The position numbers and the translations under genes were made by a program. This document shows positions 1 to 52,656 of a stretch of 52,656 nt of DNA, piece after piece (within the stretch, counting starts at the first letter, position 1; each line of letters opens with the position of its first letter). This DNA comes from Polyangiaceae bacterium (GTDB lineage: Bacteria > Myxococcota_A > Polyangia > Polyangiales > Polyangiaceae): NCBI GenBank assembly GCA_020846005.1, contig JADLEQ010000069.1, positions 1 through 52,656 of the forward strand, given 5' to 3'. The notes under the pieces are model-generated. The model was not told the DNA's origin. It did not search any database and saw nothing but the letters and a program-made list of their open reading frames with translations.

Positions 1-443
1 CTCACGTCGCTCGCGGCGTCCGTCGCGGCGGCGCTCCCGTCGCGCGCGGCGTCCGTCGCGGCGTCGCTCCCGTCGCTCGCGGCGTCCGTCGCGGCGTCCG
101 TCGCGGCGTCGCTCACGTCGCTCGCGGCGTCCGTCGCGGCGTCCGTCGCGTCCGGCGCCGCGTCGGCGCCCGCACCGCCCGCGCCGCCGCCGGCGCCGCT
201 CAGGCCGCCGCTCGCGCCGCCCGCGCCGCCCGCGCCGCCCGCGCCGCTCGCGCCGCCGCTCGCGCCGCCGCTCGCGCCGCCGCTCAGGCCGCCGCTCGCG
301 CCGCCCGCGCCGCTCGCGCCGCCCGCGCCGCTCGCGCCCGTCCCGCCGGGCGCCGCAGATTCGCTGCCGCACGCGGCCGCGAGCGTCGTCGCGCCAGCGA
401 TCACCCACGCAGCGACCGAACCCCGCCAACCAGCGTTCACCAC
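1..443 (-). CDS. Low-complexity lipoprotein, 3' end outside window
   Basis: The minus frame opens with GTG GTG at 443/440 and reads a short basic start, a hydrophobic stretch and a lipobox (TTLAAAC), so an exported lipidated protein is expected. The mature part is almost entirely low complexity. First come Gly/Ser/Ala repeats (GASGAGGASG type), then, from about position 170 down to 1, an Asp/Ala/Thr/Ser repeat (DAATDAASD type) that runs off the window edge. The first start, 443, is preferred because GACGAT lies 7 nt upstream and TTGACG a further 17 nt upstream (plus-strand positions 451-456 and 474-479), a promoter-like layout seen elsewhere here. The family is not recognised. The repeat probably spaces an unseen C-terminal domain from the membrane. 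The reading frame is sure. Any function would be a guess. Confidence 0.7.
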   Translation of the reverse strand, partial: MVNAGWRGSVAAWVIAGATTLAAACGSESAAPGGTGASGAGGASGAGGASGGLSGGASGGASGGASGAGGAGGAGGASGGLSGAGGGAGGAGADAAPDATDAATDAASDVSDAATDAATDAASDGSDAATDAARDGSAAATDAASDV

Positions 444-611
444 GGCAGGGATCGTCGAGAGCGCGGGGCGCCCCGTCAAGTGCGCGGGGAGCCGGCGCGC
501 AACGCCGGGGCGCAACGCCGGGGCGCAACGCCCGCCCTCTCGCCCACCCGCCCCCGCCCCGGCGCGCGAGCCCGGATCGACGTCCGCGCGACGCGTGCTA
601 GCTTCCCCGCG

Positions 612-2231
612 TTGCTGGGCTTGCCGACACGCGACGCCGGGCCGGACGCGCCGAAGCTGCTGTTCGTCAAGGCGCGGATCGAGGACCACGTCGGGGAGGC
701 GTCGGCGCCGGCCCAGGCTCCGATGCTGCTCGGGGCGGTCGCTCGGCAGCGCGGCTGGGAGGTCCGCACGGTCGACGCCTACCTGGAGGCGGACCCAGCC
801 GGGGCCGTCGCGGCCGCGCTGGCACGCTTCCCGGCGACCGTGGTCGGGATGACGGCGCTCACCGCCGAGTACCGGAGCCTCCACGAGCTGGCGCGCGTCG
901 CGCGCCGGGCGCGCCCCAGCGCGGTCGTCCTCGCTGGGGGAGCCCACGCGAGCGCGGATCCGGACGACGTGCTCGCCAACGAGGCGATCGACGCGGCCGT
1001 GATCGGCGAGGGTGAGCGCACGCTGGAGGAGGTGCTCGATCGAGTCCGCGCCGAGTCCCCGTGGCGCGACGCGGCGGGTCTCGCGGTGCGCGGCCCCGGC
1101 GGCCGTGTGGTCCGCGCCCGCCCGCGCCCGGTGATCGAGGAGCTCGACTCCCTCCCCTTCCCGGCGTGGGATCTCACGGACGTCGACGCCTACGCGAAGC
1201 TGCGCGGGATGTCGCTCACGGGGTTGCGCCGATACATGCCGCTCACGACGAGCCGCGGGTGTCCGTACCGCTGCACCTACTGTCATGACATCCAGGGCAA
1301 GCGGTTCCGCGCGCACAGCGCGGAGTACGTGCTCCGCATGATCGACGAGCTCCGCGCGCGGCACGGCGTCCACCATTTCGACCTCACGGACGACATCTTC
1401 AACTTCGATCCGGAGCGCATGCTCGCCATCTGCGATGGCCTGATCGCCCGGGGCCCGGGTATCGGGTTCACGTGCCCCAACGGCGTCCGGGGCGATCGGC
1501 TCACGGTGGAGCAAGCGGATCGCATGGCGAGGGCGGGCTGCGAGTACGTCGCGATCGCGATCGAGACGGCGACGCCCCGCCTCCAGAAGCAGATCAAGAA
1601 GAACCTCCGGTTCGACAAGGTGCAGCCGATCATCGCGGCCTTCACCGAGCGCAACGTCTTCACCGCGGGCTTCTTCATGGTCGGCTTCCCCACGGAGACC
1701 GAGGCGGAGCTCCGCGCCACGATCGACTACGCGGTGCGCTCCAAGCTGCACGCGGCGTTCTTCTTCGTGGTCACCCCGTTTGCGGGCACCGATCTGCACG
1801 AGCACGTGGTCGAGGGGATGGGGCGCGCGGCAGCCGAGCTCACGGGCAGCGGCTTCTACTTCCGCCCGGTCGAGAATCTGAGCCAGGTCCCGCAGCCGCG
1901 CTTCGACGCGCTCCGGCGCGAGGCGTACCTGCGCTTCTACCTGGACCCGCGGCGGATGGCGCGCATCTGGCGCGCCTATCCCCGAAAGCTGGACCTCGCG
2001 GAGTACGCGTCGCTCATGCTGGTGCGAGACGCGCTGCGGATCGACCCGGGCCGCGTCCTCGGGCCGCTCTCGCGCGCGCTCACGCGGGCGCGCGAAGCGC
2101 TCGCGCCCGCGCGCCAGGCGCGCGCGGAGGCCGCGCCCCCGCGCGCGACCCGGGCGACCGCGGCTGCGCCCACGGCGCCACATGCGTCGAGCCCCGCGAT
2201 GGACGAGCGCCGCCGCCTCCCGCTGGCGTAG
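612..2231 (+). CDS. B12-binding domain radical SAM protein
   Basis: This is a cytoplasmic iron-sulfur enzyme of the COG1032 type (N-terminal cobalamin-binding Rossmann domain followed by radical SAM). From the TTG start, roughly residues 10-150 form the B12-binding-like fold (VVLAGGAHASADPD, VIGEGERTLEE). The radical SAM cluster motif is C217-x3-C221-x2-C224 in TSRGCPYRCTYCHD, followed by DLTDDIFNF and a VGFPTET segment typical of this superfamily. The frame is open back to GTG 480, but the first 44 residues are Arg/Pro/Ala-rich junk. TTG 612 is preferred because TAGCTT (599-604) sits 7 nt upstream. The last 50 residues are Ala/Arg-rich and probably disordered. Substrate unknown: members make methylations, ring contractions and other modifications. 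It stands alone, divergent from the lipoprotein gene. Confidence 0.85.
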   Translation: MLGLPTRDAGPDAPKLLFVKARIEDHVGEASAPAQAPMLLGAVARQRGWEVRTVDAYLEADPAGAVAAALARFPATVVGMTALTAEYRSLHELARVARRARPSAVVLAGGAHASADPDDVLANEAIDAAVIGEGERTLEEVLDRVRAESPWRDAAGLAVRGPGGRVVRARPRPVIEELDSLPFPAWDLTDVDAYAKLRGMSLTGLRRYMPLTTSRGCPYRCTYCHDIQGKRFRAHSAEYVLRMIDELRARHGVHHFDLTDDIFNFDPERMLAICDGLIARGPGIGFTCPNGVRGDRLTVEQADRMARAGCEYVAIAIETATPRLQKQIKKNLRFDKVQPIIAAFTERNVFTAGFFMVGFPTETEAELRATIDYAVRSKLHAAFFFVVTPFAGTDLHEHVVEGMGRAAAELTGSGFYFRPVENLSQVPQPRFDALRREAYLRFYLDPRRMARIWRAYPRKLDLAEYASLMLVRDALRIDPGRVLGPLSRALTRAREALAPARQARAEAAPPRATRATAAAPTAPHASSPAMDERRRLPLA

Positions 2232-4040
2232 TCAGGCGCGCGTCGGCCCTGCGGCGAGGCGCGCGCGCGCGGCCCCCCAGGCGAGATCCCCGAGCTCCAC
2301 CGCCGCGCGCCCGGCCAGGCGAAGCGCCGAAGGGAGCCCGCGCACGGCGGCACGCGCCGCCTGGGCCCCGCGCGAGCCAGCGCCCCGCACCACGTGCCCC
2401 GCGCGCTCGAGCCGCGACGATCGCGCCCGCTCGCCGAGCTCGTGGAAGAGGTTGGCGGCGGTGCTGGAGACGTAGTGACGAGGCACACGCAGCGGATCCC
2501 GCAGGGCGGGCTCCCGCGCGAGCGAAGCGCGGGCCGACTCGAGGTCCAGCCCGGAGGCCGACAACGCCTCGGCGGCCTCCTCGTCGGCGAGTCGCTTGGC
2601 ACGCGCGAGGGACATCAGCACGCGCGACTGGAAGTTCACCGCTCCGTCTCCGCTCGTCTCCACCGCGCAGAAGAGCGTCCCGGGGAAGCGCTCAGTGACC
2701 AGCGACTGCACGCCGTCGCTCACCGCCGAGCTCGGCATGCAGCCGAAGGGCTTCACGCTGACGACGAGCGTGGCCTTGCGGTGCTGCGCGTTGGCGAGCA
2801 CCTTGCCGACCTCCATGTGCCCCTCGCCGCCACGCAGGTCGTTGTCGTAGTAGGGCGCGGCGAGCCGCGCCAGCTCGTCCATGTCCGGCATCGACTGACC
2901 GTACAGCCCGCCGAGCCGAGCGAAGAGCTGGAAACCCAGGCGGAGCGCGGCCTCGGCCAGGAAGAGCTTCACCGCTCGCTCGAACGCGAACCCCTCGCCC
3001 TCGCCGGCCAGCCCGCGTGGGGACCGATCCGCCCCACGGAGCTCGACGCGGCTGCGCGTGTCGAAGGCGACCTCCCAGATGTTGTAGAGCACCCAGGCCG
3101 TCACCAGCTGGATCTCCACCTCGGCCCCCTGCTCCTCGAGGAAGCGCTGGAGTCGGTAGTTGCCGTCTCCCTCGGTGGTCATCGCCCAGAACTCGCCGAT
3201 GATCGCGACCTTCGGCTTCACCCGCGTGCGATCGACCTCCACGGCGGCGAAGAGCCGTCGCGCCCGGGCGAGCGCGACGAGCACGCTGCGGCGCGCGGCG
3301 AGCGCCTCCCAGCAGAGCCGCTGAGCCTCGGCCAACGCGCGGTCGGTCGCCCCGGGGACGACCTCGTACGGCCGGAGGCGATAGCCGAGCGCGTTGAGCA
3401 CGTCGCCCGCCGCGAGCGAGGTCGCGAGCGCGAGATAGAAGGAAGTCCCGAGGTCCAACCCGAGCTCCTCACCCGCCGCCTGATCGAGCCCGCCCTGCTG
3501 CTGGAAGAGCACGATGCGGAAGCCATCGAAGCCGGCCTCGCGGAGCGCCTTGCGGTACTCGGTCTGGTACATCCCGAAGCGGCACGGCCCACAGGCGCCA
3601 GCCGTCAAGAACACCCAGCCGTCGACGATCTCCTGGGTGGTCTTGCCCTCCACGTCGCGGAGATGCTGGAGGTACTTCACCAGATTGCCGACGGTGAAGT
3701 AGGTGGGGTTGCACTGGCCGCGGTTGCCCACCTCCTTGCCGACCACGAGCGCCTCCACGTCGGGCGCGGACAGCGCCTTCGCGCGATGCCCCAGGCCGAT
3801 CAGCGCCGCCTCGACGAACCGATCCTGCGCGCCCGTCAGCCCGCCGAGCAGCACCGTGACCCGCCCGCGCTCCGCCCGGGTAAACGGGCGCGCGCGGAGC
3901 GGCTCCTTCCACTGGCGCGACGGCCCGAGCCCGAGCCGCTCGCGCTCCCGCGCCTCGAACGCGCGGAGCTCGGCCTCCACGTCGAGCAGCGGGAGCGCCC
4001 GCCGGGACGAGCCTGCGTGCGGAGCGGGGTCGAGCGTCAT
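2232..4040 (-). CDS. CoA-dehydratase activase-associated protein (COG3581-like)
   Basis: This 602-residue protein resembles the partner or C-terminal part of 2-hydroxyacyl-CoA dehydratase activase-related proteins (COG3581). Conserved-looking cysteines that could bind an Fe-S cluster are C110 (GQCNPTYF), C150 and C153 (AGACGPC) and C434 (FGCMPSS). No signal peptide or membrane segment is seen. The start ATG overlaps the stop of the upstream activase gene in an ATGA, so the two are translationally coupled and likely form one complex. The final 90 residues are Ala/Arg-rich. In anaerobes such proteins accompany ATP-driven electron injection into dehydratases. No dehydratase alpha/beta subunit gene is in the window, so the true substrate is open. 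Confidence 0.75.
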   Translation of the reverse strand: MTLDPAPHAGSSRRALPLLDVEAELRAFEARERERLGLGPSRQWKEPLRARPFTRAERGRVTVLLGGLTGAQDRFVEAALIGLGHRAKALSAPDVEALVVGKEVGNRGQCNPTYFTVGNLVKYLQHLRDVEGKTTQEIVDGWVFLTAGACGPCRFGMYQTEYRKALREAGFDGFRIVLFQQQGGLDQAAGEELGLDLGTSFYLALATSLAAGDVLNALGYRLRPYEVVPGATDRALAEAQRLCWEALAARRSVLVALARARRLFAAVEVDRTRVKPKVAIIGEFWAMTTEGDGNYRLQRFLEEQGAEVEIQLVTAWVLYNIWEVAFDTRSRVELRGADRSPRGLAGEGEGFAFERAVKLFLAEAALRLGFQLFARLGGLYGQSMPDMDELARLAAPYYDNDLRGGEGHMEVGKVLANAQHRKATLVVSVKPFGCMPSSAVSDGVQSLVTERFPGTLFCAVETSGDGAVNFQSRVLMSLARAKRLADEEAAEALSASGLDLESARASLAREPALRDPLRVPRHYVSSTAANLFHELGERARSSRLERAGHVVRGAGSRGAQAARAAVRGLPSALRLAGRAAVELGDLAWGAARARLAAGPTRA

Positions 4041-7000
4041 GACGCCTCCGTGGCCGAAGCCGGCGCGAGCCGGACGATACCTCCTCCGGGAGCCTTCCGA
4101 CCGAGCTGCACGACCGCGCGGGCGGCCGGCTCCGGGGCGGGCGGCCCGGAGGGCCGGTAGTCGTTCATGCCATCGATCCAGCGCTCGACCGCCTCGCCGC
4201 CTTCGAGGCGCGCCCGCGCGTGCTCGAGCTCCCTCCGGCGCCGCTCCAAGGCCGCTGCCAGCTCCCGCTCCCGCTCGCGCGAGTCCGCCAGGCGCTCCTC
4301 GGCGAGCCGGAGCGAATGCGCGTAGGTCTTGATGCGGATCTGGATCGAGCCGCCCGGCTTGTTCGCGTCGAGATCGTGCAGCGCTGCGGTCGGCGTGCGG
4401 GACGTCCGCAGGATCGAGTCGATCAAGCCGTAGGTGGGCGCGTCGTGCCCGCACTTGAAGCTCGAGAGGTCGAGGACGGCGAGGTTCGGGTGGCGCGCAG
4501 CGTACGCCGCGGCCCAGACCTTCTGCGCGCTGTTCGCCGAGTAGTTCTCCGGCCACAGGTGCGAGAGCTCGAGCGGGGAGCGGACCGTCCCCTCGGCCAG
4601 CTCCCGCTCGAAGACCCGCGCCAGCAGCTCCGGGTGGCGCGGGAGGGATCGCACGGAGAGCACGGGGTATCCGAGCGCCTGCAGATCCTCGTGGATCGCG
4701 TGCCCGATCCCCGGATCGGAGTGGTAGGGGCGCCCGAGGACCAGCACCGCGAGCCGCCCCTCGCGCTCCACCTCCTCGAGCACCGCGCGACCGCGATCCT
4801 GCAAGTCCTGCTCGAACGCCTCGAGCGCGCGCCAGCCCTCCCGGCACGCGTGGTCGCTCTCGTCCTCCGTCACGCCGAGCCGCTCTCCGAAGGCCTCGAA
4901 CAGGCGCCGGGCCGTGAGGAGCGGCTCCGTCATCGGCAGCGCAGGCGTCACGTAGTCGATGCCCCGCTGCGCGAAGAAGTCCTGCTCCTTGGTGAAGGCC
5001 GCGCGGATCACCGCCGGCGTCCCCGCGACGATCGGACACGACGCATCGTCCACGGTGTCCTCGACGAAATTCGGGACGTGCGTGAGCATGGGGAAGAACA
5101 GGAACGAGAGCGGCCGCTCCGGCGAGTGGGCGTGGAAGAGCAGCTGGTGGACGTGCGCCTGCACGACCTTCGCCGGGAAGCACGGGTCGACGCTGCCGTA
5201 GCGGGCCCCCTCGGTGAACAGCTCCTCCGTCGTCGGATCACTGAAGACGACGTTCCCCTTCAGGACGCCCAGCGCCTCGAAGTACGCGCGGAAGAACGGC
5301 GCGACGGAGTAGAGGTTCAGCACGCGCGGGATGCCGATGCGCAGCGCCCGCCGCCGCGCCGCGGCGGCCTCGCTCGAGCGGGCGAACGGGCGCGTCACCG
5401 CCCGGCGCCGGAGGCGGAACAGGCCGCGCTCGACCCGCAGATCGGCCACCGGCGTGCCCGCCTCTGGGAGCGCGGCGGGCGCGTAGTGGTGCTGGAACGC
5501 CCGCCGCGCCTCGTACTCGACGAGGTTCGGGTACCGCGCCGCGAGCGTCTTCTTCTCCTGGACGACGCGGTGCATCGCCTCCTTGCTCTCGACGGTCCCT
5601 TTCTCGCAGGAGAAGCCAGCGATGTATCGAGCGGTGGAGCCGTCGGGGCGCCGCGCGTCGATGAACGTTCGCTTGCACTCGTTGGCGCAGAAGTGACACA
5701 CGGTGGACTCGTCGTTGCGAGACCAGTGCTCGAGCCCGAGCGTCGCCTCGACACCGATGAAGCGCGTCGCGTGCCCGCGCCGCCAGCGACGCAGGGCCTC
5801 CATCCCGGCGCCGATCGCGCCCGCCTCGCCCGCGTGCGGGTGGACGAGCACCTCGGCCCCGGGGACGCGCGACTTCACGTAGTCGACCTGCGCCTTCACG
5901 GCGGCGAGGTTGTACTGGGTGCCGCCCTGCAGGACGAACCGCCGCCCGAGCGAGGCGAGGCGCGGGATCTGCGCGACGTACTGCCAGACGTTCTTCGGCA
6001 GCACCTGCGCCAGCCCAGCGAGCAGCTCCTCGCGCTGGAAGCCCTCCTTCTGGAAATTCACCCGGTCGGTGTCGAGGAAGACGGCGCAGCCGTAGCTGAA
6101 CTTGGGGCTGAGCTCGGCGGCGAAGGCGTGCTCGGCGTACCGATCGATGGGCACGCCGAACTGATCGGCCATCGCCTGGAGCAACATCCCGTTGCCGGCG
6201 CTGCACGAGGTCGAGAGCTTGAACCCGGTGACCTCCCGATCGTGGAGGAACAGGACCTTGATGTCCTGACCGCCGATATCGCACACGACGTCGATGTCCC
6301 CGAAGTAGGCGACCGCGCTGGTCACGTGAGCGACCGTCTCGACGACGTTCGCGTCCGCGAGGACGCACTGCTCGAGGATGTCCGCCGCGTAGCCCGTCGC
6401 GCCGAAGCCGAGCACCTCGAGCGACGCGCCCGGGCCCTCCACCTGGTCGCGCAGTTCTCGCAGCAAGACCTTCGTGTCCTCGATGGGGTTGCCCTGCGAG
6501 AGCCGGTAGGCCTTGCCGAGGATCTCGCCGGACTCTCCGACGAGCACCGCCTTGCTCGAGGTGCTCCCGCCGTCCAGCCCGATGGTGGCCCGCACCACCT
6601 GGCCGGCGGTGAAGCGCGGCGGCTCGAAGCGCGGGACCCGGTAGGCCTCCACGAACGCGCGCGTCTCTTCGGCGCTCGCGGAGAGCGGCGGGCCCGCGAG
6701 CTCCCCGAGGCGCGCGCGCCGGCCGTGGTGGACGAACTCCCGCAGCGGATCGAGCCCGCGGAATCGCCCGACGCTCGGCGCCTCGCCCGCGGCGTGCAGC
6801 GCCGCGCCGAGCGCGGCGTACAGCTGCCCGGACTCGGGGACGAAGACCAGCTCGTCGATGGGCACGTCGCGAGGCCACTCGATGCCCCGCTGCTCCCACG
6901 TCTCCGGGATCCGGCGCTGCCAGCAGTCACGGAGGAAAGGGAGGTACGTGTTCGGACCTCCGAGGAGGCACACCCGAGGGCGCAGCGTGCTCCCCCGGGT

Positions 7001-7681
7001 GAGCACGCTCAGGTTCTGCATCACGATGGCGTCGGCGAGCGAGCAGAGCACCTCGCCCTTCGGGATGCCGGCCTTCGTGAGGTTGACGATGTCCGTCTCG
7101 GCGAACACCCCGCACTTGGCGGCGACGTGGTGCAGCTTGCCGGGGTCGAAGCGCAGCGTGGCCGCGAAGCCCGCCTCGGCGCCGACCTTCAGCATGCACT
7201 TGTCGATCGTCGCGCCGGTGCCGCTCGCGCACTTGTCGTTCATGCTCGCGGACGGCGTACGCCGACCGGTGCGCTTGTCCTCGCGGAATACGATGATCTT
7301 GGCGTCCTGCCCGCCGAGCTCGACGACGCTGCGCACGTCCGGGTGCCGGTGCTCCACGGCGAGGCAGACAGCGTTGACCTCTTGCACGAACTTCGCGCCC
7401 AGCGGCTCGACCAAGGGGGCCGCCCCCGAGCCGGTGACGAACACGCGACAATCGGCGGGGCGCAGGCCGGGGAACGCCTCGAGGATCCTCTCGAGCAGCT
7501 CGAGCACCTTCTCGGGCTGCTTCGTGTGGTGGCGCTGGTAGTCGCTCCAAAGCACCTCGCCGGAGCTCGGGTCGAGGACGACCGCCTTCACCGTCGTCGA
7601 ACCCACGTCGACGCCGATGACGAGCGTGTCAGCGCGCGCGGGGTGGCGTGTGCCGCCTTCCTGGCCCGCCTCGTCGGTCAT
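4037..7681 (-). CDS. Double-ATPase acyl-CoA dehydratase activase-like protein
   Basis: A 1214-residue protein with two BadF/BadG/BcrA/BcrD-type ASKHA ATPase domains in tandem. The first begins near residue 20 (IGVDVGSTTVKAVVLD) with the cluster-ligand loop KCASGTGATID. The second begins near residue 363 (IGLDGGSTSSKAVLVG) with SCSAGNGM. A CHFCANECKR cysteine cluster follows near residue 660, then a DUF2229-like region from about 780 (GIPRVLNLYSV, DPCFPAK) and a C-terminal coiled, charged end. The frame is open to 8749, but homology starts at ATG 7681, which has GGAGG just before it. The family uses ATP hydrolysis to push low-potential electrons from a [4Fe-4S] cluster to a dehydratase or reductase. 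Whether this fused version does so is inference. It is first in an operon with the COG3581-like gene. Confidence 0.82.
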   Translation of the reverse strand: MTDEAGQEGGTRHPARADTLVIGVDVGSTTVKAVVLDPSSGEVLWSDYQRHHTKQPEKVLELLERILEAFPGLRPADCRVFVTGSGAAPLVEPLGAKFVQEVNAVCLAVEHRHPDVRSVVELGGQDAKIIVFREDKRTGRRTPSASMNDKCASGTGATIDKCMLKVGAEAGFAATLRFDPGKLHHVAAKCGVFAETDIVNLTKAGIPKGEVLCSLADAIVMQNLSVLTRGSTLRPRVCLLGGPNTYLPFLRDCWQRRIPETWEQRGIEWPRDVPIDELVFVPESGQLYAALGAALHAAGEAPSVGRFRGLDPLREFVHHGRRARLGELAGPPLSASAEETRAFVEAYRVPRFEPPRFTAGQVVRATIGLDGGSTSSKAVLVGESGEILGKAYRLSQGNPIEDTKVLLRELRDQVEGPGASLEVLGFGATGYAADILEQCVLADANVVETVAHVTSAVAYFGDIDVVCDIGGQDIKVLFLHDREVTGFKLSTSCSAGNGMLLQAMADQFGVPIDRYAEHAFAAELSPKFSYGCAVFLDTDRVNFQKEGFQREELLAGLAQVLPKNVWQYVAQIPRLASLGRRFVLQGGTQYNLAAVKAQVDYVKSRVPGAEVLVHPHAGEAGAIGAGMEALRRWRRGHATRFIGVEATLGLEHWSRNDESTVCHFCANECKRTFIDARRPDGSTARYIAGFSCEKGTVESKEAMHRVVQEKKTLAARYPNLVEYEARRAFQHHYAPAALPEAGTPVADLRVERGLFRLRRRAVTRPFARSSEAAAARRRALRIGIPRVLNLYSVAPFFRAYFEALGVLKGNVVFSDPTTEELFTEGARYGSVDPCFPAKVVQAHVHQLLFHAHSPERPLSFLFFPMLTHVPNFVEDTVDDASCPIVAGTPAVIRAAFTKEQDFFAQRGIDYVTPALPMTEPLLTARRLFEAFGERLGVTEDESDHACREGWRALEAFEQDLQDRGRAVLEEVEREGRLAVLVLGRPYHSDPGIGHAIHEDLQALGYPVLSVRSLPRHPELLARVFERELAEGTVRSPLELSHLWPENYSANSAQKVWAAAYAARHPNLAVLDLSSFKCGHDAPTYGLIDSILRTSRTPTAALHDLDANKPGGSIQIRIKTYAHSLRLAEERLADSRERERELAAALERRRRELEHARARLEGGEAVERWIDGMNDYRPSGPPAPEPAARAVVQLGRKAPGGGIVRLAPASATEAS

Positions 7682-7690
7682 CCTCCAGAT

Positions 7691-7710
7691 CACTGACACG
7701 GGCGTCAGTG
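7691..7710. promoter_or_regulatory. Inverted repeat in the activase/TRAP divergent gap
   Basis: CACTGAC-6 nt-GTCAGTG is a perfect 7-bp inverted repeat lying 9 nt upstream of the activase start codon, in the 186-bp gap shared with the divergent TRAP operon. Its place suits an operator for a dimeric regulator, or a 5' hairpin in the activase mRNA. The same gap holds two GGCCGGCC octamers (7738-7745 and 7801-7808) and several further CCGGCC blocks, with no gene visible. Confidence 0.4.
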
Positions 7711-7867
7711 GTAGCTCCGGAGCCTGGACGGCGTCAAGGCCGGCCACCGGCCGAGCAGCCGGCAGCCCCGGCCGGTCGGGCTGGTCCAGGGCTGGGCGCC
7801 GGCCGGCCGCTGCGGCGCGCCACGGTGCGGGTTGCTCCCCCAGAAGAAACGCGAACATGATGCCCGC

Positions 7868-8986
7868 GTGAAGCGCAGGCAATTCGTGGGCAACGCCGTC
7901 GTCGCGGCAGCGTCGGCTGCGACGGTCGCCGCGTGCGGGCGGGGCCGGGGCGGCCCCCAGGCGGCCGGGAGCGCCGCAGTGGTCACCGGAGAGCGGGTCC
8001 GCTGGCGCCTGGCGTCCTCGTTCCCGCGAGGGCTCGACACGCTGTTCGGCGCGGCGGAGGTCCTCGCGCGGCGCGTCGGCGAGCTCAGCGGCGGACAGTT
8101 CGAGATCAAGGTCCACGCGGCCGGCGAGATCGTCCCCGCGCTCGAGGTGCTGGAGGCCGTGAAGCTGCACAGCGTCGACCTCGCGCACACCGCGGGCTAC
8201 TATTTCACGGGGAAGAACCCGGCGTTCGCCTTCGACACCTGCGTGCCGTTCGGCATGACGGTCCGCGAGCAGGAGGCGTGGTTGCTCAAGGGCGGGGGCC
8301 TCGAGAAGGTCCGCGCGCTCTACGCCGACTTCGGCGCCGTGAGCTTCCCGGGGGGGAACACCGGCGTCCAGATGGGCGGCTGGTTCAAGCGAGAGGTCGG
8401 CTCGGCGGCAGATCTGAAGGGCATGAAGGTGCGGATCCCGGGGCTCGGCGGGGAGGTGATGAGCCGCCTCGGCGCGACGGTCCAGGTGCTGGCCGGCGGG
8501 GACATCTTCCCCGCGCTCGAGCGCGGCGCGATCGACGCGACGGAGTGGGTAGGTCCGTACGACGACGAGAAGCTCGGCTTCCACAAGCTCACCAAGAACT
8601 ACTACTTCCCGGGCTGGTGGGAGCCCGGGGCGTCGCTCAGCTTCGTGGTGAACCAGAGGGCGTGGGAGAAGCTCCCGGCCGCCTACAAGTCCATCTTCGA
8701 GATCTCGGCGGCCGAGGCCGCGCGCAACATGCAGCTCGAGTACGACCACAAGAACCCCGAGGCGCTGAAGCGCCTCTTGGCGGACGGCGTGCGGCTGCTC
8801 CCGTTCCCGAAGGACGTGATGGAGGCCGCCGAGGAGGCCTCACGCGCGCTCCTCCAGGAGTTCGCCGCCAAGGACGCGACCTACCGCGCGATCCACGATC
8901 ACTGGAGCGCCGCGCGCGCGAGCCTGCACGGTTGGTTCTCTACGGCAGAGCTCGCCTACACCAAGTTCGTGCTGCGCGGCGGCTGA
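7868..8986 (+). CDS. TRAP transporter solute-binding protein (DctP family), Tat lipoprotein
   Basis: This is the extracytoplasmic binding subunit of a TRAP secondary transporter. The N-terminus KRRQFVGNAVVAAASAATVAAC carries a twin-arginine motif and a lipobox, so it should be exported folded and lipid-anchored. The body has the DctP/TAXI-like layout: W-R-L-A-S-S-F near residue 45, ERGAIDATEWVGPYDD, and FPGWWEPG, which resemble the alpha-keto acid/lactate binding TRAP proteins. The GTG at 7868 places the RR motif at residues 3-4. An upstream TTG at 7832 would add an implausible charged leader. DctQ starts 5 bp after the stop, and the three transporter genes plus a GNAT form one operon. Organic acid is the best ligand guess. 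Confidence 0.9.
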   Translation: MKRRQFVGNAVVAAASAATVAACGRGRGGPQAAGSAAVVTGERVRWRLASSFPRGLDTLFGAAEVLARRVGELSGGQFEIKVHAAGEIVPALEVLEAVKLHSVDLAHTAGYYFTGKNPAFAFDTCVPFGMTVREQEAWLLKGGGLEKVRALYADFGAVSFPGGNTGVQMGGWFKREVGSAADLKGMKVRIPGLGGEVMSRLGATVQVLAGGDIFPALERGAIDATEWVGPYDDEKLGFHKLTKNYYFPGWWEPGASLSFVVNQRAWEKLPAAYKSIFEISAAEAARNMQLEYDHKNPEALKRLLADGVRLLPFPKDVMEAAEEASRALLQEFAAKDATYRAIHDHWSAARASLHGWFSTAELAYTKFVLRGG

Positions 8987-8991
8987 GCCCG

Positions 8992-9546
8992 ATGCACGAT
9001 CCTGCGCGCGCCGCACCCACCGCCGGGTGGATCCACGCGCTCGACCGCGTGTCGGCCGGCGCGGGCCGGCTCGTGGCGTGGCTCACGGTCGGCATGGTGG
9101 GCGTGGGTGTCTGGAACACGCTCGCGCGCTGGCTCGGGCGGGGTGCCGGCATCGACCTCGCCTCGAACGGCCTCATCGAGGCCCAGTGGTACGCGTTCAG
9201 CGTCGTGTTCCTCCTCGGTGCGTCGGACGCGCTCCGCACCAACGCGCACGTCCGCGTCGACGTGCTCTACGGTCGCGCCTCGCCGCGGCGGCGCGCCTGG
9301 ATCGATCTGGTGGGGACGCTGCTGCTCGGTCTCCCGTTCTGCATCGCGCTGGTCGTCCTCTCGTGGCCCGGAGCCGCAGAGTCCTTCGCGATCGGCGAGC
9401 GCTCGCCGGACCCGGGGGGCCTGCCGCGCTGGCCGCTGCGGGCGCTCGTCCCCGTCGGCTTCGCGCTCCTCACGTTGCAGGCCGTGAGCGAGGGCGCCAA
9501 GCGGGCGTACGAGCTGCTCCGCGGGCCGCCAGGGGGCGACCCGTGA
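8992..9546 (+). CDS. TRAP transporter small permease (DctQ family)
   Basis: A 184-residue inner-membrane protein with four hydrophobic segments, as expected for DctQ: about residues 27-47, 67-85, 101-121 and 144-164. The segment IEAQWYAFSVVFLLGASDALRTNAHVRVDV is the family's recognisable region, where the Q-W, the Ala-rich helix and the R-x-D-V after TM2 are typical. It pairs with DctM to carry sodium-coupled uptake of the ligand bound by the upstream lipoprotein. The ATG is 5 bp after the SBP stop, and the stop overlaps the DctM start (GTGA), so stoichiometric translation is likely. Confidence 0.88.
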   Translation: MHDPARAAPTAGWIHALDRVSAGAGRLVAWLTVGMVGVGVWNTLARWLGRGAGIDLASNGLIEAQWYAFSVVFLLGASDALRTNAHVRVDVLYGRASPRRRAWIDLVGTLLLGLPFCIALVVLSWPGAAESFAIGERSPDPGGLPRWPLRALVPVGFALLTLQAVSEGAKRAYELLRGPPGGDP

Positions 9547-10853
9547 CCGAGTGGCTCGGCCCGCTCATGTTCCTGGTGAGCCTCGCGCTCATCTTCTCCG
9601 GCTACCCGGTCGCGTTCGCGCTCGGCGGCACGGCGATCGCGTTCGCGGGGCTGGGCGTCGCCCTCGGACACTTCGATTGGGAGCTCCTCTACGCACTCCC
9701 GAGCCGAACGTTCGGGGTGATGAGCAACTACGTGCTCCTCGCCGTACCCTTCTTCGTGTTCATGGGGACGCTGCTCGAGCGCTCCGGGCTGGCCGAGGAT
9801 CTGCTGGAGACGATCGGCGCGCTCTTCGGGCCGCTCCGGGGCGGGCTCGCGTTCGCCGTGATCTTGGTGGGGACGCTGCTCGCGGCGGCGACGGGCGTAG
9901 TCGGCGCGAGCGTGACGGCGATGGGGCTGATCTCGCTGCCGGTGATGCTCCGGCATGGCTACTCCGCGCCGTTCTCGACCGGCCTCATCGCCGCTTGCGG
10001 CACGCTCGGGCAGGTCATCCCGCCGAGCGTCGTGCTGGTGGTGCTGGGGGACCAGATGGGCGTGAGCGTGGGAGACCTCTTCGTCGGCGCGCTGGTGCCC
10101 GGGCTCGTGCTGGCGGGGCTCTACGCCGTGTACTCCGCCGGGCTGGCGCTCCTCCGGCCCGCCCTCGCGCCGGCGCTGCCCCCCGAGGCGCGCGCGCTGG
10201 GCGGCGGGGCGCTGGCGCGCCGTGTGCTCCTGGTCCTGGTCCCACCGCTCGGGCTGATCGCGATCGTGCTCGGGAGCATCTTCGCGGGCGTGGCGACACC
10301 GACGGAGGCGGGCGCGCTCGGCGCGGCGGGCGCGGGGCTGCTCGCCGCGCTGCGGGGCCGCCTCACGCGAGCGTCGCTCCGCGAGTCGATGCAGGGGACG
10401 GCGCGGCTCACCAGCATGGTGGTGTTCCTGCTGATCGGGGCGACGGCGTTCTCGCTCGTGTTCCGCGGGCTCGGCGGCGATCTCTGGATCGAGGACCTCA
10501 TGACGAACCTGCCCGGCGGCGTAATCGGGTTCGTCGCGGTGACGAACCTGGTGTTCTTCGTCCTCGGGTTCTTCATCGACTTCTTCGAGATCTGCTTCAT
10601 CATCTTGCCGCTCGTCCTCCCCGCGGCGCGCGCGCTCGGCGTCGATCTCGTGTGGCTGGGCGTCCTCCTCGGCGTCAACCTGCAGACGAGCTTCCTCACG
10701 CCGCCGTTCGGGTTCGCGCTGTTCTACCTCCGAGGCGTCACCCCGGCCGAGGTGCCCACGACCACGATCTACCGCGGCGTCGCGCCGTTCATCGCGATCC
10801 AGTGCGTGGTGCTCGGGCTGGTGGTGGCCTTCCCCGGAATGGTGATGCGATGA
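9543..10853 (+). CDS. TRAP transporter large permease (DctM family)
   Basis: A 436-residue polytopic inner-membrane protein. The sequence shows the DctM features: an N-terminal hydrophobic hairpin, AVPFFVFMGTLLERSG, the Gly-rich GVVGASVTAMGLISLPVML, GTLGQVIPPSVVLVVLGDQMGVSVGD, and TPTEAGALGAAGAG. About 12 hydrophobic segments span the whole length. It forms the ion-coupled translocation pathway with DctQ. The GTG start overlaps the DctQ stop by four bases. The length equals the family norm and nothing is missing. The stop overlaps the ATG of the next gene (ATGA), extending coupling to the acetyltransferase. Confidence 0.93.
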   Translation: MTEWLGPLMFLVSLALIFSGYPVAFALGGTAIAFAGLGVALGHFDWELLYALPSRTFGVMSNYVLLAVPFFVFMGTLLERSGLAEDLLETIGALFGPLRGGLAFAVILVGTLLAAATGVVGASVTAMGLISLPVMLRHGYSAPFSTGLIAACGTLGQVIPPSVVLVVLGDQMGVSVGDLFVGALVPGLVLAGLYAVYSAGLALLRPALAPALPPEARALGGGALARRVLLVLVPPLGLIAIVLGSIFAGVATPTEAGALGAAGAGLLAALRGRLTRASLRESMQGTARLTSMVVFLLIGATAFSLVFRGLGGDLWIEDLMTNLPGGVIGFVAVTNLVFFVLGFFIDFFEICFIILPLVLPAARALGVDLVWLGVLLGVNLQTSFLTPPFGFALFYLRGVTPAEVPTTTIYRGVAPFIAIQCVVLGLVVAFPGMVMR

Positions 10854-11461
10854 CGACCGACCTCCCGCGCAAGATCGAGCCGAGACGCGCCACGCTCGAG
10901 GCGCACGGTGTCCGCCTCGAGCCGCTCACCGTCGAGCACGCGGCCGCGCTCGAGCGCGCCGCGCACGACGGCCGGCTGTGGGAGCTCCGCGTCACGTCCG
11001 TGCCAGCGCCGGGCGGCGCGCTCGCCTACATCGAGGCGGCGCTCGCCGGCGAGGACGCCGGGCACATGCTCCCGTGGGCCGTCCGTGAGCTGGGCTCCGG
11101 CGAGGTGATCGGCTCGACGCGCTACCACGACATCGTGGCGCCGGCGGGGCGCGTCGAGATCGGGTACACGTGGTACGCGGCGCGTTGGCAGCGGACCCAC
11201 GTGAACACGACGTGCAAACTCTTGCTGTTTGCCCACGCTTTCGAGAGGCTCGGGTGCGGCGTCGTGGGGCTCCGCACCGACGGCCTCAACTTCGCGTCGC
11301 AGGCAGCGATCGAGCGGCTCGGCGCGCACCGGGACGGCGTCATCCGTCACGCGAGCGTGCGGCGCGACGGCACCGTCCGCGACGCGGTGATGTACAGTCT
11401 GCTCGCCGAGGAGTGGCCCGAGGTCAAGGCTCGCCTCGTCGGCAGGTTGCAGGCGCGGTGA
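10850..11461 (+). CDS. GNAT family N-acetyltransferase (RimJ/RimL-like)
   Basis: A 203-residue cytoplasmic GNAT protein. It has the usual order for the RimJ/RimL/YdaF group: LEPLTVEHAAAL at the N-terminus, EVIGSTRYHDI (strand 4 region), VEIGYTWYAARWQRTHVNTTCKLLLFAHAFE (motif A with a modified acetyl-CoA loop), and LNFASQAAIERLGAHRDGVIR (motif B). The W-R-T-x-V-N-T substitution of the glycine-rich R/Q-x-x-G-x-G/A loop is common in this subgroup. Its start overlaps the DctM stop (ATGA), so it is the last gene of the TRAP operon. The acceptor is unknown. Its coupling suggests it may act on the imported compound or be a simple hitch-hiker. Confidence 0.85.
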   Translation: MTTDLPRKIEPRRATLEAHGVRLEPLTVEHAAALERAAHDGRLWELRVTSVPAPGGALAYIEAALAGEDAGHMLPWAVRELGSGEVIGSTRYHDIVAPAGRVEIGYTWYAARWQRTHVNTTCKLLLFAHAFERLGCGVVGLRTDGLNFASQAAIERLGAHRDGVIRHASVRRDGTVRDAVMYSLLAEEWPEVKARLVGRLQAR

Positions 11462-11498
11462 GCGGCGGGACGCGGCGTCGCGCGCGCAGACCCGCCGC
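11462..11498. terminator. Possible hairpin between convergent genes
   Basis: GCGGCGGG (11462-11469) pairs with CCCGCCGC (11491-11498) across a 21-nt GC-rich loop. It fills the short gap between the TRAP operon and the convergent beta-barrel gene, so it could end transcription from both sides. There is no T-run, and in DNA this GC-rich such stems arise by chance, so confidence is low. Confidence 0.3.
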
Positions 11499-11507
11499 GG
11501 TCGCGCG

Positions 11508-12272
11508 CTAGAGGTGCAGCCCGAGCACGAACGTCGCGGCGAACCCCGCGCCGACGCTCGAACCGTCCGCCGCGTACACGTCCGCCGTGCTCTGGGCCGT
11601 TCCGCCGCCGGCCGCCGCCTGGAGCTTGCTGGGATCGACGCCTGGCCGCGTGAGCCCGAGGACGTCGCCCGTCACCAGCCCGCCGATGGTCACGACGTTC
11701 GAGAGGTAGAGGTCGACGCCGAAGCCGCCGCGCAGGTCGTAGCCGGTGATCTCCACGTCCTGCGCCTGGAGCCCGCCGCCGAGCTGGCTGGAGTCGAACG
11801 AGCCGAGGCTCGCGTAGCCGCCGCCGAGGGTGAAGTACGGCTCCACCTTGCCGAGCGGGATCCTGAGCCCCACCTCGCCGTTCAGAGTCCAGAGCTGCCA
11901 CTGGTCGAAGGACCCGAGCCGGAACCGGGCTCCGAGCGTCAGGAACACGAGGCGCAAGCCGAGGCCGCCGCCGTACACCAGCCCCGACTGCTGCGTCTTC
12001 GTCACGTTGGCGTCGACGAGGTCGTTGGCCTCGAAGGTCGAGAGCCCCACGTTCTGGAAGCCGACCTCGCCTACGAGCCACACGAACTCGAGTCCACGGC
12101 CCGAATCCTCCCGATCCGACTCCTCCAGCTCGCGCTCCGTCTGCTGGGGGGCCGGCGTCTCCTCGCGCTCGATCTCGTCCGGCGGCCGGACGGTGGCGTG
12201 CGCGAGAGCGGGGAACGAGAGCGCCGCGAGGCACGCGCACGCACCGACGGATCGAGGCAACGGCGAGGACAT
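11508..12272 (-). CDS. Putative outer-membrane beta-barrel protein
   Basis: A 254-residue exported protein. A signal peptide (MSSPLPRSVGACACLAALSFPALAHA) is followed by an acidic Glu/Asp-rich segment of about 35 residues and then alternating hydrophobic/polar strands with many Gly and aromatic residues (LVYGGGLGLRLVFLTLGARF, YFTLGGGYASLGSF, ATFVLGLHL). The last residues end in the -L-x-L pattern of barrel C-termini. The family is not recognised. Porin-like or OmpW/OmpA-barrel folds are possible. The second Met (12272) is chosen over the upstream GTG because it begins the signal peptide and has TACGCT exactly 8 nt upstream (12281-12286). It stands alone, convergent with the TRAP operon. Confidence 0.75.
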   Translation of the reverse strand: MSSPLPRSVGACACLAALSFPALAHATVRPPDEIEREETPAPQQTERELEESDREDSGRGLEFVWLVGEVGFQNVGLSTFEANDLVDANVTKTQQSGLVYGGGLGLRLVFLTLGARFRLGSFDQWQLWTLNGEVGLRIPLGKVEPYFTLGGGYASLGSFDSSQLGGGLQAQDVEITGYDLRGGFGVDLYLSNVVTIGGLVTGDVLGLTRPGVDPSKLQAAAGGGTAQSTADVYAADGSSVGAGFAATFVLGLHL

Positions 12273-12353
12273 CGACGAGGAGCGTAGCACCTGGGCGGCG
12301 GGGGGCGTGCGCGCGCACCTCGCACGGAGCGCGAGCGCGCGCCGTGCGCGCCT

Positions 12354-12384
<31 letters not shown>

Positions 12385-12483
12385 CGCGGCGGCGGCGCCC
12401 GGCCAGGCGGGGAGGCTCGGGTGGCGAGAGGGCTGCCGAGGCGGCGATTGCGTAGCGCCGGCCGTCCGCGTAGTCACCGGGTG

Positions 12484-13599
12484 ATGATCCCCGCCGTGCT
12501 CGGCGCCGGGCTGGCGATCCTCGCGCTCGCCTGCCCGCTCGTCCTCCGGCGGATCGTGCCCGACACTTCGCGCCGCCTCACGGCGGCGGTGCTGGGTGGG
12601 GGTGTCGTCGCTGGCACGCTGGCGGCGCTCGCCGAGCGAGCGGCAGGAGAGGCCACGGGGCTCCGCCTCGCGGGCGGCGGGACGGGCAGCCTCGTCTTCG
12701 CCTTGCTCCTCGTGGCGCCGCTCTCCGAAGGTCTGAAGGTGCTGGTGATCTGGCCGCTCTACGTGTGGCGCCGCCTCGGCGGCGCTCGCGCCGGATTTCA
12801 CTACGCCGCCTGCGCGGGAGCCGGGTTCGCGGCGGCGCGGGCCGTGGCCGCTGCGCTCGACGCCGACGCGTGGGAGGTCGCCCGGGCCGCGGCCGCGCTC
12901 CCAGCTCAGGTGCTCCTCGCCGGGGGGTGGGGCTGGGCGCTCGCGCTCCGTCGATCACGGGGACGGTGGTTCGCCACAGCGTGGCTCGCCTCGACGGTCA
13001 GCCACGCGGTGTACGTCCACGCGCTGCGCCTCCCGTGGCCGGGGCCGATCGCGACGGCCGGCCCGCTGCTCGCGACCCTCGTCGCGCTCGCGTGGCTCGC
13101 GCTCCGCGAGGGCAGCGCCCGATCGCGCGTGTCGGGGCGCCCATCGGTGTTCCAAGCGCTCCGCGATCCGCCTTCGCTCGCGACGCTGCGGGACGCGCTC
13201 GTCAAGCGGGATCGGGCGCTCCTCCCTCACTGGATCGGCGTCGGCGCGCTGGTGACGGTCGGCGTCGCGATCGCGTCGCTCGCGGCGGTGGTGTGGGCAG
13301 CGCGCGAGGCCGGCGTCGACTTCTCCGTCGCAGACGAGTCCGCCGCGAACGCGACGGGCCCGGTCGCGCTGCTCGTGGGGGGCGCGCTGGCCGCGTTCCC
13401 GATCTCCGGGTACCTCGTGGCGCGCGCGAGCGACGCCCCGGGGGTCACCGAGCCGGCGCTCGGCGCGGCGTTGGCCATCCTCCTGGTGGTCGGCGTGCTC
13501 GCCGTCACGGCGCCCCTCGCGGTCGTGTTCGCGCTCGCGCTGGCCCCCATCGCGTTCGCGCTCGCGTGCGGCGGCGCGTGGTTGGGTGTCCGCCGCTGA
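12484..13599 (+). CDS. PrsW-like polytopic membrane protein
   Basis: A 371-residue integral membrane protein. The N-terminal 200 residues resemble PrsW/CAAX-like membrane proteases: APLSEGLKVLV (E82-x2-K85, where PrsW has EExxK), GFHYAACAGAGFAAARAV (where PrsW carries a Glu after GxGFA), and TVSHAVYVHAL (SH motif near residue 178). The doubled Glu and the second-helix Glu are absent, so proteolytic activity is doubtful. The C-terminal 130 residues form four more hydrophobic helices around a short acidic loop. ATG 12484 is taken, and GTG 12481 just before it is equally possible. Its stop lies 8 bp from the convergent SDR stop. The function is not known. Confidence 0.6.
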   Translation: MIPAVLGAGLAILALACPLVLRRIVPDTSRRLTAAVLGGGVVAGTLAALAERAAGEATGLRLAGGGTGSLVFALLLVAPLSEGLKVLVIWPLYVWRRLGGARAGFHYAACAGAGFAAARAVAAALDADAWEVARAAAALPAQVLLAGGWGWALALRRSRGRWFATAWLASTVSHAVYVHALRLPWPGPIATAGPLLATLVALAWLALREGSARSRVSGRPSVFQALRDPPSLATLRDALVKRDRALLPHWIGVGALVTVGVAIASLAAVVWAAREAGVDFSVADESAANATGPVALLVGGALAAFPISGYLVARASDAPGVTEPALGAALAILLVVGVLAVTAPLAVVFALALAPIAFALACGGAWLGVRR

Positions 13600-13607
13600 C
13601 CGGCGGA

Positions 13608-14423
13608 TCACCTCACCCGGATGCGACTCCACGCGCGCGAGAGCAGCCGCTCGGCCACGGAAGGCGCGAGCCGCTCGAGCGCGTCGAGGACGAACGTCTC
13701 GCGACCGACCAGCACGCGCGGTGAGTTGCGCCGCACGCCGCGCACGATCGCCTCGGCGACGCGCTCCGGCGGGAGGAACTTGCGAAACGCCCGCTCGGTG
13801 CGCTCGTGGAGCGCCTTCGTCTCGCCGACGAAGCGGGCGTCACGCACGATGTTCGTCGCGACGCCGCCGGGGTGCACGCTCGTCACGCCGATGCGGCTCG
13901 AGGCCAGCTCCGCTCGGAGCACCTTGCTCAGCCCACGGACGGCGAACTTGCTCGCACCGTACGAGGCGTTGCCGGGCACGCCGATCAGGCCAAAGAGGCT
14001 AGAGAGGTTGACGATGTGTCCTTCACTGGCGCGCCGCAGGTGAGGCAAGAACGCCTTGCAGCCATGGACGACCCCCCAGAAGTTGATGTTCATCAACCAC
14101 TCGAAGTCCTCGATCGACTGGTCCTCGAACGTCCCAGCGACCGCGACGCCCGCGTTGTTGACGAGCAGATGCACGATACCGTGCGCGTCGACCACCTCGT
14201 CCGCGAACGCCGTGACGCGCTCGCGCACCGCGACGTCTACCTCGTGAACGCTGGCGCGCCGGCCGAGGGCACGGACCGCCTCCGCGGTTTCGTCCAGCTC
14301 GGCGCGCCGGACGTCGGCGAGGGCGAGATCCATCCCGCGCCGCGCGAGGGCCACCGCCGTCGCGCGACCGATACCGCCGGCGGCGCCCGTCACGGCGGCT
14401 ACGCGACCCGAGAGCTTCCGCAT
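13608..14423 (-). CDS. SDR family NAD(P)-dependent oxidoreductase
   Basis: A 271-residue classical short-chain dehydrogenase. The cofactor motif TGAAGGIG is at residues 12-19, an acidic DVRR after strand 2 suggests NAD preference, and NNAGV, the catalytic Ser in NLSSLFG and the Y-x-x-x-K pair in SYGASK are all present, followed by the PGG loop (VHPGGVATNI). The C-terminal segment HERTERAFRKFLPPERVAEAIVRGV with RVLVGRET is shared with SDRs acting on lipid or steroid-like ketones, but the substrate cannot be read. It stands alone, 37 bp from the next minus gene and tail-to-tail with the PrsW-like gene. Catalytic residues are complete, so an active enzyme is expected. Confidence 0.92.
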   Translation of the reverse strand: MRKLSGRVAAVTGAAGGIGRATAVALARRGMDLALADVRRAELDETAEAVRALGRRASVHEVDVAVRERVTAFADEVVDAHGIVHLLVNNAGVAVAGTFEDQSIEDFEWLMNINFWGVVHGCKAFLPHLRRASEGHIVNLSSLFGLIGVPGNASYGASKFAVRGLSKVLRAELASSRIGVTSVHPGGVATNIVRDARFVGETKALHERTERAFRKFLPPERVAEAIVRGVRRNSPRVLVGRETFVLDALERLAPSVAERLLSRAWSRIRVR

Positions 14424-14460
14424 CAGCAGGCCCCAGCCGACGGCGCGGCGCGAGCGGGGC

Positions 14461-14868
14461 TCAATCGAGGGCTCCGAAGAGCTCGCGGAGTCGAACCTCG
14501 TTGCGGTTCGCGCCGATCCCGGCGAGGCCGATCCGCAGCGTGGTCGTCACCTCGTCACCCCACGGCCACCACAGGCCGTAAGCGAGCAGACCATCGGCAG
14601 GATCCGCGCAGAAGATGAGCTGGTCGGGGCGGACTCCCCCCGCCGCGGTGACCACCTCCTGCACGATGGGCGGCGCGCGGCCGATGCTGCGCTGCGTGTA
14701 CTCGTGACGCAGCGCGCAGGCGACCGAGGTGCGGGCGTCCTCGGTCAGGTCGACGTGGAACGCCGAGGCGACGCACGCGACGCGACCGTCCCAGGTCCAG
14801 CCACGCTTGGGCCAAGTCTGCCGGAGCTGGTCGAGCGCCAAGAAGAGTGCGTCGTGCGCCGCTGCCAT
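14461..14868 (-). CDS. Conserved-looking hypothetical protein
   Basis: A 135-residue soluble protein with no signal or membrane segment and no family I recognise. It is Trp-rich for its size (TWPKRGWTWDG, LWWPWGDE) and has an even mix of helix and strand. The start ATG is supported by TAGGCT 10 nt upstream (14879-14884), matching the start-proximal box found at many genes here. Codon use, start signal and the lack of a competing frame make it a probable real gene. It lies between the SDR and C45 peptidase genes with its own apparent promoter. Confidence 0.6.
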   Translation of the reverse strand: MAAAHDALFLALDQLRQTWPKRGWTWDGRVACVASAFHVDLTEDARTSVACALRHEYTQRSIGRAPPIVQEVVTAAGGVRPDQLIFCADPADGLLAYGLWWPWGDEVTTTLRIGLAGIGANRNEVRLRELFGALD

Positions 14869-14973
14869 GGGGCCGGCGAGCCTAGCCCGGAACCTCCGGG
14901 GCGCGCCAGCGCCCCTCGCTCGACCCGGCGCCCGCCGAACGGGCGCTCGCAGGCGGGACCGTGAACCGCAGCG

Positions 14974-16323
14974 TCAGTCGCCGCCCGGCGCCGCGGGCGG
15001 GACCGGGGTGGTGCCCGCGGTGTCCAGCTCGATGGGGACCATCGGCCCGCGGAGGCGGGGGCCGCGGCTCACCCACAGCCGGCGGGCGCGGGTGTCGAGG
15101 ACGACGCCGTGGGCGGCGAGATCGGCGTCGATGGCGCGGCGGTCTCCTGGCGGGAGGGGGGTATCTCCGGCTCCCTGACGATCGCGCAACCACGCGGTGA
15201 GCTGTTCGACCGTCACCGGCCCGCGCCGCCGCGCGAGCAGCTCCTCGCCGCGAGCCCGGCGATCGCGCGTGGAGGTGCCGCGCTCGACCGCCAGGTTCCG
15301 GGGATCGCCCCGCGCGGGTCCCTCGAGGTGGTTCGTCACCACCGCCGCGGTGCCGAGCTCACGGACGTGCTGGGGGCGGCCGGGGACGCGCTCGATGGCC
15401 ACGGCGCGGCCGCTCGCGTCGGCCGCGATCACGAGGTGGCTTACCATCGGCTCGCGCGCCGCGAGCGCGGCGATGGCGCCAGGCACGTCTGCGGCCGTGG
15501 TGAGCACCCGCCGGAGGGCGTGCACGAGCGGCTCACCCGAATCGCGGGGCTCGCCAGCGCGCGCGCCGTGCACGACGACCGCGAGGCCGTCCTCGTTCAT
15601 GCCCGAGATGACACCCACGAGCCCCGCCCACGCCACCGAAGCGAAGCGGCGCCCCCCCGCAGGCGCGACCACGAAGACGACCTTGCGCTCGTCGAACACC
15701 GGGTCGATCTCGAAATCGAAGGTGCGCGCGAGCAGCGCGCCGCCACCGGCAGCGTCGGCGCCCGCGACCACGAAGCTCGTGCAGCCCACGAGCGGGGAAC
15801 CCTCGAAGCCGAGCGCGATGTCGTAGAGCGCGTTCAGGTGGACGAAGCGCTCGAACGTCGGCGCGCGCGATGCGAAGGGGTCGGGGGCGAACGCCTCCGC
15901 CTGAGCCGCGATCTCGATCAGGCGGTCCGGACCCATGCCCTGATCGAGCGCGCGGTAGCGCACGCGCGCCAGGTCGAGCACCGCGGTACGCAAGATCACC
16001 GACGGTACGAGCCGCTCGAACGACGCCCAAACGCTCTGCTCCGTGCGCACCATCTCGTCTCGCAGCAGCCGGGCGTGCGCCCGCCCGATCTCCGCCGGCT
16101 CGCCCCCGAGCCGGACGACGAGCACGCCGCCTTCCTCCCGCGTGGAGGCGGGATACAGGGGCATGCCAGCTACGGGCGGGGGCACGGGAGGAGGCCGGAA
16201 CCCGCCGACCCGCCCGGCGACGAGGTGCGCCGTCTCGAGCAGCGCGGCCGCGCCGAGCAGCGCGATCCCGGCGGCTCGCGCCACGCGACCCGCGGCGCGA
16301 GCCCGAGCGCCGACAGCGTTCAT
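14974..16323 (-). CDS. C45/choloylglycine hydrolase-like Ntn hydrolase
   Basis: A 449-residue protein with an N-terminal hydrophobic helix (about residues 17-38), so it is membrane-anchored or exported. The motif LVGCTSFVVAG places a cysteine at residue 181 as the probable N-terminal nucleophile exposed after autocleavage. The following RTFDF, GLVGVISGMNEDGLAVVVH and TNH segments match acyl-CoA:6-aminopenicillanate acyltransferase-type (C45) and related conjugated-bile-acid hydrolase-like proteins, which cut or transfer amide-linked acyl groups. The substrate is unknown. Its ATG overlaps the stop of the upstream glycosyltransferase gene (ATGA), so the two are co-translated. Confidence 0.78.
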   Translation of the reverse strand: MNAVGARARAAGRVARAAGIALLGAAALLETAHLVAGRVGGFRPPPVPPPVAGMPLYPASTREEGGVLVVRLGGEPAEIGRAHARLLRDEMVRTEQSVWASFERLVPSVILRTAVLDLARVRYRALDQGMGPDRLIEIAAQAEAFAPDPFASRAPTFERFVHLNALYDIALGFEGSPLVGCTSFVVAGADAAGGGALLARTFDFEIDPVFDERKVVFVVAPAGGRRFASVAWAGLVGVISGMNEDGLAVVVHGARAGEPRDSGEPLVHALRRVLTTAADVPGAIAALAAREPMVSHLVIAADASGRAVAIERVPGRPQHVRELGTAAVVTNHLEGPARGDPRNLAVERGTSTRDRRARGEELLARRRGPVTVEQLTAWLRDRQGAGDTPLPPGDRRAIDADLAAHGVVLDTRARRLWVSRGPRLRGPMVPIELDTAGTTPVPPAAPGGD

Positions 16324-17033
16324 CGAGGGGCGCCCGTGCGGCGCCCGAGCCGCGCCTCGAGGAACGTAGACACGAGGCGCTCGACGATCCGCGCCGGATC
16401 ACGCGCGACGCGGAAGTGCGTGCGCCGACGCTCCGGCGGCGGGTACCAGACGGCGACCGGCTCCTCCACGATCGCGACCGCACCGAGCGCCGCGAGCAAG
16501 ACGACCTCGGACTCATACTCGAAGCCGTCGCCGGTCGCGCCGAGCCCGAGCGTCGCCGGGAGCGGATAGCGGCGGAGCCCGCACTGGGAGTCCGCGAGCG
16601 GGCGCCCCGCGAACAGCGACACCCAGGCGTCACTGAAGGCGTTCGACCACTGGTTGGCGCGCGGTGCGCCGGCAGCGCGCAGGTCCCGCACGCCGAGGAC
16701 GAGCGCGTCGGGCGGAGCGGCCGAGCGCGCGATCCGCGCTGCCTCGTGTGCGGGGTGCTGTCCGTCGGCATCGACGCTGACGGCCGCGCGTGCGCCGCGA
16801 GCGTAGGCGTGGATCATCCCGGTGCGCAGCGCGGCGCCCTTGCCGCGGTTGCGCCCATGGCGGAGCACCGTCGCGCCCGCTGCGCGGGCTGCGGGCCCGG
16901 TCGCGTCCGTCGACCCATCGTCCACGACGACCACCTCGGCGAACACGCCCACGTCGAGGAGGGCGCGAGCCACGGGGCCGACGGTCGTCTCCGCGTCGAG
17001 CGCCGGGACGATGGCGGTGAGTCGGCTGGTCAC
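16320..17033 (-). CDS. Family 2 glycosyltransferase
   Basis: A 237-residue cytoplasmic GT-A enzyme. It has the N-terminal IVPALDAETTV, the nucleotide-binding VVVDDGSTDAT near residue 37, NRGKGAALRTGM and the D-x-D-type DADGQHP that binds the metal. These match dolichyl- or polyprenyl-phosphate sugar transferase-like GT2 proteins, but there is no C-terminal membrane domain. It probably builds an envelope glycolipid. The GTG start has TAGCAT exactly 8 nt upstream on its strand, sharing the GCTAGC core with the promoter of the divergent cyclo-ligase gene only 26 bp away. It is the first gene of a two-gene operon with the C45 hydrolase. Confidence 0.88.
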   Translation of the reverse strand: MTSRLTAIVPALDAETTVGPVARALLDVGVFAEVVVVDDGSTDATGPAARAAGATVLRHGRNRGKGAALRTGMIHAYARGARAAVSVDADGQHPAHEAARIARSAAPPDALVLGVRDLRAAGAPRANQWSNAFSDAWVSLFAGRPLADSQCGLRRYPLPATLGLGATGDGFEYESEVVLLAALGAVAIVEEPVAVWYPPPERRRTHFRVARDPARIVERLVSTFLEARLGRRTGAPR

Positions 17034-17059
17034 GACGGTGGATGCTAGCCTGCGGCGCG
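17034..17059. promoter_or_regulatory. Overlapping divergent -10 boxes sharing GCTAGC
   Basis: In a 26-bp gap between two start codons, TAGCCT (17046-17051) lies 8 nt before the plus-strand ATG at 17060, and TAGCAT (minus strand, 17047-17042) lies 8 nt before the minus-strand GTG at 17033. The two hexamers overlap on a GCTAGC palindrome (17045-17050). There is no room for a 5' UTR on either side. Both promoters could not be melted from the same core at once, so alternate use is expected. Confidence 0.6.
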
Positions 17060-17677
17060 ATGCTCGACGCCCCGACGCCCGACGAGGAGCTCATCCGGCA
17101 GGCCAAACAGGCGCTCCGGGCGCGAATGCGCGCGCTCCGAGCGGCGCTGCCGGCCTCCTCGCTCGCCGCCCGCTCCGAGCGGATCGTGGCGACGCTGCTC
17201 GGGCTGCGCGAGGTGGAGGGCGCGCGTGCGCTGGCGGTCTTCCAAGCCATCCCGCGCAAGCACGAGATCCAGCTCTCGGGACTCGACGCGGAGCTGCGGC
17301 GCAGGGGCAAGCTCGTCTACTACCCCTTCATGGACCCCACCACGGACGGCTACCGCACCGGCTTCCGCCGGGTGGACGACCCCGCGACGCTCGCCGAGCG
17401 CGGCCGGGGCTTCCCAGAGCCGCAGCGCGACGCTCCCGAGGCGCGCCGAGGGGAGCTCGATGTGGTGGTCGTCCCTGCGCTCGCGCTGTCGGTCGCCGGG
17501 CAACGCATCGGGTGGGGCGCCGGGTGGTACGACGCCACGCTGCCGGACGTGCGTCCGCCCGCGCTCGCCATCGGCGTCGCGCTCGACTTCCAGCTCCTCG
17601 GCGAGCTGCCCTCGACGCCGCGGGACGTGCCGGTGGACTACGTCGTGACGGACGCGCGTGCGTCTCGCGTGGGATAG
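17060..17677 (+). CDS. 5-formyltetrahydrofolate cyclo-ligase family protein
   Basis: A 205-residue cytoplasmic protein. It matches the family that converts 5-formyl-THF to 5,10-methenyl-THF with ATP: an N-terminal KQALRARMRALRAAL helix, YYPFMDPTTDGY-type substrate loop, DVVVVPALALSVAGQRIGWGAGWYD (the P-G-x-x-F-D-x-x-G-x-R-x-G-x-G-x-G-x-Y-D signature in variant form) and the C-terminal VPVDYVVTD. The canonical Phe-Asp of the signature is replaced (ALALSVAGQRIGWGAGWYD), though the glycine-rich end is kept. The ATG at 17060 is preferred over 17042 because TAGCCT lies 8 nt before it and homology starts there. It is monocistronic, ending 23 bp from the convergent Fur gene. Confidence 0.85.
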   Translation: MLDAPTPDEELIRQAKQALRARMRALRAALPASSLAARSERIVATLLGLREVEGARALAVFQAIPRKHEIQLSGLDAELRRRGKLVYYPFMDPTTDGYRTGFRRVDDPATLAERGRGFPEPQRDAPEARRGELDVVVVPALALSVAGQRIGWGAGWYDATLPDVRPPALAIGVALDFQLLGELPSTPRDVPVDYVVTDARASRVG

Positions 17678-17700
17678 CGCGCCACCGGGCCCGCCGCAGC

Positions 17701-18204
17701 TCAGCGGCGGGAACGCTTGCCCGCGGCGCGCTCGGCCCGGCACCTCGCGCAGGTGCCGTAGAGCTCGTGCTTGTGGTGTCTCACCTCGAACCCGTGGCGC
17801 GCCGCGAGCTGCGCCTGGATCTCCTCGATGGCGGGCTCCTCGAACTCGATGATGGTGTCGCACTCGAGACAGATGAGATGATCGTGGTGCGCGTCGTCAT
17901 CTGCGAGCTCGTAGCGGGTGAAGCCGTCCCCGAACCGGCGCTCGTGCGCGATGCCGCCCTGCGCGAGCATCTTCATCGTCCGATACACCGTGGCGTAGCC
18001 GATCCGCGGATCGACGCCGCGCACCACGCGGAGGAGCTGATCGATCGTGACGTGCTCGGGCGCCTCGAAGAACTTCTCGATGATCAGCCGGCGCTGACCC
18101 GTCGAGCGGAGCCCCTGGCGCGCCATGTGCTGCTCGACCGCCTTGCGCAGCCGGGCTCGATCCGGCTCGCGGACGACGCCTTCCACGGAAGCCCCGTGAC
18201 TCAC
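17701..18204 (-). CDS. Fur family transcriptional regulator
   Basis: A 167-residue DNA-binding regulator of the Fur/PerR/Zur superfamily. The winged-helix part contains GLRSTGQRRLIIEKFF and the recognition region DPRIGYATVYRTMKML. The dimer domain has the metal site FTRYELADDDAHHDHLIC. Two CxxC pairs (CLEC and CARC) suit a structural zinc. Whether iron, zinc, manganese or peroxide is sensed cannot be told. GTG 18204 gives a 26-residue extension before Met27; either start is possible. It is the last gene of the minus operon, 31 bp after the ATPase-like gene, so it could regulate metal genes including that neighbour. Confidence 0.92.
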   Translation of the reverse strand: MSHGASVEGVVREPDRARLRKAVEQHMARQGLRSTGQRRLIIEKFFEAPEHVTIDQLLRVVRGVDPRIGYATVYRTMKMLAQGGIAHERRFGDGFTRYELADDDAHHDHLICLECDTIIEFEEPAIEEIQAQLAARHGFEVRHHKHELYGTCARCRAERAAGKRSRR

Positions 18205-18235
18205 CTGGCAGTCATCGGGCCGGCTGGGCCTCGGG

Positions 18236-20413
18236 TCAAGCCGCGGGGAGGGATCGACCGACGATTCGCACCCGCAGCAGCGCTGCGGCGCCGCCCAGGA
18301 TCCCGGCCACCGGACAGACCACGGGCGGCACCATCCCGAGCGCCGCGGTCAGGCCAGCGAGCGCGCTCGGAGCGAGCACGAGCCCGACGGCGACCAGCGC
18401 CTCGGCCCGCGCGCGACGGCTCACGGCGAGCGCCAGGGCGGCGTCGCGGACCTCGCCGGACGCCAGCGAGAGGCCGAAGTCCGAGCCACCTCCGCCCGCG
18501 GCGCCGAGCGCGACCGAGACGTCCGCGGCGGCCAGCGCGCCATCGTCCCTCGGGGTTCGCCCGACCACCGCGACGCGCGCGCCCGTCTCGGTGAAGTGCC
18601 GCACCACCTCCGCGCGATCGTGGAGCGGGACCTCGGCGCGGACGTGGTCGATGTCCAGCGCGCGGCCGACCGCCTCGCAGGTCTCCCGCGAGTCGCCGCC
18701 GACGAGCACGGGCTCGATGCCGGCGTCCAGTAGGTGACGGATCGCGGCCCGCGCGCCGGAACGGATCGCGTCCTGGAAGGAGAGGACGGCCGCGGGGTGG
18801 CCATCCACCGCGACGAGGATCACGGTGCGGCCGGCGGCCTCCGCCTCGCGGACCAGCGGCTCCGCGACGCCCGTCCCGACCGCCTGTCCGAGCAGCGTCG
18901 TCCGGCTCCCGACGGCGACCCGCCGCCCTCGGGCGTCCGTCGCGGTGACCCCGAAGCCGGGGAGCCGCTCGACGCCGCGCAGCAGCTCCGGGCGGATCCC
19001 GCGCGTGCGCGCCGCGCTCGTGAGCGCGGCGTCGAGCGGGTGGTCCGAGCCGAGCGCGGCGCCCGCCGCGAGCGCGAGCGCGTCGTCCGCGTCGTGGCGC
19101 CCGAGCCCGTGGACACCGACGAGATCTGGCTCCCCCGCGAGGAGCGTCCCGCGAGCCTGGATCATCGCCACCGTGACACGCGACGCGGCGTCGAACGCCT
19201 CGACGGATCGGTACGACACTCCCCGCGCCGCGAGCGCGAACACGGCGCCTCCGGTCAGCACCCCGACGGATCCAGCGACGCCGCTCGCGGCGAGCGCCGA
19301 CTGCACCCCGATCGCCGACAGCGCGAGCTCGGAGGGCTCGAGACCGGCGGCGTAGCCGACGAGCGCGCAGCCGCCCGCGATGAAGGGCGCGAGCGGCTCC
19401 GCGAAGAGCCGGGCTGCCCGCACGACCTCGGCGTGCACGTCGGCCCGCCGGAGCGGGTCGCAAGTGAGGCGGTACCACGCCCGATCGGGACCCGCGGCGG
19501 TGACGAGGAGGGTGAGTTCACCCTCGACGACGCGCGCCCCGGCCACGATCGGGTCCCCCGGAGCGCGCGCCTCCGTGACGGCCGCGCCGAGCCACGGGGC
19601 CACGATCGCGTCGCCGCGCGTCACTCGACCGTCGGCGAGGACCGTCTCCCCGACGGCGACGGTGATCTCCTCGCCCGGGCGCAGCCGCAGGGCCGGCACG
19701 GGCTCGCCGGAGGCGCCCTCGCGCCGAGCCCAGCCGCCGAGGGCGCGCTCGACCCGCTCGCGCCCCGCCACGAGCGCGCGCCGCTCGCGCCGGAGCGCCC
19801 ACGCCGCGGCCGCCGCGCAGCCCGTCACGACCGCGGCCAAGGTGAGCAGCGACTCGAGCGGCGATCCGCCGCTGACGCGCGCGACCCCCGCGCCGCCGGT
19901 CGCGAGCACCGGCGCGGCGAGGAGCGCGAGCGGGTGGGCGTCGCCTGCGTCGCGGGGCGCGAGCGCATACTCCGCCACCAGCGCGGCGAGCGCGACCGCC
20001 GCGATCACGAGCCGCGCCGTCGCGATCGCCGGAGCTCCGCCGGCCAACGCGAGCGCGAGCGACGCGAGGCACCCGGCCACGCACATCCCGAGGAGGAGCC
20101 CACCGAGCTCGGGCGCGGGCGCTGCGTGCGCCGGGTCGTCCGGGAGGGGACCGGCGGCGGGGAGCGCCGGGAGGGGAGGCGCCGGCGCGGACGGAGAGCG
20201 CGGCGCGGGCGCGAGCGGGGGCGCCTCGATGGGCGGGACGTAGCCCTCGCGGCACCCCGAGCTGCAGAAGTACCGAAACGTCCCCCCGTAGAGCGCCACT
20301 CTTGGCGCGCGCAGCGCGTCGACGGTCGCGCCGCACGTCGCGCAGCCGACTCGCTCGCCGCGCGGCCCCGCCGGCGCGGCGGCCAGCCGGGCGGCGGCGG
20401 GCGCCTCAGCCAT
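18236..20413 (-). CDS. P1B-type ATPase homologue lacking the catalytic Asp (probable pseudoenzyme)
   Basis: A 725-residue membrane protein with the domain order of heavy-metal P-type ATPases but with key motifs lost. An N-terminal YHS/TRASH-like metal ribbon has C24-x2-C27 and C50-x3-C54. Hydrophobic helices lie around residues 100-220 and 335-405, and at the C-terminus. The DKTGT phosphorylation motif is replaced by QARGT (residues 419-423) inside an otherwise recognisable IQARGTLLAGEP. HP is kept (GSDHPLDAAL), the GD..TA loop is kept (GGDSRETCEAVGRALDID), the GDGxNDAPAL hinge is degraded to GRTPRDDGALAAADV, TGES is not seen, and no CPC is present in the membrane helix. The frame is intact and codon use is normal, so it is not a decayed gene. 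ATP-driven transport is not possible by the known mechanism. A metal-sensing or scaffold role is inference. The start overlaps argF by 8 bp. Confidence 0.85.
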   Translation of the reverse strand: MAEAPAAARLAAAPAGPRGERVGCATCGATVDALRAPRVALYGGTFRYFCSSGCREGYVPPIEAPPLAPAPRSPSAPAPPLPALPAAGPLPDDPAHAAPAPELGGLLLGMCVAGCLASLALALAGGAPAIATARLVIAAVALAALVAEYALAPRDAGDAHPLALLAAPVLATGGAGVARVSGGSPLESLLTLAAVVTGCAAAAAWALRRERRALVAGRERVERALGGWARREGASGEPVPALRLRPGEEITVAVGETVLADGRVTRGDAIVAPWLGAAVTEARAPGDPIVAGARVVEGELTLLVTAAGPDRAWYRLTCDPLRRADVHAEVVRAARLFAEPLAPFIAGGCALVGYAAGLEPSELALSAIGVQSALAASGVAGSVGVLTGGAVFALAARGVSYRSVEAFDAASRVTVAMIQARGTLLAGEPDLVGVHGLGRHDADDALALAAGAALGSDHPLDAALTSAARTRGIRPELLRGVERLPGFGVTATDARGRRVAVGSRTTLLGQAVGTGVAEPLVREAEAAGRTVILVAVDGHPAAVLSFQDAIRSGARAAIRHLLDAGIEPVLVGGDSRETCEAVGRALDIDHVRAEVPLHDRAEVVRHFTETGARVAVVGRTPRDDGALAAADVSVALGAAGGGGSDFGLSLASGEVRDAALALAVSRRARAEALVAVGLVLAPSALAGLTAALGMVPPVVCPVAGILGGAAALLRVRIVGRSLPAA

Positions 20414-21323
20414 CCACGCCCAACGCCCAGACGAGCGCAGCCTTGGCGGTGTGCAGCCTGGCCTCGGCCTGATCCCACACCGCCGAGCGCGGGCCCTCGA
20501 GCACGTCCGCGTCGATCTCCTCGCCTCGATGCGCGGGCAAGCAGTGGAGGACGACCGCGTCCGCCGATGCGCGCGCGACCAGGCGAGAGGTGACCCGGAA
20601 TCCCTCGAACGCCGCCAGGCGCGCGGCCGCCTCGCCCTCCTGACCCATGCTCGTGAACACGTCGGTGCTCACCACGTCGGCGCCCGTGACGGCGCGCTCG
20701 GGATCCCGAACCACCTCGACGCGGCCGCCGCGCTCACGCGCGAGCTCGACGGCGCGGGCGTCCGGCTCGTACCCCTCGGGGCACGCGAGCACGAGCTCGA
20801 GCCCGAGCAGGCCCGCCGCCTCGATCCAAGACCAGGCCATGTTGTTGCCGTCGCCGATCCAGACGTACCTGAGCCCCTCGAGACGCCCGCGGATGCGGCG
20901 TATGGTCATGAGATCGGCGAGCAGCTGCATGGGGTGGCTGCGGTCGGTGAGCGCGTTGAGGACCGGCACCCCGCTCCAGCGCGCCATGTCGAGCAGCCGA
21001 TCCTCCCCGCCCGTTCGGAACGTGATCGCGTGCGCCATCCGCCCGAGCACCCGGGCGGTGTCCGCCACCGGTTCGCCGCGCGCCATCTGGGAGCCGGAGC
21101 TGGTGAGCACGAGCGGGTGCCCCCCGAGCTCGGCCACGGCGACCTCCAGGGACACCCGCGTCCGCGTGGAGGCCTTCTCGAACACGAGGGCGATCGTCTT
21201 GCCCGCGAGAGGGCGCGCCGCCGCGGGCGCACCGCGCGTCTCGAGCCAGCGGTCGCTCGCGTCGAGCAGCCGGACGAGGCCCTCACGGCCCAGATCGGCC
21301 AAGCCGAGCAGGTGGCGCGTCAC
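20406..21323 (-). CDS. argF: Ornithine carbamoyltransferase
   Basis: A 305-residue cytosolic enzyme making citrulline from ornithine and carbamoyl phosphate in arginine biosynthesis. It has the carbamoyl-phosphate motif STRTR at residues 52-56, the HPMQLLADLMTI segment that binds carbamoyl phosphate, DGNNMAWSWIEAAGLLG, and the ornithine-site HCLPAHRGEE near residue 265. The length is normal. The GTG start overlaps the ArgD stop (GTGA). Downstream, its last 8 bases overlap the start of the ATPase-like gene. Carbamoyl-phosphate and argininosuccinate genes are not in the window. All active-site residues look intact. Confidence 0.95.
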   Translation of the reverse strand: MTRHLLGLADLGREGLVRLLDASDRWLETRGAPAAARPLAGKTIALVFEKASTRTRVSLEVAVAELGGHPLVLTSSGSQMARGEPVADTARVLGRMAHAITFRTGGEDRLLDMARWSGVPVLNALTDRSHPMQLLADLMTIRRIRGRLEGLRYVWIGDGNNMAWSWIEAAGLLGLELVLACPEGYEPDARAVELARERGGRVEVVRDPERAVTGADVVSTDVFTSMGQEGEAAARLAAFEGFRVTSRLVARASADAVVLHCLPAHRGEEIDADVLEGPRSAVWDQAEARLHTAKAALVWALGVDG

Positions 21324-23434
21324 GGCAGCCCCCGGAGCACGCGCTCGACCACCTCGACACCCTCGTCGAGCTCGTCGCGCGTGACGGTGAGGGCCGGCGA
21401 GAAGCGGAGCCCCTGCCCGCCAGCGATCGTGAGCAGCACGCCGGCCTCCCGCACGCGCTCGAGGACGCCGCGCGCGTCCACGTCACGCGCGAGCACCAGC
21501 GCCTGCAGGAGTCCGCGACCGCGCGCCTGCTCCACCCGCCCTGGCGCCGAGGCCGCGACGGCGGCCAGGCGCTGCGCGAGGTGCTCGCCGAGCGACCGCA
21601 CGCGCTCGAGGAGCGAGTCCTCCTCCAGCGCGTCCAGCACCGCGAGCGCCGCGGCGCTCGCGAGCGGCCCGCCGCCGAAGGTCGAGCCGTGGGTGCCCGG
21701 CGGCAGCGCGGCGGCGAGCGCCTCGCGACAGACCACCGCGCCGATGGGTACCCCTCCCCCGAGCCCTTTCGCGAGCGCCACGGCGTCCGCCAACACGCCC
21801 TCCTGTTGCACGGCGAGGAACGTCCCGGTGCGGCCCACGCCCGTCTGCACCTCATCCGCGAAGAGCAGCGCGCCGTGCGCGTCTGCGATCCGACGGAGCG
21901 CGGCGAGGAAGCCGAGGGGGGCCGGGCGGACGCCCCCCTCTCCCTGGATCGGCTCCACCAGGATGGCGGCCACGTCGGGCCCCATCGCGCGCTCCACCGC
22001 CGCCTCGTCGCCGTACGGGACGTGTCGCGCGCCCGGGAGATCACCGAACCCCTCCTGGTACTTGGGCTGCCCGGTGACGGCGAGCGCCCCGAGCGTCCGG
22101 CCGTGGAACGACTCGTCGAACGCGAGCACCACCCGGCGCGCCGGCTCGCCACGCGAGTGGAAGTGTCGCCGCGCCAGCTTGAGCAGCGCCTCGATGGCCT
22201 CCGTCCCCGAGTTGCAGAAGAACGCACGGTCCATCCCCGAGGCGGCCGTCAGCCGGGCGGCGAGGCGGAGGTTCGGCTCGTTGAAGAAATAGTTCGAGGT
22301 GTGGACGAGTCGGGCCGCCTGCTCGCTCAGCGCGCGCACCAGGCGCGGGTGCGCGTGCCCGAGGGAGCTCACGGCGATCCCGGCACACAGATCCAGATAA
22401 CACCGCCCCGCGGCGTCCCAGACGCGGCTGCCCTCCCCGCGCACGAGGACGAGGGGCGGCTGCCGGTAGTTCGGATAGAGGTGCTCCGACGCGAGCGCGA
22501 GCAGGGCGGGCTGGGGATCGTCCGCGGTCGGGAGTCGAGCGGCGTTCGACATGGGGGCGCCAGCGTACGAGGCAGGGCGCGGATCGTCCACCAGCGAGCG
22601 GCGGGAGCCGCGGGCGGCGAGGAGCGCGCGCGCGATCTCGACGAAACCGGCGGCCCGAGGCGCCCGCGCGAGGTACCGGGGCGGGAGGGTGAGGTCGCCG
22701 CGGAGGTTTGCGACGCCGAACGTCAGCGCGAACGCCGCGAACGCCGCCGCGTCGTTGCCGCTGTCGCCTACGTACGCCCAGCGGGCGCGCGCGGCCGCTG
22801 GGTCGAGCCCGCGCAGGCGGGCGAGCGCCCAGAGCGCCCCGGTCGCCTTGTCGGCGCCGTCCAGGGTAACGTGCAAGTGGAGGCTCGAGGTGGTCGTGCG
22901 CGCCCCGAGCGCGCGCGCCGTCCGCCTCGCCGCGACGACCAAGGCCTCGGGGGCCCGCAGGCGCTCCCCCACGTCGAACGTGTGGTCCGTGAGGCGGAGC
23001 GGCGTGTCGTCGGCGTCGCGGAGCTCCGGGTGCCGCGCCCTGAGCTGGGCCACGAGGTCGGCGAGCCTCCGGCGACGCTCGGGGCGCGCCCCGCCCCCCG
23101 GGTCGAGGAGCTCGACGTGCTCACCCCTCCGGGCGTGGACGATGGCGCCGTTCTCGCTCACGACGGCGAGCACGGGCCACTGGCGCGCCAGCGGATCGCC
23201 CCACCCCGCGGGCCGCCCGGTGACGACGCCGAGCGCGAGCCCCGCCCCCGCGAGGTCGTGGAGGACGCGGTAGGCGTCGGGCGCGAGCCGCCCGTGATCG
23301 AGGAAGGTGTCGTCGAGATCGAACAGCAGACCGTCGATCGCGCGCGCCTCGCCCGGCTCGAGGGAGTCGAGCGAGAGGAGCCGTCCTCGGCTGGCTCGTC
23401 CCGGCGAGCCACGCGGGCCGGTGGCCCCCGTCAC
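21320..23434 (-). CDS. argD: HAD-family phosphatase domain fused in frame to acetylornithine aminotransferase
   Basis: A single open frame of 704 codons. Residues about 1-290 are a HAD-IIB-type hydrolase: LLFDLDDTFLDHG (motif I D-x-D-x-T), GVVTGRPAGWG (motif II), DKATGALWAL (Lys, motif III), YVGDSGNDAAAF (motif IV). With no stop codon the frame runs on into MSNAARLP, the usual start of class III aminotransferases, then FCNSGTEAIEALLKLARR, FHGRTLGALAVTGQPKYQ, LFADEVQTGVGRTG, and the PLP lysine in ALAKGLGGG. The internal ATG at 22552 has TACGCT 9 nt upstream (22562-22567), so a separate 410-residue ArgD may also be made. The GTG at 23434 overlaps the RlmI stop. ArgD converts N-acetylornithine and 2-oxoglutarate to N-acetylglutamate semialdehyde and glutamate. 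Confidence 0.88.
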   Translation of the reverse strand: MTGATGPRGSPGRASRGRLLSLDSLEPGEARAIDGLLFDLDDTFLDHGRLAPDAYRVLHDLAGAGLALGVVTGRPAGWGDPLARQWPVLAVVSENGAIVHARRGEHVELLDPGGGARPERRRRLADLVAQLRARHPELRDADDTPLRLTDHTFDVGERLRAPEALVVAARRTARALGARTTTSSLHLHVTLDGADKATGALWALARLRGLDPAAARARWAYVGDSGNDAAAFAAFALTFGVANLRGDLTLPPRYLARAPRAAGFVEIARALLAARGSRRSLVDDPRPASYAGAPMSNAARLPTADDPQPALLALASEHLYPNYRQPPLVLVRGEGSRVWDAAGRCYLDLCAGIAVSSLGHAHPRLVRALSEQAARLVHTSNYFFNEPNLRLAARLTAASGMDRAFFCNSGTEAIEALLKLARRHFHSRGEPARRVVLAFDESFHGRTLGALAVTGQPKYQEGFGDLPGARHVPYGDEAAVERAMGPDVAAILVEPIQGEGGVRPAPLGFLAALRRIADAHGALLFADEVQTGVGRTGTFLAVQQEGVLADAVALAKGLGGGVPIGAVVCREALAAALPPGTHGSTFGGGPLASAAALAVLDALEEDSLLERVRSLGEHLAQRLAAVAASAPGRVEQARGRGLLQALVLARDVDARGVLERVREAGVLLTIAGGQGLRFSPALTVTRDELDEGVEVVERVLRGLP
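22553..22567 (-). promoter_or_regulatory. Possible internal -10 box for a separate ArgD
   Basis: On the minus strand TACGCT (22567-22562) stands 9 nt before the internal ATG at 22552, inside the HAD-ArgD frame. It is the same layout as the boxes in front of independent genes here. It would give a leaderless transcript for ArgD alone. Confidence 0.4.
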
Positions 23435-24621
23435 GGCGGCTCGATCCGCGCCACGACCGAGGAGAGATAGAGCCCCTCGGGGAACGCCGCCGGCACCGGG
23501 TGATCCGGCCCCTGGAAGGCTCGCTCCAGGACGACCGCGCGACGCCCCACCTCGCGCGCTCCAAGCGCCAGCGAGCGGACGAGCAGGTCCATCGAGACCG
23601 CCGCCGAGCACGAGCTCAGCACGACGAGCCCGCCCCCTCGCGCAGCGCGACACGCACCCTCGGACAGCCGGCGCATCACCGACGCGGCCCGATCGCGCGA
23701 CGCGCGGCTGGGCGCGAGCTTGGGCGGATCGACGAGCACCAGATCGAAGCCCCCCTGCCGCCCCGCGCGCGCGAGCGCCTCGTGGGCGTCCTCGCAGTCG
23801 AAGCGGACCTTGCCCGCGAGGCCGTTCGGCCCGAGCTGCTCCGCGGCCACCTCGATCGCCGCGGGCGACGAGTCGACGGCGACCACCTCCATCGCGCCTC
23901 CTCGCGCCGCGGCCAGGGAGAACGAGCCGGTGAAGCAGTGGACGTCGAGCACCCGGCGCCCGCGCGCCAGCGCCTCCACGCGAGCGCGGAGCTCGCGCTG
24001 ATCGAGGTAGTGGCCCGTCTTCTGCGCGATGGCGAGCGGGACGCGGAAGCCGAACCCCCGCTCGCGGAATTCGAGCGCCTGCAACGACTCGTCCCCCCGC
24101 ACGACCCCGCGCGCCGGCTCGAACCGCTCGAGGCGCGCCGCCGTCGGGCTCGTTCGGTCGACGATCGCCCGCGGGCGCAGCGCTCGCTCCAGCACGTCGA
24201 AGATCTCGCGCTCCCGGAGCTTCATCCCGAGGGTCGCGAGCTGCACGCAGAGCACGTCGCCGTAGCGATCGACGACCAGTCCGGGCAGGTCGTCCCCCTC
24301 GGCGTGCACCACACGGTACGCGCTGGTGTCGGCGCTCGGCAGGCCGAGCTCGGCGCGGTGCGCGACCGCCGCCTCGACCCGGCGCGCCACGAGCCCCGGG
24401 TCGATCGGCTCCGCGCCGCGCGAGAGCAGGCGCACCGGGATCGCCGAGCCCGGCGAGTAGTACCCGCGCCCGAGCACGTTGCCGCGCGCGTCGCGCACCT
24501 CGACCTCGTCGCCGGGAGAGGCGCCGCCCTCCACCCGCTCGACCGCCTGCGCGTACACCCAGGGGTGCCCGGCCCACAGCGGCCGGACGTGACCGGCGCG
24601 GATCACTACGCGCCCGGTCAA
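23431..24621 (-). CDS. RlmI-type class I SAM-dependent rRNA methyltransferase
   Basis: A 396-residue protein of the RlmI/YccW family, which methylates cytosine in 23S rRNA. The N-terminal PUA-like domain begins GHVRPLWAGHPWVYAQAV and includes GNVLGRGYYSPGSAIPVRLLS. The central part has GDDLPGLVVDRYGD. The Rossmann domain shows VLDVHCFTGSFSLAAA (motif I), EVVAVDSSPAAI, and the catalytic DPPKLAPS. It ends with HPVPAAFPEGLYL. No ATG fits the N-terminus. TTG 24621 is used, and GTG 24606 is an alternative. It is first in the five-gene operon leading into argD. The length matches the family. Confidence 0.88.
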   Translation of the reverse strand: MTGRVVIRAGHVRPLWAGHPWVYAQAVERVEGGASPGDEVEVRDARGNVLGRGYYSPGSAIPVRLLSRGAEPIDPGLVARRVEAAVAHRAELGLPSADTSAYRVVHAEGDDLPGLVVDRYGDVLCVQLATLGMKLREREIFDVLERALRPRAIVDRTSPTAARLERFEPARGVVRGDESLQALEFRERGFGFRVPLAIAQKTGHYLDQRELRARVEALARGRRVLDVHCFTGSFSLAAARGGAMEVVAVDSSPAAIEVAAEQLGPNGLAGKVRFDCEDAHEALARAGRQGGFDLVLVDPPKLAPSRASRDRAASVMRRLSEGACRAARGGGLVVLSSCSAAVSMDLLVRSLALGAREVGRRAVVLERAFQGPDHPVPAAFPEGLYLSSVVARIEPP

Positions 24622-24749
24622 GGTGACGCCCCGCGGTCGAGCGAGTCGTGGAACACACGCGGCGCGTAGGCCCGCCCCGCGCCGGCGTGAAGAGCGCCGC
24701 GGCCGCGGCGGGGGGCCCGCGCGCGGCTGGCCCGTGGCCGCGACATTGC

Positions 24750-24755
24750 TAGGCT
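24750..24755 (+). promoter_or_regulatory. -10 box, leaderless layout
   Basis: TAGGCT lies exactly 8 nt before the GTG at 24764, where a signal peptide starts. It is the only such hexamer near the start. The frame upstream of it is Arg/Gly-rich non-coding-like sequence. Confidence 0.5.
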
Positions 24756-24763
24756 CCGGGCTC

Positions 24764-25645
24764 GTGCACGCGCGGCTCCGCTTCAGCTCCGCCCTCCTCG
24801 GCGCCACCTGCGCGGCGATCGGATCGCGCGCCGCGCTGGCGCAGCCCGAGGCGCCGGAGGCGGCGCGCGCGGAGCCCACGGAGTCCGCAGACTCCGCGGA
24901 CGGTGCGGCCGAGGAGCCGCCAGATGCCTGCCCGCCCGGCGGATGGTACTGCGAGGACGACGCCGAGCCCGCCGGCGAGGCGGACGGCACGCCCGCCTCA
25001 CCCGAGGCGGGCGCGGACGAGCCGCCTGCGATCGTGGTGGCGCGAGGGGAGCACGCGCCCGCGCCCGCGCGCCGCCGGCGGCCGCCTCGTTGGGGGATAC
25101 ACGCCCGCGTCCAAGGCGTGGTCCTGGGCGGCGGCGGTGACGGCGGCGGCGACGGCCCCCACCCAGACGCCGGCATGGCGGGCTTCGGCGCCAGCTTCCG
25201 CTACCGGGCGCTGCCCGAGCTCGCGCTCGACGCGGGCCTCGACTTCTTCCGCGGCGTCGATTTCGACGGGTGGGCGCGTGCCGAGACCGCGGCCACCGGG
25301 AGCCTGGTGCTCTACGCCAACCCGCGTGATCCGGCTCAGATCTACCTGATCGGCGGGCTCGGCTTCTCCGGCGCGGTGGTCGACAAGCCCGCGCTGCAGT
25401 GGGACCCGGCGGACGGCGAGCGCGGCGACACGCAGTACTCGTACTTCGGCGGCCACCTCGGGATGGGGCTCGAGCTGCGCCTGTCGCGGCGCACGGGCTT
25501 CACCGTCGACCTCCTCGGGTTCCTACGGTCGCGGACGGACGTGGAGGGCGCCGGAGACTACGAGTACGTCGACTCCGTGACCGGCCGCCGCACGAACTCC
25601 TCGGGGGCGGGGCTCGTGCGCTTCGGGCTGCTCTTCTCCTGGTGA
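24764..25645 (+). CDS. Putative outer-membrane beta-barrel protein with acidic linker
   Basis: A 293-residue exported protein. The signal peptide (ending in RAALA) is followed by a Glu/Ala/Asp-rich linker of about 80 residues with a CPPGGWYCEDD cysteine pair, then a basic patch and a beta-rich Gly/aromatic domain (FGASFRYRALPELALDAGLDFFRG, YLIGGLGFSGAVVDK, YFGGHLGMGLELRL). It ends in GLVRFGLLFSW, a barrel-like C-terminus. It resembles small myxobacterial porin-like proteins, and no specific family is claimed. The frame is open upstream, but GTG 24764 begins the signal peptide and has TAGGCT 8 nt before it. A strong hairpin follows at 25687..25730. Confidence 0.72.
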   Translation: MHARLRFSSALLGATCAAIGSRAALAQPEAPEAARAEPTESADSADGAAEEPPDACPPGGWYCEDDAEPAGEADGTPASPEAGADEPPAIVVARGEHAPAPARRRRPPRWGIHARVQGVVLGGGGDGGGDGPHPDAGMAGFGASFRYRALPELALDAGLDFFRGVDFDGWARAETAATGSLVLYANPRDPAQIYLIGGLGFSGAVVDKPALQWDPADGERGDTQYSYFGGHLGMGLELRLSRRTGFTVDLLGFLRSRTDVEGAGDYEYVDSVTGRRTNSSGAGLVRFGLLFSW

Positions 25646-25686
25646 GCGCGGCCAGGTCCCCGGCCGCTGGTCGCCGCCCGAAATGA

Positions 25687-25730
25687 CGATGTCCCCGGCT
25701 CGCCCCATCGGGCGAGCACCGGGGACATCG
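25687..25730. terminator. Strong bidirectional hairpin terminator
   Basis: A 12-bp arm (CGATGTCCCCGG, 25687-25698) plus CTCGCCC pairs with GGGCGAG and CCGGGGACATCG (25710-25730), interrupted only by a 2-nt bulge, around a 4-nt loop. It sits between the stops of two convergent genes (25645 plus, 25770 minus). There is no T-run, but the 19-bp stem is by far the best stem in an intergenic region here. Confidence 0.75.
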
Positions 25731-25769
25731 ATCCCACGTCGCCCGCGCTCTCGCGGGCGCGCGGGGCGC

Positions 25770-26081
25770 TCAGAGCACGAGGTCCTTCAGCGCCTTCAGG
25801 GCGGTCGCCCGCACCTTCTTGCTCGCGGGCTTGGCCGCGATCGTGATGGGCTCCTTCGTCACCGGGTTGAAGCCCTGGCGCTCCTTGGTCGCCGGCTTCT
25901 TCACCACACGCAGCTTCACGAGACCCGGGACGACGAACTCGCCCGGCCCTCGCTGCGAGAGCTGCTTCTTGATGAGCTCGCTCATCGCCTCGAAGACGCG
26001 CGTCACGCTCTTCTTGTCCAGATCCGCCGCCGTAGCGAGCTCCGCGATCACCTGTGCCTTCGTCAGCCTCTTGCCAGCCAT
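25770..26081 (-). CDS. HU-family DNA-binding protein
   Basis: A 103-residue histone-like protein. KRLTKAQVIAELATAADLDKKSVTRVFEAM forms the helical dimer core, GEFVVPGLVKLRVVKKPATKERQGFNPVTKEPITIAAKPASKKVRATALKALKDLV carries the strand-arm-strand with the R-x-G-x-N-P-x-T motif and the last helix. The arm has a Lys/Pro-rich variant (VVKKPATKER) seen in several deltaproteobacterial HU-like proteins. It bends DNA non-specifically and may compact the nucleoid. The ATG at 26081 has a classical GAGAGGAGG Shine-Dalgarno, unlike most genes here, which suits a highly translated protein. Confidence 0.94.
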   Translation of the reverse strand: MAGKRLTKAQVIAELATAADLDKKSVTRVFEAMSELIKKQLSQRGPGEFVVPGLVKLRVVKKPATKERQGFNPVTKEPITIAAKPASKKVRATALKALKDLVL

Positions 26082-26087
26082 GCCCAG

Positions 26088-26096
26088 CCTCCTCTC
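26088..26096 (-). promoter_or_regulatory. Shine-Dalgarno of HU gene
   Basis: GAGAGGAGG on the minus strand, 6 nt before the HU ATG. It is the clearest ribosome binding site in the window and contrasts with the many starts that have a TA-rich box instead. It fixes the HU start at 26081. Confidence 0.8.
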
Positions 26097-26373
26097 GATT
26101 CTTGTTGGACTCTTCGGTCGTTCGCTCGAGCGCCGGGGAAGCCCGCCGGTTGGGGACACCGCCGACGCACGGCGCACGGCTATCAGGCTGGAATCAGCAA
26201 TTCAAGCTAATTTCGTCGCCGTGTCAGGAATTCGAGCAGGAAACCCGCTGCGGTGCAGCACCCCGCCTCCCGATCGGCATGGAAGACGCCGCGCAGACCC
26301 CGCCCGGGGCGTAGATCCCTTGTTCCATCGGCGTCCGCGACCGGAGGGCGATTTTCCCAATCCAAACAGGGAT
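26097..26373. other. Less GC-rich intergenic region upstream of HU
   Basis: No gene is supported here. It is visibly less GC-rich than its surroundings (AATTCAAGCTAATTTCG, GATTTTCCCAATCC) and must hold the HU promoter and 5' UTR. A TTGAAT occurs on the minus strand near 26205, but no convincing paired -10 is assigned. The left end carries the arms of the inverted repeat reported separately. Confidence 0.5.
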
Positions 26374-26376
26374 CTA
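26312..26376. repeat. Spaced inverted repeat at the ybeY stop
   Basis: TAGATCCC-T-TGTT (26312-26324) pairs with AACA-GGGATCTA (26365-26376): 12 bp with one bulged base across a 40-nt loop. The right arm overlaps the YbeY stop codon (TAG on the minus strand). The long loop is unlike a simple terminator. It might be a processing site or an RNA structure. Confidence 0.35.
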
Positions 26377-26856
26377 TCGGGGCTTTCGCGAGGCGCTGTG
26401 CGAAGCCTGAGCGCCCCCACCAGGCCCGCGTGACGCGCGGACCAGCCGGCGCGTCTCCCGCACCATCCGGCGTTTCTCCTCCGGCTCGGCGTGGTCGTGC
26501 CCGACGAGATGCAGGAGGCCATGCGCCAGCAAGAAGCGCACCTCGTCGAGCAGCGGCCGTCGCCGGCCTCGGGCCTGCCGATCCGCCGTGTCGAGCGAGA
26601 TGACCACGTCGCCGAGGAGGCGCGGGGCGCCCTCGGGCCCCGCGTCGTCCATCGGCCAGGAGAGCACGTCGGTGGGGCGGTCCTTCCCGCGAAAGCGCTG
26701 GTTCAGCTCGCGGATCCGTGGGTCGTCCACCAGCGTCACGCTGAGCTCGGCGCCTTCCAGGCCCAGCGCGACGAGCATGCGCTCGCCCAGGGCACGGATC
26801 TCCGCGCGCGACACCGCCGGTGACCTGGGGGCGCTCCGCGTGACGAGGACGGGCAT
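26374..26856 (-). CDS. ybeY: rRNA maturation endoribonuclease YbeY
   Basis: A 160-residue cytosolic metal-dependent RNase for 16S rRNA 3' processing and ribosome quality control. The zinc motif H-x3-H-x5-H is intact in HGLLHLVGHDH, preceded by the family's LNQRFRGKDRPTDVLSWPMDD and LLGDVVISL. The last 25 residues are Gly/Ser/Arg-rich and disordered. ATG 26856 is the first residue of homology and has TACCGT 9 nt upstream (26866-26871). It is not next to phoH or lnt as in many bacteria and seems monocistronic. Confidence 0.95.
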   Translation of the reverse strand: MPVLVTRSAPRSPAVSRAEIRALGERMLVALGLEGAELSVTLVDDPRIRELNQRFRGKDRPTDVLSWPMDDAGPEGAPRLLGDVVISLDTADRQARGRRRPLLDEVRFLLAHGLLHLVGHDHAEPEEKRRMVRETRRLVRASRGPGGGAQASHSASRKPR

Positions 26857-26908
26857 GGCGGCGAGACGGTAGCGCGCGGCGCGGTCGCCAGGGAGGTCGC
26901 GCCAGAGG

Positions 26909-27661
26909 TCAAAGGAACAGCGCGGCCGCCGCGGGCGTGAGCACGTCGCGCGCGGCCGTGCGCTGGAGGTCGAGGCGATCGGCGCGGGGGAGGAAGCCGA
27001 ACTCGACGAGCGGGACCTCCTCGCATCCGTGCCCTGGGTCCGCCAGCCGTACGCGATCGAGCGACTCGCCGAGCGCGCGGCGGAGCGGGACGGCGAGCGC
27101 CCGCTCCGTCTCGACCGCCCAGCGCACGAACGCCCACGCGTACTCCGCGTGTCGCGCCTCCTCATCCGCGATGATGCGGAGCGCGAGCTTCGCGGCCGGC
27201 TCCGTCGCGCGGCGGTGGCTCTCCTCGGCCTCGATGGCAGAGAGCGTCTCGCCGACGCAGCCCTCGACCAGCGCGGGGACGGCCAGCTCCTCGAGCGTGC
27301 CCAGCCCCTCGAGCGCGCCGCTCACGTCGAGCGGCCCCGGCCCGAGCGGCTCGCCGCCGTAGAGCGACGCGAGCGCATACCCGATCCGGCTATGACGAAT
27401 CTCCTCCACGGCCGCGACGTGCGCGCCCTCGAGCAGCTCGGGCGGCGCGCCGACGGCCAGCAACCCGAGCGCGAACCGGTCGAACGCCGCGATCGAGGCG
27501 TGCTCGAACGACGCCCGTCGCGCCCACGCGGCGGCCGCCGCCGAGAGCCGGCGCGGCTCGAATGCGCTACGGTCGAAGCCGGCGACGGCGCGCTCGAACT
27601 CCGAGAGGAGCGGGCTCACGTCGCGAGCGCCCCGGGTCTGGTGGACGACGCCGCGAGGCAT
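26909..27661 (-). CDS. Ferritin-like domain protein
   Basis: A 250-residue soluble protein, mostly helical. The residues spaced for a four-helix di-iron bundle are visible: FEHASIAAFDRFALGLL (E-x2-H), AAVEEIRHSRIGYAL (E-x2-H), VEGCVGETLSAIEAEESHRRA and IADEEARHAEYAW (E-x2-H). That is three E-x-x-H helices and an additional Glu helix, as in ferritin-like oxidases. The last 50 residues are outside the bundle. Function (iron handling, oxidase or oxygenase) cannot be stated. ATG 27661 has a GGAGG-like run upstream. It is monocistronic, 52 bp after YbeY's start on the same strand order. Confidence 0.78.
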   Translation of the reverse strand: MPRGVVHQTRGARDVSPLLSEFERAVAGFDRSAFEPRRLSAAAAAWARRASFEHASIAAFDRFALGLLAVGAPPELLEGAHVAAVEEIRHSRIGYALASLYGGEPLGPGPLDVSGALEGLGTLEELAVPALVEGCVGETLSAIEAEESHRRATEPAAKLALRIIADEEARHAEYAWAFVRWAVETERALAVPLRRALGESLDRVRLADPGHGCEEVPLVEFGFLPRADRLDLQRTAARDVLTPAAAALFL

Positions 27662-27831
27662 CTGCCCTCCCTACGCTCCGCGCGCGCGGCGTGCCCACGA
27701 CCGGGCCGGTCGAGACCGCGGCCGGCCCTGCGAGCGGCGGCGGAGAGGCGCCCGAGCAGCTCGCCCATGGCATGGATCGTATCACGGACGAGGCGGCCGG
27801 CGGGGCGCTACCCAAGGCGCGGCGGCGACGT

Positions 27832-27837
27832 TAGGTT
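27832..27837 (+). promoter_or_regulatory. -10 box, leaderless layout
   Basis: TAGGTT sits exactly 8 nt before GTG 27846. The 180-bp divergent gap with the ferritin-like gene shows no purine-rich ribosome site in front of this GTG. Confidence 0.45.
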
Positions 27838-27845
27838 GAAGAGAC

Positions 27846-28451
<606 letters not shown>

Positions 28452-28535
28452 CCCGCCGCCCGAGCCCAGCTCGCCGAGCCTGAGCCCCGAGCCCGAGCCC
28501 CAACCCAGCCCGGCGAGAGCGAGGTCGGCTCGCCG

Positions 28536-29648
28536 TCACGGCGAGTCGGACGGAGCGCCGAGCAGCCGCACCCGGCCCTCGAGGCGCCGGCTGACGTGGA
28601 CGGTGTTCTTGGCGTCCACGATCACGCAGCCGACGCCGTCGACGCTCTCCGCCAGCGCGAGGCCCTTCTCCGTCCCCAGGATGAAGATCGCGTCGTCGAG
28701 CGCGTCGGCCGTCAAGGCGTCGGGCGCCCACACCGTCACGCTGCGAGACGCCGTCGCCGGGAAGCCCGTCCGAGGATCGAGGATGTGGTGATACCGGCGG
28801 CCCTCGTGCACGAAGGACCGCGCGTAGTCGCCCGCCGTGGAGAAGGCGTGGTCCTCCAGATCGATGACCGCGAAGAACCGGTCGCTCGGCCCGCGCGGAT
28901 CCTGGATGCCGCTCACCCACGCGGTGCCGTCGGGCTTGCGCCCGGCGCCGTAGAGGTCGCCGCCGGCCTGGAAGAGAAACGCCGCCACGCCAGCGCGCCG
29001 AAGCTCGGCGGCTCCGCGATCCACGATGTATCCCTTCGCGATACCCCCCAGGCCGACGCGGCGGCCGGCGGGCACCGTCACCGTGCGCGCCGTCGCGTCG
29101 AGCACCACCAGCCGATAGTCGACGAGGCCCCGACGCTTGGCGACCGCCTCCGCGCTCGGCGGCTTCGGATCGCGGTCCGCGGCGGAGCCGAACCGCCAGA
29201 GATCGGACATCGTCTCGAACGTCACGTCGAACGTCCCCTCCGAGACGCGCCCCGCCCACAGGCCCTTCTCCAGGACGGCCCAGGTCTCGGGGCCTACGGC
29301 CACCGGGGCGCCTGCCGCGAGGTTGGCGCGGGAGATCTCGCTCGCGGGATCCCACTCGCTGAGGAGCTTCTCGAGCCGCCGGACCTCGGCCAGCGCGACG
29401 CCGATCGCCCGCTCGACGCCTGCCGAGTCGAGCGCGGGCGTGGTGTACGCGATGACGTGGACCTTCGTGCCCATCGCCGTCTCGCGAACCTCGACTCGAG
29501 CCGCCGAGAAGGCCGCGGCGCTCGCCGACGGGGCCGCTCGCCCCGAGGGCTCCGTGCGGCACGCGAGCGCCGCACCGAGCGCGACGACGAGCGCCAGGCC
29601 GCCGCGCGCACCACAGGCGCCGGCGTGCGGGAGCGGGAGCCGCGACAC
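28536..29648 (-). CDS. apbE: FAD:protein FMN transferase (ApbE family), lipoprotein
   Basis: A 370-residue lipoprotein (lipobox VALGAALAC near residue 30) of the ApbE family, which attaches FMN to threonine in proteins of NQR/RNF-type complexes, using FAD and magnesium in the periplasm. It shows AMGTKVHVIAYT at the start, GLGGIAKGYIVDRGAAELRRAGVAAFLFQAGGDLY (flavin site), and HHILDPRTGFPATASRSVTVWAPDALTADALDDAIFILG (metal site). GTG 29648 is chosen over the TTG at 29687 because the signal peptide starts there and TACCGT lies 10 nt upstream. No substrate flavoprotein gene is next to it. Confidence 0.92.
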   Translation of the reverse strand: MSRLPLPHAGACGARGGLALVVALGAALACRTEPSGRAAPSASAAAFSAARVEVRETAMGTKVHVIAYTTPALDSAGVERAIGVALAEVRRLEKLLSEWDPASEISRANLAAGAPVAVGPETWAVLEKGLWAGRVSEGTFDVTFETMSDLWRFGSAADRDPKPPSAEAVAKRRGLVDYRLVVLDATARTVTVPAGRRVGLGGIAKGYIVDRGAAELRRAGVAAFLFQAGGDLYGAGRKPDGTAWVSGIQDPRGPSDRFFAVIDLEDHAFSTAGDYARSFVHEGRRYHHILDPRTGFPATASRSVTVWAPDALTADALDDAIFILGTEKGLALAESVDGVGCVIVDAKNTVHVSRRLEGRVRLLGAPSDSP

Positions 29649-29782
29649 GGGCGCCCGGACGGTAGCGCCGCGCGCGTGCCAGAACAACGCTCCGACGGCG
29701 CGCCGAGGTCACGGGGTCGTTGGGGCTCACCCGGCGGCGTTCCCCGCTGGCCGGCGCGCCGGATCTCGCCTAGCAACCCGAG

Positions 29783-30961
29783 GTGCCCGTCGATCGCCAG
29801 AGCTTGGACCGCGCCGTCGACACCCTCGCCCCCGAGCTCGAGGCCCTGGCGCGAGCCCTTCACGCGAACCCAGAGACGAGGTTCGTCGAGCACGAGAGCG
29901 CGAAGCGGATCGTCGCCCTGCTGGAGCGCGCGGGCGTCGCCGAGCTCCGCGAGGGGATCGGGGGCCTCTCCACGGCGTTCGAGGCGAGGGCCGGCGACGG
30001 AGCGCGCCCGTGCGTGGCTCTGCTCGCGGAGTACGACGCCCTCCCGGAGATCGGCCACGCGTGCGGTCACAACCTGATCGCCGCCGGCGCCGTGGGCGCG
30101 TTCCTGGCGCTCGCGCGGCACGCCCCCGAGCTCTCGGGTACCGTCCGCCTCATCGGCACGCCGGCCGAGGAGGGCGGCGGCGGGAAGATCATCCTCCTGA
30201 AGCAGGGCGTCTTCGAGGGTGTCGACGCCGCGCTCATGTACCACCCGCTCGATCGAGACGTGCTCGCCCACCCCGCGCTGGCGAGCTCGTGGGTGCGGCT
30301 TCGCTTCCAGGGCAGGCCGTCGCACGCCGCCGCGGCCCCGTGGGAGGGGGCCAGCGCGCTGACGGCGTGCCTGGAGACGTTCCGACTCATCGACTCGCAG
30401 CGTGTCCACCTCCGGGACGGCGTGCGGGTCCACGGTATCGTCACCGACGGCGGCAAGGCCTCGAACATCATCCCGGAGCACGCCGCGGCGGACTTCTCCG
30501 TACGCGCGAGCACCGGCAAGGAGCTCGAGCGCGTCCTGGCGATGGTGGAGCGATGCGCGCGCGGCGCCGCGCTGGCCTGCGACGTCGGCGTGGAGCTCGA
30601 GGTGGTGCCGGGCTACCGCGAGCTCCACAACAACCTGACGCTCGCGCGCGTCTTCGGGGCCGCGATGGGAGCGCTCGGGCGACCAGCGAGGGAGACGGAT
30701 CCGCGAGTGGGCGCCGGGTCGACCGACATGGGCGACGTGAGCCTCGTCGTGCCCGCGATCCACCCCTACCTCGCCATCTGCGACGAGGGGGCGGCGTTCT
30801 GCCACCAGCACGCCTTCGCGGGCGCCGCGGCGAGCGACCGCGGGCTCGAGACGATGCGCCTCGCCGCCAAGGCCCTCGCCCGCACCGTGGTCGAGCTCTT
30901 CGAGCGCCCCTCCTTGCTCGCCGACGCGAAGCACGAGCACGCCGCCTCCGTCGGGGCGTGA
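29783..30961 (+). CDS. M20 family metallopeptidase/amidohydrolase
   Basis: A 392-residue cytosolic protein of the M20 zinc amidohydrolases. Zinc-ligand motifs are LAEYDALPEIGHACGHN, TPAEEGGGGK and the final FCHQHAF. The dimer or lid domain includes VRLRFQGRPSHAAAAPWEGASA and GSTDMGDVS. It is closest to the AbgB/ACY1L2 group that cleave acyl-amino-acid or p-aminobenzoyl-glutamate-like amides. The exact substrate is unknown. GTG 29783 follows TAGCAA by 6 nt. It is divergent from apbE and convergent with the hypothetical gene 15 bp beyond its stop. Confidence 0.88.
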   Translation: MPVDRQSLDRAVDTLAPELEALARALHANPETRFVEHESAKRIVALLERAGVAELREGIGGLSTAFEARAGDGARPCVALLAEYDALPEIGHACGHNLIAAGAVGAFLALARHAPELSGTVRLIGTPAEEGGGGKIILLKQGVFEGVDAALMYHPLDRDVLAHPALASSWVRLRFQGRPSHAAAAPWEGASALTACLETFRLIDSQRVHLRDGVRVHGIVTDGGKASNIIPEHAAADFSVRASTGKELERVLAMVERCARGAALACDVGVELEVVPGYRELHNNLTLARVFGAAMGALGRPARETDPRVGAGSTDMGDVSLVVPAIHPYLAICDEGAAFCHQHAFAGAAASDRGLETMRLAAKALARTVVELFERPSLLADAKHEHAASVGA

Positions 30962-30976
30962 GGCCCTCTCTCTCCC

Positions 30977-32119
30977 CTACCCCCCAACCTCGACCCTCTC
31001 CCCCTCCCACCCGTCGTCGCAGAACCCGATCCACCCGCCGGTCCTCCCGCGCGCCGCCGCGGCCACCCGCGGCACGCTCGCCTCGAGCTCGCGGAGCGCG
31101 ACGAACAGATACGCGCGCTCCACGCCGATCCCCGCCCCGACGACCGCGCCGAGCTCCCCCCGCGCGAGCGCATCGTCGATCGCATCGCCCAGCACGTCGC
31201 GGTCGGCGAGCGCCGCCTGCGCCGACGCCGCGCCCCGCGGGAGCGCAACGTACGCGAACGTCTCCCCGACGGCGGAGAAGCGCGCGGACGCGAACGGCCC
31301 CCCGCCGAGGAAGCACCGCACGGCCTCCGGAGCGCACGAGCTCGCGAGCACCAGATCGGCGCACGGCAGCGCGTCGCTCTCCGGCCCGTCGGCGTCGACC
31401 TCGAGGAGCGCCCAGTCGGCCGAGCCCGCGGCGCGGCGGCGCGGCGCCTGGGGCAGCGCCGCCCGAACCGCTGCGGCCGCGCTCCGCACGAGCCCGCCGA
31501 GCTCCGCGAGCGGATACGTCGCCGGCTCCCGCGCGCCGCCGACCACGGGGAGCGCGCCCCGGCGGGGCGCCGCTACGCGCACGGCGCCGATCCAGTCGTC
31601 GTGGAGCTGCTCGCCAAGCAGCTCGCGGATCGCGTCCTCGATCACGCAGGCGCGCGCCTCCGCCGAATCCGCGGCGCCTCGCGGCGCGGTGACGGCGAGC
31701 TCGACCAGGTGCCCGCGCCCGAGCCCCGCGCGCACCCGGACACCGGCGACGTCGACGCCCTGTCGCGCGAGCGCCGCTGCGACCTCCGCGTAGGGCCGCG
31801 CGACGCGCCGCGACAGCACGGGGAGGCTCGAGCGCTCGGCCAGCGCCCGAGCGACGCGCCCGGCCAACGGGAGGGTCGGCCGCTCGCCATCCCGCGCGAC
31901 GAGCAGCGCCGGAGACCCGTGCTCGTCCCGCGTCGCTTCGAGCGAGAGCCCCGGGTCGAGGCTCCGCAGCAGCGCGATCGCGGGCGCGAGCTCCGGCGCG
32001 CGCTGGCTCGGCGCGCCCTCAGCCTGGAGGAGGCGCGCCGCCTCGGTCACGACGCGCTCGATCTGCGCGCGCGCGGCCCGCGACTCCGGCTCGTCGAGGT
32101 CGAAGGCGAGGACCGCCAC
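30977..32119 (-). CDS. Hypothetical protein, second gene of ALDH operon
   Basis: A 380-residue protein with no signal peptide, no membrane segment and no family that I recognise. It is Ala/Arg-rich with balanced hydrophobic strands (LVELAVTAP, GWIGFCDDGWEGERVEV at the end). It lies 24 bp after the aldehyde dehydrogenase stop on the same strand, so they are probably co-transcribed. The GTG start begins MAVLAFDLDEPES. No box or ribosome site is obvious. Codon use and continuity support a real gene. I give no function. Confidence 0.65.
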   Translation of the reverse strand: MAVLAFDLDEPESRAARAQIERVVTEAARLLQAEGAPSQRAPELAPAIALLRSLDPGLSLEATRDEHGSPALLVARDGERPTLPLAGRVARALAERSSLPVLSRRVARPYAEVAAALARQGVDVAGVRVRAGLGRGHLVELAVTAPRGAADSAEARACVIEDAIRELLGEQLHDDWIGAVRVAAPRRGALPVVGGAREPATYPLAELGGLVRSAAAAVRAALPQAPRRRAAGSADWALLEVDADGPESDALPCADLVLASSCAPEAVRCFLGGGPFASARFSAVGETFAYVALPRGAASAQAALADRDVLGDAIDDALARGELGAVVGAGIGVERAYLFVALRELEASVPRVAAAARGRTGGWIGFCDDGWEGERVEVGG

Positions 32120-32143
32120 GTGCCCGCCGCCGGCTCGAGGGGA

Positions 32144-33580
32144 CTACAGGATCCGCCGGACCCACTTCTGCTTCTGCTCCGTGTACGGCGGGTAGAGGAT
32201 CGGCGGATCCATCGCGTTCGGCTTCCGCAGCACCGCCTTGGTGTGTGTGAAGACCTCGAACGACGAGCGCCCGTGGTAGGCGCCCATCCCGCTCTCGCCG
32301 ACGCCACCGAACGGAAGGTCCGGCACGCCGAGGTGGAGCCACGCGTGGTTCACCGTCACGCCGCCGGAGCTGGTGCGCTCGATGACGCGCTCGGCGACCT
32401 CGTCGCGGGTCGTGTAGACGTATAGGGCGAGGGGCTTGTCGCGCTCGTTCACGAAGCGGATCGCGTCGTCGACGCCGCTCGTCTTCAGCACCGGGAGGAT
32501 GGGCCCGAAGATCTCCTCCTGCATCACCGGCGACTCGGGCGCGACGTTCTTCAGTACGGTCGGCGCGATGTAGCGGGCGACCTCGTCCGCCTCGCCGCCG
32601 ACCACGACCTCGCCGCTCGCCATCAGCTTCATCAGGCGGCGGTGGTGTTTCACGTTGACGATGCGCGCGAAATCGGGGCTCTGCTGCGGATCTGCGCCGT
32701 AGAAGTCCCGCACCACGCCGCGCAGCCGTTGAAGCAGCTCGTCGTGGATCGACTCGTGCGCGAGGATGTAGTCGGGGGCGACGCAGGTCTGCCCGGCGTT
32801 GAAGAACTTGCCCCACGCGATCCGTCGTGCGGCCACGGCGAGATCGGCGCTCGAGTCGACGAAGCACGGGCTCTTGCCCCCGAGCTCGAGGGTGACCGGC
32901 GTCAGGTGCTTCGCCGCCGCCGCCATGACGATGCGGCCTACGGCGCCGTTCCCGGTGTAGAAGACGTGGTCGAACCGCTGCTCGAGGAGCGCCGTCGTCT
33001 CCGCCACCCCGCCCTCCACGACCTTGACCGCGCGCGGGTCGAGGTACTGCGGGATGCGCGCCGCGAGCACGCGGCTCACCGTCGGCGCGACCTCCGACGG
33101 CTTCACGAGCACGGTGTTTCCCGCGGCGACCGCGCCGAGGAGCGGGCCGAGCGAGAGCTGGACCGGGTAGTTCCAGGGCGCGATGACGAGCACGACGCCG
33201 AGCGGCTCCTTGTAGAGGTAGCTCCGGCCCGGCTGCGAGATGATCGGCGTCGGCACGCGGCGCGGCCTCATCCAGCCGGCCAGGCGCCGCGCGACGTAGC
33301 GGGCTTCGCCGGCGGTGAACGCCACCTCGGCCGAGAACGCCTCCATCTCGGGCTTGCCGAGGTCCGTCCGCAGGGCGTCGACGAGCTCGCGCTCGCACTC
33401 GCTCAGCAGGCGCTCGATGCCGGCGAGCTGCTCGCGGCGCCACTCGTGCGAGCGCGCGCGGCCGCTCTCGAACGTCTCCCGGAGATCCTGCACGAGCGCG
33501 GGGATGACGCCCAAGTCGGTGTGGGGCACCGCGCGCTCGTGGACACCGCTGTTCGACTCCATCGCAGACTGCATCGCCAT
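32144..33580 (-). CDS. Aldehyde dehydrogenase (class 3-like)
   Basis: A 478-residue NAD(P)-dependent aldehyde dehydrogenase. It has the Rossmann segment VLVIAPWNYPVQLSL, VLVKPSEVAPTVS, the VTLELGGKSPCF catalytic Glu, AAGQTCVAPDYIL catalytic Cys, and EEIFGPILPVL near the C-terminus. The ending (VTVNHAWLHLGVPDLPFGGVGESGMGAYHGRSSFE) and the short length are typical of ALDH3/coniferyl aldehyde dehydrogenases, which oxidise medium-chain or aromatic aldehydes. ATG 33580 is chosen; ATGs at 33574 and 33562 are close alternatives. An AAGGAG lies upstream. It leads an operon with the hypothetical gene. Confidence 0.94.
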   Translation of the reverse strand: MAMQSAMESNSGVHERAVPHTDLGVIPALVQDLRETFESGRARSHEWRREQLAGIERLLSECERELVDALRTDLGKPEMEAFSAEVAFTAGEARYVARRLAGWMRPRRVPTPIISQPGRSYLYKEPLGVVLVIAPWNYPVQLSLGPLLGAVAAGNTVLVKPSEVAPTVSRVLAARIPQYLDPRAVKVVEGGVAETTALLEQRFDHVFYTGNGAVGRIVMAAAAKHLTPVTLELGGKSPCFVDSSADLAVAARRIAWGKFFNAGQTCVAPDYILAHESIHDELLQRLRGVVRDFYGADPQQSPDFARIVNVKHHRRLMKLMASGEVVVGGEADEVARYIAPTVLKNVAPESPVMQEEIFGPILPVLKTSGVDDAIRFVNERDKPLALYVYTTRDEVAERVIERTSSGGVTVNHAWLHLGVPDLPFGGVGESGMGAYHGRSSFEVFTHTKAVLRKPNAMDPPILYPPYTEQKQKWVRRIL

Positions 33581-33682
33581 GCTGCCCTCGGCTCCTTCCC
33601 GCGCTCGCCGGCGGGACAGAGAGCTTTCCACGCAGCCGCCCCTCCGGCAACCGTGATCCGGGCTAGGCTCGGAGGCGCTCCG

Positions 33683-34732
33683 GTGACGGATCCTGTTGTG
33701 CTTCGACGCCTGCTTGGTGGCGCTCGCGGACGCGTTCGTCGGCGCGCCCGCGCCGCCGCGCGCCCCCACGGCGGCCTCGGGCGCGGCGCGCCCGCTCGCG
33801 CGGCCGTGGCCCTCGCCCTGCTGGCCGGCGGCGCGTCGTGCGCGCGGCCCGCGCCGCACCCCGGCGCCGAACCAACGGCGGGCGCGCCGCCGCCCGGCGC
33901 GCCGCGAGGGCGCGACGGACACGGTGGCGGCTCGGCCGGCGGCGCGCGCGACGGCGGCCGCGGGCGCGACGCACCGGCGCGCGGTGCCGTCGCGCTCGGG
34001 GCGCCGGCAGCGCCGGACGGCGGCCAGCCCGCCCCGAGGTGGGTGGGCGCGCTGCCGGCGGCGGAGTCCGAGTGGTGTCGGCCGCACCTGCGGGCGCTCG
34101 ACGACGAGACGTGCGTGGTCGTCCCGGACGCGGAGTCGACGGAGCTGCTCGTCCACCTCCACGGCATCGTGCCGCCCGCGGGCGCGAGCGCCGTCCAGGC
34201 GAACCTTCAGCGCGTCGTCTCCAGCGCCGCGCTGCGCGCCGGCGTGACGGCGGTGCTCCCTCGGGGCGTGCAAGGGCTCGCCCCACGGGGACACGACGGC
34301 TGGTGGGGCTGGCCGACGAGCGCGCGCGCCTACGATCGGCACGGGGCGGCGCTGGTGGAGCGCCTCGTGGAGGTGCGAGCCCGCCTCGAGAGGCTCCGGG
34401 GCAGCCCGTTTCGACGCGCCTACGTGGTGGGGTCGTCGTCGGGCGCGTACTTCGTCGCGCTGCTCGCGTGGAGGGGCGCGCTGGCAGCGGACGGCTGGGG
34501 GGCGCTCTCCGGGGGTGGCGTGGTCAGCGGCGCGGCGGCGTCCGGCGCGCGCGCGCCGTTCTACCTCGGGTACGGCGATCGGGACTCCGTCGGCGCGAGC
34601 GTGCGTGCGCTCGGGGCGGCGCTCGGTCGGGAGGGGTTCCCGATCGAGCTGGCCGCCCACCCCACCGGCCACGGCGTGCGGGAGGCGTACCTCGACGAGG
34701 CGCTCCGCTTCTTCCGTAGCAAAGCGCGGTAG
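33683..34732 (+). CDS. Exported alpha/beta hydrolase
   Basis: A 349-residue protein with an Arg-rich N-terminus, a hydrophobic segment and a lipobox-like LLAGGASC, then a Gly/Pro/Ala linker of about 60 residues before the hydrolase domain. VHLHGIVPP is the oxyanion-hole strand, the nucleophile elbow is VVGSSSGAYF (G-x-S-x-G), the Asp is probably in LGYGDRDSV and the His in PTGHGVRE. It resembles LpqC/poly(3-hydroxybutyrate) depolymerase-like esterases in order, though substrate cannot be told. GTG 33683 lies 13 nt after TAGGCT. The stop codon is inside the first unit of the 25-bp repeat array. Confidence 0.75.
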   Translation: MTDPVVLRRLLGGARGRVRRRARAAARPHGGLGRGAPARAAVALALLAGGASCARPAPHPGAEPTAGAPPPGAPRGRDGHGGGSAGGARDGGRGRDAPARGAVALGAPAAPDGGQPAPRWVGALPAAESEWCRPHLRALDDETCVVVPDAESTELLVHLHGIVPPAGASAVQANLQRVVSSAALRAGVTAVLPRGVQGLAPRGHDGWWGWPTSARAYDRHGAALVERLVEVRARLERLRGSPFRRAYVVGSSSGAYFVALLAWRGALAADGWGALSGGGVVSGAAASGARAPFYLGYGDRDSVGASVRALGAALGREGFPIELAAHPTGHGVREAYLDEALRFFRSKAR

Positions 34733-34843
34733 CGCGCTCTGCGGCAAAGCGCGGTAGCGCGCTCTGCGGCAAAGCGCAGTAGCGCGCTCTGCGGCGAAGC
34801 GCGGTGGCGCGCTCTGCTGCAAAGCGCGGTAGCGCGCTCTGCG
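34719..34843 (+). repeat. Tandem array of five 25-bp hairpin units
   Basis: Five head-to-tail 25-bp units (starts 34719, 34744, 34769, 34794, 34819) with one to three mismatches. Each holds AGCGCG-4 nt-CGCGCT, a perfect inverted repeat, flanked by GCA and TGC that can extend the stem. A decayed sixth copy follows. The hydrolase stop codon lies in unit 1, so the rest is intergenic. It could be an array of protein-binding sites or RNA hairpins. Confidence 0.85.
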
Positions 34844-34904
34844 GCAACGCGCCGCGGCGCGCGACCCGTTCAGAAGGACGCGGCCTCGGGCCCACGCACC
34901 CGGC

Positions 34905-35480
34905 ATGAGAGCTGCGATCTGGTTCGGTTGGGTGTTGGCGGCGCTGGCGGGCACGGCCGCGTGCTCGAGTGAAGACGAAGACGACGGCGGCGGTCCGGCG
35001 GACGGGAGCGCGGGGGCGGACGGGAGCGCGGGGGCGAGCGGGAGCGCCGGCTCGAGCGGGAGCGCCGGCTCGAGCGGGAGCGCGGGGGCGGGCGGGAGCG
35101 CCGGCTCGAGCGGGAGCGCGGGGGCGGGGGGCGGCGGAGGGCCGGGGTGCAGCGGGACCGCGACCGACTGCGCAGCGCAGACGCTCACGAGCTGCGCGCA
35201 GGTCTCGCACTGCACGTGGAGCGTGGTCGGTTCCTGCTCCGGGACCCCCGACCCTTGCAGCACGCACACGAGCCCACCGGCTTGCGGTCAGAGCGGTTGC
35301 ACCTGGAACGCCGCTACGTGCTCTGGAACGCCCAACCCATGCGCCCAGCAAGCGCTGGAGGCGTTCTGCACCTCGGCGGGGTGTACCTGGGCCGGTGGTG
35401 GATGCCAGGGTGCGCAGCCTGCCTGCGGCTCGCTCACGGCGCAGCCGGAGTGCGAGGGCGCCGGCTGCACGTGGCAGTGA
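34905..35480 (+). CDS. Cys-rich repeat lipoprotein
   Basis: A 191-residue lipoprotein. The signal peptide ends in a LAGTAAC lipobox, followed by an acidic patch and a Ser/Gly/Ala linker (SAGSSGSAG units) from about residue 33 to 80. The C-terminal 110 residues hold about four irregular repeats with a C-T-W core (HCTW, GCTW three times) and evenly spaced cysteines that suit disulfides. This is a known style of myxobacterial surface lipoprotein with no assigned function. The linker type matches the lipoprotein at the left edge of the window. No -10 box is visible near the ATG. Confidence 0.8.
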   Translation: MRAAIWFGWVLAALAGTAACSSEDEDDGGGPADGSAGADGSAGASGSAGSSGSAGSSGSAGAGGSAGSSGSAGAGGGGGPGCSGTATDCAAQTLTSCAQVSHCTWSVVGSCSGTPDPCSTHTSPPACGQSGCTWNAATCSGTPNPCAQQALEAFCTSAGCTWAGGGCQGAQPACGSLTAQPECEGAGCTWQ

Positions 35481-35561
35481 GGTCGCGGGTGAGCTCCGCG
35501 CTCGCGGGCGGCGGGCGGGCGGGCGGCGCTCGGCCGCAGGAGGCGACGGGCGCGCGCGCCG

Positions 35562-36182
35562 CTACCGCCGGTGGACGGCGTAGGTCAGGTGAGTGACCCT
35601 CGGGGAGGCCACCGCGACGGCGGGCACCAGGGCAACACGAGCGGCGTCCACGCCCTCGAAGAGCCGGACTCCCGAGCCGAAGAGCACCGGCGACAGCGCG
35701 ATCGAGAACTCGTCGATCCGGCCTGCGTTCAGGTACTCCAGGATCGTCGCGCCGCCGCCCGCGATGCGGACATCGAGGTCGCCGGCGGCCTCACGGGCCC
35801 TTTCGAGCGCCGGCAGGATGCCGTCGTTGACGAAGTGGAACGTGGTGCCACCCGGGCGCACCCACGGGTCCCGCCGCTCGTGGGTCACGACGAAGACCGG
35901 CGTGTGGAACGGCGCCTCCTCGGGCCACATCCGCTCGCCGGCGTCGAACATGCGCTTACCCATGACGCTGGCTCCGGTGCGCTCGAAGGTCTGCCGGAAG
36001 AGGTCGTTGTCGCGTCCTTCTTCACCGCCTTCGCCGAGCTTCAGCCGCTCCCGGAAGTAACGCAGCGGGAAGACCCACTGCTGCAGCTCCATCCACTGCT
36101 TGCCCATCAGCTCGCCGGGAGAACCCGGCGCGATGAACCCATCGAGCGACATCGAGACGCTGAAGAACACCTTGCCCGCCAT
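35562..36182 (-). CDS. RibD/DHFR-like reductase domain protein
   Basis: A 206-residue protein of the dihydrofolate-reductase-like family with the RibD C-terminal domain (YwjB/YyaP type). The N-terminus KVFFSVSMSLDGFIA is diagnostic, followed by SVMGKRMFDAGERMW, FVVTHERRDPWV, and RIAGGGATILEYLNAGRIDEFSIALSPVLFGSGVRLF, the NADPH-binding core. Such proteins are NADPH-dependent reductases of unknown substrate, not true DHFRs or RibD. The length is typical. It seems monocistronic and is not linked to riboflavin genes. Confidence 0.9.
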   Translation of the reverse strand: MAGKVFFSVSMSLDGFIAPGSPGELMGKQWMELQQWVFPLRYFRERLKLGEGGEEGRDNDLFRQTFERTGASVMGKRMFDAGERMWPEEAPFHTPVFVVTHERRDPWVRPGGTTFHFVNDGILPALERAREAAGDLDVRIAGGGATILEYLNAGRIDEFSIALSPVLFGSGVRLFEGVDAARVALVPAVAVASPRVTHLTYAVHRR

Positions 36183-36267
36183 CAGCGCGCCGCTCCCGAC
36201 TCCACGCCACGCGACCTCCCCGAGGCAGCCACGTGCTCCCGATCCGCCGCGCCTCGCCTCGCGCCGG

Positions 36268-37041
36268 TCACGAGCCCTCGCTCCGCGGGGGGCGTGACTT
36301 GCCGAGCGTGGCGTCGACGTAGCCCGCGATCGCGCGGTGGACCTCCGGGCTCTGCCACGCGCTCGTCACGTCGTCGTCCAAGCTCCGCGTCGCGCGGATG
36401 CGCTCCGACGCCGGGGCTCGGAGCGCGCGCTTCGCCAGGGCGAAGCTCGCCGAGGGGATGGCGGCCAGCCGCCGCGCCTCGGCGAACGCGGCCGACTCGA
36501 GCTCCGCGGGCGGGACGAGCGCGTGGACCAGCCCGCAGGCGGCCGCGGCCGCGGGCGGGAGGTTCGCGTGGCTGACGATCAGGCGCGCAGCGACCGCTTC
36601 GCCGACCGCGCAGCGCACGACCTCCAGCGCGGCGACCGGGAAGGGGACGCCGACCGCCAGCTCGGGGACGCCGATCGTCGCGCCGGCCTCCACCATCAGG
36701 CGCCAGTCGCACGCCGCCGCGAGGATGCACCCGCCCGCGATCGCGTGCCCGTTGACGGCCGCCACCACCGGCCGCTCGCACTCGAACAGGGTGACGATCG
36801 CCCGCGACAGCGCGCCGAGGAAGCGTCGCTGGTACTCGGGGCCTTCGCGCAGCAGCCGCGGGAGGTCGACGCCGGCGGAGAAGATGCGGCCCGTGCCCGT
36901 GAGGACCAGCGCGCGCGCGCGCGGCGCCGCGTCCGTCACCGCGCGGGTGAGGGCGTCGCACAGCTCGAGGTCGAGCGCGCTCGCCTTGCCGTGGGCCATG
37001 CGGATCTCGGTGACGTCGTCCCGGGAGCGGAGCTCGAGCAT
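36268..37041 (-). CDS. Enoyl-CoA hydratase/isomerase family protein
   Basis: A 257-residue crotonase-fold protein. RIFSAGVDLPRLL is the CoA oxyanion loop, VNGHAIAGGCILAAACDWRL the second, and the region VPELAVGVPFPVAAL is where crotonases carry catalytic acids. The Glu in TIGVPELAVG is kept, but the usual G-G-T-Q-R segment with the second Glu is replaced by AVGVPFPVAALEVVR. Isomerase or other activity is therefore possible. TAGGAT lies 6 nt before the ATG. It sits 32 bp after the DUF2378 gene on the same strand. Confidence 0.87.
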   Translation of the reverse strand: MLELRSRDDVTEIRMAHGKASALDLELCDALTRAVTDAAPRARALVLTGTGRIFSAGVDLPRLLREGPEYQRRFLGALSRAIVTLFECERPVVAAVNGHAIAGGCILAAACDWRLMVEAGATIGVPELAVGVPFPVAALEVVRCAVGEAVAARLIVSHANLPPAAAAACGLVHALVPPAELESAAFAEARRLAAIPSASFALAKRALRAPASERIRATRSLDDDVTSAWQSPEVHRAIAGYVDATLGKSRPPRSEGS

Positions 37042-37073
37042 CGCGGGATCCTAGGCCCAGAGCCAGCGGACGC

Positions 37074-37628
37074 TCAACTCCACCCGACCTCGAGCTCGAA
37101 GTCCCCGCGGCGGGCGGCTCGCACCGGCGTCACCGTGACGCCGCGGCCGCCGCAGGTGTCGAGCAGATACCCGACGCTGCCCACGCACTCGGCGCGGGTG
37201 TACGGCCCGGCCTCGGCGAACTCGCCCCAGCGGAACCGATGCCGGCGCGGCGCCACCTCCCGGTGCGCGATCTCGGCGCCGCGGAAGTAGCTGCGGAACA
37301 CGCGATCGGCGTAGCGCACCAGCAGCTCTGGCGTCCCGAAGCCGAGCACGAACCGCACGATCCCCTTGAGATCGATCTCCGTCGTGCGCCGGCCGAGGCT
37401 GCGCGCCCGCGCGATGCCGCCCCCTAGCGTCGCCTGCAGCGCCTCGTGCATCAGCTCGTACTGGCTCACCGGGAAGAACCCCATGCGGGTGAGCTCGCCG
37501 CGCTCGATCCGCTCGCGGAGCTCCGTCGGGAGGCGCGCGACGACGGCGCGCACCGCCGGCTCCCCCTCGCCCGCCTCGACCGCCTCGAGGAACGAATGAA
37601 ACGCCGCCCCGCGAATCTCCACCGACAT
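37074..37628 (-). CDS. DUF2378/TIGR02265 family protein
   Basis: A 184-residue protein whose size and core (GIARARSLGRRTTEIDLKGIVRFVLGFGTPELLVRYADRVFRSYFRGAEIAHR) match the myxobacterial DUF2378/TIGR02265 family as I remember it, a large paralogous set with no known role. It also carries the family's aromatic/Glu C-terminus (RGDFELEVGWS). No signal or membrane segment. TAGGCT lies 9 nt before the ATG. It helps place the organism among the myxobacteria. It could be transcribed with the enoyl-CoA hydratase gene 32 bp downstream, though that gene has its own box. Confidence 0.8.
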   Translation of the reverse strand: MSVEIRGAAFHSFLEAVEAGEGEPAVRAVVARLPTELRERIERGELTRMGFFPVSQYELMHEALQATLGGGIARARSLGRRTTEIDLKGIVRFVLGFGTPELLVRYADRVFRSYFRGAEIAHREVAPRRHRFRWGEFAEAGPYTRAECVGSVGYLLDTCGGRGVTVTPVRAARRGDFELEVGWS

Positions 37629-37775
37629 CGCGCACGGAGCCTAGCACAGCGGGCGGGCGAGGCGCTGGCCCCGGTCTCCGACCGGGCCCAGGGCGGGGAT
37701 TCCGCCGTGGCCGCGGCCCCGGATCCGCCCCGCTGCTTGCTCCGCCGCCGCGCGGCAGGCTAGCGATCGCTCTGC

Positions 37776-40369
<2,594 letters not shown>

Positions 40370-40373
<4 letters not shown>

Positions 40374-41158
40374 GCGACGAGGAGCCCGTCCGTGTGGAGC
40401 GCCGCGGCGGCGCGGCGATCCTGACCCTGGATCGCCCCGAGCGGCTGAACGCCCTGTCGCGTGCGACCCTCGGAGCGCTCGGACGCATCGGCGCCGAGCT
40501 CGGGGCGGATCGGACGCTCCGCGCCGTCGTCCTCACGGGCGCGGGAGAGAAGGCGTTCTGCGCGGGCGCGGATCTGAAGGAGCGCCAGGCGATGACTCCG
40601 GACGACGTGCGGCGCCAGCTCGGACTCTACCGAACCGAGCTCGGTTGGCTGGACCGCTCGCCGGTCCCCGTGGTCGCCGCGCTGAACGGCGTGGCGCTCG
40701 GCGGCGGGCTCGAGCTCGCGCTGCTGTGCGATCTGCGCGTCGCCGCGCCGCACGCCCTGCTCGGCCTCCCCGAGACGACCCTCGGCATCATCCCCGGGGC
40801 GGGGGGTACGCAGCGGCTGCCGCGCGTCGTCGGCGAGGCGCGCGCCAAGGAGCTGATCTTGCTCGGGCGCCGGCTGAGCGCGGCGGAGGCGCTCGCGATC
40901 GGGCTCGTGAACCGCGTCTCGCCCGAGGGGACGCCGGTCGTCGACGACGCGCTCGCGTTCCTCGCGCCGGTGCTCGCCGGAGCGCCCATCGCGCAGGCCG
41001 CGGCGCTCGCCGCGATCGACGCGTCGTTCGAGGTGCCGCTCGCGCGGGGGCTCGAGATCGAGCGCGCGCTCTACGACGAGTGCCTCCGGAGCGACGACCG
41101 CGACGAGGCGCTCCGGGCCATGGCCGAGAAGCGGAGGCCGTCGTTTCGGGGGCGGTGA
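40370..41158 (+). CDS. Enoyl-CoA hydratase/methylglutaconyl-CoA hydratase-like
   Basis: A 262-residue crotonase. EKAFCAGADLKERQAM is the oxyanion-loop segment, NGVALGGGLELALLCDLRV the second, and LPETTLGIIPGAGGTQRLPRVVG holds the catalytic Glu with the full G-G-T-Q-R-L-P sequence. The A-G-A-D-L-K-E-R motif and overall sequence are close to the AUH-type methylglutaconyl-CoA hydratases of leucine breakdown, though general enoyl-CoA hydration fits too. The ATG overlaps the aminopeptidase stop, so translation is coupled. Unlike the paralogue at complement 36268..37041, its catalytic segment is intact. Confidence 0.92.
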
Positions 41159-41170
41159 GCGCGGCGGACG

Positions 41171-41983
41171 CTACGGGGAGGCGGGCGGCCCGGCGCAGCG
41201 GGCGGCGAACGCGGCGACGCGGTCCTCGAGGAGGTCGGCGTCGAGGTCGAGCGTGGCGAGGTGGAAGGAGCGCTCGAGGACGAGCTCCTCGACCTGCGCC
41301 TCGCGGGCGAGGCGGGCGATGGCGCGAGAGTTGGCCGGCGGGACGCTGTGGTCCTGAGCGGACCACGCGACGAGGACGGGCGCGTGGAGGTGGCCGAGGT
41401 CTTCTCGGAGGCGAGGCAGCTCGCGGAGCAGGCTGTTCCCCGCCGCGGCGGGCACCCAGGCGTACGCGCGCTCGTCGACGCCGGGCCTCGCGGCGTCGTT
41501 CTCGACCAGGCCGGCCGCGCTCGCGGGGACGACCGGGAGCACCTTCTCGAGCAGGGGCGCGAGCCGGGCGAGCAGCCCCTCGCGATCGAGCACGGGGGCG
41601 TTGATGGGGACGACGCCGGCGATCTTCGCGTCGCGGCACGCCACGTCGAGCACCAGGGCGCCGCCCATCGAGAGGCCGACGAGGAGGACGTGGTGCGCGC
41701 GCTCGCGGACCCGCGCGACCGCCGCCTCCACCTCGGCGCGCCAGTCCGTGTAGCGCGTCCGCGCCATGTCGCGCCAGTGCGTGCCGTGCCCGGGCAGGCG
41801 GGGCACCTCGATGGCGAAGCCGCGGCGCGCGAGGGCCTCGCCGAACGGACGCGTCGAGCACGGGTTACCAGTGAACCCGTGCACCACCACGATCCCGATC
41901 CGCCCGAGCGCGCCCTCGCCCGGACTCGACCAGGCCTCCGCGCCGGCCAGCACGGGGTGACGCTCGGCGGGGTGGCGAGGCAC
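41171..41983 (-). CDS. Alpha/beta hydrolase (carboxylesterase/monoacylglycerol lipase-like)
   Basis: A 270-residue cytosolic esterase. VVVHGFTGNP is the oxyanion-hole strand, LVGLSMGGALVL the nucleophile elbow (G-x-S-x-G), SAQDHSVPP carries the catalytic Asp and RSFHLATLDLD the catalytic His. The combination H-G-F-T-G plus L-S-M-G-G and S-x-H-x-x-T-x-D is characteristic of Est30-type carboxylesterases. The start is GTG 41983; no box or ribosome site is evident. Its stop is 12 bp from the convergent hydratase stop. Confidence 0.9.
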   Translation of the reverse strand: MPRHPAERHPVLAGAEAWSSPGEGALGRIGIVVVHGFTGNPCSTRPFGEALARRGFAIEVPRLPGHGTHWRDMARTRYTDWRAEVEAAVARVRERAHHVLLVGLSMGGALVLDVACRDAKIAGVVPINAPVLDREGLLARLAPLLEKVLPVVPASAAGLVENDAARPGVDERAYAWVPAAAGNSLLRELPRLREDLGHLHAPVLVAWSAQDHSVPPANSRAIARLAREAQVEELVLERSFHLATLDLDADLLEDRVAAFAARCAGPPASP

Positions 41984-42083
41984 GGCGCGGGCATCGTGCC
42001 ACGCGCCGCCTCGCGCGGACAGGGAGGGCGGTCGCCGGCCGGCCCCGCTGGCGGCCGGCGCGTGGCGGCCCTACGCCTCGGGC

Positions 42084-43616
42084 GTGCTGGCGCCGCGCTG
42101 GGATCGGGCGAGCGTGGCCGTCGTCGGCGGCGCGTGCGCGGCCAAGGCCGGCGTCCACCTCGCGCTGGTCGACCGGTACGGCTACCACGGCGACGAGCTT
42201 TACTTCCTCGAGTGCGGGCGCCGCCTGGCGTTCGGCTACGTGGATCATCCGCCGCTCATCCCGTGGCTCGCGCGGGCGGCGGACGCGCTCGGCGGTGGGC
42301 TCCTCGTGCTGCGTCTCCCGGCGATCGCGGCCGGGGTCGGGACGCTCTGGATCACCTCGCTCTTCGTGCGCGCGCTCGGCGGCGGGTGGCGGGCGCAGCT
42401 CGTCGCGCTGCTCTCGCTCCTCCTCGCGCCGGCGCACCTGCGGATGGGCGCGATGCTCGACATCCCCGTCGTCGAGGGGTTCCTCTGCGCGCTGGTCGCC
42501 TGGCTCGTGTGGCGAGCGGCGGCCACGGGGCGAACCCGCACCTGGGTCTTGGCCGGGCTGGCGCTCGGCGCGGCGGGGCTGGCGAAGCACTCGTCGCTCG
42601 CGTTCGGCGCGGCGCTCGGGCTGGGGATGCTCCTCGTGGAAGGGCGCGGCCTGCTTCGGGCGCGCGGGCCGTGGCTCGGCGCCGGCGCGGCGTTGCTCGT
42701 CGTCGCGCCGAACCTCGCGTGGCAGTTCACGCACGGCCTCCCGACGCTGGAGTTCATGGGCGCGATGCGCAGAGAGCTCGGCGCCCACCAGGGCCCGGCG
42801 CTCTTCCTCGCCGGCCAGCTGCTCTACTTTCACCCGCTGGCGGTCCCGGTCTGGGGGGCGGGGCTCGTCAGCGCGCTCCGCGGCCAGCGCGCGGCGAGGC
42901 CGTTCGCCATCGCCTTTCTCGCGCTCGCCGCGGTCTACGTCGCGACGAGCGGCAAGCCCTACTACCTGGCGAGCGCGTACCCTCCGGTGCTCGCCGCGGG
43001 CGCCGTCGCGCTCGAGCGGTGGCGCGAGCGCGCCGTCGCGGGCTGGCGCGCGCTCGTGGCGGCGCTCGCCGTGACGGGGGCCGGGCTCGGGCTGGTGGCG
43101 CTGCCCGCGCTGCCGCTCACCACCGTCGACAGCGTCACCGGCGCGCTGTTCGGCTGGGCCGTCCGCCCCATCGATCTCACGCACGACCTGCACGCGATGT
43201 ACGGCTGGCGCGAGCACGCCGCCGCCATCGACCATGCCCTCGCGTCGCTGCCCGAGCCCGAGCGTGGCGACGCGCTCGTGCTCGCGGGTACGTACTCCCA
43301 GGCCGCCGCGCTGAACCGCCTGCGGCGCCCTGGGGCGCCGCGCGCCGTGAGCGGCCACATGACCTACCACCTCTGGGGACCCGGGCGCGCGCGCGCTCCC
43401 GTTCTGGTGGCGTACGGGGTCCCCCTGTCGATCCTCGAGCGGCACTACGCGCGCTGCGCCGAAGTCGGCAGGGTCGACGCCCCGCTCGCTCGCCCCCACG
43501 ACACCGACCTCCCGATCCACGCGTGCCGGGAGCCGCTCGACGAGCTGCCCGCGCTGTGGGCCGACGTCCGCCGCTACCGCCAGCGGTGGGATCCGCCGGG
43601 GGTCGCGGCGCGATGA
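42084..43616 (+). CDS. GT-C membrane glycosyltransferase (ArnT/PMT-like, GT39)
   Basis: A 510-residue integral membrane protein with about ten hydrophobic helices and a soluble C-terminal domain. The N-terminal loop GYHGDELYFLECGRRLAFGYVDHPPLIPWLAR contains the catalytic D-E motif and the HPPL seen in ArnT/PMT_2 enzymes, which use polyprenyl-phosphate sugars on the outer face of the membrane. The acceptor could be lipid A, a glycolipid or protein. The GTG start follows TACGCC by 6 nt. It stands alone and converges with the Cys-rich lipoprotein gene. Confidence 0.85.
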   Translation: MLAPRWDRASVAVVGGACAAKAGVHLALVDRYGYHGDELYFLECGRRLAFGYVDHPPLIPWLARAADALGGGLLVLRLPAIAAGVGTLWITSLFVRALGGGWRAQLVALLSLLLAPAHLRMGAMLDIPVVEGFLCALVAWLVWRAAATGRTRTWVLAGLALGAAGLAKHSSLAFGAALGLGMLLVEGRGLLRARGPWLGAGAALLVVAPNLAWQFTHGLPTLEFMGAMRRELGAHQGPALFLAGQLLYFHPLAVPVWGAGLVSALRGQRAARPFAIAFLALAAVYVATSGKPYYLASAYPPVLAAGAVALERWRERAVAGWRALVAALAVTGAGLGLVALPALPLTTVDSVTGALFGWAVRPIDLTHDLHAMYGWREHAAAIDHALASLPEPERGDALVLAGTYSQAAALNRLRRPGAPRAVSGHMTYHLWGPGRARAPVLVAYGVPLSILERHYARCAEVGRVDAPLARPHDTDLPIHACREPLDELPALWADVRRYRQRWDPPGVAAR

Positions 43617-43662
43617 GCGCCGCGACGCACGCGCGCGTGCCTGCCGAGCGCGCGCTCGTCCG

Positions 43663-44409
43663 TCACGCCTCGATCGCCGCGGTCCACGCCTCCAGACAGC
43701 GCGCGATGGACGGGCAGTCGGGCTCCTCGAGGCACTGCTCGGCGGCGTCCCTGACGTCGTCGCGCAGCCACGCCGCCTGCGCGTTCAGCGCGTCCACGCC
43801 GTCCTGCGTGCACCCCATCCCGAAGATGTCGCAGCGGGCGTTCAGCCCGAGGCAGAGATCGAGGCCCCAGCGCGTGGGCGCGGGGTCGCAGAGCCCGGGG
43901 TCGCCCGTGCAGTCGGTCGCCTCGACGCAGGCGTAGGACGCCTTCACCTCCGGCCGCTCGATCCGCGCGTAGTGGTCGCAGAGCTCCAGGTCGACGGTGG
44001 CACCGCAGCCCTCCCACTTCCGTAACGAGCGAGCGCACGCCTCCAGGATCTCTGGATCGGCGGCACCCACCAGCTGGAACTCGTAGCGCGGGTCGGCGCA
44101 GGCGTCCCCCGTGCAGGTCGCACACCTCCTCCCGCTGCACGCCTCGACGCAGGCGTACGCCACGTCGTAGGGCGCGTTCCTGCAGGAGTCGAAGCAGTCG
44201 TCGCTCGACCGACCGCACCGCTCGAACTCGGCCTCGCAGACCGTCTGCACGCACTCGGCGCGCCGCGCGAGCGCCTGCGGCGCGGGAGCGGGCCCGGGCG
44301 ACGAGGAGTCGTCCACCGGCAGGGCGAGATCGACGAGGCAGCCGGCGGCGGCGGCGGGGAGGGAGACGAGGAGACCAGCGAAGAGCCAGGGAGCGCGGTG
44401 CGAGGACAT
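43663..44409 (-). CDS. Cys-rich lipoprotein
   Basis: A 248-residue lipoprotein: signal peptide MSSHRAPWLFAGLLVSLPAAAAGC with a lipobox, a Pro/Ser linker, then a domain with more than 20 cysteines, several in pairs such as CATCTGDAC and CDPAP. It carries no recognised catalytic motif. The frame is open upstream to 44487, but ATG 44409 starts the signal peptide and has GGAGG 6 nt before it. It is the last gene of a cluster with the ceramidase-like and GT-C-like genes, 74 bp after the latter. It looks like a surface protein of the myxobacterial Cys-rich type. Confidence 0.78.
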   Translation of the reverse strand: MSSHRAPWLFAGLLVSLPAAAAGCLVDLALPVDDSSSPGPAPAPQALARRAECVQTVCEAEFERCGRSSDDCFDSCRNAPYDVAYACVEACSGRRCATCTGDACADPRYEFQLVGAADPEILEACARSLRKWEGCGATVDLELCDHYARIERPEVKASYACVEATDCTGDPGLCDPAPTRWGLDLCLGLNARCDIFGMGCTQDGVDALNAQAAWLRDDVRDAAEQCLEEPDCPSIARCLEAWTAAIEA

Positions 44410-44483
44410 CGGAACCTCCGTGATGGACCGCTCCATCGGCCGTGCTCGGCGCCCGTTTCCTGGTTTCTCGGCGCGACCCTGCG

Positions 44484-46310
44484 TCACGGGACGCCGAACA
44501 CGCGGCGTGTCGACCCGAACGGCAGCTTGGCCAGGGGCTCGACCTCGGCGGTCGCGCCGGTGGCCGGCAGCGCGAACCGCTCGAAGCGATCTCCCGTCCA
44601 GCGGCGCCAGACGTGGGACGGGTCGTCGAGCGGTCGGTCCGTCCGGACGAGCACCGCGCGAGGCAGCGAGTCCTGCCCGACCTCCTCCACCACCACCGTG
44701 ACGCCCGACAGGCGCACGGCGTGCCCGGGCGGCAGCGGGCGCGAGACGTCGTGGAGCATCCGGTTCGCGATCGAGTCGAAGAAGCCGCCGTCCGCCCGCA
44801 GGCGCAGCGTCCGATCATCGATCCGTGTGACGGCGGCCGCTCCGGTGCCTGGGTAGAGGACCCGCACGCGGGGGGGGGCGCGGCGGAGTCGCGCGCCGAG
44901 CTGCACCGTGAGGCCGCCGAAGCCCGCGTCGGGCACCGTCACGAGGAAGAGCTGCTGCTCCGGACCCACCCCCAGGAACGCGGTGTCGACCCCGGCGCGA
45001 AGCGAGGACTCATAGGGCACGAAGGTGCGAGCGCGCACCGTCGCCAGCGCCGCGGTGAGCAGCGCCTGCACGGTGACGATCCACGCGAGCCCCGCCCCGG
45101 CGCCCAGGCGACGCCACCTCGGCACGCGCGGATCCCTGGTGTCCGCGAGCCAACGCGCGCCCGCGAGGCCCAGCACGCCCGCGGCCGCCAGGCTCGGGAC
45201 GAGCAGCACGCGCTCGGACGACACCACGGTGCACGTAGCGGACGTGGCCAGCGCTCCCCCCGCCCACCAGAGCGGCGCGCTCCGCGCCTCCGACGCCGCG
45301 CGCCCCAGCACCGTGAGCGCGCCCGCCCCGAGGACGACCGCGACCGCGACCGCGACCGCGGCCGGCGCGAGCGCCGCCGCTGCGTACCAGCCGTCCGCCG
45401 CCGGCCACACGAGCAGCCCGAGCATGGACGCGCCGAACCGCACGGGGAGCTCCGCCAGGAACGTCTGCGGCGACCCGAGCGGCGACACGTACACGGACGA
45501 TCCGCGCGCGCCGTAGCCCGCCAGCGCGTAGAACGCCGCCCACGCGAGCGTCACCAGCGCCGCCGGCGCCAGCGCGCGCCCCCGAGCGCGCCACCCGCGC
45601 TCGGTGACGAGCGCGTGCGCGACGACGAGCAGCGCCGCCCCGAGCGCCGTCTCGCCGCCGAGGTACGCCACGGCGAGCAGGACCGGGGCCGCCACCGCCG
45701 CGACCGCGCTGCCGTCGCGCCGCCAGCGGTCGTGCGCGACGAACGCGAACAACCCGAGCGCGGCCGACACCACGGCGGGGCGGTTCGAGATCCAGCCCGC
45801 GGCCAGGGCCTTGCCGTCGTCGGTGGCGAACACGGCGAGGGCGAGCAGGAACGCCGCCGAGGGCCCGAGCAGGCGCCGGAGCGCGATCCCCCCCGCGACG
45901 ATGAGCGCCGCAAGCCACGCGAGCCCGTGCGCCCGGATGAGCTGGATCCCGGCGGCCCCGGAGAGCCCGGTCGCGCGCGCCACGAGCGCGTCGAGCTGGA
46001 GCAGCCAGGTGCCGAGTGGGCGAAAGAACACGATCCGGAGCTCCGGATCCGAGAACCACGGGACGAAGCCCGCCTCGCGCGCCGCCACGTTGGCGCGGCT
46101 CGGATCGGGCGCCGCGTGGAACGGCCACGGATCGAAGGCCCGCGCCGTCGCGTCGAGCACGATGCCCCAGTCCTCGCCCTGCAGCCCGTCCGTGAGCGAC
46201 GGCGCCGCGAGCGCCACGGCGAGCGCCGCGGCGGCGAACGGCCACCCGGGCCACCGCGCCACCTGCGCGAGCGTGGCGGGTGCGTTCGGTGGCGCGCTCG
46301 GCTCGCTCAC
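44484..46310 (-). CDS. Polytopic membrane protein, GT-C-like
   Basis: A 608-residue integral membrane protein with about ten to twelve hydrophobic helices up to residue 410 and a soluble C-terminal domain of about 190 residues. The first luminal loop has GEDWG and FFRPLGTWLLQLDA, a layout found in GT-C glycosyltransferases and related bacterial membrane proteins, where an acidic pair near TM1 is catalytic. Confidence in actual transferase activity is limited. The GTG start lies 1 bp after the ceramidase-like stop, so they are co-transcribed and possibly coupled. Confidence 0.65.
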   Translation of the reverse strand: MSEPSAPPNAPATLAQVARWPGWPFAAAALAVALAAPSLTDGLQGEDWGIVLDATARAFDPWPFHAAPDPSRANVAAREAGFVPWFSDPELRIVFFRPLGTWLLQLDALVARATGLSGAAGIQLIRAHGLAWLAALIVAGGIALRRLLGPSAAFLLALAVFATDDGKALAAGWISNRPAVVSAALGLFAFVAHDRWRRDGSAVAAVAAPVLLAVAYLGGETALGAALLVVAHALVTERGWRARGRALAPAALVTLAWAAFYALAGYGARGSSVYVSPLGSPQTFLAELPVRFGASMLGLLVWPAADGWYAAAALAPAAVAVAVAVVLGAGALTVLGRAASEARSAPLWWAGGALATSATCTVVSSERVLLVPSLAAAGVLGLAGARWLADTRDPRVPRWRRLGAGAGLAWIVTVQALLTAALATVRARTFVPYESSLRAGVDTAFLGVGPEQQLFLVTVPDAGFGGLTVQLGARLRRAPPRVRVLYPGTGAAAVTRIDDRTLRLRADGGFFDSIANRMLHDVSRPLPPGHAVRLSGVTVVVEEVGQDSLPRAVLVRTDRPLDDPSHVWRRWTGDRFERFALPATGATAEVEPLAKLPFGSTRRVFGVP

Positions 46311-46311
46311 G

Positions 46312-48951
46312 TCACTCGACCGCGATCGTGCCGCCGTTGCCGCTCGGATCGCGCACGTCGATCGAGACCACGTCCGCCGGTGCGTGAGGCGCGGTCGTCA
46401 CGAGCACGCCCGAGCCTCCACCCGGCGCGGCGACGGTGGCGGTCGCGGTGCCGCCCCCCGCCAGCGTGAGCTCGAGCGCCCATGGGCCGGGCAGCGGCAG
46501 CTCGGCGTCGCTCACGCCCCGGCGGAGCGCGCGCAGGCCGGGCGCGGAGCCGAGGAGCGCCGTCACCCGCAGACCCCCCGCGGCGGCGTCGCGCGTGGCC
46601 GTGGCGGCTCCGAGCGAGGCCGCGACGACCTCGAACGGCGCCGAGGACACGTCGTAGGCGAACGGCCCGCTCGAGCCCAGCGCCGTACCGCGCGCGACCA
46701 GCCGGTACCGCCCCAGCGGGAGCGCATAGGGGCGCCCGGGCTGGGACGTGGAGAGGGGATCCGGGGGTACTGGCTGCCAGCTCGCCGCCCAGAGGTGCCG
46801 GTCGGGCGCGGCCGCGTCGAGCGGGTCGGGCGTGTAGGTGAGGACGACCGCTCCCTCGCGCGAGGAGGCCGCCACGCCGGTCGCGCCGACGAACGCCGTG
46901 AAGGAGCCGGGCGACACCTCCCGCTCGACGGTGACGACGGGGGCGTCGACCAGAGGGTCGCCGCCCGCCCAGACGAGCCGCGCGACGCCCCGCACCCGCT
47001 CCACCGTCGGCGCCGGCTGGGCGCTGGCGAGCGGCGCCACCGTGTCCGGCAGGAAGAGCGTCGCCGGGAGGACCGCGGGGACCGCCCCGGCGTCGTCGTC
47101 GACGGTGGCGACGAGGGGATCCTCGCCCGGCCACACGAACGGCGGTGGCCGAGACGCGCCCGCCTCCGGATCTTCCAGCTCGGGCGTGAACGCGAGCGCC
47201 GCGGCCTCGAGGATGCCGTCGATGATCTGCTCGCCCTCGAGCGGTCCCCAAACGTTCAGGCTCGCCTCGTAGTCGCCCGTGAGCCAGTCCTCCGCCGTGA
47301 GGAGGTACCCGGCGTAGTCCTGCCCGTACCCCACGACGAGCGTGCGCTCACGGCCCGCCGGTGATCGCCCGCGCAGGTACTCGGTGAACGGCGCCGTCGG
47401 CTCGCCCGGCGCCGTCACCACGAGCACCGGCGCGTCGCCCCCGATCGAGAGGCGCAGCGCGGTGGCCGTGGCCCGCGCCGTCTCGCAGAGCGGCGCGACG
47501 AAGCTCTCCACCTTCACCTTGAACAGCCCGAGGAAGATCTCCCCGATGCGATCGAGATCGGCGCAGGAAGCGTACGCCCCGACCCCCTGCGTACCCTCGA
47601 TAGGGCCGAACGAGCTCCCGCCCATCGTCCCGCAAAGGGCCGCGCCCGCGCGGGTGTTGAACTCGTCGAGCGGCGCCAGGAGCGCGCCGTCCGCGCCTTG
47701 GACGAGGCCGTCCGGCACGTACTCCGGATCGTACGGCGGGTAGTAGAGCTCGCGGCCGTCGGGGCGGCGAACGACCCGCGACTTCCCCACGGGGAAGCTG
47801 CGCGTCACGACCTCGAGCGCGAGCGCGTCGTGCGTGGTCACGTCCCGCACGAGCCCGGCCAGCTTGTCGACCGCCCGCGCGCCGACGGCCTCCAGCGCGG
47901 GGTAGTCCAGGCAGCGGATCTCGTCCGGGCACGCCGCGCGACCGCTGATGGAGTCGGGCGAGACGTCGCCCGCGGCACCCTGGACGTGCAGGACCGGGTA
48001 GCCGAGCTCCGCGGTGAGGGCGCGCTGCACCGCGCCCGGTGCGTCCGTCGACACGACGGGGTTCGCCTCGCCCCCGAGGGTGCCGTGCAGCGGGACGGAG
48101 AGGAGCGCGGCCAGCGGCGAGCCGTCCGCTCGATCGACGCGGATCGCCCAGGTCACTGGGTCCTTCGCCTTGCCGAAGTCGTTGCCGTCCGGCCCGAGCA
48201 CGTCGTCGTTGCTCGCGCGTCGGTCGTGGCTGACCTCGGACGCGGGATCGAGATCCTCGCGCGCCGCGAAGCCCACACGAGCGGGCTCGAGCGCCGCCAG
48301 CGCGGCGGTCACAGCCGCGGCGATCTGGGGGACGAGCAGATCGTGGAGCGCGCGGCTCGGGCGGTCCATCCCGGGGACCAGCACCAGGCTCGGAGGCCAT
48401 CCCGCCCACGACGCGTGGCTGTGGGACGCCGTGAGTACGATGCGCCCGCGGAGCGCGCCGTCCGCAGCTGCCGCACGCTCGACGGCGAAGAGCGTGGTGT
48501 CCAGCATCACCGGCAGATCCAGCCGGACGAACACGACGCGCTCGCCGCCCGCCTCCAGCGCCAGCGCGTCGGCGCGGAGCGCGTCGTGCTGCCCGGCGGT
48601 CGGCACGAACGACGTGACGAACCTGCGAGCGCGCGCGTCGACCGCTGAACCGCTGCCGCCCAGCACCTTCGATCGCGCGCCGTACCCGCCGAGCGGCGAC
48701 CCGAGCGGCAGCGCGAGGTCGCGCGTGGCGTACCCGGCCCGGAACGCCGCCGGCGCGATCGCGGGGCGCGCCTCGCGGGGCGGCGGCGCCTCGAAGGCGC
48801 AGTGGCCGAGCCGATCGGAGTCGTCGTCCGCGAGGGGACCGGCAGGGGCGTCGGCGCCGGCGTCGACCGGCGCGCCACGGGGCCGTGACCCCTCCCCCGC
48901 GCATGCGGCGCCGAGCGCGCAGAGCCACGCGAGGCGCCGCCGTGCGTTCAT
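46312..48951 (-). CDS. Neutral/alkaline ceramidase-like lipoprotein
   Basis: An 879-residue lipoprotein (MNARRRLAWLCALGAAC lipobox). It follows the non-lysosomal neutral ceramidase family in order: FRAGYATRDLALPLGSPLGGYG, FVRLDLPVMLDTTL, VLTASHSHASWAGW (zinc-binding H-x-H), LHGTLGGEANPVVSTDAPG, VLHVQGAAGDVSPDS (nucleophile region) and FNTRAGAALCGTMGG. The C-terminal 300 residues are beta-rich Ig-like. Such enzymes cut the N-acyl bond of ceramides. Myxobacteria contain sphingolipids, so self or prey lipids could be substrates. ATG 48951 starts the signal peptide. It leads the operon. Confidence 0.78.
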   Translation of the reverse strand: MNARRRLAWLCALGAACAGEGSRPRGAPVDAGADAPAGPLADDDSDRLGHCAFEAPPPREARPAIAPAAFRAGYATRDLALPLGSPLGGYGARSKVLGGSGSAVDARARRFVTSFVPTAGQHDALRADALALEAGGERVVFVRLDLPVMLDTTLFAVERAAAADGALRGRIVLTASHSHASWAGWPPSLVLVPGMDRPSRALHDLLVPQIAAAVTAALAALEPARVGFAAREDLDPASEVSHDRRASNDDVLGPDGNDFGKAKDPVTWAIRVDRADGSPLAALLSVPLHGTLGGEANPVVSTDAPGAVQRALTAELGYPVLHVQGAAGDVSPDSISGRAACPDEIRCLDYPALEAVGARAVDKLAGLVRDVTTHDALALEVVTRSFPVGKSRVVRRPDGRELYYPPYDPEYVPDGLVQGADGALLAPLDEFNTRAGAALCGTMGGSSFGPIEGTQGVGAYASCADLDRIGEIFLGLFKVKVESFVAPLCETARATATALRLSIGGDAPVLVVTAPGEPTAPFTEYLRGRSPAGRERTLVVGYGQDYAGYLLTAEDWLTGDYEASLNVWGPLEGEQIIDGILEAAALAFTPELEDPEAGASRPPPFVWPGEDPLVATVDDDAGAVPAVLPATLFLPDTVAPLASAQPAPTVERVRGVARLVWAGGDPLVDAPVVTVEREVSPGSFTAFVGATGVAASSREGAVVLTYTPDPLDAAAPDRHLWAASWQPVPPDPLSTSQPGRPYALPLGRYRLVARGTALGSSGPFAYDVSSAPFEVVAASLGAATATRDAAAGGLRVTALLGSAPGLRALRRGVSDAELPLPGPWALELTLAGGGTATATVAAPGGGSGVLVTTAPHAPADVVSIDVRDPSGNGGTIAVE

Positions 48952-49032
48952 GGTGGGCAGCATGGCAGCGGAGCGCGGCGGAGTCACTCGCGCCCCGCGG
49001 CGGATCCCGAGCGCCGGTGCGCCGCCCGAGGG

Positions 49033-49386
49033 CTAGCGCCTGGACGGCGGCTGGCTGGCGGGCCCCGACTCGAGGCGATGGAGCAGCGCCTCGATGGCCG
49101 GGACGTCCCCCTCGAACTGGATCGCGGCCTGCCACCTCCACAGGCCGTCCGGGTCGCGTGGGTTCGCCTCCGAGCGAACGACCCGCCCGCGCAGGTGCAG
49201 CGTCTCGGGGCCGCCGTCCGGCGCCCGCAGCTCGATCGCGACCTCCTGGCCGTCGGCGAGGCGCTCGGCGGTGACGAGCAACAGCCCCCCGCGCGAGGCG
49301 TCGTGCGTGACGGCGATGCCTCCCCGCTCCCCCTGCACCGTGACCGGGATCCAAGCCCGGAGTCGCTCGTGTTCGCGCCGGTCCAT
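49033..49386 (-). CDS. PilZ domain protein
   Basis: A 117-residue single-domain PilZ protein. The c-di-GMP binding motif R-x3-R is RREHERLR at residues 3-10, and the second motif D-x-S-x2-G is DASRGG. Both are kept, so c-di-GMP binding is expected. The frame is open far upstream, but homology starts at ATG 49386, and TATCCT lies 7 nt before it (49394-49399). It is alone, in the minus direction, divergent from the nucleotidyltransferase gene. Target unknown. Confidence 0.9.
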   Translation of the reverse strand: MDRREHERLRAWIPVTVQGERGGIAVTHDASRGGLLLVTAERLADGQEVAIELRAPDGGPETLHLRGRVVRSEANPRDPDGLWRWQAAIQFEGDVPAIEALLHRLESGPASQPPSRR

Positions 49387-49508
49387 CCTGGAGAGGATAG
49401 CGCAGATCCGGCCCGGCACCCCCGCACCGGCGGGACGCCGGCGCAGGAGCGCGCCGGGCGAGCCCGGCAGCCCGTGCGGCCGCGGCTGGACGCGACCTCC
49501 ACCGGGAG

Positions 49509-49514
49509 TAACCT
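49509..49514 (+). promoter_or_regulatory. -10 box with -35-like partner for MNT gene
   Basis: TAACCT lies 7 nt before GTG 49522, and TGGACG occurs 16 nt upstream of it (49487-49492). The spacing is the same as in the promoter at 50355-50382. Confidence 0.5.
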
Positions 49515-49521
49515 CGAAGGA

Positions 49522-49932
49522 GTGACCGCAGGCGTGACGGACGAGGAGCGGCGCCGCGCCACTCCCATCGCGGAGGACGTCGGCCTCGAGCTCGTGGTGC
49601 TCTTCGGCTCTCTCGCGGCTGGCACCGCGCGGCCGGACAGCGACGCGGACCTGGCCGTGCGTGCCGCGGACCGCCTCACGTGGGAGCGACGGCTCGAGAT
49701 CGCAGGGCGCATGCGCGCCGCCTTCCACCGCGACGTGGACGTGGTCGACCTGCGCACCGCGGATCCTTTCCTCCTGCGCGGCGTCTTCCGGCAGCCGGCG
49801 CTGCTCCATGGTGCTTCCGAGCGCCTGGCGTCCGAGCGGCTGCGCGCGTTTCATCGCTACGAGGACTACCGCCCGATGCTCGCGCTCGATCGAAGGGCGC
49901 TCCGCCGGGCGTTGGGCCTGCATGGCGATTGA
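49522..49932 (+). CDS. Minimal nucleotidyltransferase (MntA-like antitoxin)
   Basis: A 136-residue protein of the minimal nucleotidyltransferase family. The catalytic motif VVLFGSLAAGTARPDSDADLAV carries G-S, the helix and the D-x-D metal pair, all intact. DVDVVDLRTADPFLL and RAFHRYEDYRPM follow. In MntA-HepT systems such a protein AMPylates and silences the HepT RNase toxin. The next gene overlaps by 11 bp and is a HepT start that breaks off early. GTG 49522 has TAACCT 7 nt before it. GTG 49534 is the alternative. Confidence 0.85.
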   Translation: MTAGVTDEERRRATPIAEDVGLELVVLFGSLAAGTARPDSDADLAVRAADRLTWERRLEIAGRMRAAFHRDVDVVDLRTADPFLLRGVFRQPALLHGASERLASERLRAFHRYEDYRPMLALDRRALRRALGLHGD

Positions 49933-50053
49933 CGCGGCGCTCGTGCGGCGAAAGGCCACGCTGACCGTGGAGGACCTGGAGCGCCCGCGCCCCTTAGCGA
50001 CGCTCGCGCCCGAGGCGTACGCCGCGAGCGAGACGGCGCGAGCGCCGCGCTGA
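49922..50053 (+). pseudogene. Truncated HepT-like toxin, N-terminal remnant
   Basis: A 43-residue frame (MAIDAALVRRKATLTVEDLERPRPLATLAPEAY...) starting inside the nucleotidyltransferase gene. Its beginning looks like HepT/DUF86: a D-x-x-L-V-x-R-K helix, a D-L-E-x-L-R-P-L-like stretch and the ...SxEEY turn. Full HepT proteins have about 140 residues and carry an R-x4-6-H RNase motif and a Y-L-x-x-A-I segment, which are absent before the TGA, and I see no continuation in other frames. It is judged a decayed toxin. Confidence 0.6.
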
Positions 50054-50354
50054 GCGACGTCCCAGGGTATCTGCCAAGCGTGGAGCTTCACCTCGACGCC
50101 GCAGGTCGAGCTCGAGCGCGCCAGCACGCGCCGGCCTCCGTTCGACTCCGAGCGCTCCCCGCGGACGCCGGCACCCACTGACGTGTCGCGCCCGCCGCGG
50201 CCGCGCGCGGCCCAGCGCCGGGCAGCTCACGGTGAGCGCCCGCGCGCGGGGAGCCGGCCGAGGGTGACGGCGTCGAGGATCGCGGCGTTCGCGGCGTTCG
50301 GGGGGCCGACGACCTCCCGGCCCCCCGGTCGGGGGCAGGGGATCCACACTGCAC
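50054..50354. other. Intergenic region, no gene supported
   Basis: Nothing convincing is coded here. It may hold the decayed rest of the HepT gene. Several 40-90 residue frames exist on both strands, but their composition is typical of GC-rich non-coding shadow. The region's right end carries the protease promoter. Confidence 0.45.
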
Positions 50355-50382
50355 TTGACGACCGCGCTCGCGCTGCTAGCCT
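50355..50382 (+). promoter_or_regulatory. Sigma-70-like promoter of the protease gene
   Basis: TTGACG (50355-50360), a 16-nt spacer and TAGCCT (50377-50382), then 8 nt to the ATG at 50391. It is the most complete promoter of the window. No ribosome binding site fits between it and the start, so a leaderless mRNA is expected. Confidence 0.65.
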
Positions 50383-50390
50383 GGCCTTCG

Positions 50391-52619
50391 ATGGCGGATC
50401 GTGGTGGTTTCGGGTGGCCGCGGTTGGGTTCGGCTTCGCGTGAGCGGGCAACGTGCCGGTGGCGCGCAAGTTCGCGACCGAACCGGGCGGTTTGTGGGGG
50501 GGGGGGGGCATATGTCTGCTGGCGCGCGGGCGCTTCCGCCGTCGCCGCGTCTGCCGTGATCCTCGGCGGTGCGGGCTGCTCCTCCCGCAGCGTCGAGCCG
50601 TTCCCGTCGAGCGCCGGCGCGCAACTCGGCCCGGCTGAGTTCGAGGCGGTCGGCGCCGCGAAGTGGTGCGGGGGCGGCGCCGTCGCCAAGGTCGGCGGCG
50701 CACGGCTGGAGTACCTCGACCAGACGATCCAGTTCTACGGCTGCGTCCGCGAGCCCGACGGCCTCGAAATCGTCGCGGTCGACCGCGCCACGGGCCAACG
50801 GGTGGATGCCAGCGCGCTCGCGCGGGCCGATTACCAGCAGATGAAGAGCGCGCACGACGGCCTGGACGCCGGGCTCGAGGCCGCCCTGGATGGAGCCGGA
50901 GGGCCTGCGGCCGAGGAGGTGCGGGCCACCCTGGCGCGGACGGGCCTCATCGACGTCGATGTGTGGATGGTGGCCGACTTCCTCCCCGATTCGGTCGAGT
51001 CGTTCGATGCACGGCCCGACCCTCGCGCCAGATGGACGGGCCAGGGCGACGCGGTCGTGTCCTCGGCGGAGGCCCTCCTCCGAGACACCGCGGAGCTGGC
51101 CGAATCGGACGCCTGGGAGGTGGTGACGGTGCTCGAGGACCGTCGACGCTTCCCAGTCCCCGTCCTCCACCTGCGCGTGTCCCCCTCGCTCGCGCGGAAG
51201 ATCGGCCGGCTCCCCGGGGTTTGGCGGGTGATGATCGCCGACGAGGTCGTCGGCCGCCACTACGCGCCGGCGAGCGAGAACTACATGACGCTCACGCAGG
51301 CGAGCGTGGCGGATGCGCTGGGCTGGGACGGGACGGGCATCAACGTCGGAAACCACGAGGGCGCGCTGCCCTGGTCGATCTACAACCTGTCGGTGCCCTC
51401 GGGGCCGTGCAGCGCGGTTCCGGGGACGTACCGCTGCACGGATCCGTTGGGCGCCCCGAACGATCATGTTCACGCTGCGGTGTCCACCATCAGGAACACC
51501 GTCACCGCGTACGGTGGCGTGGCCGACGAAGTTCAGGCCCACTGGTGCAATGGGTCCTGGCAGCAGCTCCACGATCTCTGCCTGAGCACGTGGGGCGTCA
51601 CGGTGATGAACCGGAGCGTGGCGCGCCGCCACGATCCCAACCCTGCTCAGGACTCCACCGAACTCTACCAGGACTACGTGGCGATGTACTGGTCCCTCCT
51701 CTACACGGGGTCAGCGGGGAACGCGGGCATCTACAACGTCCCTGGCCAACGGCTCCGCAACGGGCTGGTGGTCGGCGGGTCCGGCGACAACGCGACCCTG
51801 GCCAGCCTGGCGATGTTCGGCGGAAGCATGAGCTGCAACCCCGGCTCGACTCCGTCGGGGAGTTCGTGCAACAACACCTTGGTCGACACGACCTGGGAGC
51901 TGCCCCACGTCGTCGCGCAGGCCGTGAACGTGACGACGGCGCACCCGCGGGTGCTCGGATGGCAGACGAGTTGGGGGGGCACGTCGGCGGCCGCGCCGCA
52001 GGTCGCTGGGCTCGTGGCGGTCGCGCAGGAGGTGAACCCATCGCTGAAGACCGAGCCGGCGGCGGTGTTCGCGGGTGTCATGGCCGGCGCCTCCGGCAGC
52101 GCGGACACCTCCCTCGGAGGCGCCGCCCGCCTCAACCTGCACGACTCGTGGGATGACTTCGACGGCGCCGGCATGGTCCGGTACCTCAACTCGCTCTTCA
52201 TCCTCTCTCCCACCAGCAAGCGGAACGGCGGGCAGGCAGCGGCGCAGTATGGTCACGACTACGACTGGGTCTTCGCCGCGAGCACGCCCGCTGGGTCGTA
52301 CTACCAGGAGACGTGGAACGTCTCGATCCCGGCCGGGAGCACGCTCCGCGCCACGGCCCTCGCGATGTCCACGGCCACTTGCACCACGGGCGACGCCAGC
52401 ACCTGTACCTCGAACACATACCCCTGGATCTGGTTCGAGCTGAAGAACGGCAGCACTCTGCTGTCTGCCTCGTTCGCCCCCATGCAGAACTACCAGTACC
52501 TCACATTCACGAATTCCTCCGGCTCGGCGGTGAATCGGACGCTCCGGGCCTATGTCATCGACTGGAACGGGTCCGCGTGGACCAGATTGGGAGTCGCATG
52601 GTACACGACCACGGAATGA
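50391..52619 (+). CDS. Subtilisin-like (S8) exported lipoprotein
   Basis: A 742-residue protein. From ATG 50391 the first 40 residues are Arg/Gly-rich and cross the poly-G tract. Then comes a hydrophobic segment with a lipobox (ASAVILGGAGC), a prodomain-like region, and a catalytic domain. The Ser motif GTSAAAPQVAGLVAV is clear (Ser532) and a plausible His lies in NDHVHAAVSTI (H361). Where S8 enzymes have D-T/S-G, this one reads TGINVGNHEGAL, so the Asp is not evident. The C-terminal 190 residues are a beta-rich pre-peptidase-like domain. It could be a protease of altered chemistry or inactive. The start is supported by the promoter at 50355, but the N-terminus depends on the G-tract length. 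Confidence 0.75.
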   Translation: MADRGGFGWPRLGSASRERATCRWRASSRPNRAVCGGGGAYVCWRAGASAVAASAVILGGAGCSSRSVEPFPSSAGAQLGPAEFEAVGAAKWCGGGAVAKVGGARLEYLDQTIQFYGCVREPDGLEIVAVDRATGQRVDASALARADYQQMKSAHDGLDAGLEAALDGAGGPAAEEVRATLARTGLIDVDVWMVADFLPDSVESFDARPDPRARWTGQGDAVVSSAEALLRDTAELAESDAWEVVTVLEDRRRFPVPVLHLRVSPSLARKIGRLPGVWRVMIADEVVGRHYAPASENYMTLTQASVADALGWDGTGINVGNHEGALPWSIYNLSVPSGPCSAVPGTYRCTDPLGAPNDHVHAAVSTIRNTVTAYGGVADEVQAHWCNGSWQQLHDLCLSTWGVTVMNRSVARRHDPNPAQDSTELYQDYVAMYWSLLYTGSAGNAGIYNVPGQRLRNGLVVGGSGDNATLASLAMFGGSMSCNPGSTPSGSSCNNTLVDTTWELPHVVAQAVNVTTAHPRVLGWQTSWGGTSAAAPQVAGLVAVAQEVNPSLKTEPAAVFAGVMAGASGSADTSLGGAARLNLHDSWDDFDGAGMVRYLNSLFILSPTSKRNGGQAAAQYGHDYDWVFAASTPAGSYYQETWNVSIPAGSTLRATALAMSTATCTTGDASTCTSNTYPWIWFELKNGSTLLSASFAPMQNYQYLTFTNSSGSAVNRTLRAYVIDWNGSAWTRLGVAWYTTTE
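50496..50508 (+). repeat. Thirteen-G homopolymer in the protease leader
   Basis: A run of 13 G, preceded by TTTGT and followed by CATATG, lies between the start codon and the signal-peptide coding part. It is the longest homopolymer in the window. A change of one G shifts which upstream frame feeds the signal peptide, so it is either a phase-variation tract or a sequencing artefact. Confidence 0.9.
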
Positions 52620-52656
52620 GCTCAGGGCAAGTCTCGCCGCGCGCCGCCCTCACCGC

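Follow-up and report, generated by a model that had tools for sequence, protein, structure and literature searches.

The defining feature of P-type ATPases is an aspartate that becomes phosphorylated. Among pseudoenzymes, pseudokinases, by comparison, bind nucleotide without catalysis. Among the P-type ATPases, the Cu+-transporting P1B pumps (CopA) are the closest matches, in both sequence and fold, to the protein described here, and some bacterial Cu-ATPases also carry YHS/TRASH domains. The YHS domain of the M. phlei adenylyl cyclase has been described as probably sensing copper (PMC4626032), and a review asks if P1B pumps could serve as transceptors, and at what point such functions emerged (PMC10654040).

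We analysed a gene from a window (the whole stretch of 52,656 nucleotides given above) whose product resembles the CopA-type P1B ATPases (CopA; TIGR01511/TIGR01525; PDB 3rfu, 7r0g, 3a1c) in having A, P and N domains, eight helices in P1B order, and the HP and GxG motifs of the N-domain. Unlike these pumps, it has no phosphorylatable Asp, TGES, CPC or GDGxND, its NCBIfam score falls below the cut-off, and its helices are unconserved. As in pseudokinases, the catalytic residues are gone, while selection has kept the fold along with part of the nucleotide site. We refer to the protein as a pseudo-P1B-ATPase, or pseudo-pump. The preliminary description of this DNA knew of no named family of this kind, and none turned up here: Pfam and NCBIfam hold no model specific to the pseudo-pumps, and a search of the open-access literature returned no paper on a pseudo-P-type ATPase of this kind, although this is weak evidence, as most subscription journals lie outside that search.

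The gene and the domains of its product

The pseudo-P1B-ATPase gene (P0001) lies at 18236..20413 on the minus strand (20413..18236), encodes 725 aa, and was assigned through Pfam, NCBIfam and its family members. Minus-strand translation gives 725 codons from an ATG start with zero internal stops, and the GC3 of 0.92 equals that of argF and argD. The clean frame and normal codon use of the preliminary description are thereby confirmed, as is its account of the gene, apart from the strand, which it left unstated. The gene order in the window is argD, argF, pseudo-ATPase, fur, which agrees with the placement between argF and a Fur-family gene proposed earlier. The gene for ornithine carbamoyltransferase, argF (20406..21323, minus; Pfam, NCBIfam), runs with its end 8 bases into the start of the pseudo-ATPase gene. 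The argD gene (acetylornithine aminotransferase family; 21320..22552, minus) was named by inspection with its start inferred, and argD adjoins the gene in relatives. The Fur-family regulator gene (17701..18204, minus; Pfam PF01475, E 3e-32) begins 31 bases past the pseudo-ATPase stop.

Pfam recognizes E1-E2_ATPase and HAD hydrolase domains in the protein, and the NCBIfam models for heavy-metal P-type ATPases match far under their cut-offs (167.6 bits against a cut-off of 346.25 for TIGR01525). At the N-terminus, cysteine conservation, spacing and weak Pfam matches point to a YHS/TRASH-like finger with C24, C27, C50 and C54 (residues 21-58; 20240..20353, minus). It is followed by the transmembrane helices MA, MB, M1 and M2 (residues 103-225; 19739..20107, minus), placed by hydropathy and the structure model and no longer conserved; by the A-domain (residues 228-310; 19484..19732, minus; Pfam PF00122 and motif table), which is without TGES; and by helices M3-M4 (residues 341-396; 19226..19393, minus), from which, according to motif comparison and conservation, the CPC metal motif is missing. 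The motif alignment places the CAG codon of Gln419 (19157..19159, minus) at the phosphorylated Asp of DKTGT. The N-domain, or nucleotide domain (residues 429-540; 18794..19129, minus), retains GxG and G502 and has near-invariant R479, R504 and E525; like the second part of the P-domain (residues 541-655; 18449..18793, minus; D574, R576, R600, R619, D623), it was delimited with motif tables and the model match. R619 stands where GDGxND has its first Asp, a position occupied by R or H in the family. Helices M5-M6 (residues 655-721; 18251..18451, minus) were assigned from hydropathy, the model and conservation.

Loss of the catalytic and metal-binding motifs

In the window protein DKTGT has become QARGT, with Gln419 (CAG, 19157-19159) replacing the phosphorylatable Asp, and TGES, CPC and GDGxND are all absent, as had been reported in the preliminary description. 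Of the motifs it listed as retained, HP is present (residues 458-459), but GD..TA is matched only roughly, the actual residues being GGDSRETCEA.

We scored the motif columns over 121 relatives plus the window. The column of the catalytic Asp contains C in 84 sequences, S in 15, L in 10, A in 4, N and V in 2 each, and Q, M and F in one each, with two gaps and D in 0 of 120. Across the family the site reads C/S/L-x-(R/H)-G-T; the Q-x-R-G-T form, whose conservation had been proposed as a check, is not conserved, and Gln at this site is limited to the window among the homologues. The Thr of DKT is replaced by Arg (98) or His (14), and the Lys of PEDK is Arg in 112 homologues. The first Asp of GDGxND has become R (55), H (49) or another residue, and is D in 0 of 120; the last Asp is retained in 119. 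Where TGES would stand, the window has LGAAV, and the Glu column holds Ala in 90 of 122 rows and Glu in a single one. The motif table shows the CPC metal motif of M4 to be lost in the window and the family. At the same time the family has near-invariant residues of its own (R479, R504, E525, D563 and R576). Summed over nine active-site positions, the net charge averages +1.1 in the family and is +3 in the window, compared with -3 in a canonical comparison protein; judging from the aligned residues, the former active site has turned basic.

In each of the 22 canonical P1B pumps used for comparison (19 from the host's order, including one from the window's own genome, and 3 from other parts of the phylum) DKTGT, CPC, GDGxND and a TGE-type motif in the A-domain are intact, and no form intermediate between these 22 and the pseudo-pump family was seen. 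With these motif losses shared by about 120 homologues, the pattern is far beyond chance. No close homologue with an intact DKTGT was found, which speaks against a mutation confined to the window. On the strength of these alignments the family almost certainly does not pump.

Looking only at the most frequent residue, one could assume that Cys substitutes for the catalytic Asp in an unorthodox active transporter or phosphotransferase, since Cys occupies the site in 84 of 120 sequences (70%) and the fold is intact. However, other members have Leu, Ala, Val or Phe at this position, the Mg-binding Asp has been exchanged for Arg or His, and TGES and the residues of the ion path are lost. We consider a Cys nucleophile very improbable for the family; for the window, which has Gln at the site, an active pump with an alternative nucleophile is rejected.

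Distribution, phylogeny and selection

The search for relatives recovered orthologues from the majority of genomes in the host's family and order. Among 133 genomes from the order to which the host belongs (probably Polyangiales), at 90% completeness or better, at least 115 contain the pseudo-pump, so that related genomes do not lack it. The 18 apparent absences are an overcount: two genomes (G018 and G290) have the finger after argF/argD, one (G012) has a divergent copy (L107), and some absences are contig ends. Sampling of about 120 genomes from the phylum's other orders (class-mates and phylum-mates) yielded no family member. Outside the order, no match in the phylum was better than 2e-41, and the three strongest loci taken (L102-L104) are canonical pumps with DKTGT; an extension of the family beyond the order is therefore not supported. 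A scan of genome contigs with patterns taken from the window's own protein, not from the family, gave weak matches only (about 27-32% identity).

The pseudo-pumps are monophyletic (UFBoot 100) on a long stem (0.92), and the window's own branch is also long. In close pairs dN/dS ranges from 0.12 to 0.43 (rough Nei-Gojobori values for GC-rich genes), and these ratios indicate that the family is under purifying selection. Columns conserved at 80% or more make up 2%, 0% and 8% of the three helix groups in the pseudo-pumps versus 22%, 48% and 51% in the canonical pumps, whereas the corresponding figures are 29% versus 16% for the N-domain and 37% versus 40% for the P-domain. The pseudo-pump family is the more diverse of the two sets (mean identity 0.42 versus 0.53). 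The loss of conservation in the helices, together with its persistence in the cytoplasmic domains, suggests that the ion path is without visible constraint and that the cytoplasmic domains remain constrained. The earlier proposal of selection for a non-pumping role is thus strongly supported, by the order-wide presence of the gene as well as by the lack of an intact DKTGT in close homologues.

The motif loss in the window and its long branch, taken by themselves, would fit a pseudogene in decay, or a normal pump hit locally by a chance mutation. However, open frames and purifying selection extend across an order, R479, R504, E525 and D563 are invariant features specific to the family, and there is no intact close homologue. 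This explanation has a negligible probability, and the family analysis (motifs, dN/dS and order-wide presence) rules it out.

Structure model and the nucleotide site

An AlphaFold2 model built from 36 sequences has a mean pLDDT of 91 and a pTM of 0.83. Cu-type P1B ATPases rank first in a Foldseek search with this model. In VIA-align comparisons the P and N domains superimpose on CopA bound to AMPPCP-Mg with a Z of 28.8 and 1.5 Å over 264 residues, and the model aligns with the full-length Cu pump 7r0g with a Z of 26.8 and 5.5 Å over 612 residues. The eight-helix P1B layout is consistent with both hydropathy and the model, and the A, P and N domains are present. The protein thus appears to descend from a Cu-type heavy-metal pump, with the whole pump fold retained and the residues for phosphorylation and membrane metal binding gone.

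In the N-domain of the window protein H458, P459, G486 and G488 are present, i.e., HP and GxG are retained. Across the family GxG occurs in 118 of 120 sequences; 117 of 122 combine GxG, G502 and R504, and 70 have E, H, GxG and G all together. The model and the retained residues make nucleotide binding by the N-domain plausible. It may nevertheless be weakened, as the His of HP is present in 79 of 121 homologues, and hence lost in about one third, and the Glu preceding this His is Ala in the window.

The N-terminal finger

The CxxC/CxxxC finger noted in the preliminary description is present at the N-terminus. Most members share the spacing CX2C-X22-CX3C (residues 24-54 in the window) and a DPLRA signature, and all four Cys occur in 109 of the 112 homologues in which the region is aligned. 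The 2-22-3 spacing is the same as that of D178, C181, C204 and C208 in the M. phlei YHS domain (PMC4626032). In contrast to known YHS/TRASH domains, the finger carries DPLRA as a family-specific signature, and its Pfam matches in the window (DUF7576, TRASH and zf-FCS) are weak and below the curated cut-offs. From the conserved cysteines we infer that the finger is a binding site for a metal ion, either Zn or Cu; alternatively, it may be purely structural.

A proposed receptor or scaffold derived from a pump

We favor, as the somewhat more probable explanation, that the pseudo-P1B-ATPase is a non-pumping, membrane-anchored, ligand-binding receptor or scaffold derived from a P1B ATPase. The helices would then mainly serve as a membrane anchor, and the cytoplasmic finger would bind Zn or Cu. 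The N domain would still bind nucleotide or a similar ligand, and the former Mg/phosphorylation pocket, lined by Arg/His instead of Asp, would hold a phosphate group or an anion without Mg. Binding of the ligand would shift the A, N and P domains, a partner would read this shift out, and the output would go to the enzymes of the operon or to Fur. The step from ligand binding to a sensor or scaffold is one that we purely infer. The most specific version, in which an entire P-type ATPase has become a membrane receptor that combines a metal finger with nucleotide or metabolite binding and regulates or anchors arginine biosynthesis, is tentative.

If the protein is indeed a receptor, the family would be, as far as we could find, the first pseudoenzyme family described in the P-type ATPase superfamily. 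The order-wide loss of all catalytic and ion-binding motifs from a fold that is still selected represents a natural experiment on other uses of the A/P/N machine. The pseudo-pumps are also a candidate for a bacterial case of the transceptor type, and one that is directly testable. Annotation of these genes as heavy-metal pumps would misstate their function.

Genomic neighborhood and possible outputs

The neighborhoods were compared over 121 relative loci, twelve of which stop at contig edges. Of the 121, 29 have a same-strand Fur gene downstream (about 30 of 122 with the window), and 6 more have one on the other strand. The suggestion that a Fur gene always follows is therefore not borne out, and Fur as a constant partner is rejected as a general rule; arginine genes are the commoner neighbors. 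The window's genome has four Fur-family genes (17701-18204 in the window, and one each on contigs C48, C85 and C62 of G000), of which the copy next to the pseudo-ATPase gene matches the Pfam FUR model best.

These counts bear on the reading given in the preliminary description, a membrane metal sensor or a regulatory partner of a real pump, taken here to include joint action with the downstream Fur. The conserved four-Cys YHS/TRASH-type finger, spaced as in the adenylyl cyclase domain, makes a sensor possible; Fur is immediately downstream in the window and in those 29 relatives, and a genuine Cu-type pump (L001) exists elsewhere in the window's genome. However, about three quarters of the homologues have no adjacent same-strand Fur, the membrane metal site is gone, the finger may be structural only, and the neighbors are arginine genes, with no metal pump or chaperone noticed beside the pseudo-pump gene in the loci read. 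We saw no link to a pump, and regard a metal-sensor role, which overlaps with the general ligand-binding explanation, as rather unlikely.

Arginine-biosynthesis genes adjoin the pseudo-pump gene in 89 of the 121 loci (about 90 of 122 with the window). Two arrangements predominate: argD and/or argF are upstream in 63, and argH, often with lysA, is directly downstream in 24; in 2 further loci argH/lysA are otherwise nearby. The pseudo-pump gene is probably co-transcribed with argD-argF or argH-lysA, and its function is therefore probably linked to that operon, whether the protein is a regulator, a sensor or a scaffold at the membrane. In a more restricted form of the receptor explanation, the protein is dedicated to arginine biosynthesis: its remodelled P/N pocket would bind a nucleotide or a metabolite that is phosphorylated or anionic, and the protein would control or anchor the enzymes of the operon. 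The recurrence of arginine neighbors in two arrangements, the overlap with argF, the basic pocket, and an N-domain more conserved than in real pumps are all in its favor. Nevertheless, 14 loci with adequate flank have neither arginine genes nor Fur, including several of family f6 (L065, L066 and relatives), the metal finger is left unexplained, and the linkage could be positional inertia of an ancient gene cluster. This arginine-linked role, which likewise overlaps with the general ligand-binding explanation, is a possibility that we put forward with reservation. The argD-argF pairing is old and found outside the order too; the gene may therefore have entered an ancestral argD-argF-argH-lysA cluster that was later split.

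Other genes recur in these neighborhoods. In the window, a block comprising an RlmI-like rRNA methyltransferase, a HAD-type phosphatase, argD and argF (20406-25176, minus) precedes the pseudo-ATPase gene, and it is kept in many relatives (e.g., L046, L050 and L060). In two loci (L055 and L059) the pseudo-ATPase gene comes after the RlmI-like gene in a neighborhood without argD/argF. In other families of the order (L069, L073, L081, L125 and L126) argH and lysA begin within a few bases after the pseudo-pump gene, a second and different arginine/lysine linkage. A further gene (14974-16323 in the window, minus; tabulated as AAT), which may encode an acyltransferase/peptidase-like protein, travels with the cluster in several relatives.
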